This document shows, piece by piece, positions 1 to 64,000 of a stretch of 64,000 nucleotides of DNA. This stretch comes from Aspergillus flavus (lineage: Eukaryota > Ascomycota > Eurotiomycetes > Eurotiales > Aspergillaceae): the NCBI RefSeq assembly GCF_009017415.1, contig NC_092410.1:3410001-3474000 (forward strand), written 5' to 3'. The notes below the pieces were generated by a model. That model had not been told where the DNA came from and did no database searches. It saw only the letters and a list, made by a program, of their open reading frames with translations. Every line of letters begins with the position of its first letter. Position 1 is the first letter of the stretch. The translations under genes and the position numbers were made by a program.

Positions 1-1299
1 CTAGACGAGAACGAGACAGAGGTGGATGATCCTGATTGGGATGATGTGGCGATGCTTATTGGGTCAGATATTGTCCGAGCGGTTCGCACGGTGGTTTGGG
101 ATAATCTGAGTTATACGTGTTCCGCAGGTATAGCGAAGAACAAGATGATGGCAAAGTTGGGGAGCTCTAGCAACAAACCTAACAAACAGACCATTGTTCG
201 CAATCGCGCCATCCAGAACTTCCTTAGTGGCTTCAAGTTTACCAAGATACGAATGCTTGGGGGTAAGCTGGGCGATCAGGTCACTGCTCTGTTTGGAACC
301 GAACAAGTTAGCGATCTTTTACAGGTTACGCTGGAGCAGTTCCGGGCCAAGCTGGATGATGATACTGCTAACTGGCTTTATGGAATCATCCGCGGCGAGG
401 ATAAAAGTGAAGTGAACCCCAGGACGCAAATCAAGTCCATGCTCTCCGCCAAGTCTTTCAGACCGAGTATCAACTCCGTCGAGCAGGCGGAACGGTGGTT
501 GCGGATTTTTGCCGCCGACATCTATGGCCGTCTCGTGGAAGATGGTGTACTTGAGCACCGACGCCGTCCAAAAACCCTCGCCCTGCATCATAGGCAAGGT
601 GCACAAGTTCGCTCTCGTCAAAACCCCATTCCTGGGTCGACACCGATCGACGAAACATTACTCTTCGATATTGGGAGGACATTGCTTCGACAGGTCATCG
701 GTGACGGATGCGCCTGGCCTTGTGCAAACTTGTCAATGAGTGTTGGTGGATTTGAGGATGGGGTTGGCAATAATAAAGCAATAGATTCTTTTCTACTCCG
801 AGGAGACCAGGCTAAAAATATTGGCCACCCTGCGAAGGACCGTCTTACGGATGACTTGCCGGAAATGTTACAACTGAGCGAGAAACGGAGGAAAGTCGAA
901 GACGATGGTATAAAACGCTTCTTCAACCAGTCTCTCGGGGTCAACACGAAACCCCAGCCTAGCGAGGCTATTTTGGAGACACCGGCGACGAGCCTGGAAA
1001 GGAACAGCGAGAACATCCTTCTGTCTGATGCCTCGTGTAATCCTCAAATAACAGAAGTCGCGCTGGGATTCTATACTTGTAGTCGTTGCGAAAAAACGCT
1101 ACCGGAAGCTGAAAGGGATGAACACGATGACTGGCATTTTGCCAAGGATCTGGAAAGACAAGAAAGACAAGAAGCCATGAGATCCCAACAGACAGCACGC
1201 CCGTCCAATAACACGGGATCTTCCAGCGCCCGCGGCAGACCGGGTCGTAACAGCCGGGGTAAGCCTGAGAAAGGGCAGACACGTCTCGCTTTCGGATAG
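1..1299 (+). CDS. rad30: DNA polymerase eta (Y-family translesion polymerase), 3' part
   Basis: Partial gene: the frame is open from base 1, so the N-terminal catalytic palm lies outside the window; 432 residues are visible. DNA polymerase eta bypasses UV photoproducts during replication. The visible part starts in the Y-family core: SAGIAKNKMMAKLGSS is the classic palm/thumb motif, followed by the helix-hairpin-helix thumb (RMLGGKLGDQV) and the little-finger domain (RPKTLALHHR). Near bases 1069-1140 lies a UBZ-type ubiquitin-binding zinc finger (CSRC...HDDWH, two Cys and two His). The C-terminus is basic and ends GQTRLAFG, a weak PCNA-binding-like tail. No introns are needed in this part. 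In fission yeast the polymerase is fused to the Eco1 acetyltransferase; no acetyltransferase domain follows here, so this is a stand-alone polymerase. Family assignment is firm. Confidence 0.93.
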   Translation, partial: LDENETEVDDPDWDDVAMLIGSDIVRAVRTVVWDNLSYTCSAGIAKNKMMAKLGSSSNKPNKQTIVRNRAIQNFLSGFKFTKIRMLGGKLGDQVTALFGTEQVSDLLQVTLEQFRAKLDDDTANWLYGIIRGEDKSEVNPRTQIKSMLSAKSFRPSINSVEQAERWLRIFAADIYGRLVEDGVLEHRRRPKTLALHHRQGAQVRSRQNPIPGSTPIDETLLFDIGRTLLRQVIGDGCAWPCANLSMSVGGFEDGVGNNKAIDSFLLRGDQAKNIGHPAKDRLTDDLPEMLQLSEKRRKVEDDGIKRFFNQSLGVNTKPQPSEAILETPATSLERNSENILLSDASCNPQITEVALGFYTCSRCEKTLPEAERDEHDDWHFAKDLERQERQEAMRSQQTARPSNNTGSSSARGRPGRNSRGKPEKGQTRLAFG

Positions 1300-2207
1300 T
1301 ACCGCTGGACTAAAAAATTGCGCAATAATCAAACATCCAAGCCGGCCGGGACTTTGCATATTTAAGCAAACCTAATAGAGGAGATATTCCTCTTGATATT
1401 TATATGCGTTAGGTGCACCAGGAGAAACAAAGAGCACTCGCCTTCTTTCTCCCCTCTTGCTCATTTCAACGGACCTCATCGTGCAATATTGCATTGTAAG
1501 CTATGTGAAATGCATTAAGAAAGCCGCTACATCGTTCATAAGCCCTCGACATGATCCGTCGTAAACCCCGCTGACCATGTCACACCAAGCAAGGGAACAA
1601 CAGCCAGCAGATTTCGATTGATAAAGAATATTAGAGCTCTTGGCGAAGCCGTAACCTCAACCATGGTTCGAGTATCAATTTTAACTTACCCGAGAATTAA
1701 AGTCAAAGGACTTAATATAGATATTGGATTTAGGCTCTTTCGAACTTGACGAGCTAGTAGACGATCATATCGGGTTGGAATGAAGATGCATAGCAATCCA
1801 AATGAGCGACAAGAGAAGCTATTGGTGGTTTGGCACTTTTTAGGTCCCGTTGTGCAGCGGTGACATCAGCAGACTCAGCCGCGGGGTCGAATTTCAATTC
1901 CAACAGACAGTCATCGTGATTTGACGTTTCAGCGATTTCGCTCTCGCCTACCATAACAGTGCACGTGTCTTACGGATCATTTCCCTACACCCGATATTAG
2001 GGCATCTCTATTTCTGAGAACCAGCAGAGGATTTCGAGTGTTTACAATCAATTAATCACTCTGCACGAGGTGCCCCTCACAGGACGGGTGTAGCAGAAAT
2101 GTCCAATGAAGGCACCCGATAAAGACCAATTAGCTCCACTTCTAATTTTTTGTTACAGTCAACTTGGGTAATTCGTCTTATTTGCTATTCAATTATTGGG
2201 TTACACC
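1300..2207. other. Intergenic region, rad30 to DUF8035-like gene
   Basis: This stretch holds the 3' flank of rad30 and the promoter of the next gene. No conserved coding frame, tRNA or clear repeat was seen. The small frames on the minus strand near 1754-1954 have no recognisable family features. Confidence 0.5.
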
Positions 2208-4027
2208 ATGCCCCGGCGATATCGTGCCCGTGAGTACGACGAGGACATGTACGAAGTTGAACGGGACCATTATCATCGTAAACACCAACATCGACCGCGA
2301 GGCGGACGTCATTACAAGGAGGAAGTAATCTGTGAACAACCTCGAGCCCCGAGTCCCCCACCGGTCGAGGAGTTTGATCGTCTTCGCATTCGAGACGATG
2401 CAGGACCTGAATTGATCCGGGAACCCCCTCGTGAGACATCAAAAGAGCTCCGGAAGGTTAGGGATGACACTTTCAGACGTCGTCGACCACATCGGAGAGA
2501 AGTCGTGGAGGAAGAAGAACATGTCTCCCAAGATGAAGAGTTGACAAGGAGGATAACGGGAAGCGAGTCTGAAGACGAAGTTCCTATCATCCCGAAGAGA
2601 CGTTCTGCGCCGCGCCGCGGTGACGTACGCGATGAGCTATTGAAACCGAGAAGCCGTCGTTCGGAATATGAACTGGAATTACCACCCAGTGTCGATGAAA
2701 TGAAGCACGAATACAGAAAAACCCGCAGTGGCCCTCAGTATCATGCACCCCCACGGCTACGACCCCAGTCTGGCCCTAACACAGACGTAGAGGATGGGTA
2801 TGAAGAGGAAGAAGATGATGTTTTAGTTCGGAGAAGCAGGCGGCGAAGACCTCCAAGAAAGGCTGACCTCCATGAAGACGACGACAGCACGTCTTCCCCG
2901 GATTCAGAAGACTCTGCGGATGTTTCTCTCGCTCGGGCGCCTATACACCGAAGCCCACCGAAGCGACATGTACAAGATCCGGAAGGTGAGCTTGCTACCT
3001 GATATAGACGGTAGTATGATGATTGACCCACCGTTAGACTTTGATTTCTCCCGACCACCTCGTCCACCCCGCGCACCTAGCCCCGAAGTCAGTTTTGAGA
3101 AGCCCAAGAGGGAAAAGTTGAGACCGGCATCTCATGAAGAGATACTCGTTGAAGAACGCGGTGGGCCAGAGCTTCCAAATATAGTACGCGGTCCACCTCC
3201 GGAGCCTTTTCTTCGGCAAAGGGACGAAGCATATCCGACTCCCCAATCTCGCCCAAGGTCTATCGAACGTGAAAAGGAAATATCCATCCATGAAGTAATG
3301 CCAGGTGGGTTTGATGAGCACGAAGTATTAGAAGAGGTCTATGGCAGGCCTCGTGAGCTGGAGAGGTCTATACGGGAAAGTACCCCTAAAATGACCGGAG
3401 ATGATTGGGCAATCATCTCTGCAGCCCCCAAGACAGAGCGGGAGGCTTTGCTAGATGAAATCTCTCATGGACCCAGAGAGCCAGCCCTCAAAGACAAAAA
3501 GCCCAAGTTTACTGTAAGTGAGGAAAGACATTCGGAAAGTGACCCGGATTTTGCACGGGGTAAAGTAGGACGGCGATACATTGGTATGAAAGATCAACGA
3601 AATGGGCTCTGGACGGAGATCACCAAGGACCTGGTAGTCAGGGAAGCAATTGAACGATCTGGATATGAATACGAGGAGACAGTATCATCCTATTACGTGT
3701 TTTCGTACCTTCAATTCGTGAGTGAATCTCTCTTCCACTATGAAGCTTACTACTAACATAATCACACAGGATGATGTTTCTGCTCTAGTTGACTTGTCGG
3801 AAGACATTCGCCGCGCACGTCGTCGACGGATCCAAGAGATTCACCGTGAAAGGAGCTCTATGCCTCCCCCAGCGCCTCCAGCACCACCAGCGGCAATGCC
3901 AGGAGAACCGCCATTGATGTTGGACAGACCGATGTCTCCACCCTTCCGGCATCGTGAAGAGCGACGGATGAAGCAACGTGAGCTGGTTGAGGACAGACGT
4001 GGGAGACCTCGCTCGGGAAGGTGGTGA
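2208..4027 (+). CDS. Charged, largely disordered DUF8035-like protein
   Basis: Three-exon model: 2208-2985, 3038-3717 and 3770-4027, giving 571 residues. Both introns are 52 nt with GTGAG donors; the second has a clear branch site (ACTAAC at 3750-3755). The start is the ATG at 2208; the upstream TTG is not used. The first 380 residues are extremely rich in Arg, Glu, Asp and Pro and look disordered. Conserved segments are DDWAIISAAPKTEREALLDE and a C-terminal block, RRYIGMKDQRNGLWTEITKD, followed by VVREAIERSGYEYEET and the part after intron 2 ending in RARRRRIQEIHRER. I recall this layout from fungal proteins annotated DUF8035; no biochemical function is known to me. It could be a nuclear scaffold or RNA-associated protein, but nothing in the sequence proves this. 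Exon structure is well supported because phase and frame agree at both junctions. Confidence 0.82.
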
Positions 4028-4479
4028 TACTTATCTGATGTCCCGGCGAGCGTGTTTTAAAGTGGCAAGCATTGCTTGAATTCCCTTGATCTACAGCCAT
4101 CATAATTAAACAACACGACCGATACTACTCTAAATTTGCTGGAACAAATATTTATATATTGTTACTCTGCCTTCGAGGAGACCCACGAGACATGATTTAT
4201 GAAAATATATGAGATCTTGAGCCCATATCCCATTTCTCTGAGCAAGACTATCTCAACGCAGGCCCTATATTTTGAGCTTTTGTAGAGAACATTGTAGCTC
4301 AGTGCCATCGTCTCCTTGTGGTGGCAGTCATCCTATAATTGATTGTATTAAGTAGTGGTAGTGCAAACATGAGGCAAAATCGAATACCGTCGTCGGCAAG
4401 CCATCCCGGAATAACAGCCCACAGATCTATAGCAATTTTCTTTATATCCCGAAATATATTTCAATTTCTCACCAATCCG
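4028..4479. other. Intergenic region upstream of tRNA copy 1
   Basis: AT-rich 3' flank of the DUF8035-like gene. Near 4441-4459 there are TATA-like runs about 20-40 bases ahead of the tRNA start. No gene was seen. Confidence 0.5.
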
Positions 4480-4656
4480 AGCATGTTAGCTCAGGGGAAG
4501 AGCGGTAATTTTTCACGTGACCTGCAGAATTTGACCAATAGCTAACGTTTCACAGCCGGGCTCATAACCCGGAGGTACGATTTCACCTCACCAACCAATC
4601 ACAATCCGATTCCTAACGAACAATATAGGTCCCTGGATCGAAACCAGGACATGCTA
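4480..4656 (+). tRNA. Initiator tRNA-Met (CAT) with two mRNA-type introns, copy 1
   Basis: Exons are 4480-4504, 4556-4574 and 4629-4656. Joined, they give a perfect 72-nt tRNA: 7-bp acceptor stem (AGCATGT with ACATGCT), D arm GCTC/GAGC with a 7-nt loop, anticodon arm CCGGG-CTCATAA-CCCGG, variable loop AGGTC, T arm CCTGG-ATCGAAA-CCAGG and discriminator A. Initiator hallmarks are present: A1-U72, three G-C pairs next to the anticodon loop, and A54/A60 in the T loop. Intron 1 (4505-4555, 51 nt) starts GTAATT, has branch-like GCTAAC and ends CACAG; it lies between tRNA positions 26 and 27. Intron 2 (4575-4628, 54 nt) starts GTACGA, has CCTAAC and ends TATAG; it lies between positions 45 and 46. 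Normal nuclear tRNA introns sit at 37/38 and lack such signals. A-box and B-box sequences are intact in exons 1 and 3. An inverted second copy lies at 8546-8720. Confidence 0.88.
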
Positions 4657-4662
4657 AATATC

Positions 4663-4667
4663 TTTTT
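4663..4667 (+). terminator. T5 run 3' of tRNA copy 1
   Basis: A run of five T residues starts 7 nt after the discriminator base, the usual place for an RNA polymerase III terminator. A similar T5 run occurs inside intron 1 (4509-4513), which makes simple polymerase III transcription of the whole gene doubtful. Confidence 0.55.
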
Positions 4668-5915
4668 GGACCCTTAGTAATAAGGGTCCTAGGATTAGAT
4701 GAGGCATTTAACTATATTTTAAATAAGAACAGGGATTAGTTATTCTCTACTAGCTCTTATCCACCTCGGCTTACCAACAATCAGTAGTTTGCTTTAAGCA
4801 TTCCTATATGGCCGGTTGTCATCCAGGCCATAGAGTCCTAGCCTATTACTTTTGGATATAGTCAACCTATGACATTACCGCCTCCAGTCTGGAGCTTTCA
4901 CCTACAGTTTAAAATAGAAGAATATCCCACTTCCCTCCCTACTTTCCAAGTGTATTACAGGCAGAAAAGTTCAGTGTATGGGCTTAGTAGATGTTGTAGC
5001 AACATTAGCGTCACTGCTGAGTCCTGCTCCCTCGCAAATTGCGACCACATTTCTTGTGCTGGGGGCAGTTTCCCACCAGACCGTCCGCGCGACTGAGATT
5101 GAAAATCGAATCTGGTCGCTGGAGCATTTTATCTAGGGACTTGACTCTCCGTATGCATCGGCTATATCTATGTCTTCTCAATTGATTGCCTCCATCCGGT
5201 CGAATAGGCTTGCTTGCCTTGCGGCGTGCTTTTCCAATTTGGGACAGACGACGAGTATCATTCTCTATCGAGCCTTCTTTCACCGGCTAGGTCAATTTCG
5301 TGGGCCGCACACGACTAAGCTGCCAAAAACGATAAAACCCCAAGGGATGTTATACCCTTTGTAAAAGCCCCTGGGGAGAAAGGTCAGTCTGCTCCCCCCT
5401 AGGTAAGCAAGCTCTCAATAAGGATGGGTGTCTGCTGATTATCGCCGGAATGTGAGAGCGTCGTTTCCCCCGTACCATTGATATAAAGTCCTGGAACCTC
5501 TTAAGTGACACTACTGGGATAACTCTGGTCCATGTGTTGTACTATCTTGCAAAGAAGCCTTCAGCATACAAAGATATGTCTACTGGTCGGATATTCATGA
5601 AGATACTAACCCTTTCCAACTTATTGTATAGCTTCTTTGTCTAAGAAGTACTCATGAAACTACAAACTACTAGTAGCGAAAGGACTGGGCTAAATCGGTT
5701 GAAAATCTACAACTTCGCTTGGTTAATATGCTAAATAGACAGATAAGACCCCTTTATATGAGATTCTGTGCAATGAAACTTAGGACAAAGGAATTGATGA
5801 AACACAGAAATGGGTGTTATAAGTTTACACGTACAATGGGCATGATGGACAAGTGGATGTTGATAATGATACCCTGAAAAGTGAATATACAAGGCCGTTG
5901 CTGTCCCTCCTCCCT

Positions 5916-5916
<1 letters not shown>

Positions 5917-5952
<36 letters not shown>
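5917..5952 (+). repeat. (CA)18 microsatellite
   Basis: An uninterrupted CA dinucleotide tract of about 36 bases, roughly 110 bases ahead of the start codon of the next gene. It lies in the presumed promoter or 5' leader. Confidence 0.95.
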
Positions 5953-5956
<4 letters not shown>

Positions 5957-6062
5957 ATATTGAGTCGCTTGATGTTCTAACACCAGCTTCAACAGCATCA
6001 ACTCTGTATATTTAATCCTTTCTACATATTTTCTCCAACCCTTCACTTTATTTCACGCTATC

Positions 6063-7837
6063 ATGGATCTACCTTGCGAATGCATTAAGAACGGCTATGC
6101 TAAATGTCTTTGTCGATTCTGTAGGAGATGTGGAAATTTTGGCCACAGAATATACCACTGCAGAGCAACGCAATGCGGCCAATGTAAATCGTTGCATCTG
6201 TTAGGAAAATGTCCTCTTGGAGTGAAACAGTATATCCGAAAGCAAAGGCCCCAGAGCCCTTCCTCTTCTTCGTCTGCTTCATCCTCCGAAGAAGAGCTTA
6301 TCCAACCAAGCACGAAGACTCTTGATGAAGTAAGTTGTTACCAGTCTATAAATTATCGAGCATAGTGGAGAGGTGCTTAAAGAAACATACAGGGCGATAT
6401 TTCACAATTAACTGCCGACGCTGAACCACCTAAGGGAAACCAGCTAAATGAGAACCCCAGTGTGGAAGGGCCTGCAAGGACGAGAAACAACTTTATCGCA
6501 GGCGTAGTTGGGGAACCACTCCAGCTTCAAAATATTGGGCCTGTTGATCGTGCGCTCATACTAAAGCAGCTTATTTCAAAAACAGCAGAAAAATACGAAG
6601 AGAGGTATGCGTTGATATTAGACACAGAAGATATTGAGGCAATTCTGGAACAGTATTTGAATCCCACTGTAAGGGATATCTGCAAAAACGGTGATTTTAC
6701 GCTCTTGAAGTATATCTCCTGCTTCTTCTTCTCCCATCTTAACATGTTATTAATAAAGGGAAATAGTCTCATAGCAATTGGTCAGAACCCAGAAAACCTA
6801 TCTATTTGTGGAGTTTACCTCCACATCCTGTGGAGGAGGAGCAACCCACAAAATTTTTGGTTATACGTTGGACAGGGAGCAGAGCTTCGCGAACGTATTC
6901 GAACCCACAAAAATATCTACCGCCGGAAACGTAACCCATCGCTGCATTATCATGTTTGGGACTCAGCTGGAGACATGGAGTCAATATTCGTCACACTAGG
7001 CACTAGTGAAAAGCCAACATCTGTCAAGACACAGTTATTGCTGAACCTCCTCGAAATGTGGATGGCGCTGGTCTTCCAAACATTGACATCGTGCACCTAG
7101 ATGAGTATCTACCCGACAGTGTAAACAGACTCTGGTCGGGGCATCACCTCAATGTTGCACTGCCTTTGTGGCAAGGCTTCACAGATGAGGACCAAGCTGT
7201 AAATGAGGCAGTTGGTGGGCGAATATCTTTCCAGCAGCATTTATTTTCTGAGGACCCGACCATTCGTCAATGGGCAGAAAGTGCAAGAGACGCGTTTAAT
7301 GATATACGAAACTCCCCCGACGCTCTCCTAAGACAGTATTACCAAAACCTTCTCTCGAAGCGTCAAGCCCAAAGCCAGCAAACCTGGCAGAAAAAGAAGT
7401 CGATGAACATCATGAGGTACTTGGAACCAACAAAGACAACGGTAAAGGTGTCCCACGAGGGTGAAATGTGTGAAGTATCCTGCGGTTCCTTCAGATTTAC
7501 AATATCTCAGTTGCTTGGACTACATTTGAGAGATGGTGGCGAAGTCTTTGTTCAACTTCACCTAGCTGGGAGCCGTCACCCCAACGCCTATACTCACATG
7601 GCCGAAGCAAGGGACCCGGCAAGTCGACTGGCAATTTCGATCAGCGGTCATGATACCCAGGGGAGCTTCCACACCTGGCTCCAAACCAAGGGGTCTCGAA
7701 ATGTTTTTAAAATGAATTCTCTAGTTGATGTGTTGGAGGGATATTCCTTGGAGGAAAGTGAACAATTTCAACGGCGTTGGCACCTAAGAAGGATGATTTC
7801 CCGTGATAGTTCTTCGCGGAAACATGTGTATACTTGA
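6063..7837 (+). CDS. Zinc-knuckle and GIY-YIG-like nuclease-domain protein, frameshifted
   Basis: Exon 1 is 6063-6329 and exon 2 starts at 6393 after a 63-nt GTAAGT...CAG intron; phase is kept. The N-terminus carries Cys-rich knuckles (CRFCRRCGNFGHRIYHC and CGQCKSLHLLGKCP) followed by a Ser-rich acidic linker. The middle resembles a GIY-YIG fold: ICGVYLHIL, then NFWLYVGQG with ELRERIRTHKN, giving the two Tyr strands and the Arg of the motif. Around 7077-7090 the reading frame changes from 6393-frame (ends SCT stop) to the frame reading DEYLPDSVNRLWSGHHLNVA through the stop at 7835-7837. This needs either one lost base (or two gained) or an improbably short 38-nt intron (GTGCAC...AACAG). The whole would be about 570 residues. 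Function is unknown; a nuclease role is inferred from fold only. It may be a recent pseudogene or a sequencing error. The gene is enclosed by the two inverted tRNA copies. Confidence 0.62.
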
Positions 7838-8545
7838 GCATGAACAGCCCTCGGTTATGAAATTTGTCTCGGCAAGCGCTGCTCCTCTGGACGAACGGCA
7901 GCCTCTCCTTGTAGAGGGTTTAAGAAGCATTCAATTCGTTTTTAGGCGCTATATGAGTGAAATTGATTAGGGAAGAAGACATCCGTCTAAGATGTAGAAG
8001 AACCAGCCAACGGATCGTACATCTTGAGTAACTCTACATCCTTATATCCTGGTCCACTTGTAAGCTCACGGCGTTGTGGATGCGACAATCATTCTGTTAA
8101 TGGCATCGAGCAAGCATATATGTAGCTTTGCTCTGAAATGTTGCGCCACTTGTTACCCTAGAATCTTAATCCAATACAAAGAAGCTATAATTCTTTTAAG
8201 AATCAGGATTTTAGCTGGTTAGTACGACTACTAGTAGGGATTGGGACTATAGGACTACGGCAACAACGCCGCCAATCCGCAATAATTTAATTTCCTATGT
8301 TCTGAAACTTCTTCTGCCGGCAGAAGTTTACTATACTGAGAGGCTGCTTAAATTGCTTAGTCTCCTTGGTCTGCGTGGTCTAACTAGTCTAATTATATGG
8401 TCATATCATATATGATTGTAATTTGTAAACTACTAAATCAATTAGTTAACTAGAATACTCCCGGAAAAAGAGGTGAAAAAAATTGGGAAATAGAGGACTA
8501 AGCTTGCTACGAGACTCTAATATCGGGTTTATAGAGCAAAAAAGA
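7838..8545. other. AT-rich intergenic region downstream of the GIY-YIG gene
   Basis: No supported gene. The part from about 8160 onward is visibly AT-rich with many short direct repeats such as ACTAGT-like words. The run of A residues at 8538-8543 is the terminator of tRNA copy 2 on the other strand. Confidence 0.45.
8538..8543 (-). terminator. T6 run 3' of tRNA copy 2
   Basis: Read on the minus strand, six T residues start three bases after the discriminator base of tRNA copy 2. This is a good RNA polymerase III terminator. Confidence 0.6.
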
Positions 8546-8720
8546 TAGCATGTCCTGGTTTCGATCCAGGGACCTATTGTTTGTTAGGAATCGTACTATG
8601 ATTGGTTGGTGAGGTGAAATCGTACCTCCGGGTTATGAGCCCGGCTGTGAAACGTTAGCTATTGGTCAAATATGGCAGGTCACGTGAAAAATTACCGCTC
8701 TTCCCCTGAGCTAACATGCT
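8546..8720 (-). tRNA. Initiator tRNA-Met (CAT) with two mRNA-type introns, copy 2
   Basis: On the minus strand exons are 8720-8696, 8644-8626 and 8573-8546. All 72 exon bases are identical to copy 1, so the same complete initiator cloverleaf forms. Intron 1 (8695-8645, 51 nt) differs from its partner by three substitutions, all in the middle. Intron 2 (8625-8574, 52 nt) differs by four substitutions and a 2-nt deletion. Both introns keep GT and AG ends and the GCTAAC or CCTAAC branch-like sites. The T5 run after the first donor is also kept. The 16 or so bases before the tRNA (AATTTCTCACCAA) are shared with copy 1. The gene points toward copy 1 and away from the bZIP gene that begins at 8987. 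Confidence 0.88.
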
Positions 8721-8986
8721 CTGGTTGGTGAGAAATTGTACAAATTTTAATATTAAAAAAATGATAAACCTAGCTTTATATCTCGAAAGAGTGAAACAGA
8801 TAGAGCACTGCAGGGCAGGAGGATATAGAAGGTCCCTTTAGGTCCATACTTTAGGGCTTAAGATACTTCACTATATAGTAAAAATAGAATATAGGTTATT
8901 ATTATAGTATAAAAAGAATAAGAATAGGTAAATCCCATTCTACCGCAGAGTGTCATGTCTCGATACTTTGTCAGGTCGTGCATAGA

Positions 8987-10504
8987 ATGATTACTGATCG
9001 ATCTAGACTGCCAAGCCCTCGGTCGATTTTGAGGGCGAACGTTTCAACCCAAGCGCGTCAATCGACCATGAACCAACCAACCAGAATCGTTAATTACGGA
9101 CAGACAGAAGCTTCCAAGGGACTATCAACAGCAATGTCCACCGCTGATGGAGAGTCATTGAGAAATAGAGGCCGGCCTCGTAAAGTGCCGACCGCGGCGC
9201 CGGACACGGTGAGCGGTATTGGTTCTCGCTTCTTAGCCTTTTTCTCATAGTTGGCGTAGGTACGACGGACCCAGCTTCGAGAAGCCCAACGGGCCTATCG
9301 GTCCCGACAACAGTCGCTACTTGCCTCGTTAAAGTCTCGGGTTGCTAGACTAGAAGATGCATTCGGACAACTCAATCAGATCATGGACTCTTTCGACGCT
9401 CAAGTTATCAAGCCAGGTGCTCAAATGTCCCATGCTCAGCTGTTCCAGGCTGTGAAGCTTTTCCAAAATGAGATTTGCTTCCAATTAGAAAGGGTCGACT
9501 CTCATGCGTCGCCCAAAGAAGCCAAAGAGCGCAGTTCAACTACTACTCAAAGTCAGAAACCCCAACAAAGGTCCAGCAACAGACAGTCGTCCTCGGGCCC
9601 TTGCCAGGTCAACACAGAAACTACTAGTGTCCCAACATGGACGAAAGAAAAGGCATTCTCGTCTGATTTTTGGCGCCGCTTTTTGGGCTCATCTAACGGC
9701 TTTTTGCCGCCGGTTGCGTCTACGGCTCATGAACCCGACGCTTGCATTTCTGTGGCATCTTCTATAGGCCACGAGGATCACGCCATAGACTACACAACTT
9801 CAGCATTCACAGAAAGACTCTATCGTACATGCGCAGAAAACGGATTACGACTCGTGTGCAACGACACAGTGACAGACGAAGACATCCAGCCGCAATTTGG
9901 GCTCGTGTTGCAGACCGTCCCACGAGAACAAATTCGACTCTACTTTGAGAGGGTACTTCGGATGAAACCATGTAATCCCGTCCATGACCGTCGGTTTCCT
10001 TTTATCAGTTTCGGTGGAGCGGGGACGCATTTTCCCTCTGCGGGGCAGGACTCTCGTTCTCAGAACCTTCTTCGCTTTCGTGAGACAAATGGCGTGTCGG
10101 CGATTCCCAGTGATGAAGAATGGTTTGATATCAAGGATATAGAAGGGTTCTTGATAGAACAGGGCATCAAAACTGAGGAGAGATATGAAGCCTCAGTCAC
10201 CTCTTCATCTATTACGAACAGCAATCCAAGTGCGAGGCCTGGATTGTTACTCCCAAGTGGTAACATCGTGGGTTCAGCTGACCTAACTAGCCATAGTCCA
10301 ACTACCTCCAGTAATGTGGTTATGGTCCTGGACGAGGCCACCCTTATTGATAGTATGTTGACCAGCCAATACGCTCAAACGGAATTTACTAATTTCCCTC
10401 TAGAACTAAGTCGGCTCTGTATCTGTCTTGGTTGCGTTGCTGGATTTCGCCGCTCTGATGTTGAGACCCTAGTATGGCAGCATGTTAGTTGGAAACCAAT
10501 CTAG
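8987..10504 (+). CDS. bZIP transcription factor (fungal AP-1-like)
   Basis: Two exons, 8987-9208 and 9260-10504, with a 51-nt intron (GTGAGC...GCGTAG); 488 residues. The earlier AG at 9249-9250 would give an in-frame stop, so the AG at 9258-9259 is used. The intron falls inside the DNA-binding region: exon 1 ends GRPRKVPTAAPDT and exon 2 begins VRRTQLREAQRAYRSRQQSL, followed by ASLKSRVARLEDAFGQL, the basic region and short zipper of fungal bZIP proteins. A C-terminal conserved block, LELSRLCICLGCVAGFRRSD, is typical of the same fungal family. A start at the downstream ATG (9068) is possible. The product should be a nuclear DNA-binding regulator; target genes are not evident, but it lies beside a monooxygenase and an NmrA-like gene. 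Confidence 0.85.
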
Positions 10505-10752
10505 TTTGGGGACCACACAAATGAATGCTGAACAAGCGGTCTACGTCCGGAAGCAATGGCATAAACCACAGCATTTCTATGTATTGCCAATCATCTTCTA
10601 ATACAAGGATCGCGAAATAAGCAGGCTTATGGAAGACGACAGGGCCAACTTCTATCTCTTGTCCACCATACCTGTTAACATCCCATTATTTTCCGACTTT
10701 TCCATGCTCGACACACATCCCTAGGACGACTACAGCGAGAAAAGCAAAGTTT

Positions 10753-13446
10753 CTAGCTGCGCTGACGGAATCCCCTTTGGCTCATAGTCTGTTCGCGCCA
10801 GAACCAGATGGCTGCCGCGGTTGCACCGGGTCCAATTCCCGCAAACCCTGCAAGCAGCCCGACCGACGCTGACAACGGGGAGACATTGGAAATTCCGACT
10901 CGGTAAAGATCCCAGACGCTAACCCAGCACCACACAAAGGTCGACGCAGTCACAAGGAGGAAATCGTTCTTAAGAAATGTGGAAGCTCCGTCCGCTAAAC
11001 TTGCGACGGGTGCAAATGAGTCCACTGGGAAGAATAGGCGGGTGAGGGAGAGATTTTCCGAAAGCAAGCAGCTGAAGATCAAACTCATATGCAAGGAGGC
11101 CGATATGATGCATGTTGTTGTGTAGAGAACACTCAGATAGGGCAAATCAGAATCAATTCTTTCATCTGCTGATGGAGAATCGGGTTTGGCCTGTCTACCT
11201 CGGCCTATGCATTCGATGGCTCGGGACAAGAGTTCAGTCATGATAACGACAAATACTGGCGCCGGCTGCCACACAGCTACTACTGACTGACGCGTCTGTG
11301 CATTATCAATTGGGAAAAACAAAAGCATTGTTGGAAGGATATATCCAGCCGCCACCGCGGGGAGAATGACCTTAGCTGTCGATTCTGGCAAGCTCCTGGT
11401 GGTCCATGAAAAATAGGATATCCGACCAGTGATGAATGTGCTTGCCATAAAATAGAATGGAGCGATGAATCCAATTCCACGAAGCTGGTATAGAACAGCC
11501 CATAAGCTGGGACTAACGAGCAAACGTTAGTTTCAATGAACACAGAGGATATTGATACAATCCATACCTTGACAAAAGGGTCCATTTGTTCCTTCGGCGA
11601 TAACCCTCCACCGTGAAGATGGAGATCAGCGGTAGCATCGAGGATAAGAAGTATAGTAGCTGCAATGCTTGTTCTGGTCTGGGAGGACCTGCAACTACCG
11701 GCAAAAATATAGTTACCAGAGACTGGAGGATTTTGTCTACAGGCCGAAACCCGGTAAACACTCGGCGAAGAGGAACCTCCAACCCACCCATCGTTATTGA
11801 CCGGTCGCGAACAGCTTGACGGACTAGTGCCCATGTCCCATTAGCCGCGGTGGCAACGAATAGCAATCGGAAGGCGACAAAGGCAATGAGGAGATATCCT
11901 ACGTATAGCAGAAGGCCAGTGATTCCCCGGGTTGCTGGAACCCTGAACAACTCGTCATAAAAAGGGATCTCTCGTGGCCTCCTTGGTATAGCAATCATGT
12001 CCAATGACACAGCCGCAGAGTATGTCGCGATCCAGTGTTCCTTTAAGAGTTGAAGAGGATAGTATGGAGTGACAAATCTTGCAATCAGCTTCAACAGCGG
12101 GGTTTCCAGGCACTCCAGGCGCTGTCGAGCATGGGCAGCTCTGACTAAGCTCCACGTACGTTCTTCCCTTTGACGTTGGACTTTCTCAAAAACAGATGAG
12201 ATGTCTACAGTTGATAGTGATTGACAAAAATTGCTTCTCAGAGCAGCCATGAGGTGGTTCGTGAGAGCGGCGGCAGTTTCAATTGCCGAATTTCCTCCTT
12301 GTCCCGTCAGGGGCTCAAACTGTTTACGACATTTCAACATGAGTCTTACATTCAACATTAATGAATGGTTGGGTTCCTCACCTTATGGCACGAATCACCA
12401 ATGGTCATGATTCTCTGAAAATACCATCTTTTATAGACGTACTCCGGTAGACTGGTGTACACCGAGCTGGTCTTGTTCTTGTAAAGATCCGAAAATCGTA
12501 CTGTTGGAGTGATTTGATCGTCCCAATGTTCCTTCACCAAGGTCTCCTCTTCTTGTTTGGTGAAGCGAGGAATATCTGGTCCATACATTGTTTCCCCTAT
12601 GTTTCTCACCAGAAACCAATACGTTTTCTCTCCAGGCCCACTGGGGATGAGGTACGAGAACTTCTCATTAAACACAGAACTAAGAGTTCCCTTCTCGATA
12701 CCACGAACGCCTTCTGAAATGCCAAATATGCATGCATATGTCGCTGGGAGTGCTGCCCACCACATGTCAGCTTCTTATATCAACTAAAACTAGCTTTGAA
12801 ATCGAGGAAGTACGTACCATTCTCTTCAGATGGATCTATCCAGGAAGGGTTCATTTTCCTAGCTTCTTCCCACATCTGTCTCCGTACCGTCGAATGGATT
12901 CCATCTGCTCCGACGATAATATCCCCCTTATAGGATTTCCCATCTTTGGTGGTGACCGTAACGTGAGATTGGCTTGTATGGACAGTCTGGACCCTCTGTG
13001 ATGTGAGTACCTTCGACTTGTCTTGGATCTTGTCATAGAGAATCTGAATCAACATCCGACGCTCAAAGAAGACAATGGGGTAGCCATGACTAAGGAAAAT
13101 ATAAGTTTAACCGACATAGCGAAGACAGAAAACGAGCAACGAACCGTCCAGTCATAAGCTGGTTAAAGTTCTCTAAACTGCGAATGAGCTTTCCACGAGA
13201 ATCGCGGAAACAGACTTTATCCACTGGGTATTCGGCCATCTCCATGACCGACTCATAACATCCTAGTTGGTCAAGGATGCGTAGACCGTTCGGCAAGAGA
13301 CCAATACTTGCACCGACTTGGGGTGCGATGCTCGGGTAAGCCTCGAGAACTAGGAAGTCGATGCCATTCTTCTCTAGCATTAGGGCCAGGGATAGCCCCG
13401 CAATGCTGCCACCGGCGATAATGACCTTGAAGGACTTGGAAGACAT
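10753..13446 (-). CDS. FAD-dependent monooxygenase with C-terminal polytopic membrane domain
   Basis: Five exons on the minus strand: 13446-13145, 13089-12818, 12770-12382, 12319-11568 and 11512-10753; 824 residues, all junctions in phase, introns 47-62 nt. Residues 1-430 form a group-A flavin monooxygenase like PaxM and relatives: dinucleotide-binding [20 protein letters not shown], the DG motif [16 protein letters not shown] and the GD motif MTIGDSCHK...[12 protein letters not shown], the latter split by an intron. Paxilline-type enzymes end near residue 470; here about 390 further residues form roughly eight hydrophobic segments (for example [20 protein letters not shown] and [20 protein letters not shown]). 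Such epoxidases or hydroxylases usually act on terpenoid or meroterpenoid substrates; the membrane tail could itself be enzymatic or only an anchor. Substrate is unknown. The gene is divergent from the NmrA-like gene and next to a bZIP gene. Confidence 0.85.
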
Positions 13447-14709
13447 GGTGAGAACTCTGATGCCAGTGTAAAACAACGATTGCAGCGCTCTATTGAATGA
13501 GATGAAGACCTTGTATTTATAACCTTACGAAGCATTCCTAAAGTCAACATCGGCTATGATCACTGCCTACCCCCCCTTAAAACTCTCCTCTTTCCGTCTA
13601 TGGTTCCCACAGCATCAAATAATTATGATAGAATCATCGATTCTTAGAATGTCGGAGTAATTATCACGATGATCAATAATCAGCCCAATCAGGATACCAG
13701 ACTTCCGGTGGGTCGGCCGAACCAATTGGCCCGCGAGTATAACCCTAACTAATCAACCATCGCCTCGGTTGATACCATCTATATAGTAAAAAAGCTGTCA
13801 ACTTGCAACGTGTCTTTCCATATTGGCCATTAGTAGAAGAACTCACCGCTGAACTTGGTCAAAGCTTGGAGATTCATCTATTTCATTCAGCTTTGACTTC
13901 AAGACAGTTTCATGTAATTTCCAAGTCCAGGAACCGGGTCCTATTGATCTACCTTCTTTTCAATCTTACCACCATATTCGGCACAGTCTGGTAAGCAGTC
14001 TACTCGTGCTATACACCACTTCAGACCCCAACATTTACCTTCCCCAGTACCCCTCGAAGCATCATTTCCTTGGTCTGCAGACATTGCCGAGCTCTTCGAG
14101 GCGATGGGATGTCTTTTTTCGCCCCCAATTTGTTCAGATCCACCTTACTAATACTTATTCTGGATGTGTACACATAGAAGGAAGCATTGGCAGGACAGGG
14201 AATCACGACGCCTGGTGAAGATACGCTCTGAGACTGCACCGCTTCTTGATGCTGGAATTACGCGAATTGGACCACAGGTATTTACTAGGGGGATCAATTG
14301 CTTCAGATAAGGCGTTAGACTTTAAGATGTGGTGGCTTTGTGGGATTCGAGAAGAATAAGCTTGATCTGGGGCACCAGTTTAGGGCTGCTTTGATCCCGT
14401 TGGTAGACCATCTGTGTGGCTACAAAGGAATGAAACATAATTGGAAGGACATGTATCCTTCGTTTACTCTCATGACGATTAATCGATATAGAATCAATTA
14501 GTAAACATCTATAATCACTAACGCAGTCCACTACCATTAATAATATAACCAATTTCGACGTCGTTCGACGGGCATAAGCACGCTAAATCCGTTGCTTAGA
14601 AATTCGCAAAGCACAACGAAACAAGATACTTAAGAGCAATTCAACCATCTCCAAGGGATACTAGAAACAACAGCTGAAGGAAAGCCTGGAAGCTCAAATA
14701 TCCTAGAAA
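13447..14709. promoter_or_regulatory. Divergent promoter region, monooxygenase and NmrA-like gene
   Basis: A 1.26-kb stretch between two divergently transcribed genes, so it should hold both promoters. No convincing coding frame was found. No specific operator could be assigned. Confidence 0.5.
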
Positions 14710-15808
14710 ATGTCCTCTACTAAACTCCTTGTTGTGCTCGGTGCCACCGGCAACCAAGGTGGATCCGTCATCAGAAGCTTCCTCGCAGACCCTACCTGGC
14801 AAATCCGCGGTCTAACTCGGAATACTTCCAGTGTGAAAGCCCAATCGCTCCGAGAACAGGGTGTTGAGATTATTCAGGCAGATCTAGACGACATCGTCTC
14901 TCTCGAATCCGCTTTCCAAGGAGCAACTGCCATCTTCAGCGTGACTGATTTCTGGAACGCTTTCGCGACAATTGCCCCGAATAGTGAGATTGAAGATCAG
15001 TCGAAGATCAGACGGACATATGAGTATGAGTTGCAGCAGGGAAAGAATGTTTTCGATGCTGCGGCTAAGATAGACACGTTGGAGAGGCTTGTTTTCTCTA
15101 GTCTATCTGATGCGTCGAAGTGGTCGAAGGGTAAGTATACACGGGTGCTGCATTTTGAAGCCAAGGCACATGCGGTCGATTATGGGAGGGAGACGTATCC
15201 GGAGCTTTGGAAAAAGACTAGTGTTGTTCAGGTTGGGTGGTATTTGTCGAATTTTCTTGGTCCATTTTTGAGGCCGAAGAAGGTTGGTTTATTCGGAACT
15301 TGCTGTAGTCACTGGTTTCATTTCTAATGTTCTTGTTATAGGCTGAGAGTGGAGTCTATCAATTCGTTGGCGGGTTGAAGGGCGAGGTAAAACTTCCTAT
15401 TGCTGCTGCTGAAGAGGATACTGGTCCAGCTGTGAAGGCTCTTATTGCGTGTCCGCCGGGGAAGAATCTGATTGCTTATCGGGAGTGGATGACACCGGAG
15501 GAGTTTGTTCGTACCTGGAGTCGTGTGCTTGGGGTTCCTGCTGAGTGTGTGACTCTGCCGGAAGGGCAGTCTATCGAGGGTGTACCGGACATCTTGAAGA
15601 AGGAATTCATCGATAACTGGGGATACTGGAATGAGTTTGGCTATGAGGGTCGTGATGACCCTACCGTCCTTCATCCAAAGCAGGTATGCTCTATGTTTAA
15701 ACAGGTTAATCATCGGGTGGTGCTGACTTAATGTAGCTTGAGGTCGGCTTCGAAGTTCCTACTGTTGAGGATTGGATTAGGAAGCAGGATTGGTCGGATA
15801 TCCTGTAG
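14710..15808 (+). CDS. NmrA-like NAD(P)-binding protein
   Basis: Three exons, 14710-15282, 15342-15683 and 15737-15808; 328 residues, introns of 59 and 53 nt. The N-terminus has the glycine-rich dinucleotide motif GATGNQGG followed by RGLTRNTSS, as in the NmrA family of atypical short-chain dehydrogenases. The usual catalytic Tyr-x-x-x-Lys is not obvious, which fits NmrA-type redox sensors rather than enzymes. The third exon supplies the last 23 residues (ending WIRKQDWSDIL). Members act as NAD(P)-responsive regulators or as isoflavone-reductase-like enzymes; which applies here cannot be read from sequence. It is divergent from the monooxygenase gene. Confidence 0.9.
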
Positions 15809-18800
15809 AAAGCATTGTCATGGCAATGTCTGTTGAATGTCTTCTCGGTTAGGATATCTGAGGATTGCTTCCAAGTCAGAATATATCTATGTCGAAGTTA
15901 TCAATTCATCCTAACAGATATAGATAATAGAAAGTCTGATACTTACTTCTTCTCCAATATTGTCTCTCAGAAATCCACTTTCTCCGTTCCATCTGAATCT
16001 TTTTATCATCGTTGATCTCCTATAACTCGCTGTGATTATTAATTTTGGTATATGTATCAGCACCATTCAATCGATATACTATGGTCTGTGGTTAAAGAGT
16101 GTCCCCAGAGCAGGATGGGAGAGTTACTGCACAGAGCTCAAAATTAGAAGAAATTAGGTTGATATATAGATGGACTTCGAATGGAACCATTATCAGTGCC
16201 AGCTTGAGTTAGTAATTCACTATATACATGACTTGTTCAACACAATATACTACTATATAAAATGACCTATGAAATCACTTCCCAAGTATCATTTATTCCT
16301 TTCCCCGCCAATGCATACATACATGATCGCTACACCACACTTCACATCCCTGACACGTACATTCGTTCTCTGCAATCAGAAAAATATATTCCTAACCCAC
16401 ACCATCCAATCAACATAGAAAGCAAGCCACTGCAAACGCATGCGTTTTAACACATATCTAGCATCTACATCTAAACCACTGATGCATTTTCAAAAATATA
16501 CTCCAGTATGTGTGTCCCTCCACGGACCAAACCTCCGAAAAAACCAATCCAGCCACCATAGAACCAATCCCAGAAAGCCTTCCACATAGAAACACCATAA
16601 CCCATGCTCGCTACCCCTATTGTGCTCCTAGCTACAGACGCACGCACATCCCACAGCTACACAGCGCATCCAGCCCCTGATGGGGCCATGTCGTGGACCG
16701 TGATACAACAGGAACAGGGCACCTGGCAGATTGCGGCTGAGAAGTGACGTTTAACAGCAGACGTGCCGAGGGGGCAAGTTATTTCTACGATATGTCTCAG
16801 TATCTACGAATACGTACGTATTAGGACGTGATATTCCAACCCTTCGCAGCATCATATACCTCCCTTCCCCTGTCTTTGACCTCAATTCCAGTTGATTCCT
16901 AAGGCACTCACTAGGTGCTTACAGTGTAGAGCAAAACACCACCATCAGGCTAACAAATTGCCACCATCACGACGATCAGGTACGAGATCCGAAACAGGAG
17001 TGGCCCGACGCAAGTACCGAAGGGTGCCTTGCTTTAGCCATCCCATATTGAAAAACTGGGTACGCTGTGGATAATCGTCTCGGTTTGTTTGCACATACAT
17101 AGTATCTACTCCATTCCATGTACAGTAATAGGCGATATCAAGGCTGCAATATGACACGTCTCTATTTTCCTTATATTAAGTGGATATCTGGGCCAGTGCT
17201 GATATTATTAGACAGGCTACCCGTGTTATTCCCTCTGGGTTACTGTAACGTGGGAAAGCTGGGTATTTTGTTTTTGTTTTTGTTTTTGTTTTGCCGGCTT
17301 ATGCCAATCCAGTCTGGGTCAGCAGGTCGATTCTAGATCCTGAGGTTTGTTTCTGCTCAGATCACGGATTGAACCGATTTGCCATTGCTTGGGGGACCGG
17401 TGTAAGGAGGGTTGCCAAATATAGGGCGGGAGATTTGGATGTACGATGTACTGTGTATGTTGGCTGTGCATACATACTTACCTGTACTTTACTGCATACT
17501 ACATACAGTAGTAGTAGTGCCGGTATTGGTCACTGTATTGGTATTGGAGGGGAAACGCCACAGCCAAGGAATGGAAATAAAAAAAACAATGTTAAATTAA
17601 GTTCCCACAATAATGGATCACGGACACGGGATGATCCTAAATATAAGTAATTATTTGTTTCTTTTTCCCTTGCTGCTATTTTTGTTGATTGAGATCGGGG
17701 GAAAGGAATCTCTTCTCTGAGTCTCTGTGCTTGTTTGTTTTGGTTGGTGCCTTGCTTTGATTTGTTTTCATTCTGTTTGTTGCTAGATTGGTTGTTAAAT
17801 TTTTTGGTGTTGTTTCATGTTCTTTCATTGGAGGGGCCTTTTGTTTACCTCTCTTTTTCTACGATTTGGTTACCAGTGTCGTGGGTTCAATTGCAGTGAT
17901 TTAGGTTATGTTTGATGCGAAGCAAGGGGATCGGCATTTGACTAATCGATTTTCCCACTTTTTCTTGTCACTGCCTCAGCCACACCATTATTGGTATTTT
18001 CTTTTTTCCGCTGTTTCCCTTTCATTTTAAAATACGAGACGTTACCGTTCAGGGATTAGTGAGAGAGTTTTCGATTTACGACAAGAATGGCGACCATTCG
18101 TATAATCATGGGCCTGAGCCTCGACGGAAGAGATACTCTCCTAATCCCTAGTATCCTTATCCGGCTGTTTGTGGATGTCGAGCATATCAAAGCAGCAGCC
18201 ACTGCATTCCCCGGTAGACCCGGTATGGTACCGCCCGTGCCAGAGATAAGGCTGCGCGGTTGACAGCTTCCAGATACAGACAGCCCCTCCATTCCAGTGA
18301 ACTATATGACTCGTATTTCCATAAAGTTGGCCCATACGGCGGAGACCGTGCCACTACTGATCGCCATCTGTCGACCAAAGTCAGAATCGTAGACGACCTT
18401 TTCTAATTAGATCGCGAATATCGCGCTTGCACTTTCTCTGAGAGGGCTAGTAAATGGTCTGATCTGCGCGGGAGACCTGCGAGGAAGGTTCGCAGGTGAC
18501 AAACTTCAGGGTGCAAGAACGGCCTTCTGAAAGGCGGGGTTTCACTTCTTTATCACTTCGACAGGACCTTCTCCATCCGAAGCACACCGAGCAGAAATGA
18601 CACGCAGAGGGCGGGCGTCGTCATCCCTTTCCTTGGGTTGCCTTTGGCCGATGCTATTGGTCGGGGTCTGCGACAGGTTCCTATCTTAGTCGTACCGTGG
18701 TATCCACGATGGACAGGACAAGTCCAACGATACGTAGATATGTCAAGCGTGCCCCTATGTTAATGTAGAGTGAGTATGCAGCCACGACCGGAGTCATCAT

Positions 18801-21800
18801 GGTTTTCGACTGGCCATGTGTCTAGACTTTGGATTAAAGCGGGGATGAGTATCAATGCGACCGGGAAAGAAAGGCATGTCGGAAAGTTTCGATCATTTCT
18901 CTTGCTTTTGAAATTGCATGTATGTAAAATGCCACAGCGCATTCTTCGGCAAATATTTAATGAACACTGGCAGATACCGAGTCAGGGTAACTGCTCAATC
19001 AAGAAAAGATTCCATTGCGGATTTTCGCAAAGTGGTCCCTTAAGATAAGCATCGGCAATCACTTAGATCGGTACAAGTGTAGAGCATCTGAAAGAGAAAG
19101 GATTGACCGTGTATGTGGATAAAGTGAATTGATTCCATGATGAGAGATCGCGGATCGATTCCTTCCACTCATTGCTGGTGTCACATGTTTTGATGTTTGA
19201 TAGGTTGGCAGATTTGCTTGGGTTTGCTTGCCTGCTTGCCTGCCTGCCTTGATTTCCAGGCCATGGTCGACTGCGGCCAGCCGTTGGACCACGTAAGTAT
19301 GATGTATTGGGAGTCTGGGACTTCAGGAGCTTTTTCCCACGATTGTGAAGTGTATCTCGCGAACGCGTACCGCGCATTGACCCGAGATGGGAATACCCAT
19401 GGATAGATCAAGTGGGAAAGTACTGCGTATTGTGTGATTTGTCCTTTGCGATTTTACACACCTTATTGTCCGTGGTACTCACCGTTGGGTCGACCTTGGG
19501 TTACAGACGGGACAGCCGACCTGAAACCGCAAAAGGCCCACCATCATGCGTATCAAAGCCGCAGCCTCCCTTCCATGAATCGTCAACTGCTGGTCCAGCC
19601 CATCCAGGCACGGCTAGAACAGTGAGGAAACCGGAAAGGACACGAGAATCTTCGAGTAAGCATAATAATAAGGTCAATGACACATTAATCAACATCATAC
19701 TCCATACGGAGCAATTCTTTGCCATTCCGCATAGTCATCCTTCTAGACCATTGCTTCGAAGTCGTATCTCCACTCGACCGAATCCATTTGAAGACCACAG
19801 GTTGTCCTGTGCGGTGGCGGGTGCGAGAGAGGATCCGTCACTATTGTATTGTCTATACATATCTTCCTATCAACGACAAGTGTAAATTTGTACGGTTACT
19901 GTAAGCCCCCATCAGAAGCAATCCCGATACAAGGAATCCCACGATATAAGCAATGCAAATAAGAGTCTGGATTAGATTCCTAAATGAACTAATAAAACTC
20001 TAGTAAAGTGAAATTCCATAAAAGCACTCAACCTCCAATATCAACTTGCTAATAGTATTGGGTCAGTATGGTATGTAAGCTATTTGGAATGAAGTACCAC
20101 TTGGGCAATGTTAAGTCAAGACGCATGGCTGTCTTGGCTATGCGAAAACCAATGAGACCGGCAGGATCTGCATCCGTGGCCGTGTCTCAAACGCCGAATC
20201 GTTCATAATTCGAGTGGCTGAACCGGGTAGATCTCATTATTCAAGTAAGAAAGAAAGGAAGAGATAGAACAAAAAAAAAAAAAAAGAAAAACAACAAGAA
20301 GTTGTTTGACCAAGAACTATATGGACAAATCCCCTGACGTTTAGGGGGCAACCAGTCAAGTAAGGTGAGATGAGGCAGAGAATGGAGTGTGTGTGTGTGG
20401 TATTGTGGTGGTATGTGACGTGACGTATCTTTTGTCCCGCTGTGTCAGACAAATGACGCGGCCAAGGTGAAAAAGTCTCCCATTCAGCATTGAAGAAATT
20501 AAGGTCAATGACAAGGATGTCTTTGTATCCGTACTTGAATCTGAGTACGTGCAACCACAGATCCATTAGAGTTTCTATCCTACCTTAAATGTACAGTAGC
20601 ACAGGTGTACCGTCCATCGATCTCCAGGGTCAGGAAATAATAATTGGTTTGTTTTCCTCCATATCCTCCTGGGCAAGATCTTTATTTATGTAAGTACTGT
20701 ACCAACTACATGGTCCGTCTTTTGGAAATATTTTCCAGCTTTAGTACAGGTGGCGCCACTCTGGTACAACGATACTACTACTGTTAATTCACTCCTCGCA
20801 GTTGGGAGATTTGTTTGGGTAGTTTTGTACCCACATACTAGACCGATATTTACGGGAATAATAGATTACATTCATGTTAACCATGCATCTGGCAAATGGA
20901 TAAAGACACTTCCCTTTGCTGTCAGCTTGGATCGGAAATGATCTTCTTGAGAAAAATGCAATAGAATGGAATTCTATGAATTGTATACAAAGGGAGATAG
21001 CTCTCATTTCCCCTTCTTTCAGAAGATTTTTCATTCTGGATTGTAAAGATGGATCAAGGTAACGAGTTTAGTTAACTGCTGAGTGCAAGATTACTGAAAT
21101 CTTTGGTTGACCAGCTGTAAATCGAATTACTCCATTGTTGCAGCCTGCATAGTACTAAGATAGGCAAGGTACAGTACGGAGTACTACTGCTTGGTACTCT
21201 AAACCCCACTTCCAAGCGGGTATGCCGGTAATTTTCGTTTGTTTTTCATTTTTTTTTCTTTCCCCCATACTTCGTCCTGGACATAATTACGGCCGATTCG
21301 GCTAGATGCCTTGTTACCCATTAAGCTAGCGTAGCTGGAGCCTAGATGCATGGACATACGTACGCCATACATACGACGGACTCTTACCCTGATAATCAAA
21401 ATTTCTTTCTTGGTATGGTTTTCTAGAATGATTACTGGCTGCATTGGTGGAACGCCGGGAAGGGAACCCGCTCTCGTTCCATGTTTCTTGTTTCGTTACT
21501 TACCAGCTGTTTGACTGGATCCATTGTTTAACTGACCTTACCCGACTCACTCAAACTCACTCACTCACCCCATCGGCTTCCTCGTCGACCCAAAGAGGAG
21601 AACCGTTATTCTCCTTTCTCACTCTCTTCTTTTCTTTCCCTCCCTTTCACTTTTTACTTTCTGTCGTTACTATTGACATTCCATCGGATTCTTTTCTATC
21701 CAAACCTCCGTGAGCCGGTCGGCTGTCCCTTCTCTCCTATCTGTAAGGTGACGATGATCATGACGATGTTGCGATAGTCTTCTGATCCGCCCGCTATCGT

Positions 21801-22332
21801 ACTCTCGGCCCCCAAAACATCTGTCTAGTCGCAGTTAGATGAGCCCTATCTATAAGATAGAGGGAAATCAATTAACCCAGAAAAAGAAGTAACTAGTCGA
21901 ACTAGTTCACAGGTATGTCGCGGGATCGCATGATAGTTGCAAGCCCATTTCCATGTGTTCGTGGTCTGTGGCTGATCGACGTCAGTAATTAACTGCCACA
22001 CTGATCCTAGCGAAGAAGGATCTTCTACGGAACCCCGAGCCAACAGACATTTTTCTAGCCTTGAGCTTGGCTCACAGTTTGACCACTGTTATTAAACCTT
22101 GTTTCTCAGTCGACACCGACCAAACATTCACCAATTGTACATCCTGCCGACCGAGCGACCGATCTAAAACCGAGGTGGTTCTTTTTATCGATCCCGGGAC
22201 CTATTGTGATTCAGAGAGAGGTTGTTTTGGCACGTTTTGGTCGAGGCTGGGATTTATAATAGGCGTCGCATAGCTGGGAAAGGAGCGCACACACTGCTGT
22301 CACGACTAAACCGCTATCCGGCCATTTCCGCC
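15809..22332. other. 6.5-kb stretch without a supported gene
   Basis: I searched all frames and found only short frames without family features, the longest being 157 residues at 19412-19885. Composition is not unusually AT-rich. Small simple repeats occur, for example TTTTTG units at about 17265-17292, a CCTG-type run near 19225-19248 and a poly-A run near 20270-20285. The right end must contain the promoter of the WSC gene; part of the rest may be a long untranslated leader or non-coding RNA, which cannot be shown from sequence alone. Confidence 0.5.
17265..17292 (+). repeat. (TTTTTG)n simple repeat
   Basis: Four to five consecutive units of T-rich hexamers ending in G. It is a low-complexity tract within the gene-free stretch. 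Confidence 0.8.
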
Positions 22333-23603
22333 ATGCATCGTAACATGGCTCTGCTATTACTCACTTTGTTCTCCTGGCGGGCCTTTGCTGCTTCGGATAT
22401 CACATATTGCTCTACCGTGAACACGGGAGCTTCGAACTCCGCTAGTATGTTCCTGTGGTCCCTAGTCCCCTAGGATTTTTCTAACCTGCATACAGATGTC
22501 AGTGTATATCAATCAAACGGACTATGTACGGACACGTGTAACTCCGATTATGCCTTCGGAATTCTTCAAGGGAAGAGTTGCTGGTGTTCGAACATTGCTC
22601 CCAACAGAGCTACCAACGTCGATACGTCGAAGTGTGATACTGGATGTCCAGGATATCCCGATGATAGTTGTGGAAGTGCTTCCAAGGGCGTTTTTGCTTA
22701 TATCCAGATGAACGAGCATTCGCCCTCAGGAACCGCCACAGTTTCGTCGAGTACGTCGACATCTACAGAGTCATCGGTCAGTAGATCTTTCCCAAGCAAA
22801 AGTTCCCTTCCAACCCCTCAACTTCGTCAGTTCAGCGTTCTGCTGTGCATGAGATCCAATGTTGGTTTGTTCCCTCATGGGAGCCACTTAGTTCTTGTAT
22901 AGAATGAGATGAACACGTGACCAAGTCACTAAGCTAGATCATGGGGATTATGACATTGCAGTCTCACACAGATCGGCCATTATTGGATGCTAACCTTTCA
23001 CAGACGACATCGACGGACTCTACTTCCAAAACCACCGATGCACCTACGACGACTGCAACTCAATCGGTTGAAACTGTTGCCGGGGAGGTCAAAACGATCA
23101 CAGTCCCCAATTCTAAGCCAACCTCAGATCCAAGTGCCGGTATGTCGGAGAAGGATAGTAGCGGCTCAGGTTTAAGTGGAGGCGCAATTGCTGGCGTGGT
23201 TGTCGGCTCGATTGGCGGCTTGGCTGCTATTATAGCCATCTTCTTCTTGATATTCTTCAAGAAACGTCAGCAGCGTTCAACAAGCCCAAGTCCGAGCGTC
23301 TCCAATGGCTTGCTAGATGGTAGGAACAGCAAAGGTTCTCAGATGAGCGTCGCGAACCGAGCGTTCTCGGACAACCACAGCCATACGTTATCTGCCGGAT
23401 CCTCAAGATTACCAACGTTTACCGATACTCGCTTGAAGACGGATACTGTACTGTTCGCAGGCGGCCGTCGTGACAGTGACGTGTCACTCCAGGACAACGA
23501 AGACTATTCTCGGCCAGTTCTTCGGGTTAGTACTTTTTGTGTTTTGTCGACTGATTGCTTGATAAGGCTAACGTTGACTACATAGCTTACGAATCCCGAC
23601 TGA
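22333..23603 (+). CDS. WSC-domain cell-wall stress sensor
   Basis: Four exons, 22333-22444, 22496-22776, 23004-23525 and 23586-23603; 310 residues. A signal peptide (MALLLLTLFSWRAFAAS region) is followed by a WSC domain with its conserved Cys pattern (YQSNGLCTDTCNSDYAFGIL, then GKSCWCSNIAP, SKCDTGCPG and DDSCGS). A Ser/Thr-rich stretch, expected to be O-mannosylated, leads to one transmembrane segment (GAIAGVVVGSIGGLAAIIAI) and a basic-start cytoplasmic tail. The last exon is only 18 nt and encodes LTNPD and a stop, giving the tail RPVLRLTNPD that I associate with fungal Wsc sensors. Wsc proteins report wall stress to Rho1 and the cell-wall-integrity kinase cascade. The second intron (22777-23003, 227 nt, donor GTCAGT) is the least certain part because the region is low-complexity. 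Confidence 0.88.
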
Positions 23604-25282
23604 TCCGTTCCAACAAGAGATTCTGGCTTCTTTCTTTTGTCTTCCCTTTTTCGTTTGTCAACTCGATTTGTGCGTTCGGCGAATATAGCGGTCTTATGAT
23701 ACCCATTTGTCACATATCCTCATCTACCGGAATCCGGGACTTGACAAGCTCGGCACTCCTCGGCGCCGTTCCATGCTTGCAGGGGCTTACGGGTCTCCCC
23801 GTTAGTGCATGGTTTTAATAATTCCTCGCCATTGGGAAACAACCCAGACAGCTATGAATGTCCATATCATGGCTAGCAGCTGTCAATGTCTCGCGATATA
23901 ACCACGCATCCACAGTCGTCCGCTTGTCGCCGACTCTACTCTATTCCATTACCCTCATCCCTTGACCGATCTTATCGTGTACATGAAGGCACATGCACAT
24001 GCACATGTGCTATTTCGAAGTACATACAACTAATTTCATTGAAGTGTCTTCTCTCCATGCATATTTTCTTTAAATTGTTCCTTTTGATTTTGTTGTATAC
24101 TTGTTAGGGTCATACGGAGCATTTGTAAAGCGCGCGGGCTGGATGTTTGCAAAACAATCAAATATGTTACTTTCAATGGAGAAAGGTCCAGCATGTAATC
24201 ATATAATAATGGAATGAGCAAGATATGTATCAAGAATCGCTGGCTATTTGGGTCTACATTGAACCGTCAAATTAGCGTTCACTAGCTCTCGGGTGATTTA
24301 CAACGTCCACTGAATCGCCGACCGAACCATCGGATCAAATTGAACAAGTCATTTTCCCGGCCTGGCCACTTCTGTACGATCACAGATGGTCTCAACATGA
24401 GACTAGCAGCTAGTGACCGGCAGCTTGGCGTTGAAAACATACAAACAACCACCCGAAACTTGAGGGTGAGACATTAAGGCTGACAGGTGGGGACCCACAC
24501 CAGCGAGACAGTGAGCCCGAGCTGCGATACGTACAGTTCTATACCACACAAATCCTTCCTGTTTGCTTAATTGATCGGTTTTATAGGGATATTCAAAGCC
24601 CCGGAACTCCGGCGGCTGATGGGTCTTGGTTTCGGGATCGGACCTTAGCGTCATAACGCTAGCCTCACGTCCAGTACTCATTGTATGAGGAGCCACAGGA
24701 CATGCTTCCAACATAGCAATGACATTGCCACTGTGGCTGAGATGTTTGTACAGTATCGCAGACGGGGTTCCAATGGAAAAGCAATGTAAGGAACATGTGA
24801 TCCTGCCCCAGCATTGGGACCCATGAGTCTACCAGACTGCACTAATTGCCGGGCAATATATCTACACTTGCTCAAGTGTATTTCAGTACCTACTCATAGA
24901 GTGTACTCTGGTGTGGTTTGTCACTTCAGTTGAATGAGTACCCTTCTTGGTTGATTCTATGTTGAGCCTTTGTATGGCTGATGATTACCGTAAAAGGATT
25001 GTTCACAACATGACCTACTCAGTCACAAAGAGGTATCTTCAATAAGTCTGCACAGTGACGAGCACCAGAAGCTTCTAAAGCTCTCGACGTTATCTTAAAA
25101 TTAGTGCCTAAATGAAGTATATATGGCCAGCCAATTGCTCACACAGTACAGAAGCCGAGAATAGACTGCAAACTACCAACGAGACACTGCATACAGGTTC
25201 TAAATTTCCGCGAATCTATCCAGTGAGGCTAGAAAAAGTCATACAGAATTTCACACTTCACTTTGCATATATTTCGTTTATC
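23604..25282. other. Intergenic region, WSC gene to F-box/ankyrin gene
   Basis: No gene could be supported. A short ACATGC-type alternating run is present near 23990-24008. Frames near 24403-24875 on the minus strand have no recognisable features. Confidence 0.45.
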
Positions 25283-26448
25283 ATGACGCCTGAAACTGAG
25301 ACGAGACAGTCTCGTGGGCTAGACGGCTTACCAGCTGAGCTGATTGATATGATCGTTGCCTGTATCGACCCTCCATCCTTAGCACAACTCGCTAGCACCT
25401 GTCAAAGGCTCAGCGAGATGTTACGCTCATTACTGCCCAAGACTGCCAAGGGATATGCCCTGGCAAGTGAAGAGTATTACTCTCGTTACCTTACCAGAAA
25501 CTTAGGAGCGCATATTCTCGACTGCCCGTTTGTTTATCGGTTCCAACGGTTCGCAGATACTATCATTATCCCACTCCAGCCACTCGCAGATGCAATTGAA
25601 AAAGGTGAAATCAACGCCGTCAGAGGATTCCTTGATGCAGGGTCAGCCCGAGCTCCTATGATGTGCTTGGAATTAGCATGTTGGGTCTTGCAATTGGTTT
25701 CCGGCATACCCGGATTGTGGAACTCTTGCTTGAAAGGGGTGCCAGCTTGGAGCTGTACCAATTGCAGCCTCAGCCCAAGATGATCTGTATGATACCATAC
25801 TGCAACCTCGAATCGCTCAAACTTATCTTGGATAAGGTCGATTTGAGCTATATATATGGCTATGGTAGATCTGTGCTCCATCGAGCCGTAAGGAATGACG
25901 ATCCCGATGTGCTAGAGCTTTTGGTTGGGAAATATGCCCATCTGCCCTCCTTGCAGGATTCTAGAGGTGAAACGGCCCTTTTCCAAGCTGTTCAACTCCC
26001 GGATGGCGGTGATCGTCAGAACACTATGATTCGTATATTGGTCGACGCCGGCATTGATATAAACACCAGAAACAGTCAGAACGAGACTGCCTTGCACAAA
26101 GTTTCTTCTCGTGGCTCCCCAGAGGTTGTCCAGTTCCTCCTAGAGCGCGGAATCGAGACAAACATCCCAGGAAAGAATGGAATGACCGAGTTACACTACG
26201 CAGCCCGAGACAATTCGACAGAAGTTATAAAACTTCTACTTTCTCATGGCACATTCAATATTCACGCATCCACGAATAATGGCGAAACGCCGCTGCATAT
26301 GTCAGCAAGACAGCGGACATCCGATAATTTTGCAATGCTGCTTGCTAACGGGGCAATTCCACCCCTTAGAGACGCCAATGGCTTAACGCCTCTGCACATG
26401 GCCCAAAACCTGGGTCATTGGAGCCTTGAGAGATACTTCCAGTATTAA
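25283..26448 (+). CDS. F-box and ankyrin-repeat protein, frameshifted
   Basis: The start codon at 25283 opens a frame with an F-box (LDGLPAELIDMIVACIDPPS, then LAQLASTCQRL). Ankyrin repeats follow and continue in another frame to the stop at 26446-26448, for example GETALFQAVQLPD, NETALHKVSSRGSPEVVQFL, MTELHYAARDNSTEVIKLLL and GETPLHMSARQ. The frame changes near 25655-25665. Reading across with one missing base gives exactly 33 residues between equivalent repeat positions (AIEKGE and AIGFRH), the normal ankyrin period; excising a 35-nt GT...AG segment would give only about 21. A one-base deletion (or two-base insertion) is therefore the better explanation, natural or technical. The intact protein would be about 388 residues and act as a substrate adaptor of an SCF ubiquitin ligase; this is inferred from domain order. 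Confidence 0.7.
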
Positions 26449-27882
26449 GGCAACCTCTGATGGTTACAGCCTTCTTTGAATATCTTGGTTTGTTCTTCTC
26501 AAGCTAGAACATTCTAGTGGGCGTACTAAAACTCAGGTTGAATGGGACACTGCAAGTCTCACTGATTCATGACAATCAATCGGTAGTGAAAACGCGGTGT
26601 CTGCCTTTTGGACCAGTTTCATGAGGATAGAGACCAAGATCTTTCTCTCATATGACCGTGGTGTCGTATATAATTTCACGGATGGACTCGACGGACGGAT
26701 TTGCAAGGATGCCGCTTTTCGGTGATTCTTATGAGACCAAGCAAACGTGTGACGCCAATTTTCGCTTCTTGAAAATGAGAATGATTGTGATCTAGAATTG
26801 GTTTGTTCCATGTCTTAGAGTGATATAGTAGGAGTCAATTCCAATCTTCAACATTCTCTGAGATACGAGCATCCATTTTACGCAGAGAAATTCTAAGCTC
26901 TCTGCTGACCATGCCATTGAATGACAAGCTTTTTGAATAGCTTAGGGATATATCTAGTAGCTTTATATACACGTACATGAATGTACATAGGGCTGTGACT
27001 AAGCTGCGCCTTGGACACATGATCCAAATGGATACTTTTCCCTTTTCGGGAAATGCGGAGGTGGGCACTTTCTTTCCTCCTTCCGTCGATTCTGTCCGCA
27101 TTTCATCCCCTCGCCTACTCTATCAGTTCAATATTACTGGAGGACCATTTTGATGGCTGATCATTATCTATTGCCACTTATCTTATGGTAAGTAAGACCC
27201 CCTCATCTATGCTTCGGAACCAAATATTGAGACAATGGATAAGATCCCAGACGGATTTACAAAGTACTGCCGCTTCTCATATGGCATGTTCACATGAAGG
27301 GAGAGATGGAGCCTCTACCTTACATCATAGGGCACGTGCATCTATCTCGGGCTACATCGTTGCTACATGAATGTAGAACGATCTGTGACCATTGGTTGTA
27401 TGGCATACGTCGGTGAAACGGGCCTCTAATATTACATCCTTGCAGTTCTATGACGCCGAGGATTGGCTCCTCACACCTTCCCAGAAGAACCACACTTCCT
27501 TATCAAGTCTATCGCATCAAATTACTCGATACGAGAGGGTATCCTTATCTTTGATCTGCGTCTCCGCACCGAACGAAGTAAAAGCAATAGGTTACATTGC
27601 TCCAGAGAGGCTGCAGTTTCCGTATAGCACCTCAAACTAGCTTTCGAATCCCGCCAATCTTTGATTTTTATAATGACCACATGTCTATCTTAGGGTATTA
27701 AATCAAGGCTACTTCACCGGTCTTTATGGTCATGTCCGTGACATCTATACCTTGGACACACGGCATTCTGGTCTACGTCGAAATACGATACAGATGTGAC
27801 ATCGCACTATTTGAGCCTGCAATAGCGAGGATATCCATATATTATATCTGAGTGCGCCATCTTGCATTTTAAGAAAGGTATT
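26449..27882. other. Intergenic region, F-box/ankyrin to DUF3445 gene
   Basis: Only short frames without family features occur here. Near 26985-27010 and 27360-27380 there are related words (ATGTACATAG, TACATGAATGTAG), but not a clear repeat. I see no gene. Confidence 0.45.
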
Positions 27883-29452
27883 ATGGACGTACTCGACCAG
27901 CTAGATAATCTGTGGTTGGTGTGCTTCACCGTGTTCGGACTGACTGGGCTATGTTTCGCTTTAAGTGGATTGAAGAACAAACCAGTCTGCCTTCGTTCGA
28001 AACTCCATAGCCCTCGAAGTGGAACCGCATCACAGTCGATTTCACCGGAGAAGAAACCAGCGCAGTATGCGGATACATTGCCACCTCAGGGCCGTCAGGC
28101 ACTTGCTGCATTGCCGGAATTCGCGACAGGAATACATGAAGTCGACGAAGAGAAAGTTCTCAAACACATCCTTCCCATGACCGTGGACTATACGACCTGC
28201 GGGGAAGACAGATACACGCCAATGGGATTCTCAATGGCTGAAGTTAAGGCCTTAGGGGACTTTCCGGACTACGCAAAACTCAGCGGTGTGCCCTTGCCTC
28301 GAGAGTACCCCGAGTTCAAAATTGAAAAAGCGCTACCCAGGCCATATCGTCCGTTTAGATGGGGCTACCACCAGACAATGTGTATGTTTGCTTATGCCTG
28401 ACTACAAGCGGCGCCACATAACTTGTGCTATACATTAACAATCATGGCAGCATTGACAAAGCTAGAAACGGATTGGTGGATAGAGCTCGAGAACACATAT
28501 ATACAACGGATCGCGCAACGGAAGGACTTGTACGCAAAGCATGGGGATGCGGTCCTGGGCTGGCTTCCAGGATCAGAGCTGGCCTGTAAAGAACTCATGG
28601 AAATGGTTCTGCAATTCATCTGCGCCCGGTATCCGCACTACTTCTCGTTGGTGGACAGACGCGTCCTACAAAATAGGATTTTGGGAGTAGAACAGGATAT
28701 AAGATCTAAGCATCCTCTTGAGATACTGCTGGACAACGTGCCCGAAGACTTCGGTGTGATGCTACGTGATGAAACAACGGGTAACTATTTTTTGCGTGCC
28801 GGAGTCATCTGTTCTGCTTTGGGATGGAATGTCGGCACCAAGATCGGACTTCAGCTTCATCAGATCCATGGCCCAGTTCCTGATTACAGGGAGAAGATGA
28901 AATTCTCTATGGATCGGTGCGTACCATGTCAAAATATCTCGGCGAGGGTCTACTCACAGATGACTACGCAGGTTCTTCACCAAAATGCCGGCCGACAAAC
29001 CGATACAGAGAGGATCCTGGGGTCTTGAAGTCGGACAACCTTTGTATATGCCCAAAGGAGACCCTCACGAGAAACTCCGACTGTCTCAAGATCCCAATCT
29101 TCAGCTAGAGGATTGCTATCTCAGAGTAGACTGGCAAACTCTTCGCCGTCTTCCTCTCTCAGGAGCCATCGTATTCAACTTCAAGGCACTGTTCACACCG
29201 GTGACCGAACTCCGGGATGAACCTGGCGTGCCCGCATTGGTAACCAAGGTCTTGAAGGAGGGCAACAAAAATATACTGGAGTATAAGAGTACGTGGCACG
29301 TGGAACATGTTGTACTTCCCAAGCTTGAAGAATGGGCAAAAGAACAAGAAGAGAATGGGCTCGTTCCCAGCGATTGGGAGGTAGCTACATTGGATGACAG
29401 CCCATGGTATCAAAATTGGCAGGAAAAGTGGCATCGCCAACAAGGCTTTTAG
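27883..29452 (+). CDS. DUF3445 haem-dependent N-demethylase-like protein, membrane-anchored
   Basis: Three exons, 27883-28381, 28451-28916 and 28972-29452; 481 residues. Introns are 69 and 55 nt and keep phase. The N-terminus has one hydrophobic segment (WLVCFTVFGLTGLCFALSG), a likely membrane anchor. The rest matches the DUF3445 family, related to the alpha subunit of bacterial haem-dependent oxidative N-demethylase: RPFRWGYHQTMSLTKLETDW, PEDFGVMLRDETTGNYFLRA, GPVPDYREKMKFSMDRFFTK and MPADKPIQRGSWGLEVGQPL. The product is probably a haem-binding oxygenase acting on a small amine or similar substrate; the substrate is unknown. Neighbours give no pathway context. Confidence 0.88.
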
Positions 29453-30061
29453 TGCCATTTTCTTATTCGCTCTTCTCCAACTCCATATTCCTTGACATGG
29501 TCTCTGGTTTATAGATCTAGTGATGCTGGGCGAGGCAGACATGTTGAAATCATTTATTTGCGTTCTAGGTCATTTACGAACATAGTACAATGGATGCAAC
29601 TAGTAAGTGGAATCAACAAATGTTTTACAATTGAATAGCAAAGATGATGGGGTATCTCCGAATACTGCAGATTGTAACCAAAAATGGTACTATGCTCAAG
29701 CAGCAATGCCGTTTTTCAAATTCCCGACTTCCGAGCCGTAGAGCCCCATACTCTCATAGTAAATGTCTCCATATAATCCATCTTGAAGAGGATGACAAGT
29801 ATTCCGTGGCGTCTGTGTCACGACGCCCGATGTATATCCGATCGTTGCCCCGATAGGGCACGCAAAGTAGCGGGGTCAAATGAGAACCACACCTATTAAA
29901 GAGGTGTAGGTAGCTCAATGAAAATGACTATTCATCGGAAACCGGTCATGAGTTTGCGGGAGTAGCCGTAGCATTTGATACCGAGCCTGGCAATAGAAGC
30001 TCAGCACCAATGAATTATTTGGCAGAGCCAAAAGGACATTCGCAGCTAGCCGGTAGCAGTC
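29453..30061. other. Intergenic region between convergent DUF3445 and prp38 genes
   Basis: This holds the 3' ends of two convergent genes. A small hairpin-like pair (CACCT and AGGTG) lies near 29890-29908. No gene was seen. Confidence 0.4.
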
Positions 30062-30811
30062 TCAATCATCACTAGCATCATCAGCTGACCGAGCATCACT
30101 GGCCTGACCCTCTTCACTCTCCTTATCCTCGTTGTCCATCTCTTCCAACTCAGCAGCTAGCGGGCTGACTCGTTCCTCCAAAAGATCTAAGTCCTCCAAC
30201 TGCTGTCTCGAAGGCAACTTCCACAAACTCGTACCACACACACGATCCTTGGTGAGGAGATCATCGACAAATTGATCCACATACGTAAGAACGACCGAAT
30301 CGCGCACGCGCCGCTTCAATTTTCGATAGTCAAGAAGAAGTGGTTCTAGCGTCTTGTACACATCCACCGCGTCGAAAGTCAAGCGAACGTAAAACGCCGC
30401 CAAAGCCCGCAGGTACTTGAAATCCCCTCGTTGTTTGACCACACCGTTCTCAGCCTGCTCCGCCGCCGTCTGCTCCCCTTCCTCGTCGTTGACCGGGTCG
30501 GTGAAATTCAGGTACTCCAATACGATATCCCGGTCCGGGTTTAGTTGTAGCATCTTGAATGCGAGACAGAGGAATGGTGTGGGCTTCTCGGAAACGCCGT
30601 ACGTTCCTCCAATAGAGGTCAGCTCAACCGCGCGATCGCACAGCGTCGCTGCGTTCAATCCGAAACATTGTTCCTTCCAGTAGTAGGAGTCCGTGATGCG
30701 GTCGCGCACGGCTTTTTCGAAGAGAGTGGCTGGATTGACACCGCGGACTAATGGACCGGTGTAGCCGCGATTGTCGAGGAGGGAACTGGCATCGGCGCGG
30801 TGGGATGCCAT
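30062..30811 (-). CDS. prp38: Pre-mRNA splicing factor Prp38
   Basis: Single-exon gene of 249 residues on the minus strand, starting at the ATG at 30811 (MASHRADASSLLDNRGYTGP). The whole protein is a PRP38 domain: NPATLFEKAVRDRITDSYYW, KEQCFGLNAATLCDRAVELT, KPTPFLCLAFKMLQLNPDRD and KYLRALAAFYVRLTFDAVDV are hallmark blocks. The C-terminal 40 residues are acidic. Prp38 belongs to the U4/U6.U5 tri-snRNP and is needed to activate the spliceosome. An upstream in-frame extension exists but has no conserved start and is probably leader. The gene is divergent from the glycosyltransferase-like gene. Confidence 0.95.
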   Translation of the reverse strand: MASHRADASSLLDNRGYTGPLVRGVNPATLFEKAVRDRITDSYYWKEQCFGLNAATLCDRAVELTSIGGTYGVSEKPTPFLCLAFKMLQLNPDRDIVLEYLNFTDPVNDEEGEQTAAEQAENGVVKQRGDFKYLRALAAFYVRLTFDAVDVYKTLEPLLLDYRKLKRRVRDSVVLTYVDQFVDDLLTKDRVCGTSLWKLPSRQQLEDLDLLEERVSPLAAELEEMDNEDKESEEGQASDARSADDASDD

Positions 30812-31229
30812 GTTTTTCCGGGGTGGATTGGCGAGGTGAAGGATTTGCGGAGAAATAATGATGCAGATGAAAGATTGAACTGAATGATGTCGGAGTTGAG
30901 GCGATTGTCTTGGCGGTCGGGATTCTGCCAAGACAGGGCGCTTATCGATAGTCGCACCGCCAACCGGGCTGACTGTAAACACGAGATGAAACAGGGTTCA
31001 GTGATCGATTGATCTTCATCTTCCGGATTTTGACGTATGAATCGCATGATTGACGAGTTGACGAGTTACTATACTACCATTTGAAAGAAGTCCATATATA
31101 TCCTAGCCGTGGTACAACGGTGTCCCATATACTGTTCTTTCATCTACACCAACGGGGCCATACATTACCCTACCAAACTATACAACCACCACGTCCCACA
31201 TACCAATGCACAAACCCCTCTAACCAGCA
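30812..31229. promoter_or_regulatory. Divergent promoter, prp38 and glycosyltransferase-like gene
   Basis: A 418-bp spacer between two divergent start codons. It must contain both promoters. No specific factor site was identified. Confidence 0.55.
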
Positions 31230-32255
31230 ATGGTCCTCCTAACCTCCTCTACGGTCTCCGTTATCCTCTCCTCGGGAGTGATCTGCATCTTTACCTTCGT
31301 CCTCTTCCTCTCCGGCTACGTCCTCCAACAACAATCCGTCCGCAGCATCCAACACGCCATCAAACCCCCGCAACCACCAGACCCCATCCCGGGCCTCACC
31401 CACCATGGAGGCAACACAAAACGCACCACCCTCCTAGACAACCTCAATGTCAACGACAACAACAACCACCACCCAAAAGGCAACTACGCCTACCTCCAAC
31501 TCCTCTCCACCCCCGACCCCTCAAACATCTGCTCCGCAATCCTCTTCTTCAAAACCCTCTCCACAAACAACACAGCAATCCAAGACCGCCTCTTCATGTA
31601 CCCCCAAGAATGGGACCAAACCCCACCCCACAAGCAAACCACCCAGATCTCAACAGCCCTCTCCCTCCTCCGCACAGCATCCCTAAAATACAACATCTGG
31701 CTGCTCCCCATCGACATGACGGCCGCCACCAGCGCCGGCTACACACCCACAGACACTAAGCTGCTCCGTCTCGGCCAGATCCAGTTCATGCAGTATGACT
31801 CCGTCCTCTACGTCCAGACACCGGGGTTACTCCTCGACACGGCGAAATTGGACTCCATGCTTCTGTCCAGACCATTGCCGGGCCGACATGACAAGAACAG
31901 ACCCGAATCGTATAATAATGAGGCGTGGATTCCGATGCCGCTTCGTCCAGATCGCGATGTGACTCTCCCGCCTGTGTATCTGGTTACTGTTAATAATGTG
32001 GGCGCGGGCCAAGTTGAGGCCCGTGGACATGTGCCCAATGTGGCGTTGCCCGGGTTTGGGTCTTTGGTTACGGGGCCTTGGGGTGTGGACAGGTCGGCTG
32101 GGGAGGAGCAGCCGGGGTATGTTTTCTTTGAGCATGATGAGGATGGACATGTTTCTTGGTCTGGGAATTTGTTGTTTGGGCCTTGGAGGGCAGGGCAGTA
32201 TGATGTTTGTGAAGGGATTGATTTTGATGATGTGCATGATGATTATGGGCTATGA
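31230..32255 (+). CDS. Type II membrane glycosyltransferase-like protein (GT8-like)
   Basis: Single exon, 341 residues. A hydrophobic N-terminal segment (VILSSGVICIFTFVLFLSGY) suggests a type II Golgi protein. The body resembles fungal GT8/glycogenin-like proteins: NYAYLQLLSTPDPSNICSAI near the N-terminal strand, LGQIQFMQYDSVLYVQTPG at the place where a D-x-D metal site is expected, and a late PGYVFFEHDEDGHVSWSGNL block. The D-x-D itself is not visible (YVQTP replaces it), so activity is uncertain. Base use is odd: the first half of the gene is strongly C-rich on the coding strand, while the last 300 bases are G- and T-rich. The family call rests on general layout and is tentative. Confidence 0.6.
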   Translation: MVLLTSSTVSVILSSGVICIFTFVLFLSGYVLQQQSVRSIQHAIKPPQPPDPIPGLTHHGGNTKRTTLLDNLNVNDNNNHHPKGNYAYLQLLSTPDPSNICSAILFFKTLSTNNTAIQDRLFMYPQEWDQTPPHKQTTQISTALSLLRTASLKYNIWLLPIDMTAATSAGYTPTDTKLLRLGQIQFMQYDSVLYVQTPGLLLDTAKLDSMLLSRPLPGRHDKNRPESYNNEAWIPMPLRPDRDVTLPPVYLVTVNNVGAGQVEARGHVPNVALPGFGSLVTGPWGVDRSAGEEQPGYVFFEHDEDGHVSWSGNLLFGPWRAGQYDVCEGIDFDDVHDDYGL

Positions 32256-32648
32256 CTATAATTTTTGTTCGGGGTTTTTTTTTCTTTATTTCTGATTTGT
32301 AGGGTTATTGTTTGGTTTGGATATACCTGGTTGGTGTTGGTGGGTTCATATGCATGATGTAGCATATCCTACTTTTCTTCTTTGTTATAGGTGCTCTCTT
32401 CGGCTGGTTACATATACGGAACTACTTGCCAATACATGAAACTAGATCTTATTTAGTATTTCTCAGATATTAAATCCGAGTGGATATCATGATATAATTC
32501 ATCAGTCGTGTCTTAACATGCCTCAAAACAGCGCTATCATTGCCATATCGCTGGTACATGCATTAGAACTACATCAAACAGCAAAGCATCCCGATAACAC
32601 CCATACAAGCTTACCAAAGATACAGATAGTATACAAATCCACAGCCGA
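32256..32648. other. Intergenic region between convergent glycosyltransferase-like and spt8 genes
   Basis: A T-rich run follows the stop codon (near 32273-32290) and may serve 3' end formation. No gene was seen. Confidence 0.4.
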
Positions 32649-34727
32649 CTATCGAGGAACGCCGATCTCGTACCCCAGTAAGACTTCGGTGGTACTGCCT
32701 TCCCAGCCTCTATTGCCACTTGTAGAGACCATGAACCGACAGGCTTGATCGATGTATAGCTGTGAGACAGTTCCTGTTCGATGTCCTGGGATGATAAGGA
32801 AGGGGACAGTTGAGTGACGGGCGACTTGCTCGTGTTTCAGGTCGTATAATCTAAGAATATCATGGGAGGCGCTGGAAGTAGACGTTAGCTTATTGACCAC
32901 TTTGTAGTATGCGATAAATATCGCCAAAAGCTTACCAAACTATATGTCGCCCGTTAGGCATCGCCCTAAGAGCAGTTACAGGTCCACTTCCCTGAGGGAA
33001 TTTGAAAGTCCGTTCAGGATCTCGAAGGCCCTTGTGAAGACTGAATTCCTCTACAGTTCCATTTCGACGGCCGGCGTAGATGTAATTACCGTCAGGAGAC
33101 CAGCATGCATTCATGCACCAGGGCGGAGAATTACGAGGCGAGATGCGAGCGATGGGGTCCGGTTGCCGTCGATCCCATACTCGGATAGTGCCATCTATCG
33201 ATGCGGCAAGGAAGGTGTTATCGGAGACGTTTTTATCAGACTGTGTCTGTTGGCTGAGGTCTTGGCTCTCAGGTGCAGGTTCCAATTCCTCCGCGTGAGG
33301 CAGCCCGTTTACAACAGGCTGCGACGAGGCAGTAGCGGCTTCAGGCTCGCGAGTCTCTGGTTGCCGAGGCGCCGCGTCCTCCTCCTTGATTTGAGCGCTT
33401 GTATCAACTGGAGCCGGCGCTGCTGGAGCACCATTTTGTTGATCTGACGGCTCAGGCTCACCGGGCGCATCCGCGTCGGGGAGGGTGCCATTGGCTAGAG
33501 CTTTGCCAAACTCATCATCTTCATCTATGCCAAAGGCATTCCCTGATGCGCCTGCCCCTTCGCCTCCAGTGCCATCTGCATCCCCGAACAAGGAGTCCGC
33601 CCCACCGAAAAGTGAGTCTGCCGGTGAGCCCCCCTGCGGGTTCGATGAATCGCCAACACCGCCTTGGTCGTTCGACGTATCCATAAAATCGAAGCTATTA
33701 CCACCACTCGCCTGGTAATTCGAAGAGTAAGTTCCATTAGGAAGCGGTGTCTCGGTATCCTTAGGCACTGAAAGACTAGATTCTGGCCGTATGTCAATGG
33801 CTGATATCTGTCTGGCACTGGATCCAAACGAGCGCCTAGTCTGGCCCGTGTTCAGGTCCCAGTCAAAGACTCGCTTATCCCAACTTCCGGACAACAAAGA
33901 TTTCTCATCCGATGTCAAATTCAACACTGACACAGCTGAAGTATGTTGTCGTAGCAAAGCGATCTCCTTGCCCTCGTCATGACGGACGGATTGTAGGCGA
34001 ATAGCACCCGACTCTAAGCCGGACAGTAACCACAATCCCTCACTATGGCTAGCCAAAGAATATACCGGTGATAGAGTGTTGCCGTCCATGTTTTCCCAAT
34101 ATGTCATTACCACGCCCGCCTTGATCACGCTGTCCACGAAGGGGTGCCGTTGCGCCACAGTTAGCATCAGCTTGCTATTTATCGACTCCACCCAATTGAA
34201 CTTCCGCACGTATCCATCTGAGCCACCGCTGAAAACCCACCTCATGTCCGCTGTCGCCGTCACTGCATTAATCGATGTACTGTGAGGCGCAGCCGTGGTA
34301 GGGACTATATCGTAGGTAGAGGCAGTGAGGCATTCGGACCGGACTGGAGGATGATACACAGATACTGAATCATGTACGATGTTCACAGGGCCGGTCGTGG
34401 TCATTTCGACATCGGCGTTCGGCTGAGTTGCTACACCGGCGCTATCCGATACGTGACTGGCATTGGATTGGCTATCCGCATCTTGATCGGCGTCAGCATC
34501 AGCGTCGGCGTCGGCCTCGTTGTCGTTGTCGTTGTCATTGTCGTTGTCATTGTCGTTGCCACCATCGTCAGCATCCCGGAGGGTATCTTCCATTTCATTA
34601 TCGGAGCTACCATCTTGCGAGCCTATACATCACCAATCATTAGGCTGCTGCAACCATCGTCAATGCTGTTACAAGGAAGCTTACCTGCAAGATCTCTGTC
34701 ATCATCATCTTCCCCAAGCGACGCCAT
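32649..34727 (-). CDS. spt8: SAGA complex subunit Spt8
   Basis: Three exons on the minus strand: 34727-34685, 34622-32936 and 32871-32649; 650 residues. Exon 1 encodes only the first 14 residues plus one base (MASLGEDDDDRDLA). Introns are 62 and 64 nt with good branch sites. The N-terminus is a low-complexity Asp/Asn/Ala acidic region, followed by WD repeats: TSINAVTATADMRWVFSGGS, GLWLLSGLESGAIRLQSVRH, SVLNLTSDEKSLLSGSWDKR and, after a long Gly/Pro/Asp-rich insertion, NTFLAASIDGTIRVWDRRQP and NACWSPDGNYIYAGRRNGTV. The last exon completes HIVCASHDILRLYDL and ends GYEIGVPR. Spt8 links SAGA to TATA-binding protein. The long disordered insertion inside the propeller is typical of filamentous-fungal Spt8. 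Confidence 0.93.
34493..34560 (-). repeat. Hexanucleotide coding repeat in spt8
   Basis: Tandem hexamers encode alternating Asp-Asn and then Ala-Asp dipeptides near the Spt8 N-terminus. Such tracts are prone to length change; the acidic character is kept throughout. Confidence 0.8.
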
Positions 34728-35925
34728 TGTTGGAAGCGGCAAGAGTTCTAGGCCCGATTTTTCTAGAACACGCAATCTCAAAGCTGGAAGTTAAACTATA
34801 TAATGTGTATATATAAGTAGCGAACAAAGAGCTCTTTCTCAATGGCCCATCTCTCGGTGGGAACCTCCGCAATTCAAGGGTTCATGGCTTGATAGCTCGC
34901 ACGGACTTAGGGCGATGGGAAATCAGCGGGCGAATCAGTCGCACAGATCTTGCGCCCAGGGTTATCAAGGCAAAGGCTATGGTATTGCGGCAGGCGGAAA
35001 TATATTGGAATCGGGAAGACGATGCCTTTCTTTATCTCCAAATCCGTTTATCGTTCTTTCCCCGGCATCAGTCACGTTGCCCGCCCACATTATGCCTAAG
35101 GCAGAAACATCCATCCGTATCTGGTTAGCGTCATCAAACAACTAGATCATCCTATGTTTATGACAACAGTTGGGTATAGATTTCCCTCTACGACAAAAAG
35201 TATTGCTTATGAAATAAGAAAGAATGAATGAGAAAACGCTTCAAGTATTTTGGACAGATAGCTCAACAACCTCGTATATTGACAGTCCTTACAGGAACAG
35301 ATCGTCATGGTTATCCCATAGCAATTAAAGGAATTGACCACTAAGTAAGTAGAATTCCGCATCTCAGATTGAAATCTTTCGTGTCTCTTACCATTTGTCT
35401 CTCCATTACACTTTTTATATTTATATATACTTCTTTTTTTATCATATAGGGGGGCGCGTGGCCTAGAACATTGTGAGAGAAGTGACTCGGGATGTAAGAT
35501 TGTGGCAAGCGATGGCGTACTTTGAACAAAGCATGCCTTTTCTTCTATAGAAACCCCTGGAAGAGCTTTGCTATTAGGAATGAATGTACGTTCGTGATCT
35601 CCGCTATTCACGCTAGATTGAGGGCTGAGTCGGAAGATTCCTATAAAGCGCCTCAGCTTAGTGAATCGAGCAATCTTGAATGACCGTTCTTTAGCATTGA
35701 ATTGGTCTCTCTACGGAGAAAGATGGATTAAAGGATACTATCTACTACACAAACCGGGGGTCAACGCTTTGATTTTCTTGTTGGTCCCTGAACTGCCTGC
35801 CTTTTTGGGAAGTGCAAACGAGTCAACCTCACTTTCTCTTTCTTGTTTCCCTAACAACTCAGCCTGAATCACCACCACCGAAATCATCAACAACTCACTA
35901 ATCCCTCAGTGAGAGCTTTTACAAT
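34728..35925. promoter_or_regulatory. Divergent promoter region, spt8 and ZNFX1-type helicase
   Basis: A 1.2-kb spacer between divergent genes. Only short featureless frames occur. No operator or RNA gene could be assigned. Confidence 0.45.
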
Positions 35926-38900
35926 ATGAAACCATCGAGTCACTCGAGTATTCCTAGTGATGGGTCGCACCACACGCAACCCAAGAAACCAGCAGCCCGC
36001 CCCGCTGTCCCAGTCAACCTGGATGTCAGAGCTTACTTCGCCGAGGGAGCCCCCGATAATTCTCAGCCGTGGCTTTTAAATCCAGAAATCCCATCACCTG
36101 ATGAGATAATGGGAACTGGATCCGAGACTGAATTCGTTGATCTGCTGCCAAACCGGATCGTGGGCCCCTGGAGCTCGAAGAACGAGTATCTGAAAGCCCA
36201 CTATGAGTTGCTTAGAGAAGACGCAGTCGCTCCTCTACGGGACGCCGTAGCATACTTTCGAGAGGATCCAGATATCCAAGACATGAATATTGTATCTATC
36301 TACGAGAAGGTTTGTACCTATTTCCCTCTACGTTTCAGTGGAGGGTCGTCTGATTTGTTGGCTATAGGTACACATTGTAGGTATTACCTTTGCACAACAA
36401 GGTGTAGCGACTCGGATACAGTTTTCCACCATTAGATCGGGAAAGAATATAGTCTGGGAATACTCTAAGCGGTTAAGAACAGGTACCATTGTTGCACTTT
36501 CTCCATCAGATGATTCGTTCAGAAACAAATGTGTTGTTGCTGTCGTGGCAGCCCGGCCACTAAACGGTGTAAAGCAACATCCTCCAGAGATTGACATTTA
36601 TTTCGCGCGGTCTATAGATGCAGATTTCGATCCTCACCAAGAATGGGTCATGGTTGAGGCTAGAGATGGCTACTTCGAGTCGATGAGACATACGATGACA
36701 GCTTTGCAGAAAATGAGCCGAGAAAGGTAAGTGTTCAACCCTACTAAGAGTTCTGAATTTGAACTTAGCAGTTCCGACAGGTTTCCACTCGCCGAACAAA
36801 TCTGCTTACTCCATCCTAATACTGATACTCCCGAGTATGTCAAAGCAGGTCCAGTCATGGACATACAGTCCGCTATCTGTCCATCTGGAGAAGAAGGCAA
36901 AATTAATATCCTGGAAAGCTGGCCTAGATATCCAACAGGTGATCTGGATGCCACCCAATGGAGGGCTTTGGAGCAGATGCTTACAAAAAGTCTTGCCGTT
37001 ATTCAAGGGCCGCCAGGAACCGGCAAAACATTCGTCTCTGTGATTGCGTTGAGGATTTTGCTGTCCAATATGAACCCAGGAGATCCACCTATAATCGTCG
37101 CCTCGCAGACAAACCATGCTCTAGATCAGCTCCTGAGGCACATTTCTCGGTTTGAGAGGGACTATATTCGCTTGGGAGGCAGAAGTAGTGACCCTGAGAT
37201 TAGAAAGCGCACCCTATTTGAAGTCCGACAAAATGAACCCAGTGCTGCCATACAAGGCAGTGTTCTTGGACAGGCCCAAAGGCGATACAATAAATACCAT
37301 CACACGATTGCTGATCTCTTGCAGAACTTCAGTGCTGAGAACGATGACGTTCTCCTTCCGCCTGAGCTTTTCGCAAAGTATGGCCTACTGACTGCAACAC
37401 AATGTGACTTGCTCGCGAAGGGGGCAAAGGGCTGGATACGACCCAACGACGAAGAGGATGATAATCCCTTGCTAGCCTGGCTTGGAGAGCATGTGGTGCC
37501 ATTCGAAGTGCACTACTCAACTGAGACCTTTGGCTTCGAAGAAGATGAGATTGATCTGGAGTATGAACAGCTCAAAGAACTAGAAGCCGAACAGGGCAAT
37601 GAAGAGGAGGACCGTGAACTTCTTAAAGGACCATTCATATGTCTTCGTGAAAGGTTCTGCGGACAAAGTACTTCGGCCGCTGAGGAAGCTAGCCGGAAGT
37701 ATCTGAAGGAACCCGACCTGTGGAAAGTACCGGTCAAAGCACGTGGAGGAGTATACAATACTCTTCGAAAGCTGCTCAAAGATAAAATCAGGTCGAAGTT
37801 CCAAAGCTTGGTTACACTTAATACAAACAATTGCAAAGACCTCCGCATTGGAAAGTGGGAACGGGATAATCATCTCCTCCAGGATGCCAAGTTGATTGGG
37901 ATGACAACAACGGGCCTTAGCAAGTACCGAGCTCTAGTATCAAGCTTAAAACCAAAAGTTGTTCTGATAGAAGAAGCAGCCGAAGCCATTGAAGCACCGA
38001 TAGCAGCTGCTTGCTTCGATTCTCTTCAACATATGATCCTTGTGGGAGATCACCAACAACTCAGGGGGAGTTGCTCGGTACAGGACCTTCAGGGCGAACC
38101 GTTCTTCCTGGATATCTCAATGTTTGAAAGACTTGTGAATAATGGGATTCAATACGAGACGCTTAGAAGACAGAGGCGGATGGCGCCAGAGATACGACGG
38201 TTGCTGGAGCCCCTTTACGGCGAGCTTCATGACCACCCGTCAGTACTTGAACGCCCCAGAGTGCCAGGAATGGGGGATTTCAGATCATACTTCTTTTCTC
38301 ACAATTGGCCAGAAAGCAATGACAGCTTATCCTCGAAGTACAATGAGAAGGAAGCGGAAATGATTGTTGGATTCTTTATGCACCTGGTACTCAACGGCGT
38401 TGCGGTAAAGGACATAACGGTTCTGACATTCTATAATGGTCAAAGAAAAAAGCTGCTGAAGCTATTCAAAGGGAACTCCTATCTTCAGGGTCAGTATGTG
38501 AATGTTGTGACAGTTGATTCGTTTCAAGGAGAAGAAAACGAGATAGTGATTCTATCACTTGTGAGGAGCGGCCGGCCTACTATCGGGTTTTTATCTATAG
38601 AGAATAGGGTCTGCGTTGCGCTTTCGCGTGCTAGGACTGGTTTTTATATGTTTGGAGACTCTACTGCGCTTGCTGATGCAGATTCCCTCTGGTGGCAAGT
38701 AGTCACCCTCATGGGGGGCAAGAACCCAAAACGAAGGCTTGGTTTTTATCTACCTTTAACATGCACCAAGCATGAAAACGTGATATACAAGAAAGGTTCG
38801 TACTTCCTACGTTCACTTTAGCGATTTTTACTGATGACAAATGCCACTAGATCCCTCTGAGTGGGACACTGCCTATGGCGGATGTGATCTCCCATGTAAC

Positions 38901-39303
38901 GAACGTCTAGGCTGCGGGCACAGATGTTCTCTACCATGCCATAGGTAAAATGAGCTGCGTGAACCGTCTGACCATTTGAATTATAGTGCTGACGGTGTGG
39001 GCTTCTAGTTTCTCCCATGATCAAGTCAAGTGCACCGAGGTCTGTGATCGACAGATGCGATGTGGTCACAAGTGTGACAAACCATGTTATGAGATTCACA
39101 CCTGTTTCTGTGGGTGCCCGTTGAACTTCGCCGTTGAGTGTAAGTCGGAAGCGATGGGGGCATTGCGCTCTAAACTGGATGGATGTATACTTGAGGAGGA
39201 CAGTCACCGCCTGGCTGCCATTCGAAGCTACCAAGCCTTTGCAAACGGTGGATCCAAGGAACAGGACCAACGACTCCTCAGGATGGCCGAGTTAGGCAAG
39301 TAG
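35926..39303 (+). CDS. ZNFX1/SAD-3/Hrr1-type superfamily-1 RNA helicase with NFX1 zinc fingers
   Basis: Five exons, 35926-36309, 36368-36726, 36781-38795, 38851-38944 and 39009-39303; 1048 residues. The helicase core shows Walker A GPPGTGKTFVSVIALRIL, SQTNHALDQLLRHI, Walker B LIEEAAEAIEAP, GDHQQLRGSC, VDSFQGEENEIVILSL and NRVCVALSRARTGF. This is the UPF1-like class. After the core come NFX1-type Cys/His fingers: CDLPCNERLGCGHRCSLPCH in exon 4 and CTEVCDRQMRCGHKCDKPCY in exon 5. Homologues are S. pombe Hrr1 (RNA-directed RNA polymerase complex) and Neurospora SAD-3 (meiotic silencing), so a role in RNA silencing is likely by homology. Only two to three fingers are present, a short array for the family. 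Splice choices are fixed by phase; the alternative acceptor at 38986 would give an in-frame stop. Confidence 0.9.
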
Positions 39304-39763
39304 AGCGGATCTCGGGGGTAAAGGTGGCATGATGTGCAGCCTGGTGCGAACATTTCCTTGTATTTTCTATTCACCCTGGCGCCATGAATGATGTAAAAGT
39401 TATGATTGAAAATTTATTCTGTGAAGCTCGCAATCATGAATGTTTACTATCTGAGGTCATCCATCTCTTCTGACCACCTTCTAATTGACGAGCTGTTTCT
39501 CATGCAGTATGCTCCAGAGCATCCCTACGCCCATATGGATTACTTTGCACCCCAGGAAGTAGCTGTTGGTAGCGGCGAATATCAATTTACCTAATATGTA
39601 CAGTAGATCGTACACCAGAATCATGAGGTCTATAATCGTACAAGTCCCTCCACAAACTCCAACCCATGCCAAGAGAACGAAAATACAAAAGTCCAGCTAT
39701 GTGCCCGCAACTTCGGATAGGGAACGGCGGGTTTCGGCACTGGAACAGCATCGAAACATCCCC
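39304..39763. other. Intergenic region between convergent helicase and pet191 genes
   Basis: Shared 3' region of two convergent genes. I see no gene or repeat here. Confidence 0.45.
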
Positions 39764-40347
39764 TCACAGGCCCCTTGTCTTCTCCGGATCCATCTGGACC
39801 TCATCCCCACTGATCTCTTTGACGGACTCAAAGGCGGGCTTCCCAGCATATAACTGTTCAGGCTTGTTCCGCTTCCCGCCTTCCATTTCGCTGGCACCCG
39901 CGAGTGGCTGGTTTCCACGGAATCGCTTGCGCATATCGATCAAACCCCGCCTGGACAGAGATTGAGAGTTAGGCCTGGTTCCAGCATTGCAGGGGTCTTC
40001 CACCCGAAGATATGCATGACTCACTTGCACTCGCCGTACCCTTTCCGCAGCTGTTGGCATCGCATGGGCAGTGTATCAACTAGCGGCTCGCTCAAACATT
40101 CACGGGGCGTGTGGCGCTGGACCATTATACAGTCGGATTCCTGGAGGCATTGGGCCAATGCATCGCCTGTAAGGTTATTTCAAATCATGGTTAGACTAGG
40201 GGCACCTTTCAATTGCGGAAGGGTAATATCAAGCATGAGATCTGGGTCTTGGTCTGCGGAAGCGACGGTCGGTCGCCCCGGTTGTTGACCATTGAGAGAA
40301 GTTGAAGTTGGATAGTACTCACGGATGTCTTTGCATGAGTTCGGCAT
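39764..40347 (-). CDS. pet191: Cytochrome c oxidase assembly factor Pet191/COA5
   Basis: Three exons on the minus strand: 40347-40323 (25 nt), 40166-40025 and 39950-39764; 117 residues. The small first exon encodes MPNSCKDI and part of Arg. The protein shows the twin-Cys pattern of the family: SCKDIRDALAQCLQESDCIM, HTPRECLSEPLVDTLPMRC and QQLRKGYGECKRGLIDMRKR, then FRGNQP. Pet191 is an intermembrane-space protein needed for assembly of complex IV. Introns are 156 and 74 nt; both have GTGAGT donors, and phase is kept (total 354 nt). The C-terminal tail after FRGNQP is longer than in yeast but typical for filamentous fungi. The gene is easy to miss because no exon is longer than 190 nt. Confidence 0.92.
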
Positions 40348-40672
40348 CTTGCTTGAAGGTAGGAAACCAGCCGGCAAGGCAGTGGAAGGAAGACCTGCCA
40401 ATCACTTGTCCGGCGCAAAATTAGACTCCAGGAAAAGAAGGCAAAAATGGGGCCATCCCCGGATTAGATAAGCAGCTTATCACATGAAAATGCAAATGAC
40501 GTCTGAGCGTTGCCCTTTCTTGGAAGTTCTTCTGCTGGTCATTAAACATTTATTTCGCTTCCTGGCGCATTTCTGCCTCTTTCCCCCCCATGATGGAGTT
40601 CAGGCCTCGGATTGCGCGATAGACTTGTCACCCTTCTATACTAAAGGTTCAGGTCGGATCAATTCGTCCATC
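40348..40672. promoter_or_regulatory. Divergent promoter, pet191 and steryl-ester hydrolase-like gene
   Basis: A 325-bp spacer between divergent start codons. It is pyrimidine-rich on the plus strand near 40560-40590. No specific site was identified. Confidence 0.5.
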
Positions 40673-42142
40673 ATGGCGCGTGTCCCTGTGATTGGACGGC
40701 TGTTTTGGTTCGAGTATTTGGCTCTGTTCGCCTCTTTGATTTTGGTGCTGCTCGAATGGGTCATACATATTATTACATTTTGTCTTCGTAAGTTAGATGA
40801 GTCGCGTTGTCGTTCTCAGATCATTCGTTAACCTCAGACAGCTGAAACGGTAATCAAGTTCTTCTACGACCGGTCGAAAACTATTTTCAACCTATTTATA
40901 ACTCCTGAGGATGAAGGCAAGCGCAGTAAAGAAGAACGGATCGCCACCGCAGTCGCACAGGCCTCCGACTTCGTAGATATATGCGCTCTGTTCGGTTACC
41001 AGACTGAGGAGCATATTGTCCAGACCGGCGATGGCTACCTGCTCGGCCTCCACCGTTTGGCCTACCGGAGAGGCGAGGAGAAGATGCGCGTCAACCAAGG
41101 GAAAGGGGGCGTTCGGAAGAAGGTCGTCTTCCTCCACCATGGGCTCATGATGTGCAGTGAGGTTTGGGTGTGTTTGTCCGAAGAACAACGGTGTCTTCCC
41201 TTTCAATTAGTGGAAAGGGGCTATGACGTGTGGTTTGGAAACAATCGCGGCAACAAATACTCGAAAAAGTCCGTGCGGTTCTCGCCCGGATCTAACGAAT
41301 TCTGGGACTTCTCCATCGATCAGTTTGCCTTTCACGATATCCCCGACAGCATTAATTATGTCTTGGAAGTCACGGGCCAGCCTTCTCTGTCGTATGTTGG
41401 ATTCTCACAGGGCACCGCTCAAGCCTTTGCGACACTATCTATCCACCCGCTGCTGAACCAGAAGGTCGATGTTTTCGTGGCTCTTGCGCCCGCAATGGCG
41501 CCTACGGGCTTGCCAAACCATTTCGTCGACTCACTGATGAAGGCCTCGCCGAATTTCTTGTTCCTTCTCTTCGGCCGACGTAGCATCCTCAGTTCGACGA
41601 CGATGTGGCAGACGGTCCTCTACCCGCCTATCTTCGTTCAGATCATCGACAAGTGTCTTGACGGGCTCTTCAATTGGAAATGCCGGAATATCAGTCGTTG
41701 GCAAAAGCTAGCGGGCTACCTACATCTATTCTCCTTCACCAGCACCAAATCCGTGGTTCACTGGTTTCAGATCATCCGACATAAGAACTTTCAATTCTAC
41801 GATGACGAGGTCCACGCTCCGTTCAGCATTGTCGCTAGCGAGCGATTCTATAAGCCGGTCAAGTACCCTACCAGGAACATCAAGACGCCCATTGTGCTAC
41901 TGTACGGGGGCAATGACAGCCTTGTAGACATTAACGTGATGCTGAAGGAGCTTCCTCGCGGGATCACAGCCAAGATCATCCCGAAGTACGAACACCTCGA
42001 TTTCTTGTGGGCGACGGATGTCGAGCAACAGGTGTTCAGCCATGTCTTCGAGGCTCTTGAACAGTACAGTGGCATCACCCAGCTTGAGGGGGCGGTAACG
42101 GGCCTGATCAATGGAGATGCGGGACATGCGATCGCGGTTTAG
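40673..42142 (+). CDS. Acid-lipase/steryl ester hydrolase family protein (Tgl1/Yeh-like)
   Basis: Two exons, 40673-40787 and 40842-42142, 54-nt intron (GTAAGT...CAG); 471 residues. Exon 1 encodes an N-terminal membrane anchor (YLALFASLILVLLEWVIHII). The body is an alpha/beta hydrolase of the AB-hydrolase lipase class: GYQTEEHIVQTGDGYLLGLH, VFLHHGLMMCSEVWV, YDVWFGNNRGNKYS, nucleophile elbow GFSQGT (Ser), acid GGNDSLVD (Asp) and EHLDFLWA (His). Yeast homologues hydrolyse sterol esters or triacylglycerol at lipid droplets or membranes, so a role in sterol and lipid mobilisation is likely. All catalytic residues are present. Confidence 0.9.
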
Positions 42143-43586
42143 GCGATCGAGCGCATTAGATAGCATGGCTTGTGATTCGTGCACAGTATATATACCGGCG
42201 CATACCCGAATGGAGGTTGGTTTGTGTATAATGGTTGGATGTTAATTAATACCTGACATTAGCGCTCAGTTCTCTTTTTGTTCTCCTTTTCTTTCTCATT
42301 CCTGGACACATCTTGCAACCGCCATGGGATGTTTGTCGCACAGCACGTAACTCGAGGCCGCTATAGTATCTCATATTATGATATCATCCACGCAATAGAA
42401 GTAGGGCAATGACCAGTCGAACCCCGAGGGGTGGGCCGTCGAATGTGATACATTGATTTAAGGTCGACCTGACGTCCCGGCATTCATTTAGACTACTGGT
42501 CAGAGCCAACAACCCCCCTACTCATCAAGTTACATATGTCGTTGGGTTTGCCTCCTGGGAATGCATCCCGTTGGACCTATCGAGCGGTCCATCACATGAA
42601 CACTGCGTCGTACTTTCTTGCGCCCAATCGTCGCCCCCTGGATGTCCCGATCTAGAGTCCGGACATTGGTCTGTTTGGTGCCTGACAGCGTGAGGTGGCC
42701 AGATCTTTGGCCCGGATCCAGTCCCTCTCGTCCGGGAGGAGGGATGTCTGTTTTGTGCAGTAGCGCCGAGGGGTTGGAAAAAAGGTGACAGGTAAAGTGA
42801 ACCGTTTAACTTAAGCGATTGGTCAAGGACGGAGGACGTTTCAGGATATACGGAGCAACGGAGAAGGGGGAGGGGAAAAGGAAAGGGAGTCGTAGGCTAA
42901 ATGGGACGTTATTATATCTTCCCCCTTGTATGTCGATATTTCTGAGAACTAATGCCTGCCCGTCCATCAAGGGATCCTTGAGAGATCTATATTTATTTTG
43001 ACAGGACAACAATTTGACTCAAACATGCTCTGGTATGTTGTCTACTCTTTTCTTTTTTGGGGGGTTTGTTTTTCTCGTCCCGATATCATCGTTTCTTCAA
43101 TAGTCCCTTCGAATTTTTTTTGTCAATCGGTCCAGTTGGGAATGGTTGGATGGAGCCCCGAAAGCAGATCATCACGACCATCCCCAATGATTGGCAACCA
43201 GATTCACGGCCGAGTCGGACAATTCATTGCTTTCCCTTCGTCTCCTGCAGATAGCCTTGGTGGGAATTATTGGATTTACTCAAAACCAGGCCCAGTGACC
43301 TTGATCTAGAGGTCATAATGACTATTGTTTTTGAGGATCCAACCACCGGGATAATCGACAAGGAGAAGAAGGGAGACAGCAAGCATTCCATAGATAGGGT
43401 CATTCCTTGTTTCTTTTTTTCTTCTTTTTTTGTTTTCTTTCATTTCTTGATTTTGATAGACTGTTTGTTGGCTTTGTTTTCTTTTTTCCCTTTTTATCTC
43501 TATCTCTCTCCTACTTGACCCATTGATGGTATTCACCAGCCCCCTTTGAATCCGGATAGTGGGTTTTCTTTTTATTGGACTTTTTT

Positions 43587-43603
43587 TATTATTATTATTA
43601 TTA
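43587..43603 (+). repeat. (TTA)n microsatellite
   Basis: About six TTA units directly after a T7 run. It is part of a T-rich low-complexity area. Confidence 0.85.
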
Positions 43604-43831
43604 GTTTCCTCTTTTCTCTTTTTCATTACCAGAAGCAGCCCAAAAGGAAATAAGGGAAATCCCAAACCACTGGGACTGGAGGGACTAAAGGGGGGATTCC
43701 TAGGGTTCTCTAAACCTTTATGAGGAAAGTCCCACGAGAGTTAATCCTTTCCAGGTTTAAACGCTGCTGGCTTAAGGTTTCGTGCCAATTGTTGCGCACA
43801 TTTGGGAAGCCTCTTCTTGTTTTTTTTATTG

Positions 43832-43863
43832 ATTATTATTATTATTATTATTATTATTATTTA
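43832..43863 (+). repeat. (ATT)n microsatellite
   Basis: About ten ATT units after a T8 run. It is similar to the tract 240 bases upstream. Confidence 0.9.
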
Positions 43864-44831
43864 TTTCTTTTCGCTCACACCGCTTCGTACTGATGTTGAC
43901 CAAGTGAAAAAATTAGGAATAGGGAAGATTAGGGTCATCGGAAAAGAAAAAGGTAAGAAAGAAGTACACACGTTAAGGTCCAACAGCAGCAATCAATACC
44001 CAAACCGAACAAAAGGATACAAGTCATTGGAACCCAATTGAATAAAATGAAATCTCAGGGTTGAAACAAATTTCAAAAAAAAAAGGAAAAAGAGAATTAC
44101 AATTTTTGTATTTCATTAATTTCATGTTTATCAATTTTTCTATTTTCTTTTGTTAAATTCTTCTTTCTTTTTGACATTGATGATTGAACCCTCCGACTCG
44201 GATCCTTTCCACCCTTTGCCAGTTCCTCATAAAAAAAAATCTCCCCACAACCGCTGACTTAGCTTCTAGTTCGGTCTTTTAGTCTCCGGAAATCCACCCG
44301 AATTTCTGTTGACATCAACCGTTTTTCCTGCGCTCGCCTTCTCCGACCCCCCTTTGACCCTTCACTCGAGTACAGTGATTGCCTCGGGTCTGGTGGCGCT
44401 GTCGAGTCCACGGCCTGCATATTACCCCCTCCAACTCCCCCTCCGCGACATTGGTTGGCATTGGCATTGAGACCGATGTAACGCATCGCGTTGTCGCTGC
44501 CTTTGCTCTTCCAGCCCACCCCCGCCCCCAAGGGAATCAGACCATCCCATTGCTGGAATTCGCAATTCACCACCGAGATCTTCGACCGTTCACGAGACAC
44601 GAAATTAACGAAGTGTACCTTTTATCTACCCATCCGATCCGGCCGGTTTGCGTGAATTGAATCGTCGCATCATACTCTTTGGTGGAAATTTAGGAGGTAC
44701 GATACGACAGACAGAGATTGTGTTGGAAGAGGTCGATTGAACCTAGCATCGCATCGTCCCGATCTGCTCGAGGCGCTACATCTGATCGAATAACTTCAGT
44801 GGATTGAGGGGGAACTACAATTGCTGTTTCA

Positions 44832-45893
44832 ATGCGGCCACAGTACGTCCTCCCGCCTCGGGTCCCTTGCCCTGAACTTCTCGCGCGCGCCGGATGCTAA
44901 TGGCTTCGCTCGATACAGACGGGAATATCATATTGTCGTGCTCGGAGCTGGTAGGCATGATCTTATGTTTGAATATCGTTGAGGCCCACCGCTGATATCT
45001 GCTATCTCATGCGCAACAGGTGGAGTGGGAAAGAGTTGTCTTACTGGTATATACCCTCTGACTTGTCGATTGACCCGACTCATGGGCATGTCACTTACCC
45101 TGTGCAGCTCAATTTGTCCAAAATGTGTGGATTGAGAGCTATGACCCGACGATCGAAGATTCATATCGCAAACAGATCGAGGTAGACGTAAGTGGATCGT
45201 GTTGCCCAACATGTCTTGCGTTGCTGATTGCCATAGGGGCGACAATGCATTTTGGAAATTCTGGACACTGCAGGAACAGAACAATTCAGTAAGTCTCCCT
45301 GTAACGGTACGGCCTCGGTCTTGTCCACTAACACAGCCCTAGCTGCCATGAGGTAAATCAGCCATCCGTCCCACTTCTTCAGTCCACCTGGGATCCACTA
45401 CTGCGGCTATAGGACTGACACATAACCACTCACTCCTTCTCAGACCCGCATGCTAACCCTGACTCACAGAGAACTTTACATGAAACAGGGACAAGGGTTT
45501 CTCCTGGTATTTTCCATCACGAGCATGTCCTCGTTGAACGAGCTGTCCGAACTACGCGAACAGATCATCCGCATCAAAGATGACGAGAAAGTCCCCATCG
45601 TCATCGTAGGTAATAAATCCGACCTGGAGGAGGACCGCGCGGTGCCCCGTGCTCGCGCCTTCGCGCTCTCCCAGAGCTGGGGCAATGCCCCTTACTATGA
45701 GACATCGGCTCGCCGACGAGCCAACGTCAACGAGGTCTTCATTGACCTCTGCCGACAGATCATCCGAAAGGACCTGCAAGGCAACTCCAAGGGTCGCGAC
45801 GAACCGCCCAAGCGGGAAAATTCGAATCGACCCGATCGCAAGCGAGAACGACGACAGAAGTCGAAGCGTAAAGGACCTTGTGTGATTCTATAA
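44832..45893 (+). CDS. rsr1: Ras-family small GTPase, Rsr1/Bud1/Rap type
   Basis: Seven exons: 44832-44842, 44919-44950, 45020-45046, 45108-45187, 45237-45288, 45343-45352 and 45470-45893; 211 residues. Exon 6 is a 10-nt microexon completing TAMR. Motifs in order: G1 GAGGVGKS (split by intron 2), effector loop [13 protein letters not shown]3 [10 protein letters not shown]4 NKSD, G5 ETSA, basic tail [11 protein letters not shown] and CAAX box CVIL, which predicts geranylgeranylation. The effector loop and the [11 protein letters not shown] segment match Rsr1/Bud1 and Neurospora Krev-1 better than classical Ras. Such GTPases mark polarity sites and feed Cdc42; in filamentous fungi they help steer hyphal growth. 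All six junctions keep phase and restore conserved residues, so the model is firm despite the tiny exons. Confidence 0.93.
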
Positions 45894-46874
45894 ATTAACG
45901 ATTGTTATAAACGAAGGAGGTGCAGAAGACCGACGACTCTCACCTCATCGTATCTGAACCAGGCCACCTCACCTCTCATCGACGCATATCTCGAGCCACC
46001 GGCTCACATCCTATCTGCACATACATACTACATATCTTCACCCGCCCTAATGTTTTCAATCATCATATGCCCATCCAATGATAGATATATGTCGGTTCAC
46101 AACCATTCAACTTTTTCTGCCTTACTTCCTGTTGATACGTCTTCATTGGTTATTTTACTCCAAGGAATGAGAAAAAGCTGCATCTCTCTTCGTTTTCCTC
46201 CGCATTGGTGTCCCCTTCATTGATATAGAACAGTTTGTTTTATGACTACGTTGCCGTTCGTTTTTCGCAAGCTGATAAAAGCAATCTGCTAAAGAAAAGA
46301 ATCACATTATTTTTTCTTCTTCTTTTTCTTTTCTTCTTAGTGCCCTCCTAAGTTCTCTCTATCTACTCATATTCTATATTTGCTTTTTCTTCTTTGTGCC
46401 TTATTTGACCCGTCATTCCTTCCGATTCCTACCCCTTTTTTCTCCCCCTTTTCCACCCCTGATCAATTTCCCGTTCTTTTCGAAACTAGCGGTAGCCTGT
46501 TCAACGCAGGGTAGATTATTAGAATGCGATATTCCTTTTCTTCCTTTTGATTCGCTCTTACTTTCTCGCCATAAATTATAGGGACTATCATAATAAGCAC
46601 ATTAAGAAATCTTCACGAATCATCCTTCTCATTCACCATAACACGACTCGTACAACACCCTCTAACGATCAAAAAGAAATTCAGAAAAGAGACCATCCAT
46701 TTCTAGTATACTAAACAACCATACATCGTATACACCTCAATATAAGGCAAAGACATAGATATATAAATAGTAAGAAATAAAAACCCCAGACCAAGTTAAA
46801 CACTAGAATCTAGACGTAGAAGTAGACGTAGACCCAAACTAGACCTAGAATAGTCCCTCACTAAGTAAACAGAA
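45894..46874. other. Intergenic region between convergent rsr1-type and mccB genes
   Basis: Pyrimidine-rich and AT-rich 3' regions of two convergent genes, with T/C tracts near 46310-46345. No gene was seen. Confidence 0.45.
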
Positions 46875-48723
46875 CTACATCCTAAAAACACCAAACCGCG
46901 TCTGCACATCCTTATCAACCCGTCCACCCAACGACGCCGCCAAACTCAATCCAAGTACGCGTCTCGTCTGCGCCGGCGGAATGACCCCATCGTCCCAGAG
47001 ACGGGCGGACGAGAAAATCGCCTCGGACTCGTGGTCGATGCGAGCTTTCAGGGCTGGGTCTGCGGTGCGTCCGACTGCTTCCATTACCGAGGAGAGTTGC
47101 TCGGAGCCCATTACTCCGATTTTGGCGTTGGGCCACATGAACATTAGCCTTGGGGAGTAGGCACGGCCGCTGTTTTTTTTTTGGCTTTTTGTTAGAGTTT
47201 TGGTCTTTGGTTTTTGGTTCCATGGGTTGTTCTTAGTTTGTTTGAGGGGTTGGATGGTTGGGGTATGTAACTTACCACATGCCGTAGTTGCCGGCACCGG
47301 CGCTGGAGCCAAAGACAACGGTGAACTTGGGTACGTCGGCGCAGGCTACTGCGGTCACTAGCTTCGCGCCGTTTTTGGCGATGCCGCCCTTCTCGGCGTC
47401 GGCGCCGACCATGAAGCCGGAGATGTTCTGGAGGAAGATGAGGGGGATGTTGCGCTGGGCGCAGAGCTCGATGAAGTGGGCTCCCTTCAGGGAGGACTCG
47501 GAGAAGAGGATGCCGTTGTTGGCGACGATGCCGACCTGGTGGCCGTAGATACGGGCGAAGCCTGTGACGAGGGTGGTGCCGTAGTCGCGTTTGAATTCGG
47601 CAAATTCACTGCCGTCGACGATACGGGCGATGACTTCGTGGACGGGGATCTGGCGGCGGAGGTTGGTGCCGACGATGCCGTTCAATTCGGCGGGGTCGTA
47701 GAGGGGTTCTTTGATGGTGCTGTCATCGAGTTTGAGGGGCACGCTGGTTTTAGGGTAGTTGAGGTTGGCGACGGATCTGCGCGCGAGGATGAGGGCGTGG
47801 GCGTCGTCTACGGCGAGGTAGTCTGTTACGCCGGAGATGGTGCTGTGCAGTTGACCGCCGCCTAGGTCTTCGGCGGAGACTTCTTCGCCTGTGGCGGCTT
47901 TGACGAGGGGAGGGCCCGCCAGGAAGATGGTGCCTTGTTTCTCGACGATGATAGTCTCGTCGCTCATGGCTGGGACGTAGGCTCCTCCTGCTGTGCAGGG
48001 GCCCATTACCACGGAGATCTGGGGGATGCCCATTGAGCTCATCCGGGCTTGGTTGAAGAAGATGCGGCCAAAGTGTTCCTTGTCTGGGAATACATCGGCC
48101 TGATGGGGGAGGTTGGCACCGCCGGAGTCCACGAGGTAGAGGCAGGGGAGTTTGTTCTCTTGAGCGATTGCCTGCGCTCGGAGATGCTTCTTCACCGTGA
48201 TGGGATAGTAGGTGCCTCCCTTGACAGTGCTGTCATTGGCCACGATCATACATGTAACGCCTTCGACGGTTCCAATTCCAGTAATAATGCCACCGGCGGG
48301 AACGTCCTCGCCTGGGTACACCTCGTGGCCGGCCAACGGGGAAAGCTCCAGGAACGATGTGCCGGGGTCGATCAGGGCTGTCACCCGATCGCGAGGGAGC
48401 ATTTTGCCTCTGGCAATGTGCTTTTCTTTTGCTTTTTGTGGTCCGCCTTGTGAGATGGTGCTATGTAGATTGCTCATCCGATCTACGAGCTCCTTCATCT
48501 GCTCGGCATTCTCCTTGAAATCAGGTGAGGACGTGTCCACCGCCGTGGGCAGAACCGATATGGCCGAGGCATGATGCGGATGCGTATAGCTCGCAACTGT
48601 CCTGAGAGAAGTTTTAGAGGTGACTGTAATTGGAAAGCGAGGCGTGAGAAATCGTCGCGAGTAAGGCAGCGATAGCGATGTTTTGGAGCTCAAGCTCCGC
48701 AGGAGCGGAGACGGTGCGCGCAT
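46875..48723 (-). CDS. mccB: 3-Methylcrotonyl-CoA carboxylase beta (carboxyltransferase) subunit
   Basis: Two exons on the minus strand, 48723-47276 and 47169-46875; 580 residues. The 106-nt intron separates NYGM from [11 protein letters not shown]. An N-terminal Ser/Arg-rich mitochondrial presequence precedes a carboxyltransferase: [100 protein letters not shown] and [20 protein letters not shown]. The enzyme transfers carboxyl from biotin to 3-methylcrotonyl-CoA in leucine degradation in mitochondria, working with the mccA product encoded 3.8 kb away. It is divergent from ivdA with 377 bp between start codons, which suggests shared regulation. In A. nidulans the corresponding genes are clustered and induced by leucine, as I recall. 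Confidence 0.97.
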
Positions 48724-49100
48724 TGCGGGGATAATCTAGGGAGAGCAGAAGACGAAGTGGCACCGCGAAACACCAGGTTGAGCTATCTCATGGTCTTGTT
48801 CGGAGATTTATGAGGGCAGCCAAGTGGGAGCAATGGCCGATGAAGGAAAAATAAACGAAGACAATGGGCGTGGGGAGGAATATGATCGAATGTGACCCCG
48901 GATTGAAGTTGCGGAGAAACAACTGCGACGTTTGCCGTGTTTAGCCGCGGCTGGCATCGGCCTCCGCATTTGTGGATGGACTCGCGACTCTCTTACTTCA
49001 TTCTTTTCGGCTTGCTCGTCTAATTTCCCTTCCACTCCCCCTTCAGATCTCTTGTTTCTTTCCCTCTGTACATTTCCCCTGCAGAGATACCTTTCGCACA
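48724..49100. promoter_or_regulatory. Divergent promoter of mccB and ivdA
   Basis: A 377-bp spacer between the start codons of two genes of the same pathway, so it probably carries common leucine-responsive elements. I could not identify a specific binding site by eye. The part next to ivdA is pyrimidine-rich (49000-49080), as usual for fungal leaders. Confidence 0.65.
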
Positions 49101-50721
49101 ATGGCTGCCGCATCCCGTCTTCCATTCCTCTTCCGCAGTACCTCCAGGTCCCTGGGGTCAATCAGGAAACCCCTCATACAGATCCCCGCATCACGGACAT
49201 TCGCATCAAAACACCCCAAGGGCTTTGTGCCGCCCACTGAAGATGAGCTACTAGAGCTACGGGAACGTGTACAGGAATTTACCAGTCAGTTGTTCTCCTA
49301 GGGAAGTTCTGTGTTCCGCGATCTGACCATAAGCTCAATCAAGGGCGTGAGATTACCGAGGAAGTAGCCGCAAAGACCGACGCTCAAAATGAGTTCCCAG
49401 CGGAGATGTGGAAGAAACTTGGTGATGCTGGGTAATTACAACATCACATTGCTGGATCATTGTTCATTACAGGCGACTCTAATTCAATTGTCAGATTCCT
49501 GGGTATCACTGCCAATGAGGATTATGGCGGCCTCGGAATGGGTTACCAGGCACACTGTATAGTTATGGAAGAGCTTAGTCGTGCATCAGGTATTGCATTC
49601 TTCCTGTTACCACATTATAAGATGTGAAGTTTGTTCGTGTTTTAATGGGGGCGTGTTATAGGAAGTATTGCATTGTCGTACGCTGCGCATTCCCAGCTTT
49701 GCGTCAACCAACTCTCCTTGAATGGGTCACCGGAACAGAAGGAGCGGTTTTTGCCGGGACTCCTGTCCGGTGACAAGATTGGTGCTCTGGCTATGTCAGA
49801 ACATTCCGCAGGCTCGGATGTTGTTAGTATGAAGACGACGGCTAAGGAGGTTGATGGTGGCTACGTGCTGAACGGGACCAAGATGTGGATTACGAATGTG
49901 AGTTGCTTGAACTGTTTTCAGAAGGACATGTTAAAGAGGCTAAACTTAATTTAATTCCAGGGTCCCGACGCTGATTTCATTGTTGTCTACGCCAAAACCG
50001 AGCCCCAGAAGGGCTCCAAGGGAATCACGGCATTCGTTGTCGAAAAGACATTTGCCGGTTTCTCCTGCGCACGGAAACTCGACAAGCTTGGAATGCGCGG
50101 CTCAAACACCGGAGAGCTTATCTTTGAAGATGTGTTCGTCCCGAAGGAGAACGTCCTCGGCGAAGTAAACCGCGGTGTCAAGGTTCTCATGGAAGGTCTC
50201 GATCTGGAACGTCTAGTCCTCAGCGCTGGTCCCTTGGGGTAAGTTCTACTAAGGCACTATATATCCACAACCGAGAACACAAGGACTTACGGTGATGGAC
50301 AATATCTAGTATCATGCAAGCTGCCCTTGATCTCGTCCTTCCCTATACTCATGTCCGCAAGCAATTTGGAACACCCATCGCCCATAATCAGTTGATCCAA
50401 GGTAAGCTGGCCGATATGTATACAAAGCTCCAGGCATCGCGCGCCTACACGTACTCTACGGCGCGGCACATTGATAACTCCGCGTCCTTGTCTGAGGTAA
50501 GCATCCGGACACAGGACTGTGCCGGTGCGATCCTGTATGCGGCGGAACGGGCGACGGAGTGTGCACTTGATGCGATCCAGCTGATGGGTGGCAATGGGTA
50601 CATCAATGAGCTCCCCGCGGGACGGTTACTTCGCGATGCGAAGCTGTATGAGATCGGTGCTGGGACCAGCGAGATCAGACGGATGGTCATTGGACGGGCA
50701 TTCAATAAAGAGTATGCATAG
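49101..50721 (+). CDS. ivdA: Isovaleryl-CoA dehydrogenase
   Basis: Six exons: 49101-49284, 49344-49431, 49495-49589, 49662-49897, 49961-50238 and 50310-50721; 430 residues. A mitochondrial presequence ([20 protein letters not shown]) precedes an acyl-CoA dehydrogenase: [79 protein letters not shown] and [20 protein letters not shown]. The segment [11 protein letters not shown] carries the Glu that serves as catalytic base in isovaleryl-CoA dehydrogenases, and the C-terminal site reads [12 protein letters not shown] with Gly/Ala in place of the Glu of other family members; both are diagnostic. The FAD enzyme turns isovaleryl-CoA into 3-methylcrotonyl-CoA, the substrate of the mccA/mccB carboxylase encoded on either side. 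Confidence 0.97.
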
Positions 50722-50873
50722 ATTTTCTTTCAAAAACTATATACGTTTCTGTTTTAGCTGCACTTGTTCTACCATGTCATATATAGCTGGCATTTGTTAT
50801 ACTTAGCCGCCAAAGGGCACAGTGTCGAATTAAATACACAAAAACGATTTCATATCTTCATGGCCATTTTGGT

Positions 50874-51995
50874 CTAATTCTTAGCCTTGTTTCTGGTGGA
50901 TCTCCGTACAGGGCCTGACGCCGCTGGAGCGTCTGCGGTTCCACCCACTTTCTTTGATGCGATTCTCTTCGATCTGGTGGTAGTATGATTTTTGTCTGCG
51001 TCCGGTTGGTCAAGTGCATCGGACGCCTTCCGTTTCCTTGTCCTGGTAGATGGCGCGGTGACGGAATTAGGTTTCTTTGGGCTAGACTCATGCTCTTGCA
51101 TTGGTGCAGTTTGCAGATCAGATGACTCCGGTTCCATTCCCATTGGATCATCGTACGTCTCAGGCGCCTCAATAGGAAACTCATGCTCGAGCATCTTAGA
51201 ATTAACTGGCAAATCAGAAGCTGACTTGATCACCCTATGCGAATGCACCGTCAACGGCGGAGAGAGCGACGACTCAGCCGGAGTGGTAGTTTTCGAGAAA
51301 CCATCAGATCCAGCATCAGTCTCGCGAAGGCTGTCCAACGACGACGCAGTAGACGTATCATCGGAACCGGTATCCGCCCTCTTAGTCACCACCGGCACTC
51401 GAGGAGGTGCCATATCGGAGCCAACTTTCCGCATCCTTACCCGTCCAATCGCAGGATGCGACGACCGGAATACCTCGCGCCAATTCTTCAGGAGGGCTAC
51501 CTTCTCTCCATCACCGGGTTCGTACAGTTTGCGGGGTGGATTGTCGTCGTGGGGCGTTTTCCATACCGTGCCCTGAAACGATGCGATGTCTGTCTCGGGG
51601 AGGGTCTCTTTGGGTATGGGTCCATCTGGGGCTGAAAGTTTCTGCTTCGCGGTGAGGATGTCGTTGATTTCTTTGATGTTGTATTTGTTGGGCCAGAGGC
51701 CCATTGCTCGCTGGCGGCGTACGGCGGTTGGGTCTTCGTCGTAGTAATCGTCGGATTGGTCGTCCCAGTCGCTGAAGTATTCTTCTACCTCGAGTGACGG
51801 ATCCTCGAAGAAGAGAGCATCATAGACTGCGGTTGCGGCGAGGTCATCCTACACGGGCAATGTGTTAGTTTCTTTGTCTGCGACTATTGGTGTCCGTGGT
51901 GTGGTGTTGAGACTGACAGCGATCTCGGGGTCCGGTTCCTCAATCCAGAAGATATCTTCGTCGTATTCATCATAGTACTCTTCGTCATCAGACAT
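50874..51995 (-). CDS. Acidic and basic-tailed hypothetical nuclear protein
   Basis: Two exons on the minus strand, 51995-51918 and 51848-50874, 69-nt intron; 350 residues. The N-terminus is very acidic and Tyr-rich (MSDDEEYYDEYDEDIFWIEE), continuing after the intron with DDLAATAVYDALFFEDPSLE and EYFSDWDDQSDDYYDEDP. A conserved-looking middle (AMGLWPNKYNIKEINDILTA, SFQGTVWKTPHDDNPPRKLY, KVALLKNWREVFRSSHPA) is followed by a Ser/Thr/Pro-rich region and a basic tail (TRTRKRKAS, RRSTRNKAKN) that looks like nuclear localisation signals. I do not recognise a named family. It sits between ivdA and mccA but is not an obvious leucine-pathway enzyme; a chromatin or transcription role would be a guess. 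Confidence 0.82.
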
Positions 51996-52575
51996 CTTGG
52001 GTATAGCAAAGCGAGAGACCGCCGAATATAGGGTTCAAAGGCGTATACGAGAGTGAGAACAGGAATGGTGGAAAACTGCCAAGTCTATTGAGTATTACGA
52101 AAAGGGAAAGGAGAGACACGAAGACCAGCCGAGTCGCAGCAAAGCAAAGAGATGAGTCAGCTTGTTGAGACGAAGTAGGACAAATTCCAGAGCGGCCGTA
52201 AAGACCGAATCAGAAGGATAGGTTGTAAGCCACCAGGACAATGGACCGGTGACGTCGGAGGAGTTCGCTGATCGCGTCTTTCCGGCGATGAAAAAAAGAG
52301 ATTAACTGCGCTGCAGAAAGAAGTGGATCTCAGATAGCATCACGTGCCAGATGTTTCCCCGCAGCTTCGCTTTGCGTCGGCTCAAGGGGTCCGTCTGGGG
52401 GAAACAGTAGTACTTCCATGTAACTTAAGCTGCCTGCCTTCTAATTTTTCCTGAGAGCTCTTTCTGTTTGTTCTCTGAAAGCTTTGTGATTCTACGCAGA
52501 ATATGCTGCTACCCTCCTATATTATCTGTGGTGTTGACTCAATCTTGTGATCCTAATTAGCAGCGTTTCTTTACA
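51996..52575. promoter_or_regulatory. Divergent promoter, hypothetical gene and mccA
   Basis: A 580-bp spacer between divergent start codons. A CACGTG-like word (TCACGTGCC) occurs near 52341-52349. No other specific site could be assigned. Confidence 0.5.
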
Positions 52576-55216
52576 ATGCCACTCTCGTCCCTTCTCCGCA
52601 CTGCTTCCCGTCTGAGGCCGACAGCCGCCCAGAAAGCGAGAAGAGCTGCATCTACGGTGTCTTCGACTACTCCCAAAACACAGAATTCATTGGACTCGAT
52701 TCTCATCGCAAATAGAGGAGAAATTGCTTTGTATGTCTGGAAATTGTGCGGTGCGCTGTTTCCCTACTAACTAAACCTTCACCTCAGACGAGTCGGACGC
52801 ACCGCGGCTCAACATGGCATCCGCGTAACTACATTATACACAGATCCCGATAGCCGGGCTCAGCATGCGTTGAGCTCCCCATTCGCGTTCAATCTAGGAT
52901 CCGTTTCAGCTTATCTCGATGGAGACCGTATCATTGAGATTGCGAAGCGGGAGGGTTGTCAAGGGATACACCCAGGCTACGGATTTGTACGCTTTTCTGA
53001 AGAGATGATGTTTATAAATGTGCTAACCTGTCTTTAGTTAAGTGAGAATTCGGAATTTGCGCGAAAATGCACAGAAGCCGGGCTGGTCTTCATTGGACCT
53101 CCATGGAAGGCCATCGAGGACATGGGGGATAAGAGGTAAGCCAATTACTCGGCTCAGTTGCCACATACATCTTGCTGACAGCCTTTGAAGCCAGTCTAAG
53201 AAAATCATGACGGCGGCAGGCGTTCCTTGCGTTCCTGGTTACCACGGTCAGAATCAAGATCCCAGCTTCCTCGAAGCCGAAGCGGATAAGATCAAATATC
53301 CTGTGCTCATCAAGGCAATCAAGGGAGGTGGCGGAAAGGGAATGCGTATCGCCCATAGCAAGTCTGAGTTCCAGGCTCAACTGCAATCTGCAAAGTCAGA
53401 AGCCATGAACTCGTTCGGAGATGACCATGTGTTGGTGGAGAAGTACATCACCACTCCACGGCACATTGAAGTCCAAGTGTTCGCAGACAAACATGGGAAC
53501 AGCGTGGCTTTGGGAGAAAGAGACTGCAGTATACAAAGACGGCACCAGAAGATTCTCGAGGAGTCACCCGCTCCTCACTTGCCTGATGCTACGAGGAAAG
53601 ATCTCTGGGCAAAGGCACGGGCGGCTGCTGAGGCCGTAGGCTATGAAGGTGCCGGTACCGTTGAGTTTATCTTTGATAACGATACCGGGGAATTCTTTTT
53701 CATGGAAATGAACACTAGACTTCAGGTTGAGCATCCGGTGACTGAGATGGTCACTGGCCAGGACCTGGTCTACTGGCAACTCAAAGTGGCTGAAGGCGCT
53801 AAGCTTCCATTGACCCAGGAGGAAGTAGAAGCTCACATGGCGAGCCGTGGACATGCCATCGAGGCGAGAATCTATGCAGAGAATCCCGATCAGGGATTCA
53901 TACCTGATTCTGGCACACTGCTGCACGTTCGCACTCCTACCCCCTCAGAAGACGTCAGAATAGACGCAGGCTTCGTCGCCGGCGATGAAGTTTCAGCTCA
54001 TTACGATCCAATGATTGCCAAATTGATCGTGAGAGGCAATACGCGAGAGGAGGCTCTCCGCAAGCTTGCGTCTGCGTTAGAAGAGTACGAAGTCGCAGGG
54101 CCAATTACCAACATTGAATTCCTGAAGACGGTCTGCAAGAGCCCTGATTTTGTCGCCGGGGAGGTAGAAACTGGATACATTGAAAAGCATCGCGAAGAAC
54201 TGTTCACTCGCGAGGCTATCGAACCAGAGGTGCTCGCACAAGCCGCATTGGCTTGTCTGCACCACGACTCTACCCCGGTCGCTCGGAAGCAGGCAAGTTT
54301 CGAAGGCTCTGCTGTCGGGTTCAGCCCGAGCTATCAATCACGGCAGATAACATTCGCAGATCTGACGCCTGGAGCCAAGGATGGCACCAAGTTTGATGTC
54401 CGTGTTCAACAAACGGATGACAACACATTCAATGTAGAAGTTGGCGGGCGCACCTTTGAGCAGGTGGTCAGCCACAGCAATCTCGGGTCGCATATCGTTA
54501 CATCTTTCTTTCCTCACACGCGATTGGACACCACGGTGATTCGTGATGGCGACTCCGTTATCGCTTTCCAGAAAGGGACGCAGTATCGTTTGACGATACC
54601 AAGGGCCAAGTGGATGGACAAAGCACTGGGAATGAAGGACGTTACCAACAGCGTTCTGGCCCCAATGCCGTGCAAAGTGCTGCGAGTGGAAGTTCAGGCA
54701 GGCGACGTAGTTGAAAAAGACCAGCCACTGGTGGTTATTGAGAGTATGAAAATGGAAACGGTCATCCGCAGCCCGCAAAAGGGAACCATTTCCAAAGTGG
54801 TACATCAAAAAGGAGTAAGTCACGCGGACCATTCCCCTGCACGAACATTAACATTGCCCGGCTACTTCTCAATGTTTGGAGCTATTGATGTGACTATTTG
54901 TATCGAGACCATGGATTCGGCCCGGTGTGGGCATGCTTTCCCGTTTCCCCTTCTCCTTTTCTCTTTTTGATTTTTGGCCGACTCGGTGACCGGGGTCTGG
55001 GGTTGGCTGGAACGGTTGCGCCCTTCCTCCACTTCTGTGTGGGAAAGCCGGGTTTCATGCACGGACCGGTTGTCAAGCTTCCACGACTTTTCCGCCAGGC
55101 TTCGAAAATCTCCACCCCAATCAATGCGAACAGACTGACTAACGTGCGCCTTGCAGGACCAATGTAAAAGCGGCACACCCCTGGTTGAATTTGCTGAGGA
55201 GAGCGGTGAGAACTAG
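52576..55216 (+). CDS. mccA: 3-Methylcrotonyl-CoA carboxylase alpha (biotin) subunit
   Basis: Five exons: 52576-52730, 52788-52986, 53038-53135, 53191-54814 and 55157-55216; 711 residues. A mitochondrial presequence is followed by the biotin carboxylase domain ([39 protein letters not shown] loop [31 protein letters not shown]) and a C-terminal biotinyl domain with the biotinylation motif [10 protein letters not shown] (Lys of MKM). The last exon is only 60 nt and adds [19 protein letters not shown]. The last intron is 342 nt, far longer than the other three (51-57 nt), yet it has GTAAGT, GACTAAC and GCAG signals and keeps phase. The enzyme carboxylates 3-methylcrotonyl-CoA in leucine catabolism with the mccB subunit. 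Confidence 0.97.
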
Positions 55217-56144
55217 GGACAGGTCGGTGAACCTACCGGCAGATGTACGGTCGTGTATGATCAAGGTATGGCCAGGGTATCATTTCACTCAAGGGCAAAA
55301 GAGAGTTAAGGCCGTCGGTACTCTGGGGTTTGGTACGGAGACCGGCCCTTTTCCCCCGATGGATACCGGTGGATATCAAGGAAATGTTAAAACACATCCC
55401 TATGGAGACAGCTCCAATTTCTCCCACCCGCGGTAGTAGCAGAGTTTTCGATGAGCGATGTTATTGCAATGGCGCTGTACAATTAGAATTAAGGCGCTGT
55501 CATGTGGACAACGGCACATGACTTCCTTCGGTAGTCTAAATCAATGGATCGATTATTCTGTGTTGTACAGCCGAAAAGTTTAGATTACCGTATGCAACAC
55601 CGTGAGAACGGAACAATGAAGAGACCAGGCAAAGGGCAAGAACAAAAGGAAAAAAGCAAAATTAGAAAATAGGCGTCAGACCCGCAATCCCACAGTGGGG
55701 CAAAGCAACAACAAGTCAACAACAATCTATGGAAGACATTCTGACAGGGTTGAACCCCAAGGAACCTAGCTCCGGCTTCCACCCATAGAAGCGCAGAACC
55801 GGAACCCCACCACTCGGGCCAGGAATACGGCCGGAGTAGGTAAACTTGGAACTGTGGATGACACCGCGGGCCGAAAAGGGCAAGTTGTGTGGTCTTTCCA
55901 AGTTAGCTTCGAAACTGTAGCTTTTCCGCCCGAGTAGTCGCTGCCTGAGGTCTCCAAGCAACACTATGCTTAGCGTGTTGCACATACATCGCTGATTCAA
56001 AGGATACTCCAGAGCGAACATGCTGGACTTAGGAAAAAGATAAAAAGGCTACCTTCCACTACCATATAGTATTTCATCTAAAGAATGCTTTATTATTCAA
56101 ATGATTATCCCTCTCCCCAGAAAGATTCTGCTCTGACACTTAAA
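55217..56144. other. Intergenic region downstream of mccA
   Basis: No supported gene. A 101-residue frame on the minus strand at 55716-56021 has no recognisable family features and was not accepted. Confidence 0.45.
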
Positions 56145-57050
56145 CTATGTATCTGGTTTATTAAGGTCTAAAGTGCGCATACCGTCAACAATGTATATAT
56201 ATACAGTTCCAAGATAATAATATCGATACACGAACTCATCCCGACACACCGAAGGCTTCCTTAAGAGCACAATAGCCACACAAGACGTAAAGAAGAGATG
56301 TAGCAGGGACATGAACAATCGTAGGTAATGAAAGTGGGCTGTGGAATGATGAGAAAGCCAAAGGGTAAAGTAATCCTATTGACTACACCAAAATAATCAA
56401 GGCTGTTACTTTCCGTAGCATATCCAGTTGTTTCGTAGAGAGGATGGGTGGTAAAGTTCGACGACCGGCTTGTTGATCCCCCATGACATCATGAAATTCT
56501 TGTATAGGGGTTGTCGTGACGAAGAAAATGAACAAAATATCGTGAGAGAATGTAGTGAGAGGAGCTTCAGGGGGAAAGCTTTCTACACTGGAGCCGATGA
56601 GCTTCTGGAGAAGTATGAAGCCTAATGCTGTGAAGGAATTACGGCTTAATGGGCCATGCTGCACGGACCAGACGTAAATTACAAATATCGGGGTCTCCCA
56701 TAATGGAGACTTTGTTGCTGTTTTGGGCCTCCGATTAGAAATGCAAATGCAGGGAAGAAAAGCCAAGCGATTATCCATCGCCTTTGACCTTGTTGATAGC
56801 TAATTAGACCGGCTGGGATTGGGCGAGAGGCCTTGTTTAGCTTGTCTTCTAGAACACCCATGACTTGGTTGGCTATGTCAAATACATATGCAAATGAAAG
56901 GCTTATTATGAGGATCATTAGGAGTAGGTTTCTGAAGGCCGAAAATAAAGAAGTTCGAGTAGTCATCATGTCTATGAAGGACGTTGTGTTCAGTACTCTT
57001 GATGGCATACCCTTCGTGGGAATCTGTAACTGTTTTGCTGAAGATAGCAT
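56145..57050 (-). pseudogene. UbiA-type membrane prenyltransferase remnant (fumagillin-cyclase-like family)
   Basis: Minus-strand segments together resemble fungal UbiA-type prenyltransferases or terpene cyclases. The first piece (57050 to about 56735) contains SLSFAYVFDIANQVMGVLED followed by NKASRPIPAGLISY, the aspartate-rich first motif and its usual continuation. A frame change near 56725-56745 leads to a second piece with IFVIYVWSVQHG, NSFTALGFILLQKLI and the second motif PIQEFHDVMGDQQAGRRTLP. A 48-nt intron (56386-56339, donor GTAGTC, branch region, CCACAG) would lead to LSLPTIVHVPATSLLYVLCG, and another frame change near 56250 to DEFVYRYYYLGTVYIYIVDG, with a stop at 56147-56145. The N-terminal first helix seems to be missing. 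Two frame breaks and a short N-terminus favour a decayed gene, though sequencing errors cannot be excluded. Confidence 0.6.
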
Positions 57051-59341
57051 TCCCCAGCTCTATGCAGCTGCCGCTAAAGATCGTGTATTCCGACTACGTG
57101 GGAATGAACCATCGCCTGTGCCCGTCTGGATTGAGAAGGGCGAAAATCCTACCTATATAGATTGGTCTTAGCCGCTATGCATTCTGCCCCACACTATCGG
57201 AACCATGTTACTTCTGGAACGCTAATCTCGCTCGCGGAGTGGCCCTGAAACTATATATTGAACATAGAATCACAGGGTTAGTTACGCTAACGGTATTCGA
57301 TCAGATCGAAGGTCAAAAAAGTCGGCACCTGGTGTGAGGAAGAGATCATCCAGGTCTATTTACTGAGACTGAAGTGCAAGGAAGATAGAAGCTGTAGGTG
57401 GCAAGATTTGTTTATACTACCGCTTCAAATATCTAAAGTATCTAGAGGGGTGTGTGGAACCTCAAGATCCTTTTTGAGGTGATGCATATACTATACCAAA
57501 CATGAATGGTATATTGCTTGTAGTAATTTGAAGTCACCAGAGTCTACAGAGTATATTTAGCCCATACTGACACCCCACTCTCACCACAACCATAGATTAG
57601 CGCACAAAGATGTGTGGTCGAAAGAAGTGTAGTTGTCGTTCACGATTCCTTTGAGAAAATGAACAAAGTGGAGCCAAGGAAGCAGTGGTTCAGGAATTAC
57701 ACTAACATTGCCCCGACCCGAGTTTTACGTACTATAAAAATTAGGTAACTAGGGCTGTGTTAGTAGGTCGGTCTGAGGCGGCTAATACAGACATACAAAT
57801 ATAATACTTACACCGTAGATATCTACGGTGTGGCAAATGAGATTCATGAAGAAAGATGAAGTGGCTATGAAGATCTGTGCCTGATCAATTTAATGATTGA
57901 TTAGTTAAGCAATCTTCTAGGTTGATGACAAAGTACGTGCAGTCTGGACTGTTGCATGCATGATGTGCAGGGTGTTGACGGCAAGTTTAATGATGGCGTT
58001 GGCGTGTGACGATAAGAGATTTCATCTTTGACTTTTATCCTTTGAATTTTATATTTTAAGAACGGGGCTGAGATTGACTTAGCCAATGATTGCGTGTGCT
58101 GATGAACTGTTGTACGTAGCTTGGGGTTGATATAGATCAGATGGAATGGAATTGAATTTCTGAGCTCAGGATTATTGCAGCGTTGCATTCTTTTATTGCA
58201 TGCTCGGATACATAGCTTACTCCACTAGTTGAGTTGGTTCTGCGATTGAGGCATGAGCGTTTGTTGATAGTCGGAAGGGGAGGAGGCCATTGCGCTTCGT
58301 TCGGATGCCCTCGTATGATTATTGTCTGAATTGGGTATCGATATACTAATAGAAATGAATAACTGAGGATAAGAAAAGAAACATTGAGTAAAAGTCAGCA
58401 TGAGACACTAGCGGAAAGAATTGGTAGGAAATAAAAATAACAATGATGAATAAGGGTAATGTCAAATTGACTCCAGAAAACCCTTGGAAGGTTACTTGAG
58501 TTACTAGCGGGATACCGGGATTGAGATCGTCGAGAAGCCGGTGAAACTTCTGGTGTTGGGGTCACGCGGAGGTCGGCGGGAGGCAAAGAAGCCGATCCAC
58601 TCACTAAGTCGATCCTGGTCAGATCGCTGCAGGGCGGTTGGGGCCTGGCCCCAGGCTGCCATCACCGCCTGACATCACTTGATCTTGACTATCAAATCGA
58701 GAAAAAGAATGGATGGGGGAAGGAATAAAAAAAAAAAAAAAGTGAAAAGGGCCACCCAAAAAAGTACGTGGAATTTTCCCCAGTCCCTGGGGACGGTGGA
58801 TACTCCTCCCCCCAGCCATTCCATCCTGAGAACCAGTCAATTTGGCCACGCTTGCAGTCATGGTGGTCCAACTTGCTGGTCCCTGGGGCGGTCGGTCACC
58901 GCTCACATTCCCCAGCTCCTTTGTTCCATTCAAGGTTTTTTTTTTTTTTGTTGGTGTTTTTATTATTTTCATTTTTCTATTTCGATTATCGATGTTTTAG
59001 AATTTTTCTGATTAATTGTGTTTCCCCATCCTTCGCCGCTTGTGGACACCTATACGCATTTCTCCAATCCTGGATTGATACTCCACGGATTTCCCCTTTA
59101 CCGTAAAAGAGGCGAACAACCCATCAGACTTTTCTCCCACCATTGTTTATTTCCTGGGTATAGGGGGGACTACATATACTCCTGCTTCCCATCGATCTTG
59201 TGGACCGTTTCCGTCTTTTCTTCTATCTATCTATCTATCCCTTCGGTCATACCCTTCCTTCCCCAGACTGAGCTCCTTCAATTCCTCTTCTCCCGTGGGT
59301 ACATAGCTATATTCTTAGCTACCTCCCCTTACACATACACA
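57051..59341. other. 2.3-kb intergenic region with a 22-bp palindrome and poly-A/poly-T runs
   Basis: No gene was supported. It contains a perfect palindrome at 57810-57831 (listed separately), a poly-A run near 58726-58741, a poly-T run near 58935-58949 and a (CTAT)n run near 59222-59239. The right end is the likely promoter and leader of the SDR gene. Confidence 0.45.
57810..57831. repeat. Perfect 22-bp palindrome
   Basis: The two 11-base halves (ACACCGTAGAT and ATCTACGGTGT) are exact reverse complements with no spacer. The symmetry stops exactly at both ends. It could be a dimeric protein site or a cruciform; no function is known. Confidence 0.9.
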
Positions 59342-60651
59342 ATGTTCAAGTCACCAGCCGCCCGTCAAGCCGTCAAGGCTCTCAGTATCAACACACGCCC
59401 TGCTGCAGTAACAGCAGCATCCCGACCAGCGGTGGCCAATACTTTCTTCCGAGGTCTCTCATCGACAGCTCCCCGTGCCAACGATGAGAAGTCGAAGGCA
59501 GCAAAGGACCCCATCTTGGCTGCCACCAACAAAGCTCCTGAGGGTGCCTTGGACTCAGAGGGCCGTTTCGCCCGTGTCGACGAGAGTTTGCAGATCGAAT
59601 ACCCCGATGATGAGAACATGCCTCGTAGTCCTATCGTCCAGGGCCGCGGAGGAATGCACTTCAAACGTACCCTGGCTCAATTCTCCCTAGAGAACAAGGT
59701 CACCCTGGTTACCGGAGGTGCCCGTGGTCTCGGTTTGGTCATGGCTCAGGCGATCGTTGCATCGGGATCGGACCTTGCAATTGTCGATCTTAACAGTACG
59801 TTCTAATTTGATGAACCAATTGGCTTTCGATAGTTTTACTAACTGGTTTTTGCAGAGGCGGAAGCTGAGGAGCAAGCCCAGAAGTTGGTGGAACAGTTTA
59901 GGAAGGAGAACCCCGGTTTGGAACAGTGAGTTTTCTGATTGATCACATCGATCGGTAATACCAGACGCTAATTGCTTGAATCCTAGAATGCCCAACGTCA
60001 CCGCCCACTACGCTGATGTTTCCGACCCTAACTCCGTCAACGATGCCCTCTCCGATATTATCTCCAAGCACGGCAAGATCGACAACCTGGTCACCTCCGC
60101 CGGATTCACGGAAAACTTCGATGCCATCTCCTACCCTCACGACCGTCTGCAAAAGCTTTGGGGCGTTAACGTCGATGGAACATACCTTTTCGCCACCGGT
60201 GTCGCCAAGCACCTCATGGAGCGCAAGGTTCCGGGCAGCATTGTCATGATTGGTAGCATGTCTGGTGCTATCGTCAACGTGCCGCAGCCCCAGGCTCCTT
60301 ACAACGCCGCCAAGGCCGCTGTTCGTCAACTTGCCGCGTCCTTCGCCGTCGAATGGGCCGGTCACGACATCCGGGTGAACTGCATCAGCCCTGGATACAT
60401 GCTTACTGCCCTGTATGTGAAGTTCCGTCCTCCAGGTGTTCGAACCGTGACTAATTGTGTTTCGCGACAGGACCCGCAAGATTTTGGATGAGAACCCCGA
60501 ATTGCGGGACAAGTGGATCTCGCTCATCCCCACCGGCAAGATGGGTACTCCCGAGGACCTGATGGGTCCCGTTACCTTCCTGCTCAGTGATGCCTCCAAG
60601 TACATGACTGGTGCCGATATCCGCGTTGACGGTGGCTACACCCTCACCTAG
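59342..60651 (+). CDS. Mitochondrial-type short-chain dehydrogenase (D-arabinitol/polyol dehydrogenase-like)
   Basis: Four exons, 59342-59795, 59856-59925, 59987-60412 and 60471-60651; 376 residues, introns 58-61 nt. The first 100 residues are a Ser/Arg/Ala-rich extension (MFKSPAARQAVKALSINTRP) that looks like a mitochondrial presequence plus linker. The rest is a classical SDR: VTLVTGGARGLGL (cofactor loop), NLVTSAGFTENF (NAG-like), catalytic Ser in MIGSMSGAIVN, Tyr and Lys in PYNAAKAAVRQL, and the C-terminal GADIRVDGGYTLT. The closest recalled relatives are fungal D-arabinitol 2-dehydrogenases and mannitol dehydrogenases, which oxidise sugar alcohols with NAD(P). Exact substrate is inferred only. 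The start choice follows the first ATG, since upstream in-frame sequence is leader-like. Confidence 0.9.
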
Positions 60652-62121
60652 ATACCCCGAGAGGGGCTGTACTTGTTTCTGATTATATATATTTTTAATA
60701 TGGGCATGAGGTACGGAATTGTTTTTGGATTCGGTATAGACCGGTTTGCTTGATTCTGGGTGGTAACTCGGGCTTCGCTTGCTTCCATTCTCTCTCGATG
60801 TGGTCTGTGATGACACATCGGGCTGCATTACGACGATTATTTTTGTTCTGAAGAAGCGTGTTTTCTGGAGAATGTGTTTTGTTCCAAAAGCGGGAAAGGT
60901 TGTATTTTTCTTGTTTTGCTATGGAGTACCCAAAACCGCGGTTGGACTTGGTTTTGCATGATAGACTTGTTTTCTTTTCTTTTCCAGAGCATGAGATCAT
61001 TGTGTTTCTTTCGTTGTCAACTATGGAACTACTCATTATTAATTGCTTAACTGTGACATCACACCGGGGTAGCTATTCGTCTCCATTTTTGCGGGTTCAA
61101 TACGACCCTCCATGACGGTATTGTAGTGGATCGACTCCATACAGCAAAAACCTTGGTCTCCAAGAAACCAACCAAGCACTAGAATACAAGATCGTGACTA
61201 CGATACAGTCAGAGCTGAGTCAGTCGTTCAGAATTGCTTTTTCAGCTTATCAATAATTACAGGTCACCTGTGGAACATCCGCTTTAACCGCCTTATCCTT
61301 CAACATGGAAATTTCTTCATCAAGATAAGATTTATCAGACAGATAGATAGATAAATTAACTAGGTAATCAAAACAAAACCAAAGGTTAGATAACCAGGTG
61401 CCCCCGCGCTAGAACCTTATTCCTGAGCTTTACGATAAAAGTACTGTTGTATATCCACGTTAACCCAGGTAAACCACCCGAAATCAATATCCTAATAAAA
61501 AGTACAATACAGCAAGTGGAGCAGAGGAACTAACTTAATTCAACCTATTCCGTTCTTTTACTCACTTTATGTCCATCGGCAAATTAGGTAATCGAACCGA
61601 AGCCACTAAATTATCCAAGTGATATATGTATAGCTTCCTCGGCTCGTTTCCACGTTCGGATGCTATGTATGAATCTAGACTCTGGATAAAGTGGGCTTTT
61701 ACTTCAGATTCGGGGGTTTCCTGGCTTAGCTAGTGCTTATTTGGAGGGATATTCAGGGTATTGTCCTTCAAGATGTGGTGTTGTTGATTTAGTTTAATGG
61801 TATGATATCGAATGATATATTTGGTGAATGATACACGGGCGTTTAGCTGGAACGCAATTGAGTTACTAATGTTTGAGGCTACTATTATATATTAAGATTT
61901 AGGCATATAGCATTATATGCAGAGTAGGTCTTCGCCGCCCACAAGATAATCATACCCCATTGGAAGAGGGAGAAATGATCTTGGCTGTGAAATGGGCAGA
62001 TCAAAGGATCAGACAACACAAGAAACAGCTGTAGAAGATGCTGTATCCATATTGGATATGACCTTAGAGCCAGGGCTCACTAGCAAGAGAATATGGTCGC
62101 CTCTTAAGCATAGTAAAATCA
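60652..62121. other. Intergenic region between convergent SDR and transcription factor genes
   Basis: AT-rich, with ATAG repeats near 61339-61352. No gene or RNA was recognised. Confidence 0.45.
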
Positions 62122-64000
62122 TTACACCATCTGAGGAGCGCTGAAAGGATCAGGAAACTCGTCAAACACCCAATTAAGGGAATCGAAGATTTCCGCGAAC
62201 CCGGCCTCGTTGAAGAAGACATCGCCCTGGGCAAGATTCGGCGGACAAATCATCGTCGGATTCTCCATGGATCCATCGAATTGATCGGGGATCATTGTCG
62301 TCGTTGATTCGGTCGGGTTGGCGGTCGTAGCTATATCCTGGTTAGTCGGAGGACAACATAAGGTAGGACGAGCGTGAGAAGGTTAGATGCAGCCGAAACA
62401 TACTTTGAGTATCCGAAGGGTCTTTTCTGGGCCGAAACCGGTGTCTCCAACGCCAAACCGTGTCATAGACATGGCTCATACTCATCCGACAGCGGACTTT
62501 AAGTTGCAAAATATCTTCTTCGGTGGATTGCTCGTGATCACCTGCATTCCACATCTGCGCTAGCACATCTGCCAGTCGAACAGGGCGGTCGTGGTCCATG
62601 ATACTGATTCTTCTCAGGGCCGATATTGCCCCGTTGAATAATAGCTTCCCGTATTCAAAGTCGATATGGTGTCGGAAGGTACTTTTGAGGAGCTTCATTA
62701 GACCGAATGCTGCTGAGATTATCATCTGTAGGATGTAGTTTGTCGCGTAGCTGATAAGTTGGCCGGGGGAGGTTTCGAGGTCTAGTACTTGGGTGAGGAA
62801 TGAGGTAGTTGCGATGAAAAGCTTTGTAATGTCATTCGTTCTAGGGTTTGAGCCCAGGAATATGAAGTATCGTAAATGGAGTTCTGCGGCTCGGAGGTGT
62901 ATCATATTAATATCTGTCCCAGCACGCTGTCAGTTTGGCAATGCCTAAAGGTGGTAATTTCGACGGAATCGTACGAGATATATTTCTGCCAAAGCTAAGT
63001 TCCATATCCCTAAGCTCGTTCTCCAATAGTTGTACTATCAGGAGTCTCTCAGGTCCAATTACCTCTGCCTGATCTGGCCTACTGTTATAGAGAGACTTGG
63101 TGATTCGATCACAGAACTTTTCGATCTGGAGCCGAGTTCGCAAATCTTCTGGAGGATAATAACCGGCATCCTGGAGTGACGCTGGCTCAAGCGCCCAGTC
63201 ATATATCGTCCCTGGAGGTTGTCCGTATCCGGTGGCAACACTGTTGACATTGATAAGCTTGTAGCTCTGCCACGATGGAGGGGTCTCACTTTTGAGCTAC
63301 AATATTACAGACGACCCATGTCTGTAACCGATCCTTCACAGCTTCACTGTGGCCTATTCGAAATGTTGTAAACTCTTCTGCCTGAACCGGGCGATGTAAC
63401 CCCAACTGCATAGAAATCTGCATCATCAGTCCGCAGAGCATAAATGTAGCATCCTTTCGCTGGCTAGTTGTAGGAAGGGGCCAGGTGCACAGAAGGCAGA
63501 GGGCCTTGACAACGGCGTAATCCTGCGGCACGCTGGTGATAGTCGACCATAGTAGTCTGGTGAGCGGACCAGTAAGTGCACCGAGGAGGCCTAGTTCTGC
63601 TGGAGCCCGTCGGCTAGCGACGCAAATTATCGTCCATGCTTGCAATGGACAGCGGCAGAGATAATGTTCTGGTGGTTTTTGAGGGTCTAAAAGTGGAAGA
63701 AATGGATGGTAATATTGAAAAAACCTGCTAGATAATTAGATATCGAATCTCTCGTCTGAGATATAAAGACACAGGGACATACTGCTCAAATAGTCGTGCC
63801 ACTCTTGGCTTAGATAGAGAGACATCTTCCAGTCTCCACATATTATCTTCCTGAAACAAGTCAGATCTATGGTATGCATAGTTTGGAGGTAGTTATGACC
63901 TGTGTCCCGATGCTGGTAGACAAAGCTTTCCCTTGATTCAGCGTTGCTGATGCTGGGTCCCAGATCGCGCTCCCTGCAGGCTGGGACACCCCATCACCGA
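62122..64000 (-). CDS. Fungal-specific transcription factor, 3' part (Zn2Cys6-type family)
   Basis: Partial gene running off the right end. Exons on the minus strand are 64000-63900 (open at the window end), 63850-63783, 63724-63290, 63240-62975, 62913-62404 and 62330-62122; all junctions keep phase. The visible protein has the fungal transcription factor middle region: SKPRVARLFEQFFQYYHPFL, QAWTIICVASRR, DYAVVKALCLLCTWPLP and MLCGLMMQISMQLGLHRP. Later blocks include INMIHLRAAELHLRYFIFLG. The C-terminus, IFDSLNWVFDEFPDPFSAPQ, is a typical short acidic-aromatic activation tail. The Zn2Cys6 DNA-binding cluster, expected at the N-terminus, lies beyond base 64000. For the last junction the AG at 62331-62332 is used; the AG eight bases earlier gives a wrong frame. 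Targets are unknown. Confidence 0.87.

Follow-up and report, generated by a model that had tools for sequence, protein, structure and literature searches.

Introns in nuclear tRNA genes are taught as the work of one endonuclease at position 37/38. These canonical introns, processed by the Sen endonuclease and the Trl1 ligase, interrupt nuclear tRNA genes as the introns described here do. Both kinds coexist in the tRNA-Leu(CAA) genes found in Aspergillus flavus. Unlike the canonical ones, the A. flavus introns studied here lie at 23/24, 25/26, 26/27, 32/33, 33/34 and 45/46. They also present GT-AG borders and a branch box.

Unusual tRNA intron positions, and several introns per gene, have likewise been described in Cyanidioschyzon merolae and in the Guillardia theta nucleomorph (excerpts of PMC4090602 and PMC3978253). 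In C. merolae, the ectopic introns are tied to BHB motifs (excerpt of PMC4090602). Those of G. theta measure 3-24 nt, and many have no defined BHB (excerpts of PMC4090602 and PMC3978253). GT-AG borders are not described in these excerpts, which separates both systems from A. flavus. The fission yeast U6 snRNA gene resembles the present case in holding an mRNA-type intron within a short Pol III RNA gene (excerpt of PMC10484740). However, U6 is part of the spliceosome, and its intron lies by the catalytic bases; the hosts here are tRNAs. In the A. flavus genome, both U6 matches cover the model from end to end, and U6 is therefore intronless in this species. Fungal 18S rRNA genes also present spliceosomal introns in a non-coding RNA, but in rRNA and not in tRNA (a title cited in PMC11782384). 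A tRNA survey of A. niger dropped 14 ARAGORN models with introns longer than 100 nt (excerpt of PMC6108506). The original prediction held that a tRNA dependent on the spliceosome is not an established type. The open-licence literature agrees, with no such report in titles and abstract beginnings among the matches listed, and an earlier report is possible.

The window is the whole stretch of A. flavus DNA analysed here, with a length of 64,000 nt. It contains an initiator tRNA-Met (iMet) gene at 4480-4656, which we call copy 1. Its parts are as follows.

4480..4504, plus strand: exon 1 of iMet copy 1, tRNA positions 1-26, 25 nt
4487-4497, plus strand: A box TAGCTCAGGGG in exon 1
4505..4555, plus strand: intron 1, 51 nt, GTAATT...CTAAC...CAG, at tRNA position 26/27
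4542-4546, plus strand: CTAAC in intron 1
4556..4574, plus strand: exon 2, tRNA positions 27-45, 19 nt, anticodon CAT
4575..4628, plus strand: intron 2, 54 nt, GTACGA...CTAAC...TAG, at tRNA position 45/46
4613-4617, plus strand: CTAAC in intron 2
4629..4656, plus strand: exon 3, tRNA positions 46-73, 28 nt
4635-4645, plus strand: B box GGATCGAAACC in exon 3
4663..4667, plus strand: T5, possible Pol III terminator of copy 1

The best explanation of this locus and its relatives, at a probability of about 0.83, is that tRNA transcripts, probably of Pol III, are matured by the spliceosome. The anatomy agrees in every part with what had been predicted. Removal of 4505-4555 and 4575-4628 leaves a perfect 72-nt cloverleaf, and ARAGORN identifies the joined 72-mer as tRNA-Met(cat). 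The intron positions are indeed 26/27 and 45/46, and both removed pieces have the form GT...CTAAC...AG. The initiator features can be read from the sequence of the 72-mer: A1-U72, no N17, A20, A54, A60 and three G-C pairs by the anticodon. A1-U72 and the three G-C pairs are marks of initiator tRNAs. Likewise, A20, A54, A60 and the absent N17 are given as initiator marks in the literature (excerpt of PMC9362929).

In the unspliced window, neither ARAGORN with usual settings nor Rfam at the gathering score lists a tRNA. When long introns are allowed, ARAGORN finds the ends of copy 1 correctly. The identity is wrong, a tRNA-Glu(ttc) with a 92-nt intron. For intron 2, five borders are compatible with the tRNA alone by our own reading, and GT-AG occurs at only one of them. 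The pattern GT..CTAAC..AG is present in 7 of the 127,880 stretches of 51 nt in the window, and in 5 of the 127,880 stretches of 54 nt, the real introns being counted in. From these window frequencies, the chance of having both pieces at fixed places is about 2e-9, and about 2e-8 with sliding of the border. The predicted structure of the precursor is nothing special (MFE z = -1.08).

Two known intron types do not fit copy 1. Group I and group II introns are far longer than 51-54 nt. Self-splicing of this kind was rejected on length, and no Rfam ribozyme matched; with Rfam matches taken up to E 5 in 4300-4800, the only one is an unrelated lncRNA (E 4.8). A canonical tRNA intron would lie at 37/38, instead of 26/27 and 45/46.

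ORFs lie on either side of copy 1. We tested six of them against Pfam: domains like those of DNA polymerase eta occur in the ORF at 22-1299, and the other five gave no Pfam match. The window also encodes a methylcrotonyl-CoA carboxylase alpha protein. Over 91% of the query, it has 100% identity to two A. flavus records, a match that does not separate A. flavus from A. oryzae.

A second iMet gene, overlooked in the original prediction, is located at 8546-8720 on the minus strand. It has both introns.

8696..8720, minus strand: exon 1 of iMet copy 2
8645..8695, minus strand: intron 1, 51 nt, GTAATT...CTAAC...CAG
8626..8644, minus strand: exon 2
8574..8625, minus strand: intron 2, 52 nt, GTACGA...CTAAC...TAG
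8546..8573, minus strand: exon 3
8538..8543, minus strand: T6, possible Pol III terminator of copy 2

Copies 1 and 2 are inverted and 3.9 kb apart. They form an inverted repeat: its arms of 164 nt have 95% complementarity, and a further 32 nt have 100%.

We searched the genome (37.7 Mb, 8 contigs) with the exons, the spliced 72-mer and the whole iMet gene as queries. These searches score the best candidates only and skip common words, so further iMet copies are possible. The introned family consists of at least seven loci, four intact and three broken. Apart from the two copies of the window, the initiator genes and their relatives are these.

C2, match 5,484,917-5,485,105: intact introned iMet
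C3, 1,828,195-1,828,321: intact introned iMet, with intron 1 only
C4, 2,038,894, 2,039,743 and 2,047,300: three broken introned iMet relatives
C8:891,244: intact intronless initiator gene, tRNA score 60.9 bits
C4:4,342,964: intact intronless initiator gene, tRNA score 61.5 bits
C3:723,054: damaged intronless initiator, 46.7 bits
C4:2,087,343: damaged intronless initiator, no Rfam match at E 0.1

Four broken relatives of the initiator tRNA are found inside 49 kb, at C4:2038894-2087411.

The exons of the four intact introned copies are identical (72/72). Their introns have diverged. Over both introns, the mismatches per pair are 7/103, 9/103 and 16/103; in intron 1, the pairs with the C3 copy show 14/51, 14/51 and 12/51. 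The difference between exon and intron divergence gives Fisher p values from 0.04 to 1e-6, for pairs that are not independent. The flanks are more diverged than the introns, and the exons of the broken copies are altered. These identical exons over diverged introns support selection on a spliced iMet RNA. Intron 2 is exactly absent in the C3 copy and in one broken C4 copy, with the junction AG^GT or its broken counterpart. The predicted interruption of the gene by two introns of spliceosomal type is thus supported by the identical exons over diverged introns, by the exact intron absence in a paralogue and by the other tRNA genes described below.

Several intact intronless genes with the same mature sequence had been named as part of the finding that would refute this prediction. 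None was found in the genome searches, in which the best candidates were scored. On this point the prediction held, but two intact intronless initiators with a different mature sequence do exist (88% identity to the introned iMet). Therefore, the introned genes need not be essential. One could go further and propose that they are dead or dying, and that the two intronless initiators do the work. Their intact sequences at C8:891,244 and C4:4,342,964, together with the broken and damaged relatives listed above, are consistent with this. Nevertheless, we consider it very unlikely. The 72 exon bases are kept in four copies over diverged introns, and it is the broken relatives that display decay. 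Moreover, G10-C25 and C11-G24 are retained in the introned form; at these two pairs, the intronless initiators (L059 and L060) carry A-T and T-A. These A-T and T-A pairs may weaken the A box of the intronless genes. Finally, no intron-free Leu(CAA) gene was matched in the genome search.

The stems were also compared between the introned iMet and the two intronless initiators. On both sides, 5 of the 21 stem pairs are changed, and all 63 cells are paired (three sequences). With these three sequences, 0 of 500 shuffles were as high for paired cells, likewise for the covariation score, and 174 of 500 were as high for the number of pair types.

Other tRNA genes present introns of the same form. 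The strongest case is tRNA-Leu(CAA). Three genes (L096, L097 and L098) lie at C1 5,832,660-5,833,929, in the region C1:5832483-5833978, and share an identical mature sequence of 81 nt. Their GT-AG introns measure 54, 59 and 56 nt. The position is 23/24 in one gene and 25/26 in two; the borders are 2 nt apart, and the product is the same. The pairwise likeness of these introns is 49%, 45% and 50%; shuffled sequences reached at most 42%, 46% and 46%, so two of the three pairs are above. An ordinary intron at 37/38, 29-30 nt long, is present in each gene as well (60-80% alike). When one Leu(CAA) gene was used to search the genome, with the best candidates scored, the matches fell at these three loci only. 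It follows that no copy was found that escapes both intron removals.

A tRNA-Arg(TCT) gene, L172, is located at C1:2,665,606-2,665,735 (region C1:2665475-2665770). It has a 59-nt intron, GTAAGT...CACAG, at 33/34, and no 37/38 intron. Conversely, L200 holds two further Arg(TCT) genes in which the intron is an ordinary one of 11 nt at 37/38, and GT-AG introns are absent. What first drew attention to the Leu(CAA) genes was the pairing of their acceptor stem; for Arg(TCT), it was the odd location of the intron called by ARAGORN. Thus, they were not picked by GT-AG. The candidate tRNA-Leu(TAG) L139, at C6:3,350,942-3,351,096 (region C6:3350755-3351145), was first flagged by a splice scan. It contains a 63-nt insert, GT...CTAAC...AAG, at 32/33, and probably carries the same intron type. 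It is the weakest of the nine genes, with a 5' site GTTCGT, a 3' site AAG and four tRNA-like choices, including the chosen one. A second Leu(TAG) gene without a GT-AG intron exists, and ARAGORN calls a tRNA-Leu(tag) at L015. A chance reading is unlikely because of the anatomy, the spliced form conserved over diverged introns and this recurrence in other tRNA genes.

In total, the nine genes have 12 such introns. All of them are GT-AG, and 11 of the 12 end in YAG. The branch box is CTAAC in ten, TTAAC in one and CTAAT in one. Its A lies 10-14 nt before the 3' end, in a search that allowed 3-28. The iMet 5' splice sites are GTAATT, without the common G5. The introns are 51-63 nt long. In the related species A. 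nidulans, the median length of mRNA introns is 59 bp, with the 5' consensus GTRAGT (printed as GTRAAGT) and YAG in 90% (excerpt of PMC4046813). The predicted likeness in length to mRNA introns is therefore supported by comparison with a relative. We also looked for mRNA introns in the window, with criteria that proved too strict: three came out, and this survey was dropped.

Alternatively, the tRNA splicing endonuclease might remove these introns by cutting at atypical places, as in red algae and nucleomorphs. This would agree with the ectopic tRNA introns of Cyanidioschyzon and Guillardia (excerpt of PMC4090602), and the Arg(TCT) intron is cut in a loop closed by a 5-bp anticodon stem. A strict junction helix of 1-3 of 4 pairs can be drawn in the eight introns tested. 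Three ordinary 37/38 introns give 2-3 of 4, and the two groups are not separated. Since the helix test does not discriminate, the intron position and the signals decide. The endonuclease mechanism asks for no GT, no CTAAC-like box at 10-14 nt and no AG, and all 12 introns have them. In addition, the three ordinary introns show an anticodon-stem geometry across the cut, which the iMet sites do not have. We consider endonuclease removal highly improbable and favor the spliceosome.

The exons of iMet keep the A and B boxes. T-runs of 5-11 start 2-10 nt behind all nine introned tRNA genes. A T-run behind the gene is typical of Pol III genes. Both observations point to Pol III. In each of the four intact iMet copies, intron 1 also contains a T5 (4509-4513 in copy 1). 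This run is possibly a partial Pol III stop; the own terminator of copy 1 is also only T5. The motif CACGTGA (4514-4520 in copy 1) is kept in 5 of 5 aligned intron-1 sequences, one of them from a broken copy. Splicing has no need of it, and perhaps it is a promoter element. A figure legend describes CACGTG as a promoter motif in A. nidulans (excerpt of PMC4046813). Because of the T5 in intron 1 and the kept CACGTGA, Pol II or mixed transcription has to be weighed. More precisely, Pol II could transcribe the introned genes, with splicing as in mRNA, and RNase P and RNase Z would then trim out the tRNA. The exonic boxes and the T-runs right behind the nine genes argue against it, and we judge it unlikely.

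With Pol III as the preferred polymerase, the following path can be proposed from the sequences. The iMet loci would be functional genes for initiator tRNA-Met. Pol III is their most likely polymerase, given an A box in exon 1, a B box in exon 3 and a T-run behind. The precursor would carry two U2-type spliceosomal introns. The spliceosome would cut them at the GT-AG borders through the CTAAC branch, and the pieces of 25, 19 and 28 nt would give the 72-nt tRNA, for use in translation. The same route may serve the Leu(CAA) genes found, one Arg(TCT) and probably one Leu(TAG). In Leu(CAA), the tRNA splicing endonuclease and the ligase would also have to remove the ordinary 37/38 intron. We regard it as somewhat probable that these introns form a new class of nuclear tRNA introns. 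In such a class, the spliceosome would regularly mature Pol III transcripts of at least four isoacceptors and share the Leu(CAA) molecules with the Sen endonuclease. The supply of initiator and the decoding of UUG would then be tied to spliceosome activity.

If the spliceosome matures the initiator tRNA and Leu(CAA), mRNA splicing would be linked with the start of translation in a common mould. It would also mean that real tRNA genes escape the standard tRNA finders. Likewise, intron gain in structural RNAs could be studied directly, through presence and absence in paralogues and the 2-nt sliding.

The survey for extra introns started from 235 B-box places in the genome, 84 with GGTTCGAWTCC and 151 further ones. 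Of these, 32 fall inside 63 Rfam hits and were left out. We took in all 74 regions outside Rfam hits from the first list and 48 of the 123 merged further ones, leaving out 75; the last 8 of the 48 were treated with ARAGORN only. Allowing introns up to 120, ARAGORN made a call in 36 of the 74 first regions, and some calls were odd. The final splice-aware scan covered 30 regions: 24 missed by ARAGORN and 6 odd calls picked by eye. The 24 came from a set of 91 distinct B-box places, from which any with fewer than 4 T-stem pairs had been dropped. The six included L172 and L139, whose introns were already suspected. The scan matched in 9 of the 30 regions, four of them iMet copies known before. Block-shuffled controls were positive in 2 of 900. 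In seven of the nine genes, other GT-AG choices are also tRNA-like in fold (for example, a tRNA-Val for iMet), and agreement with paralogues decided among them. The introned tRNA genes counted here are a minimum.

A scan for relatives in a virus collection gave 0. A scan of prokaryote genomes gave two loci, both rejected because a bacterial tRNA had been joined by chance to a word nearby. In A. flavus, L175, L177 and L197 look by eye like ordinary tRNAs whose canonical introns ARAGORN misread.
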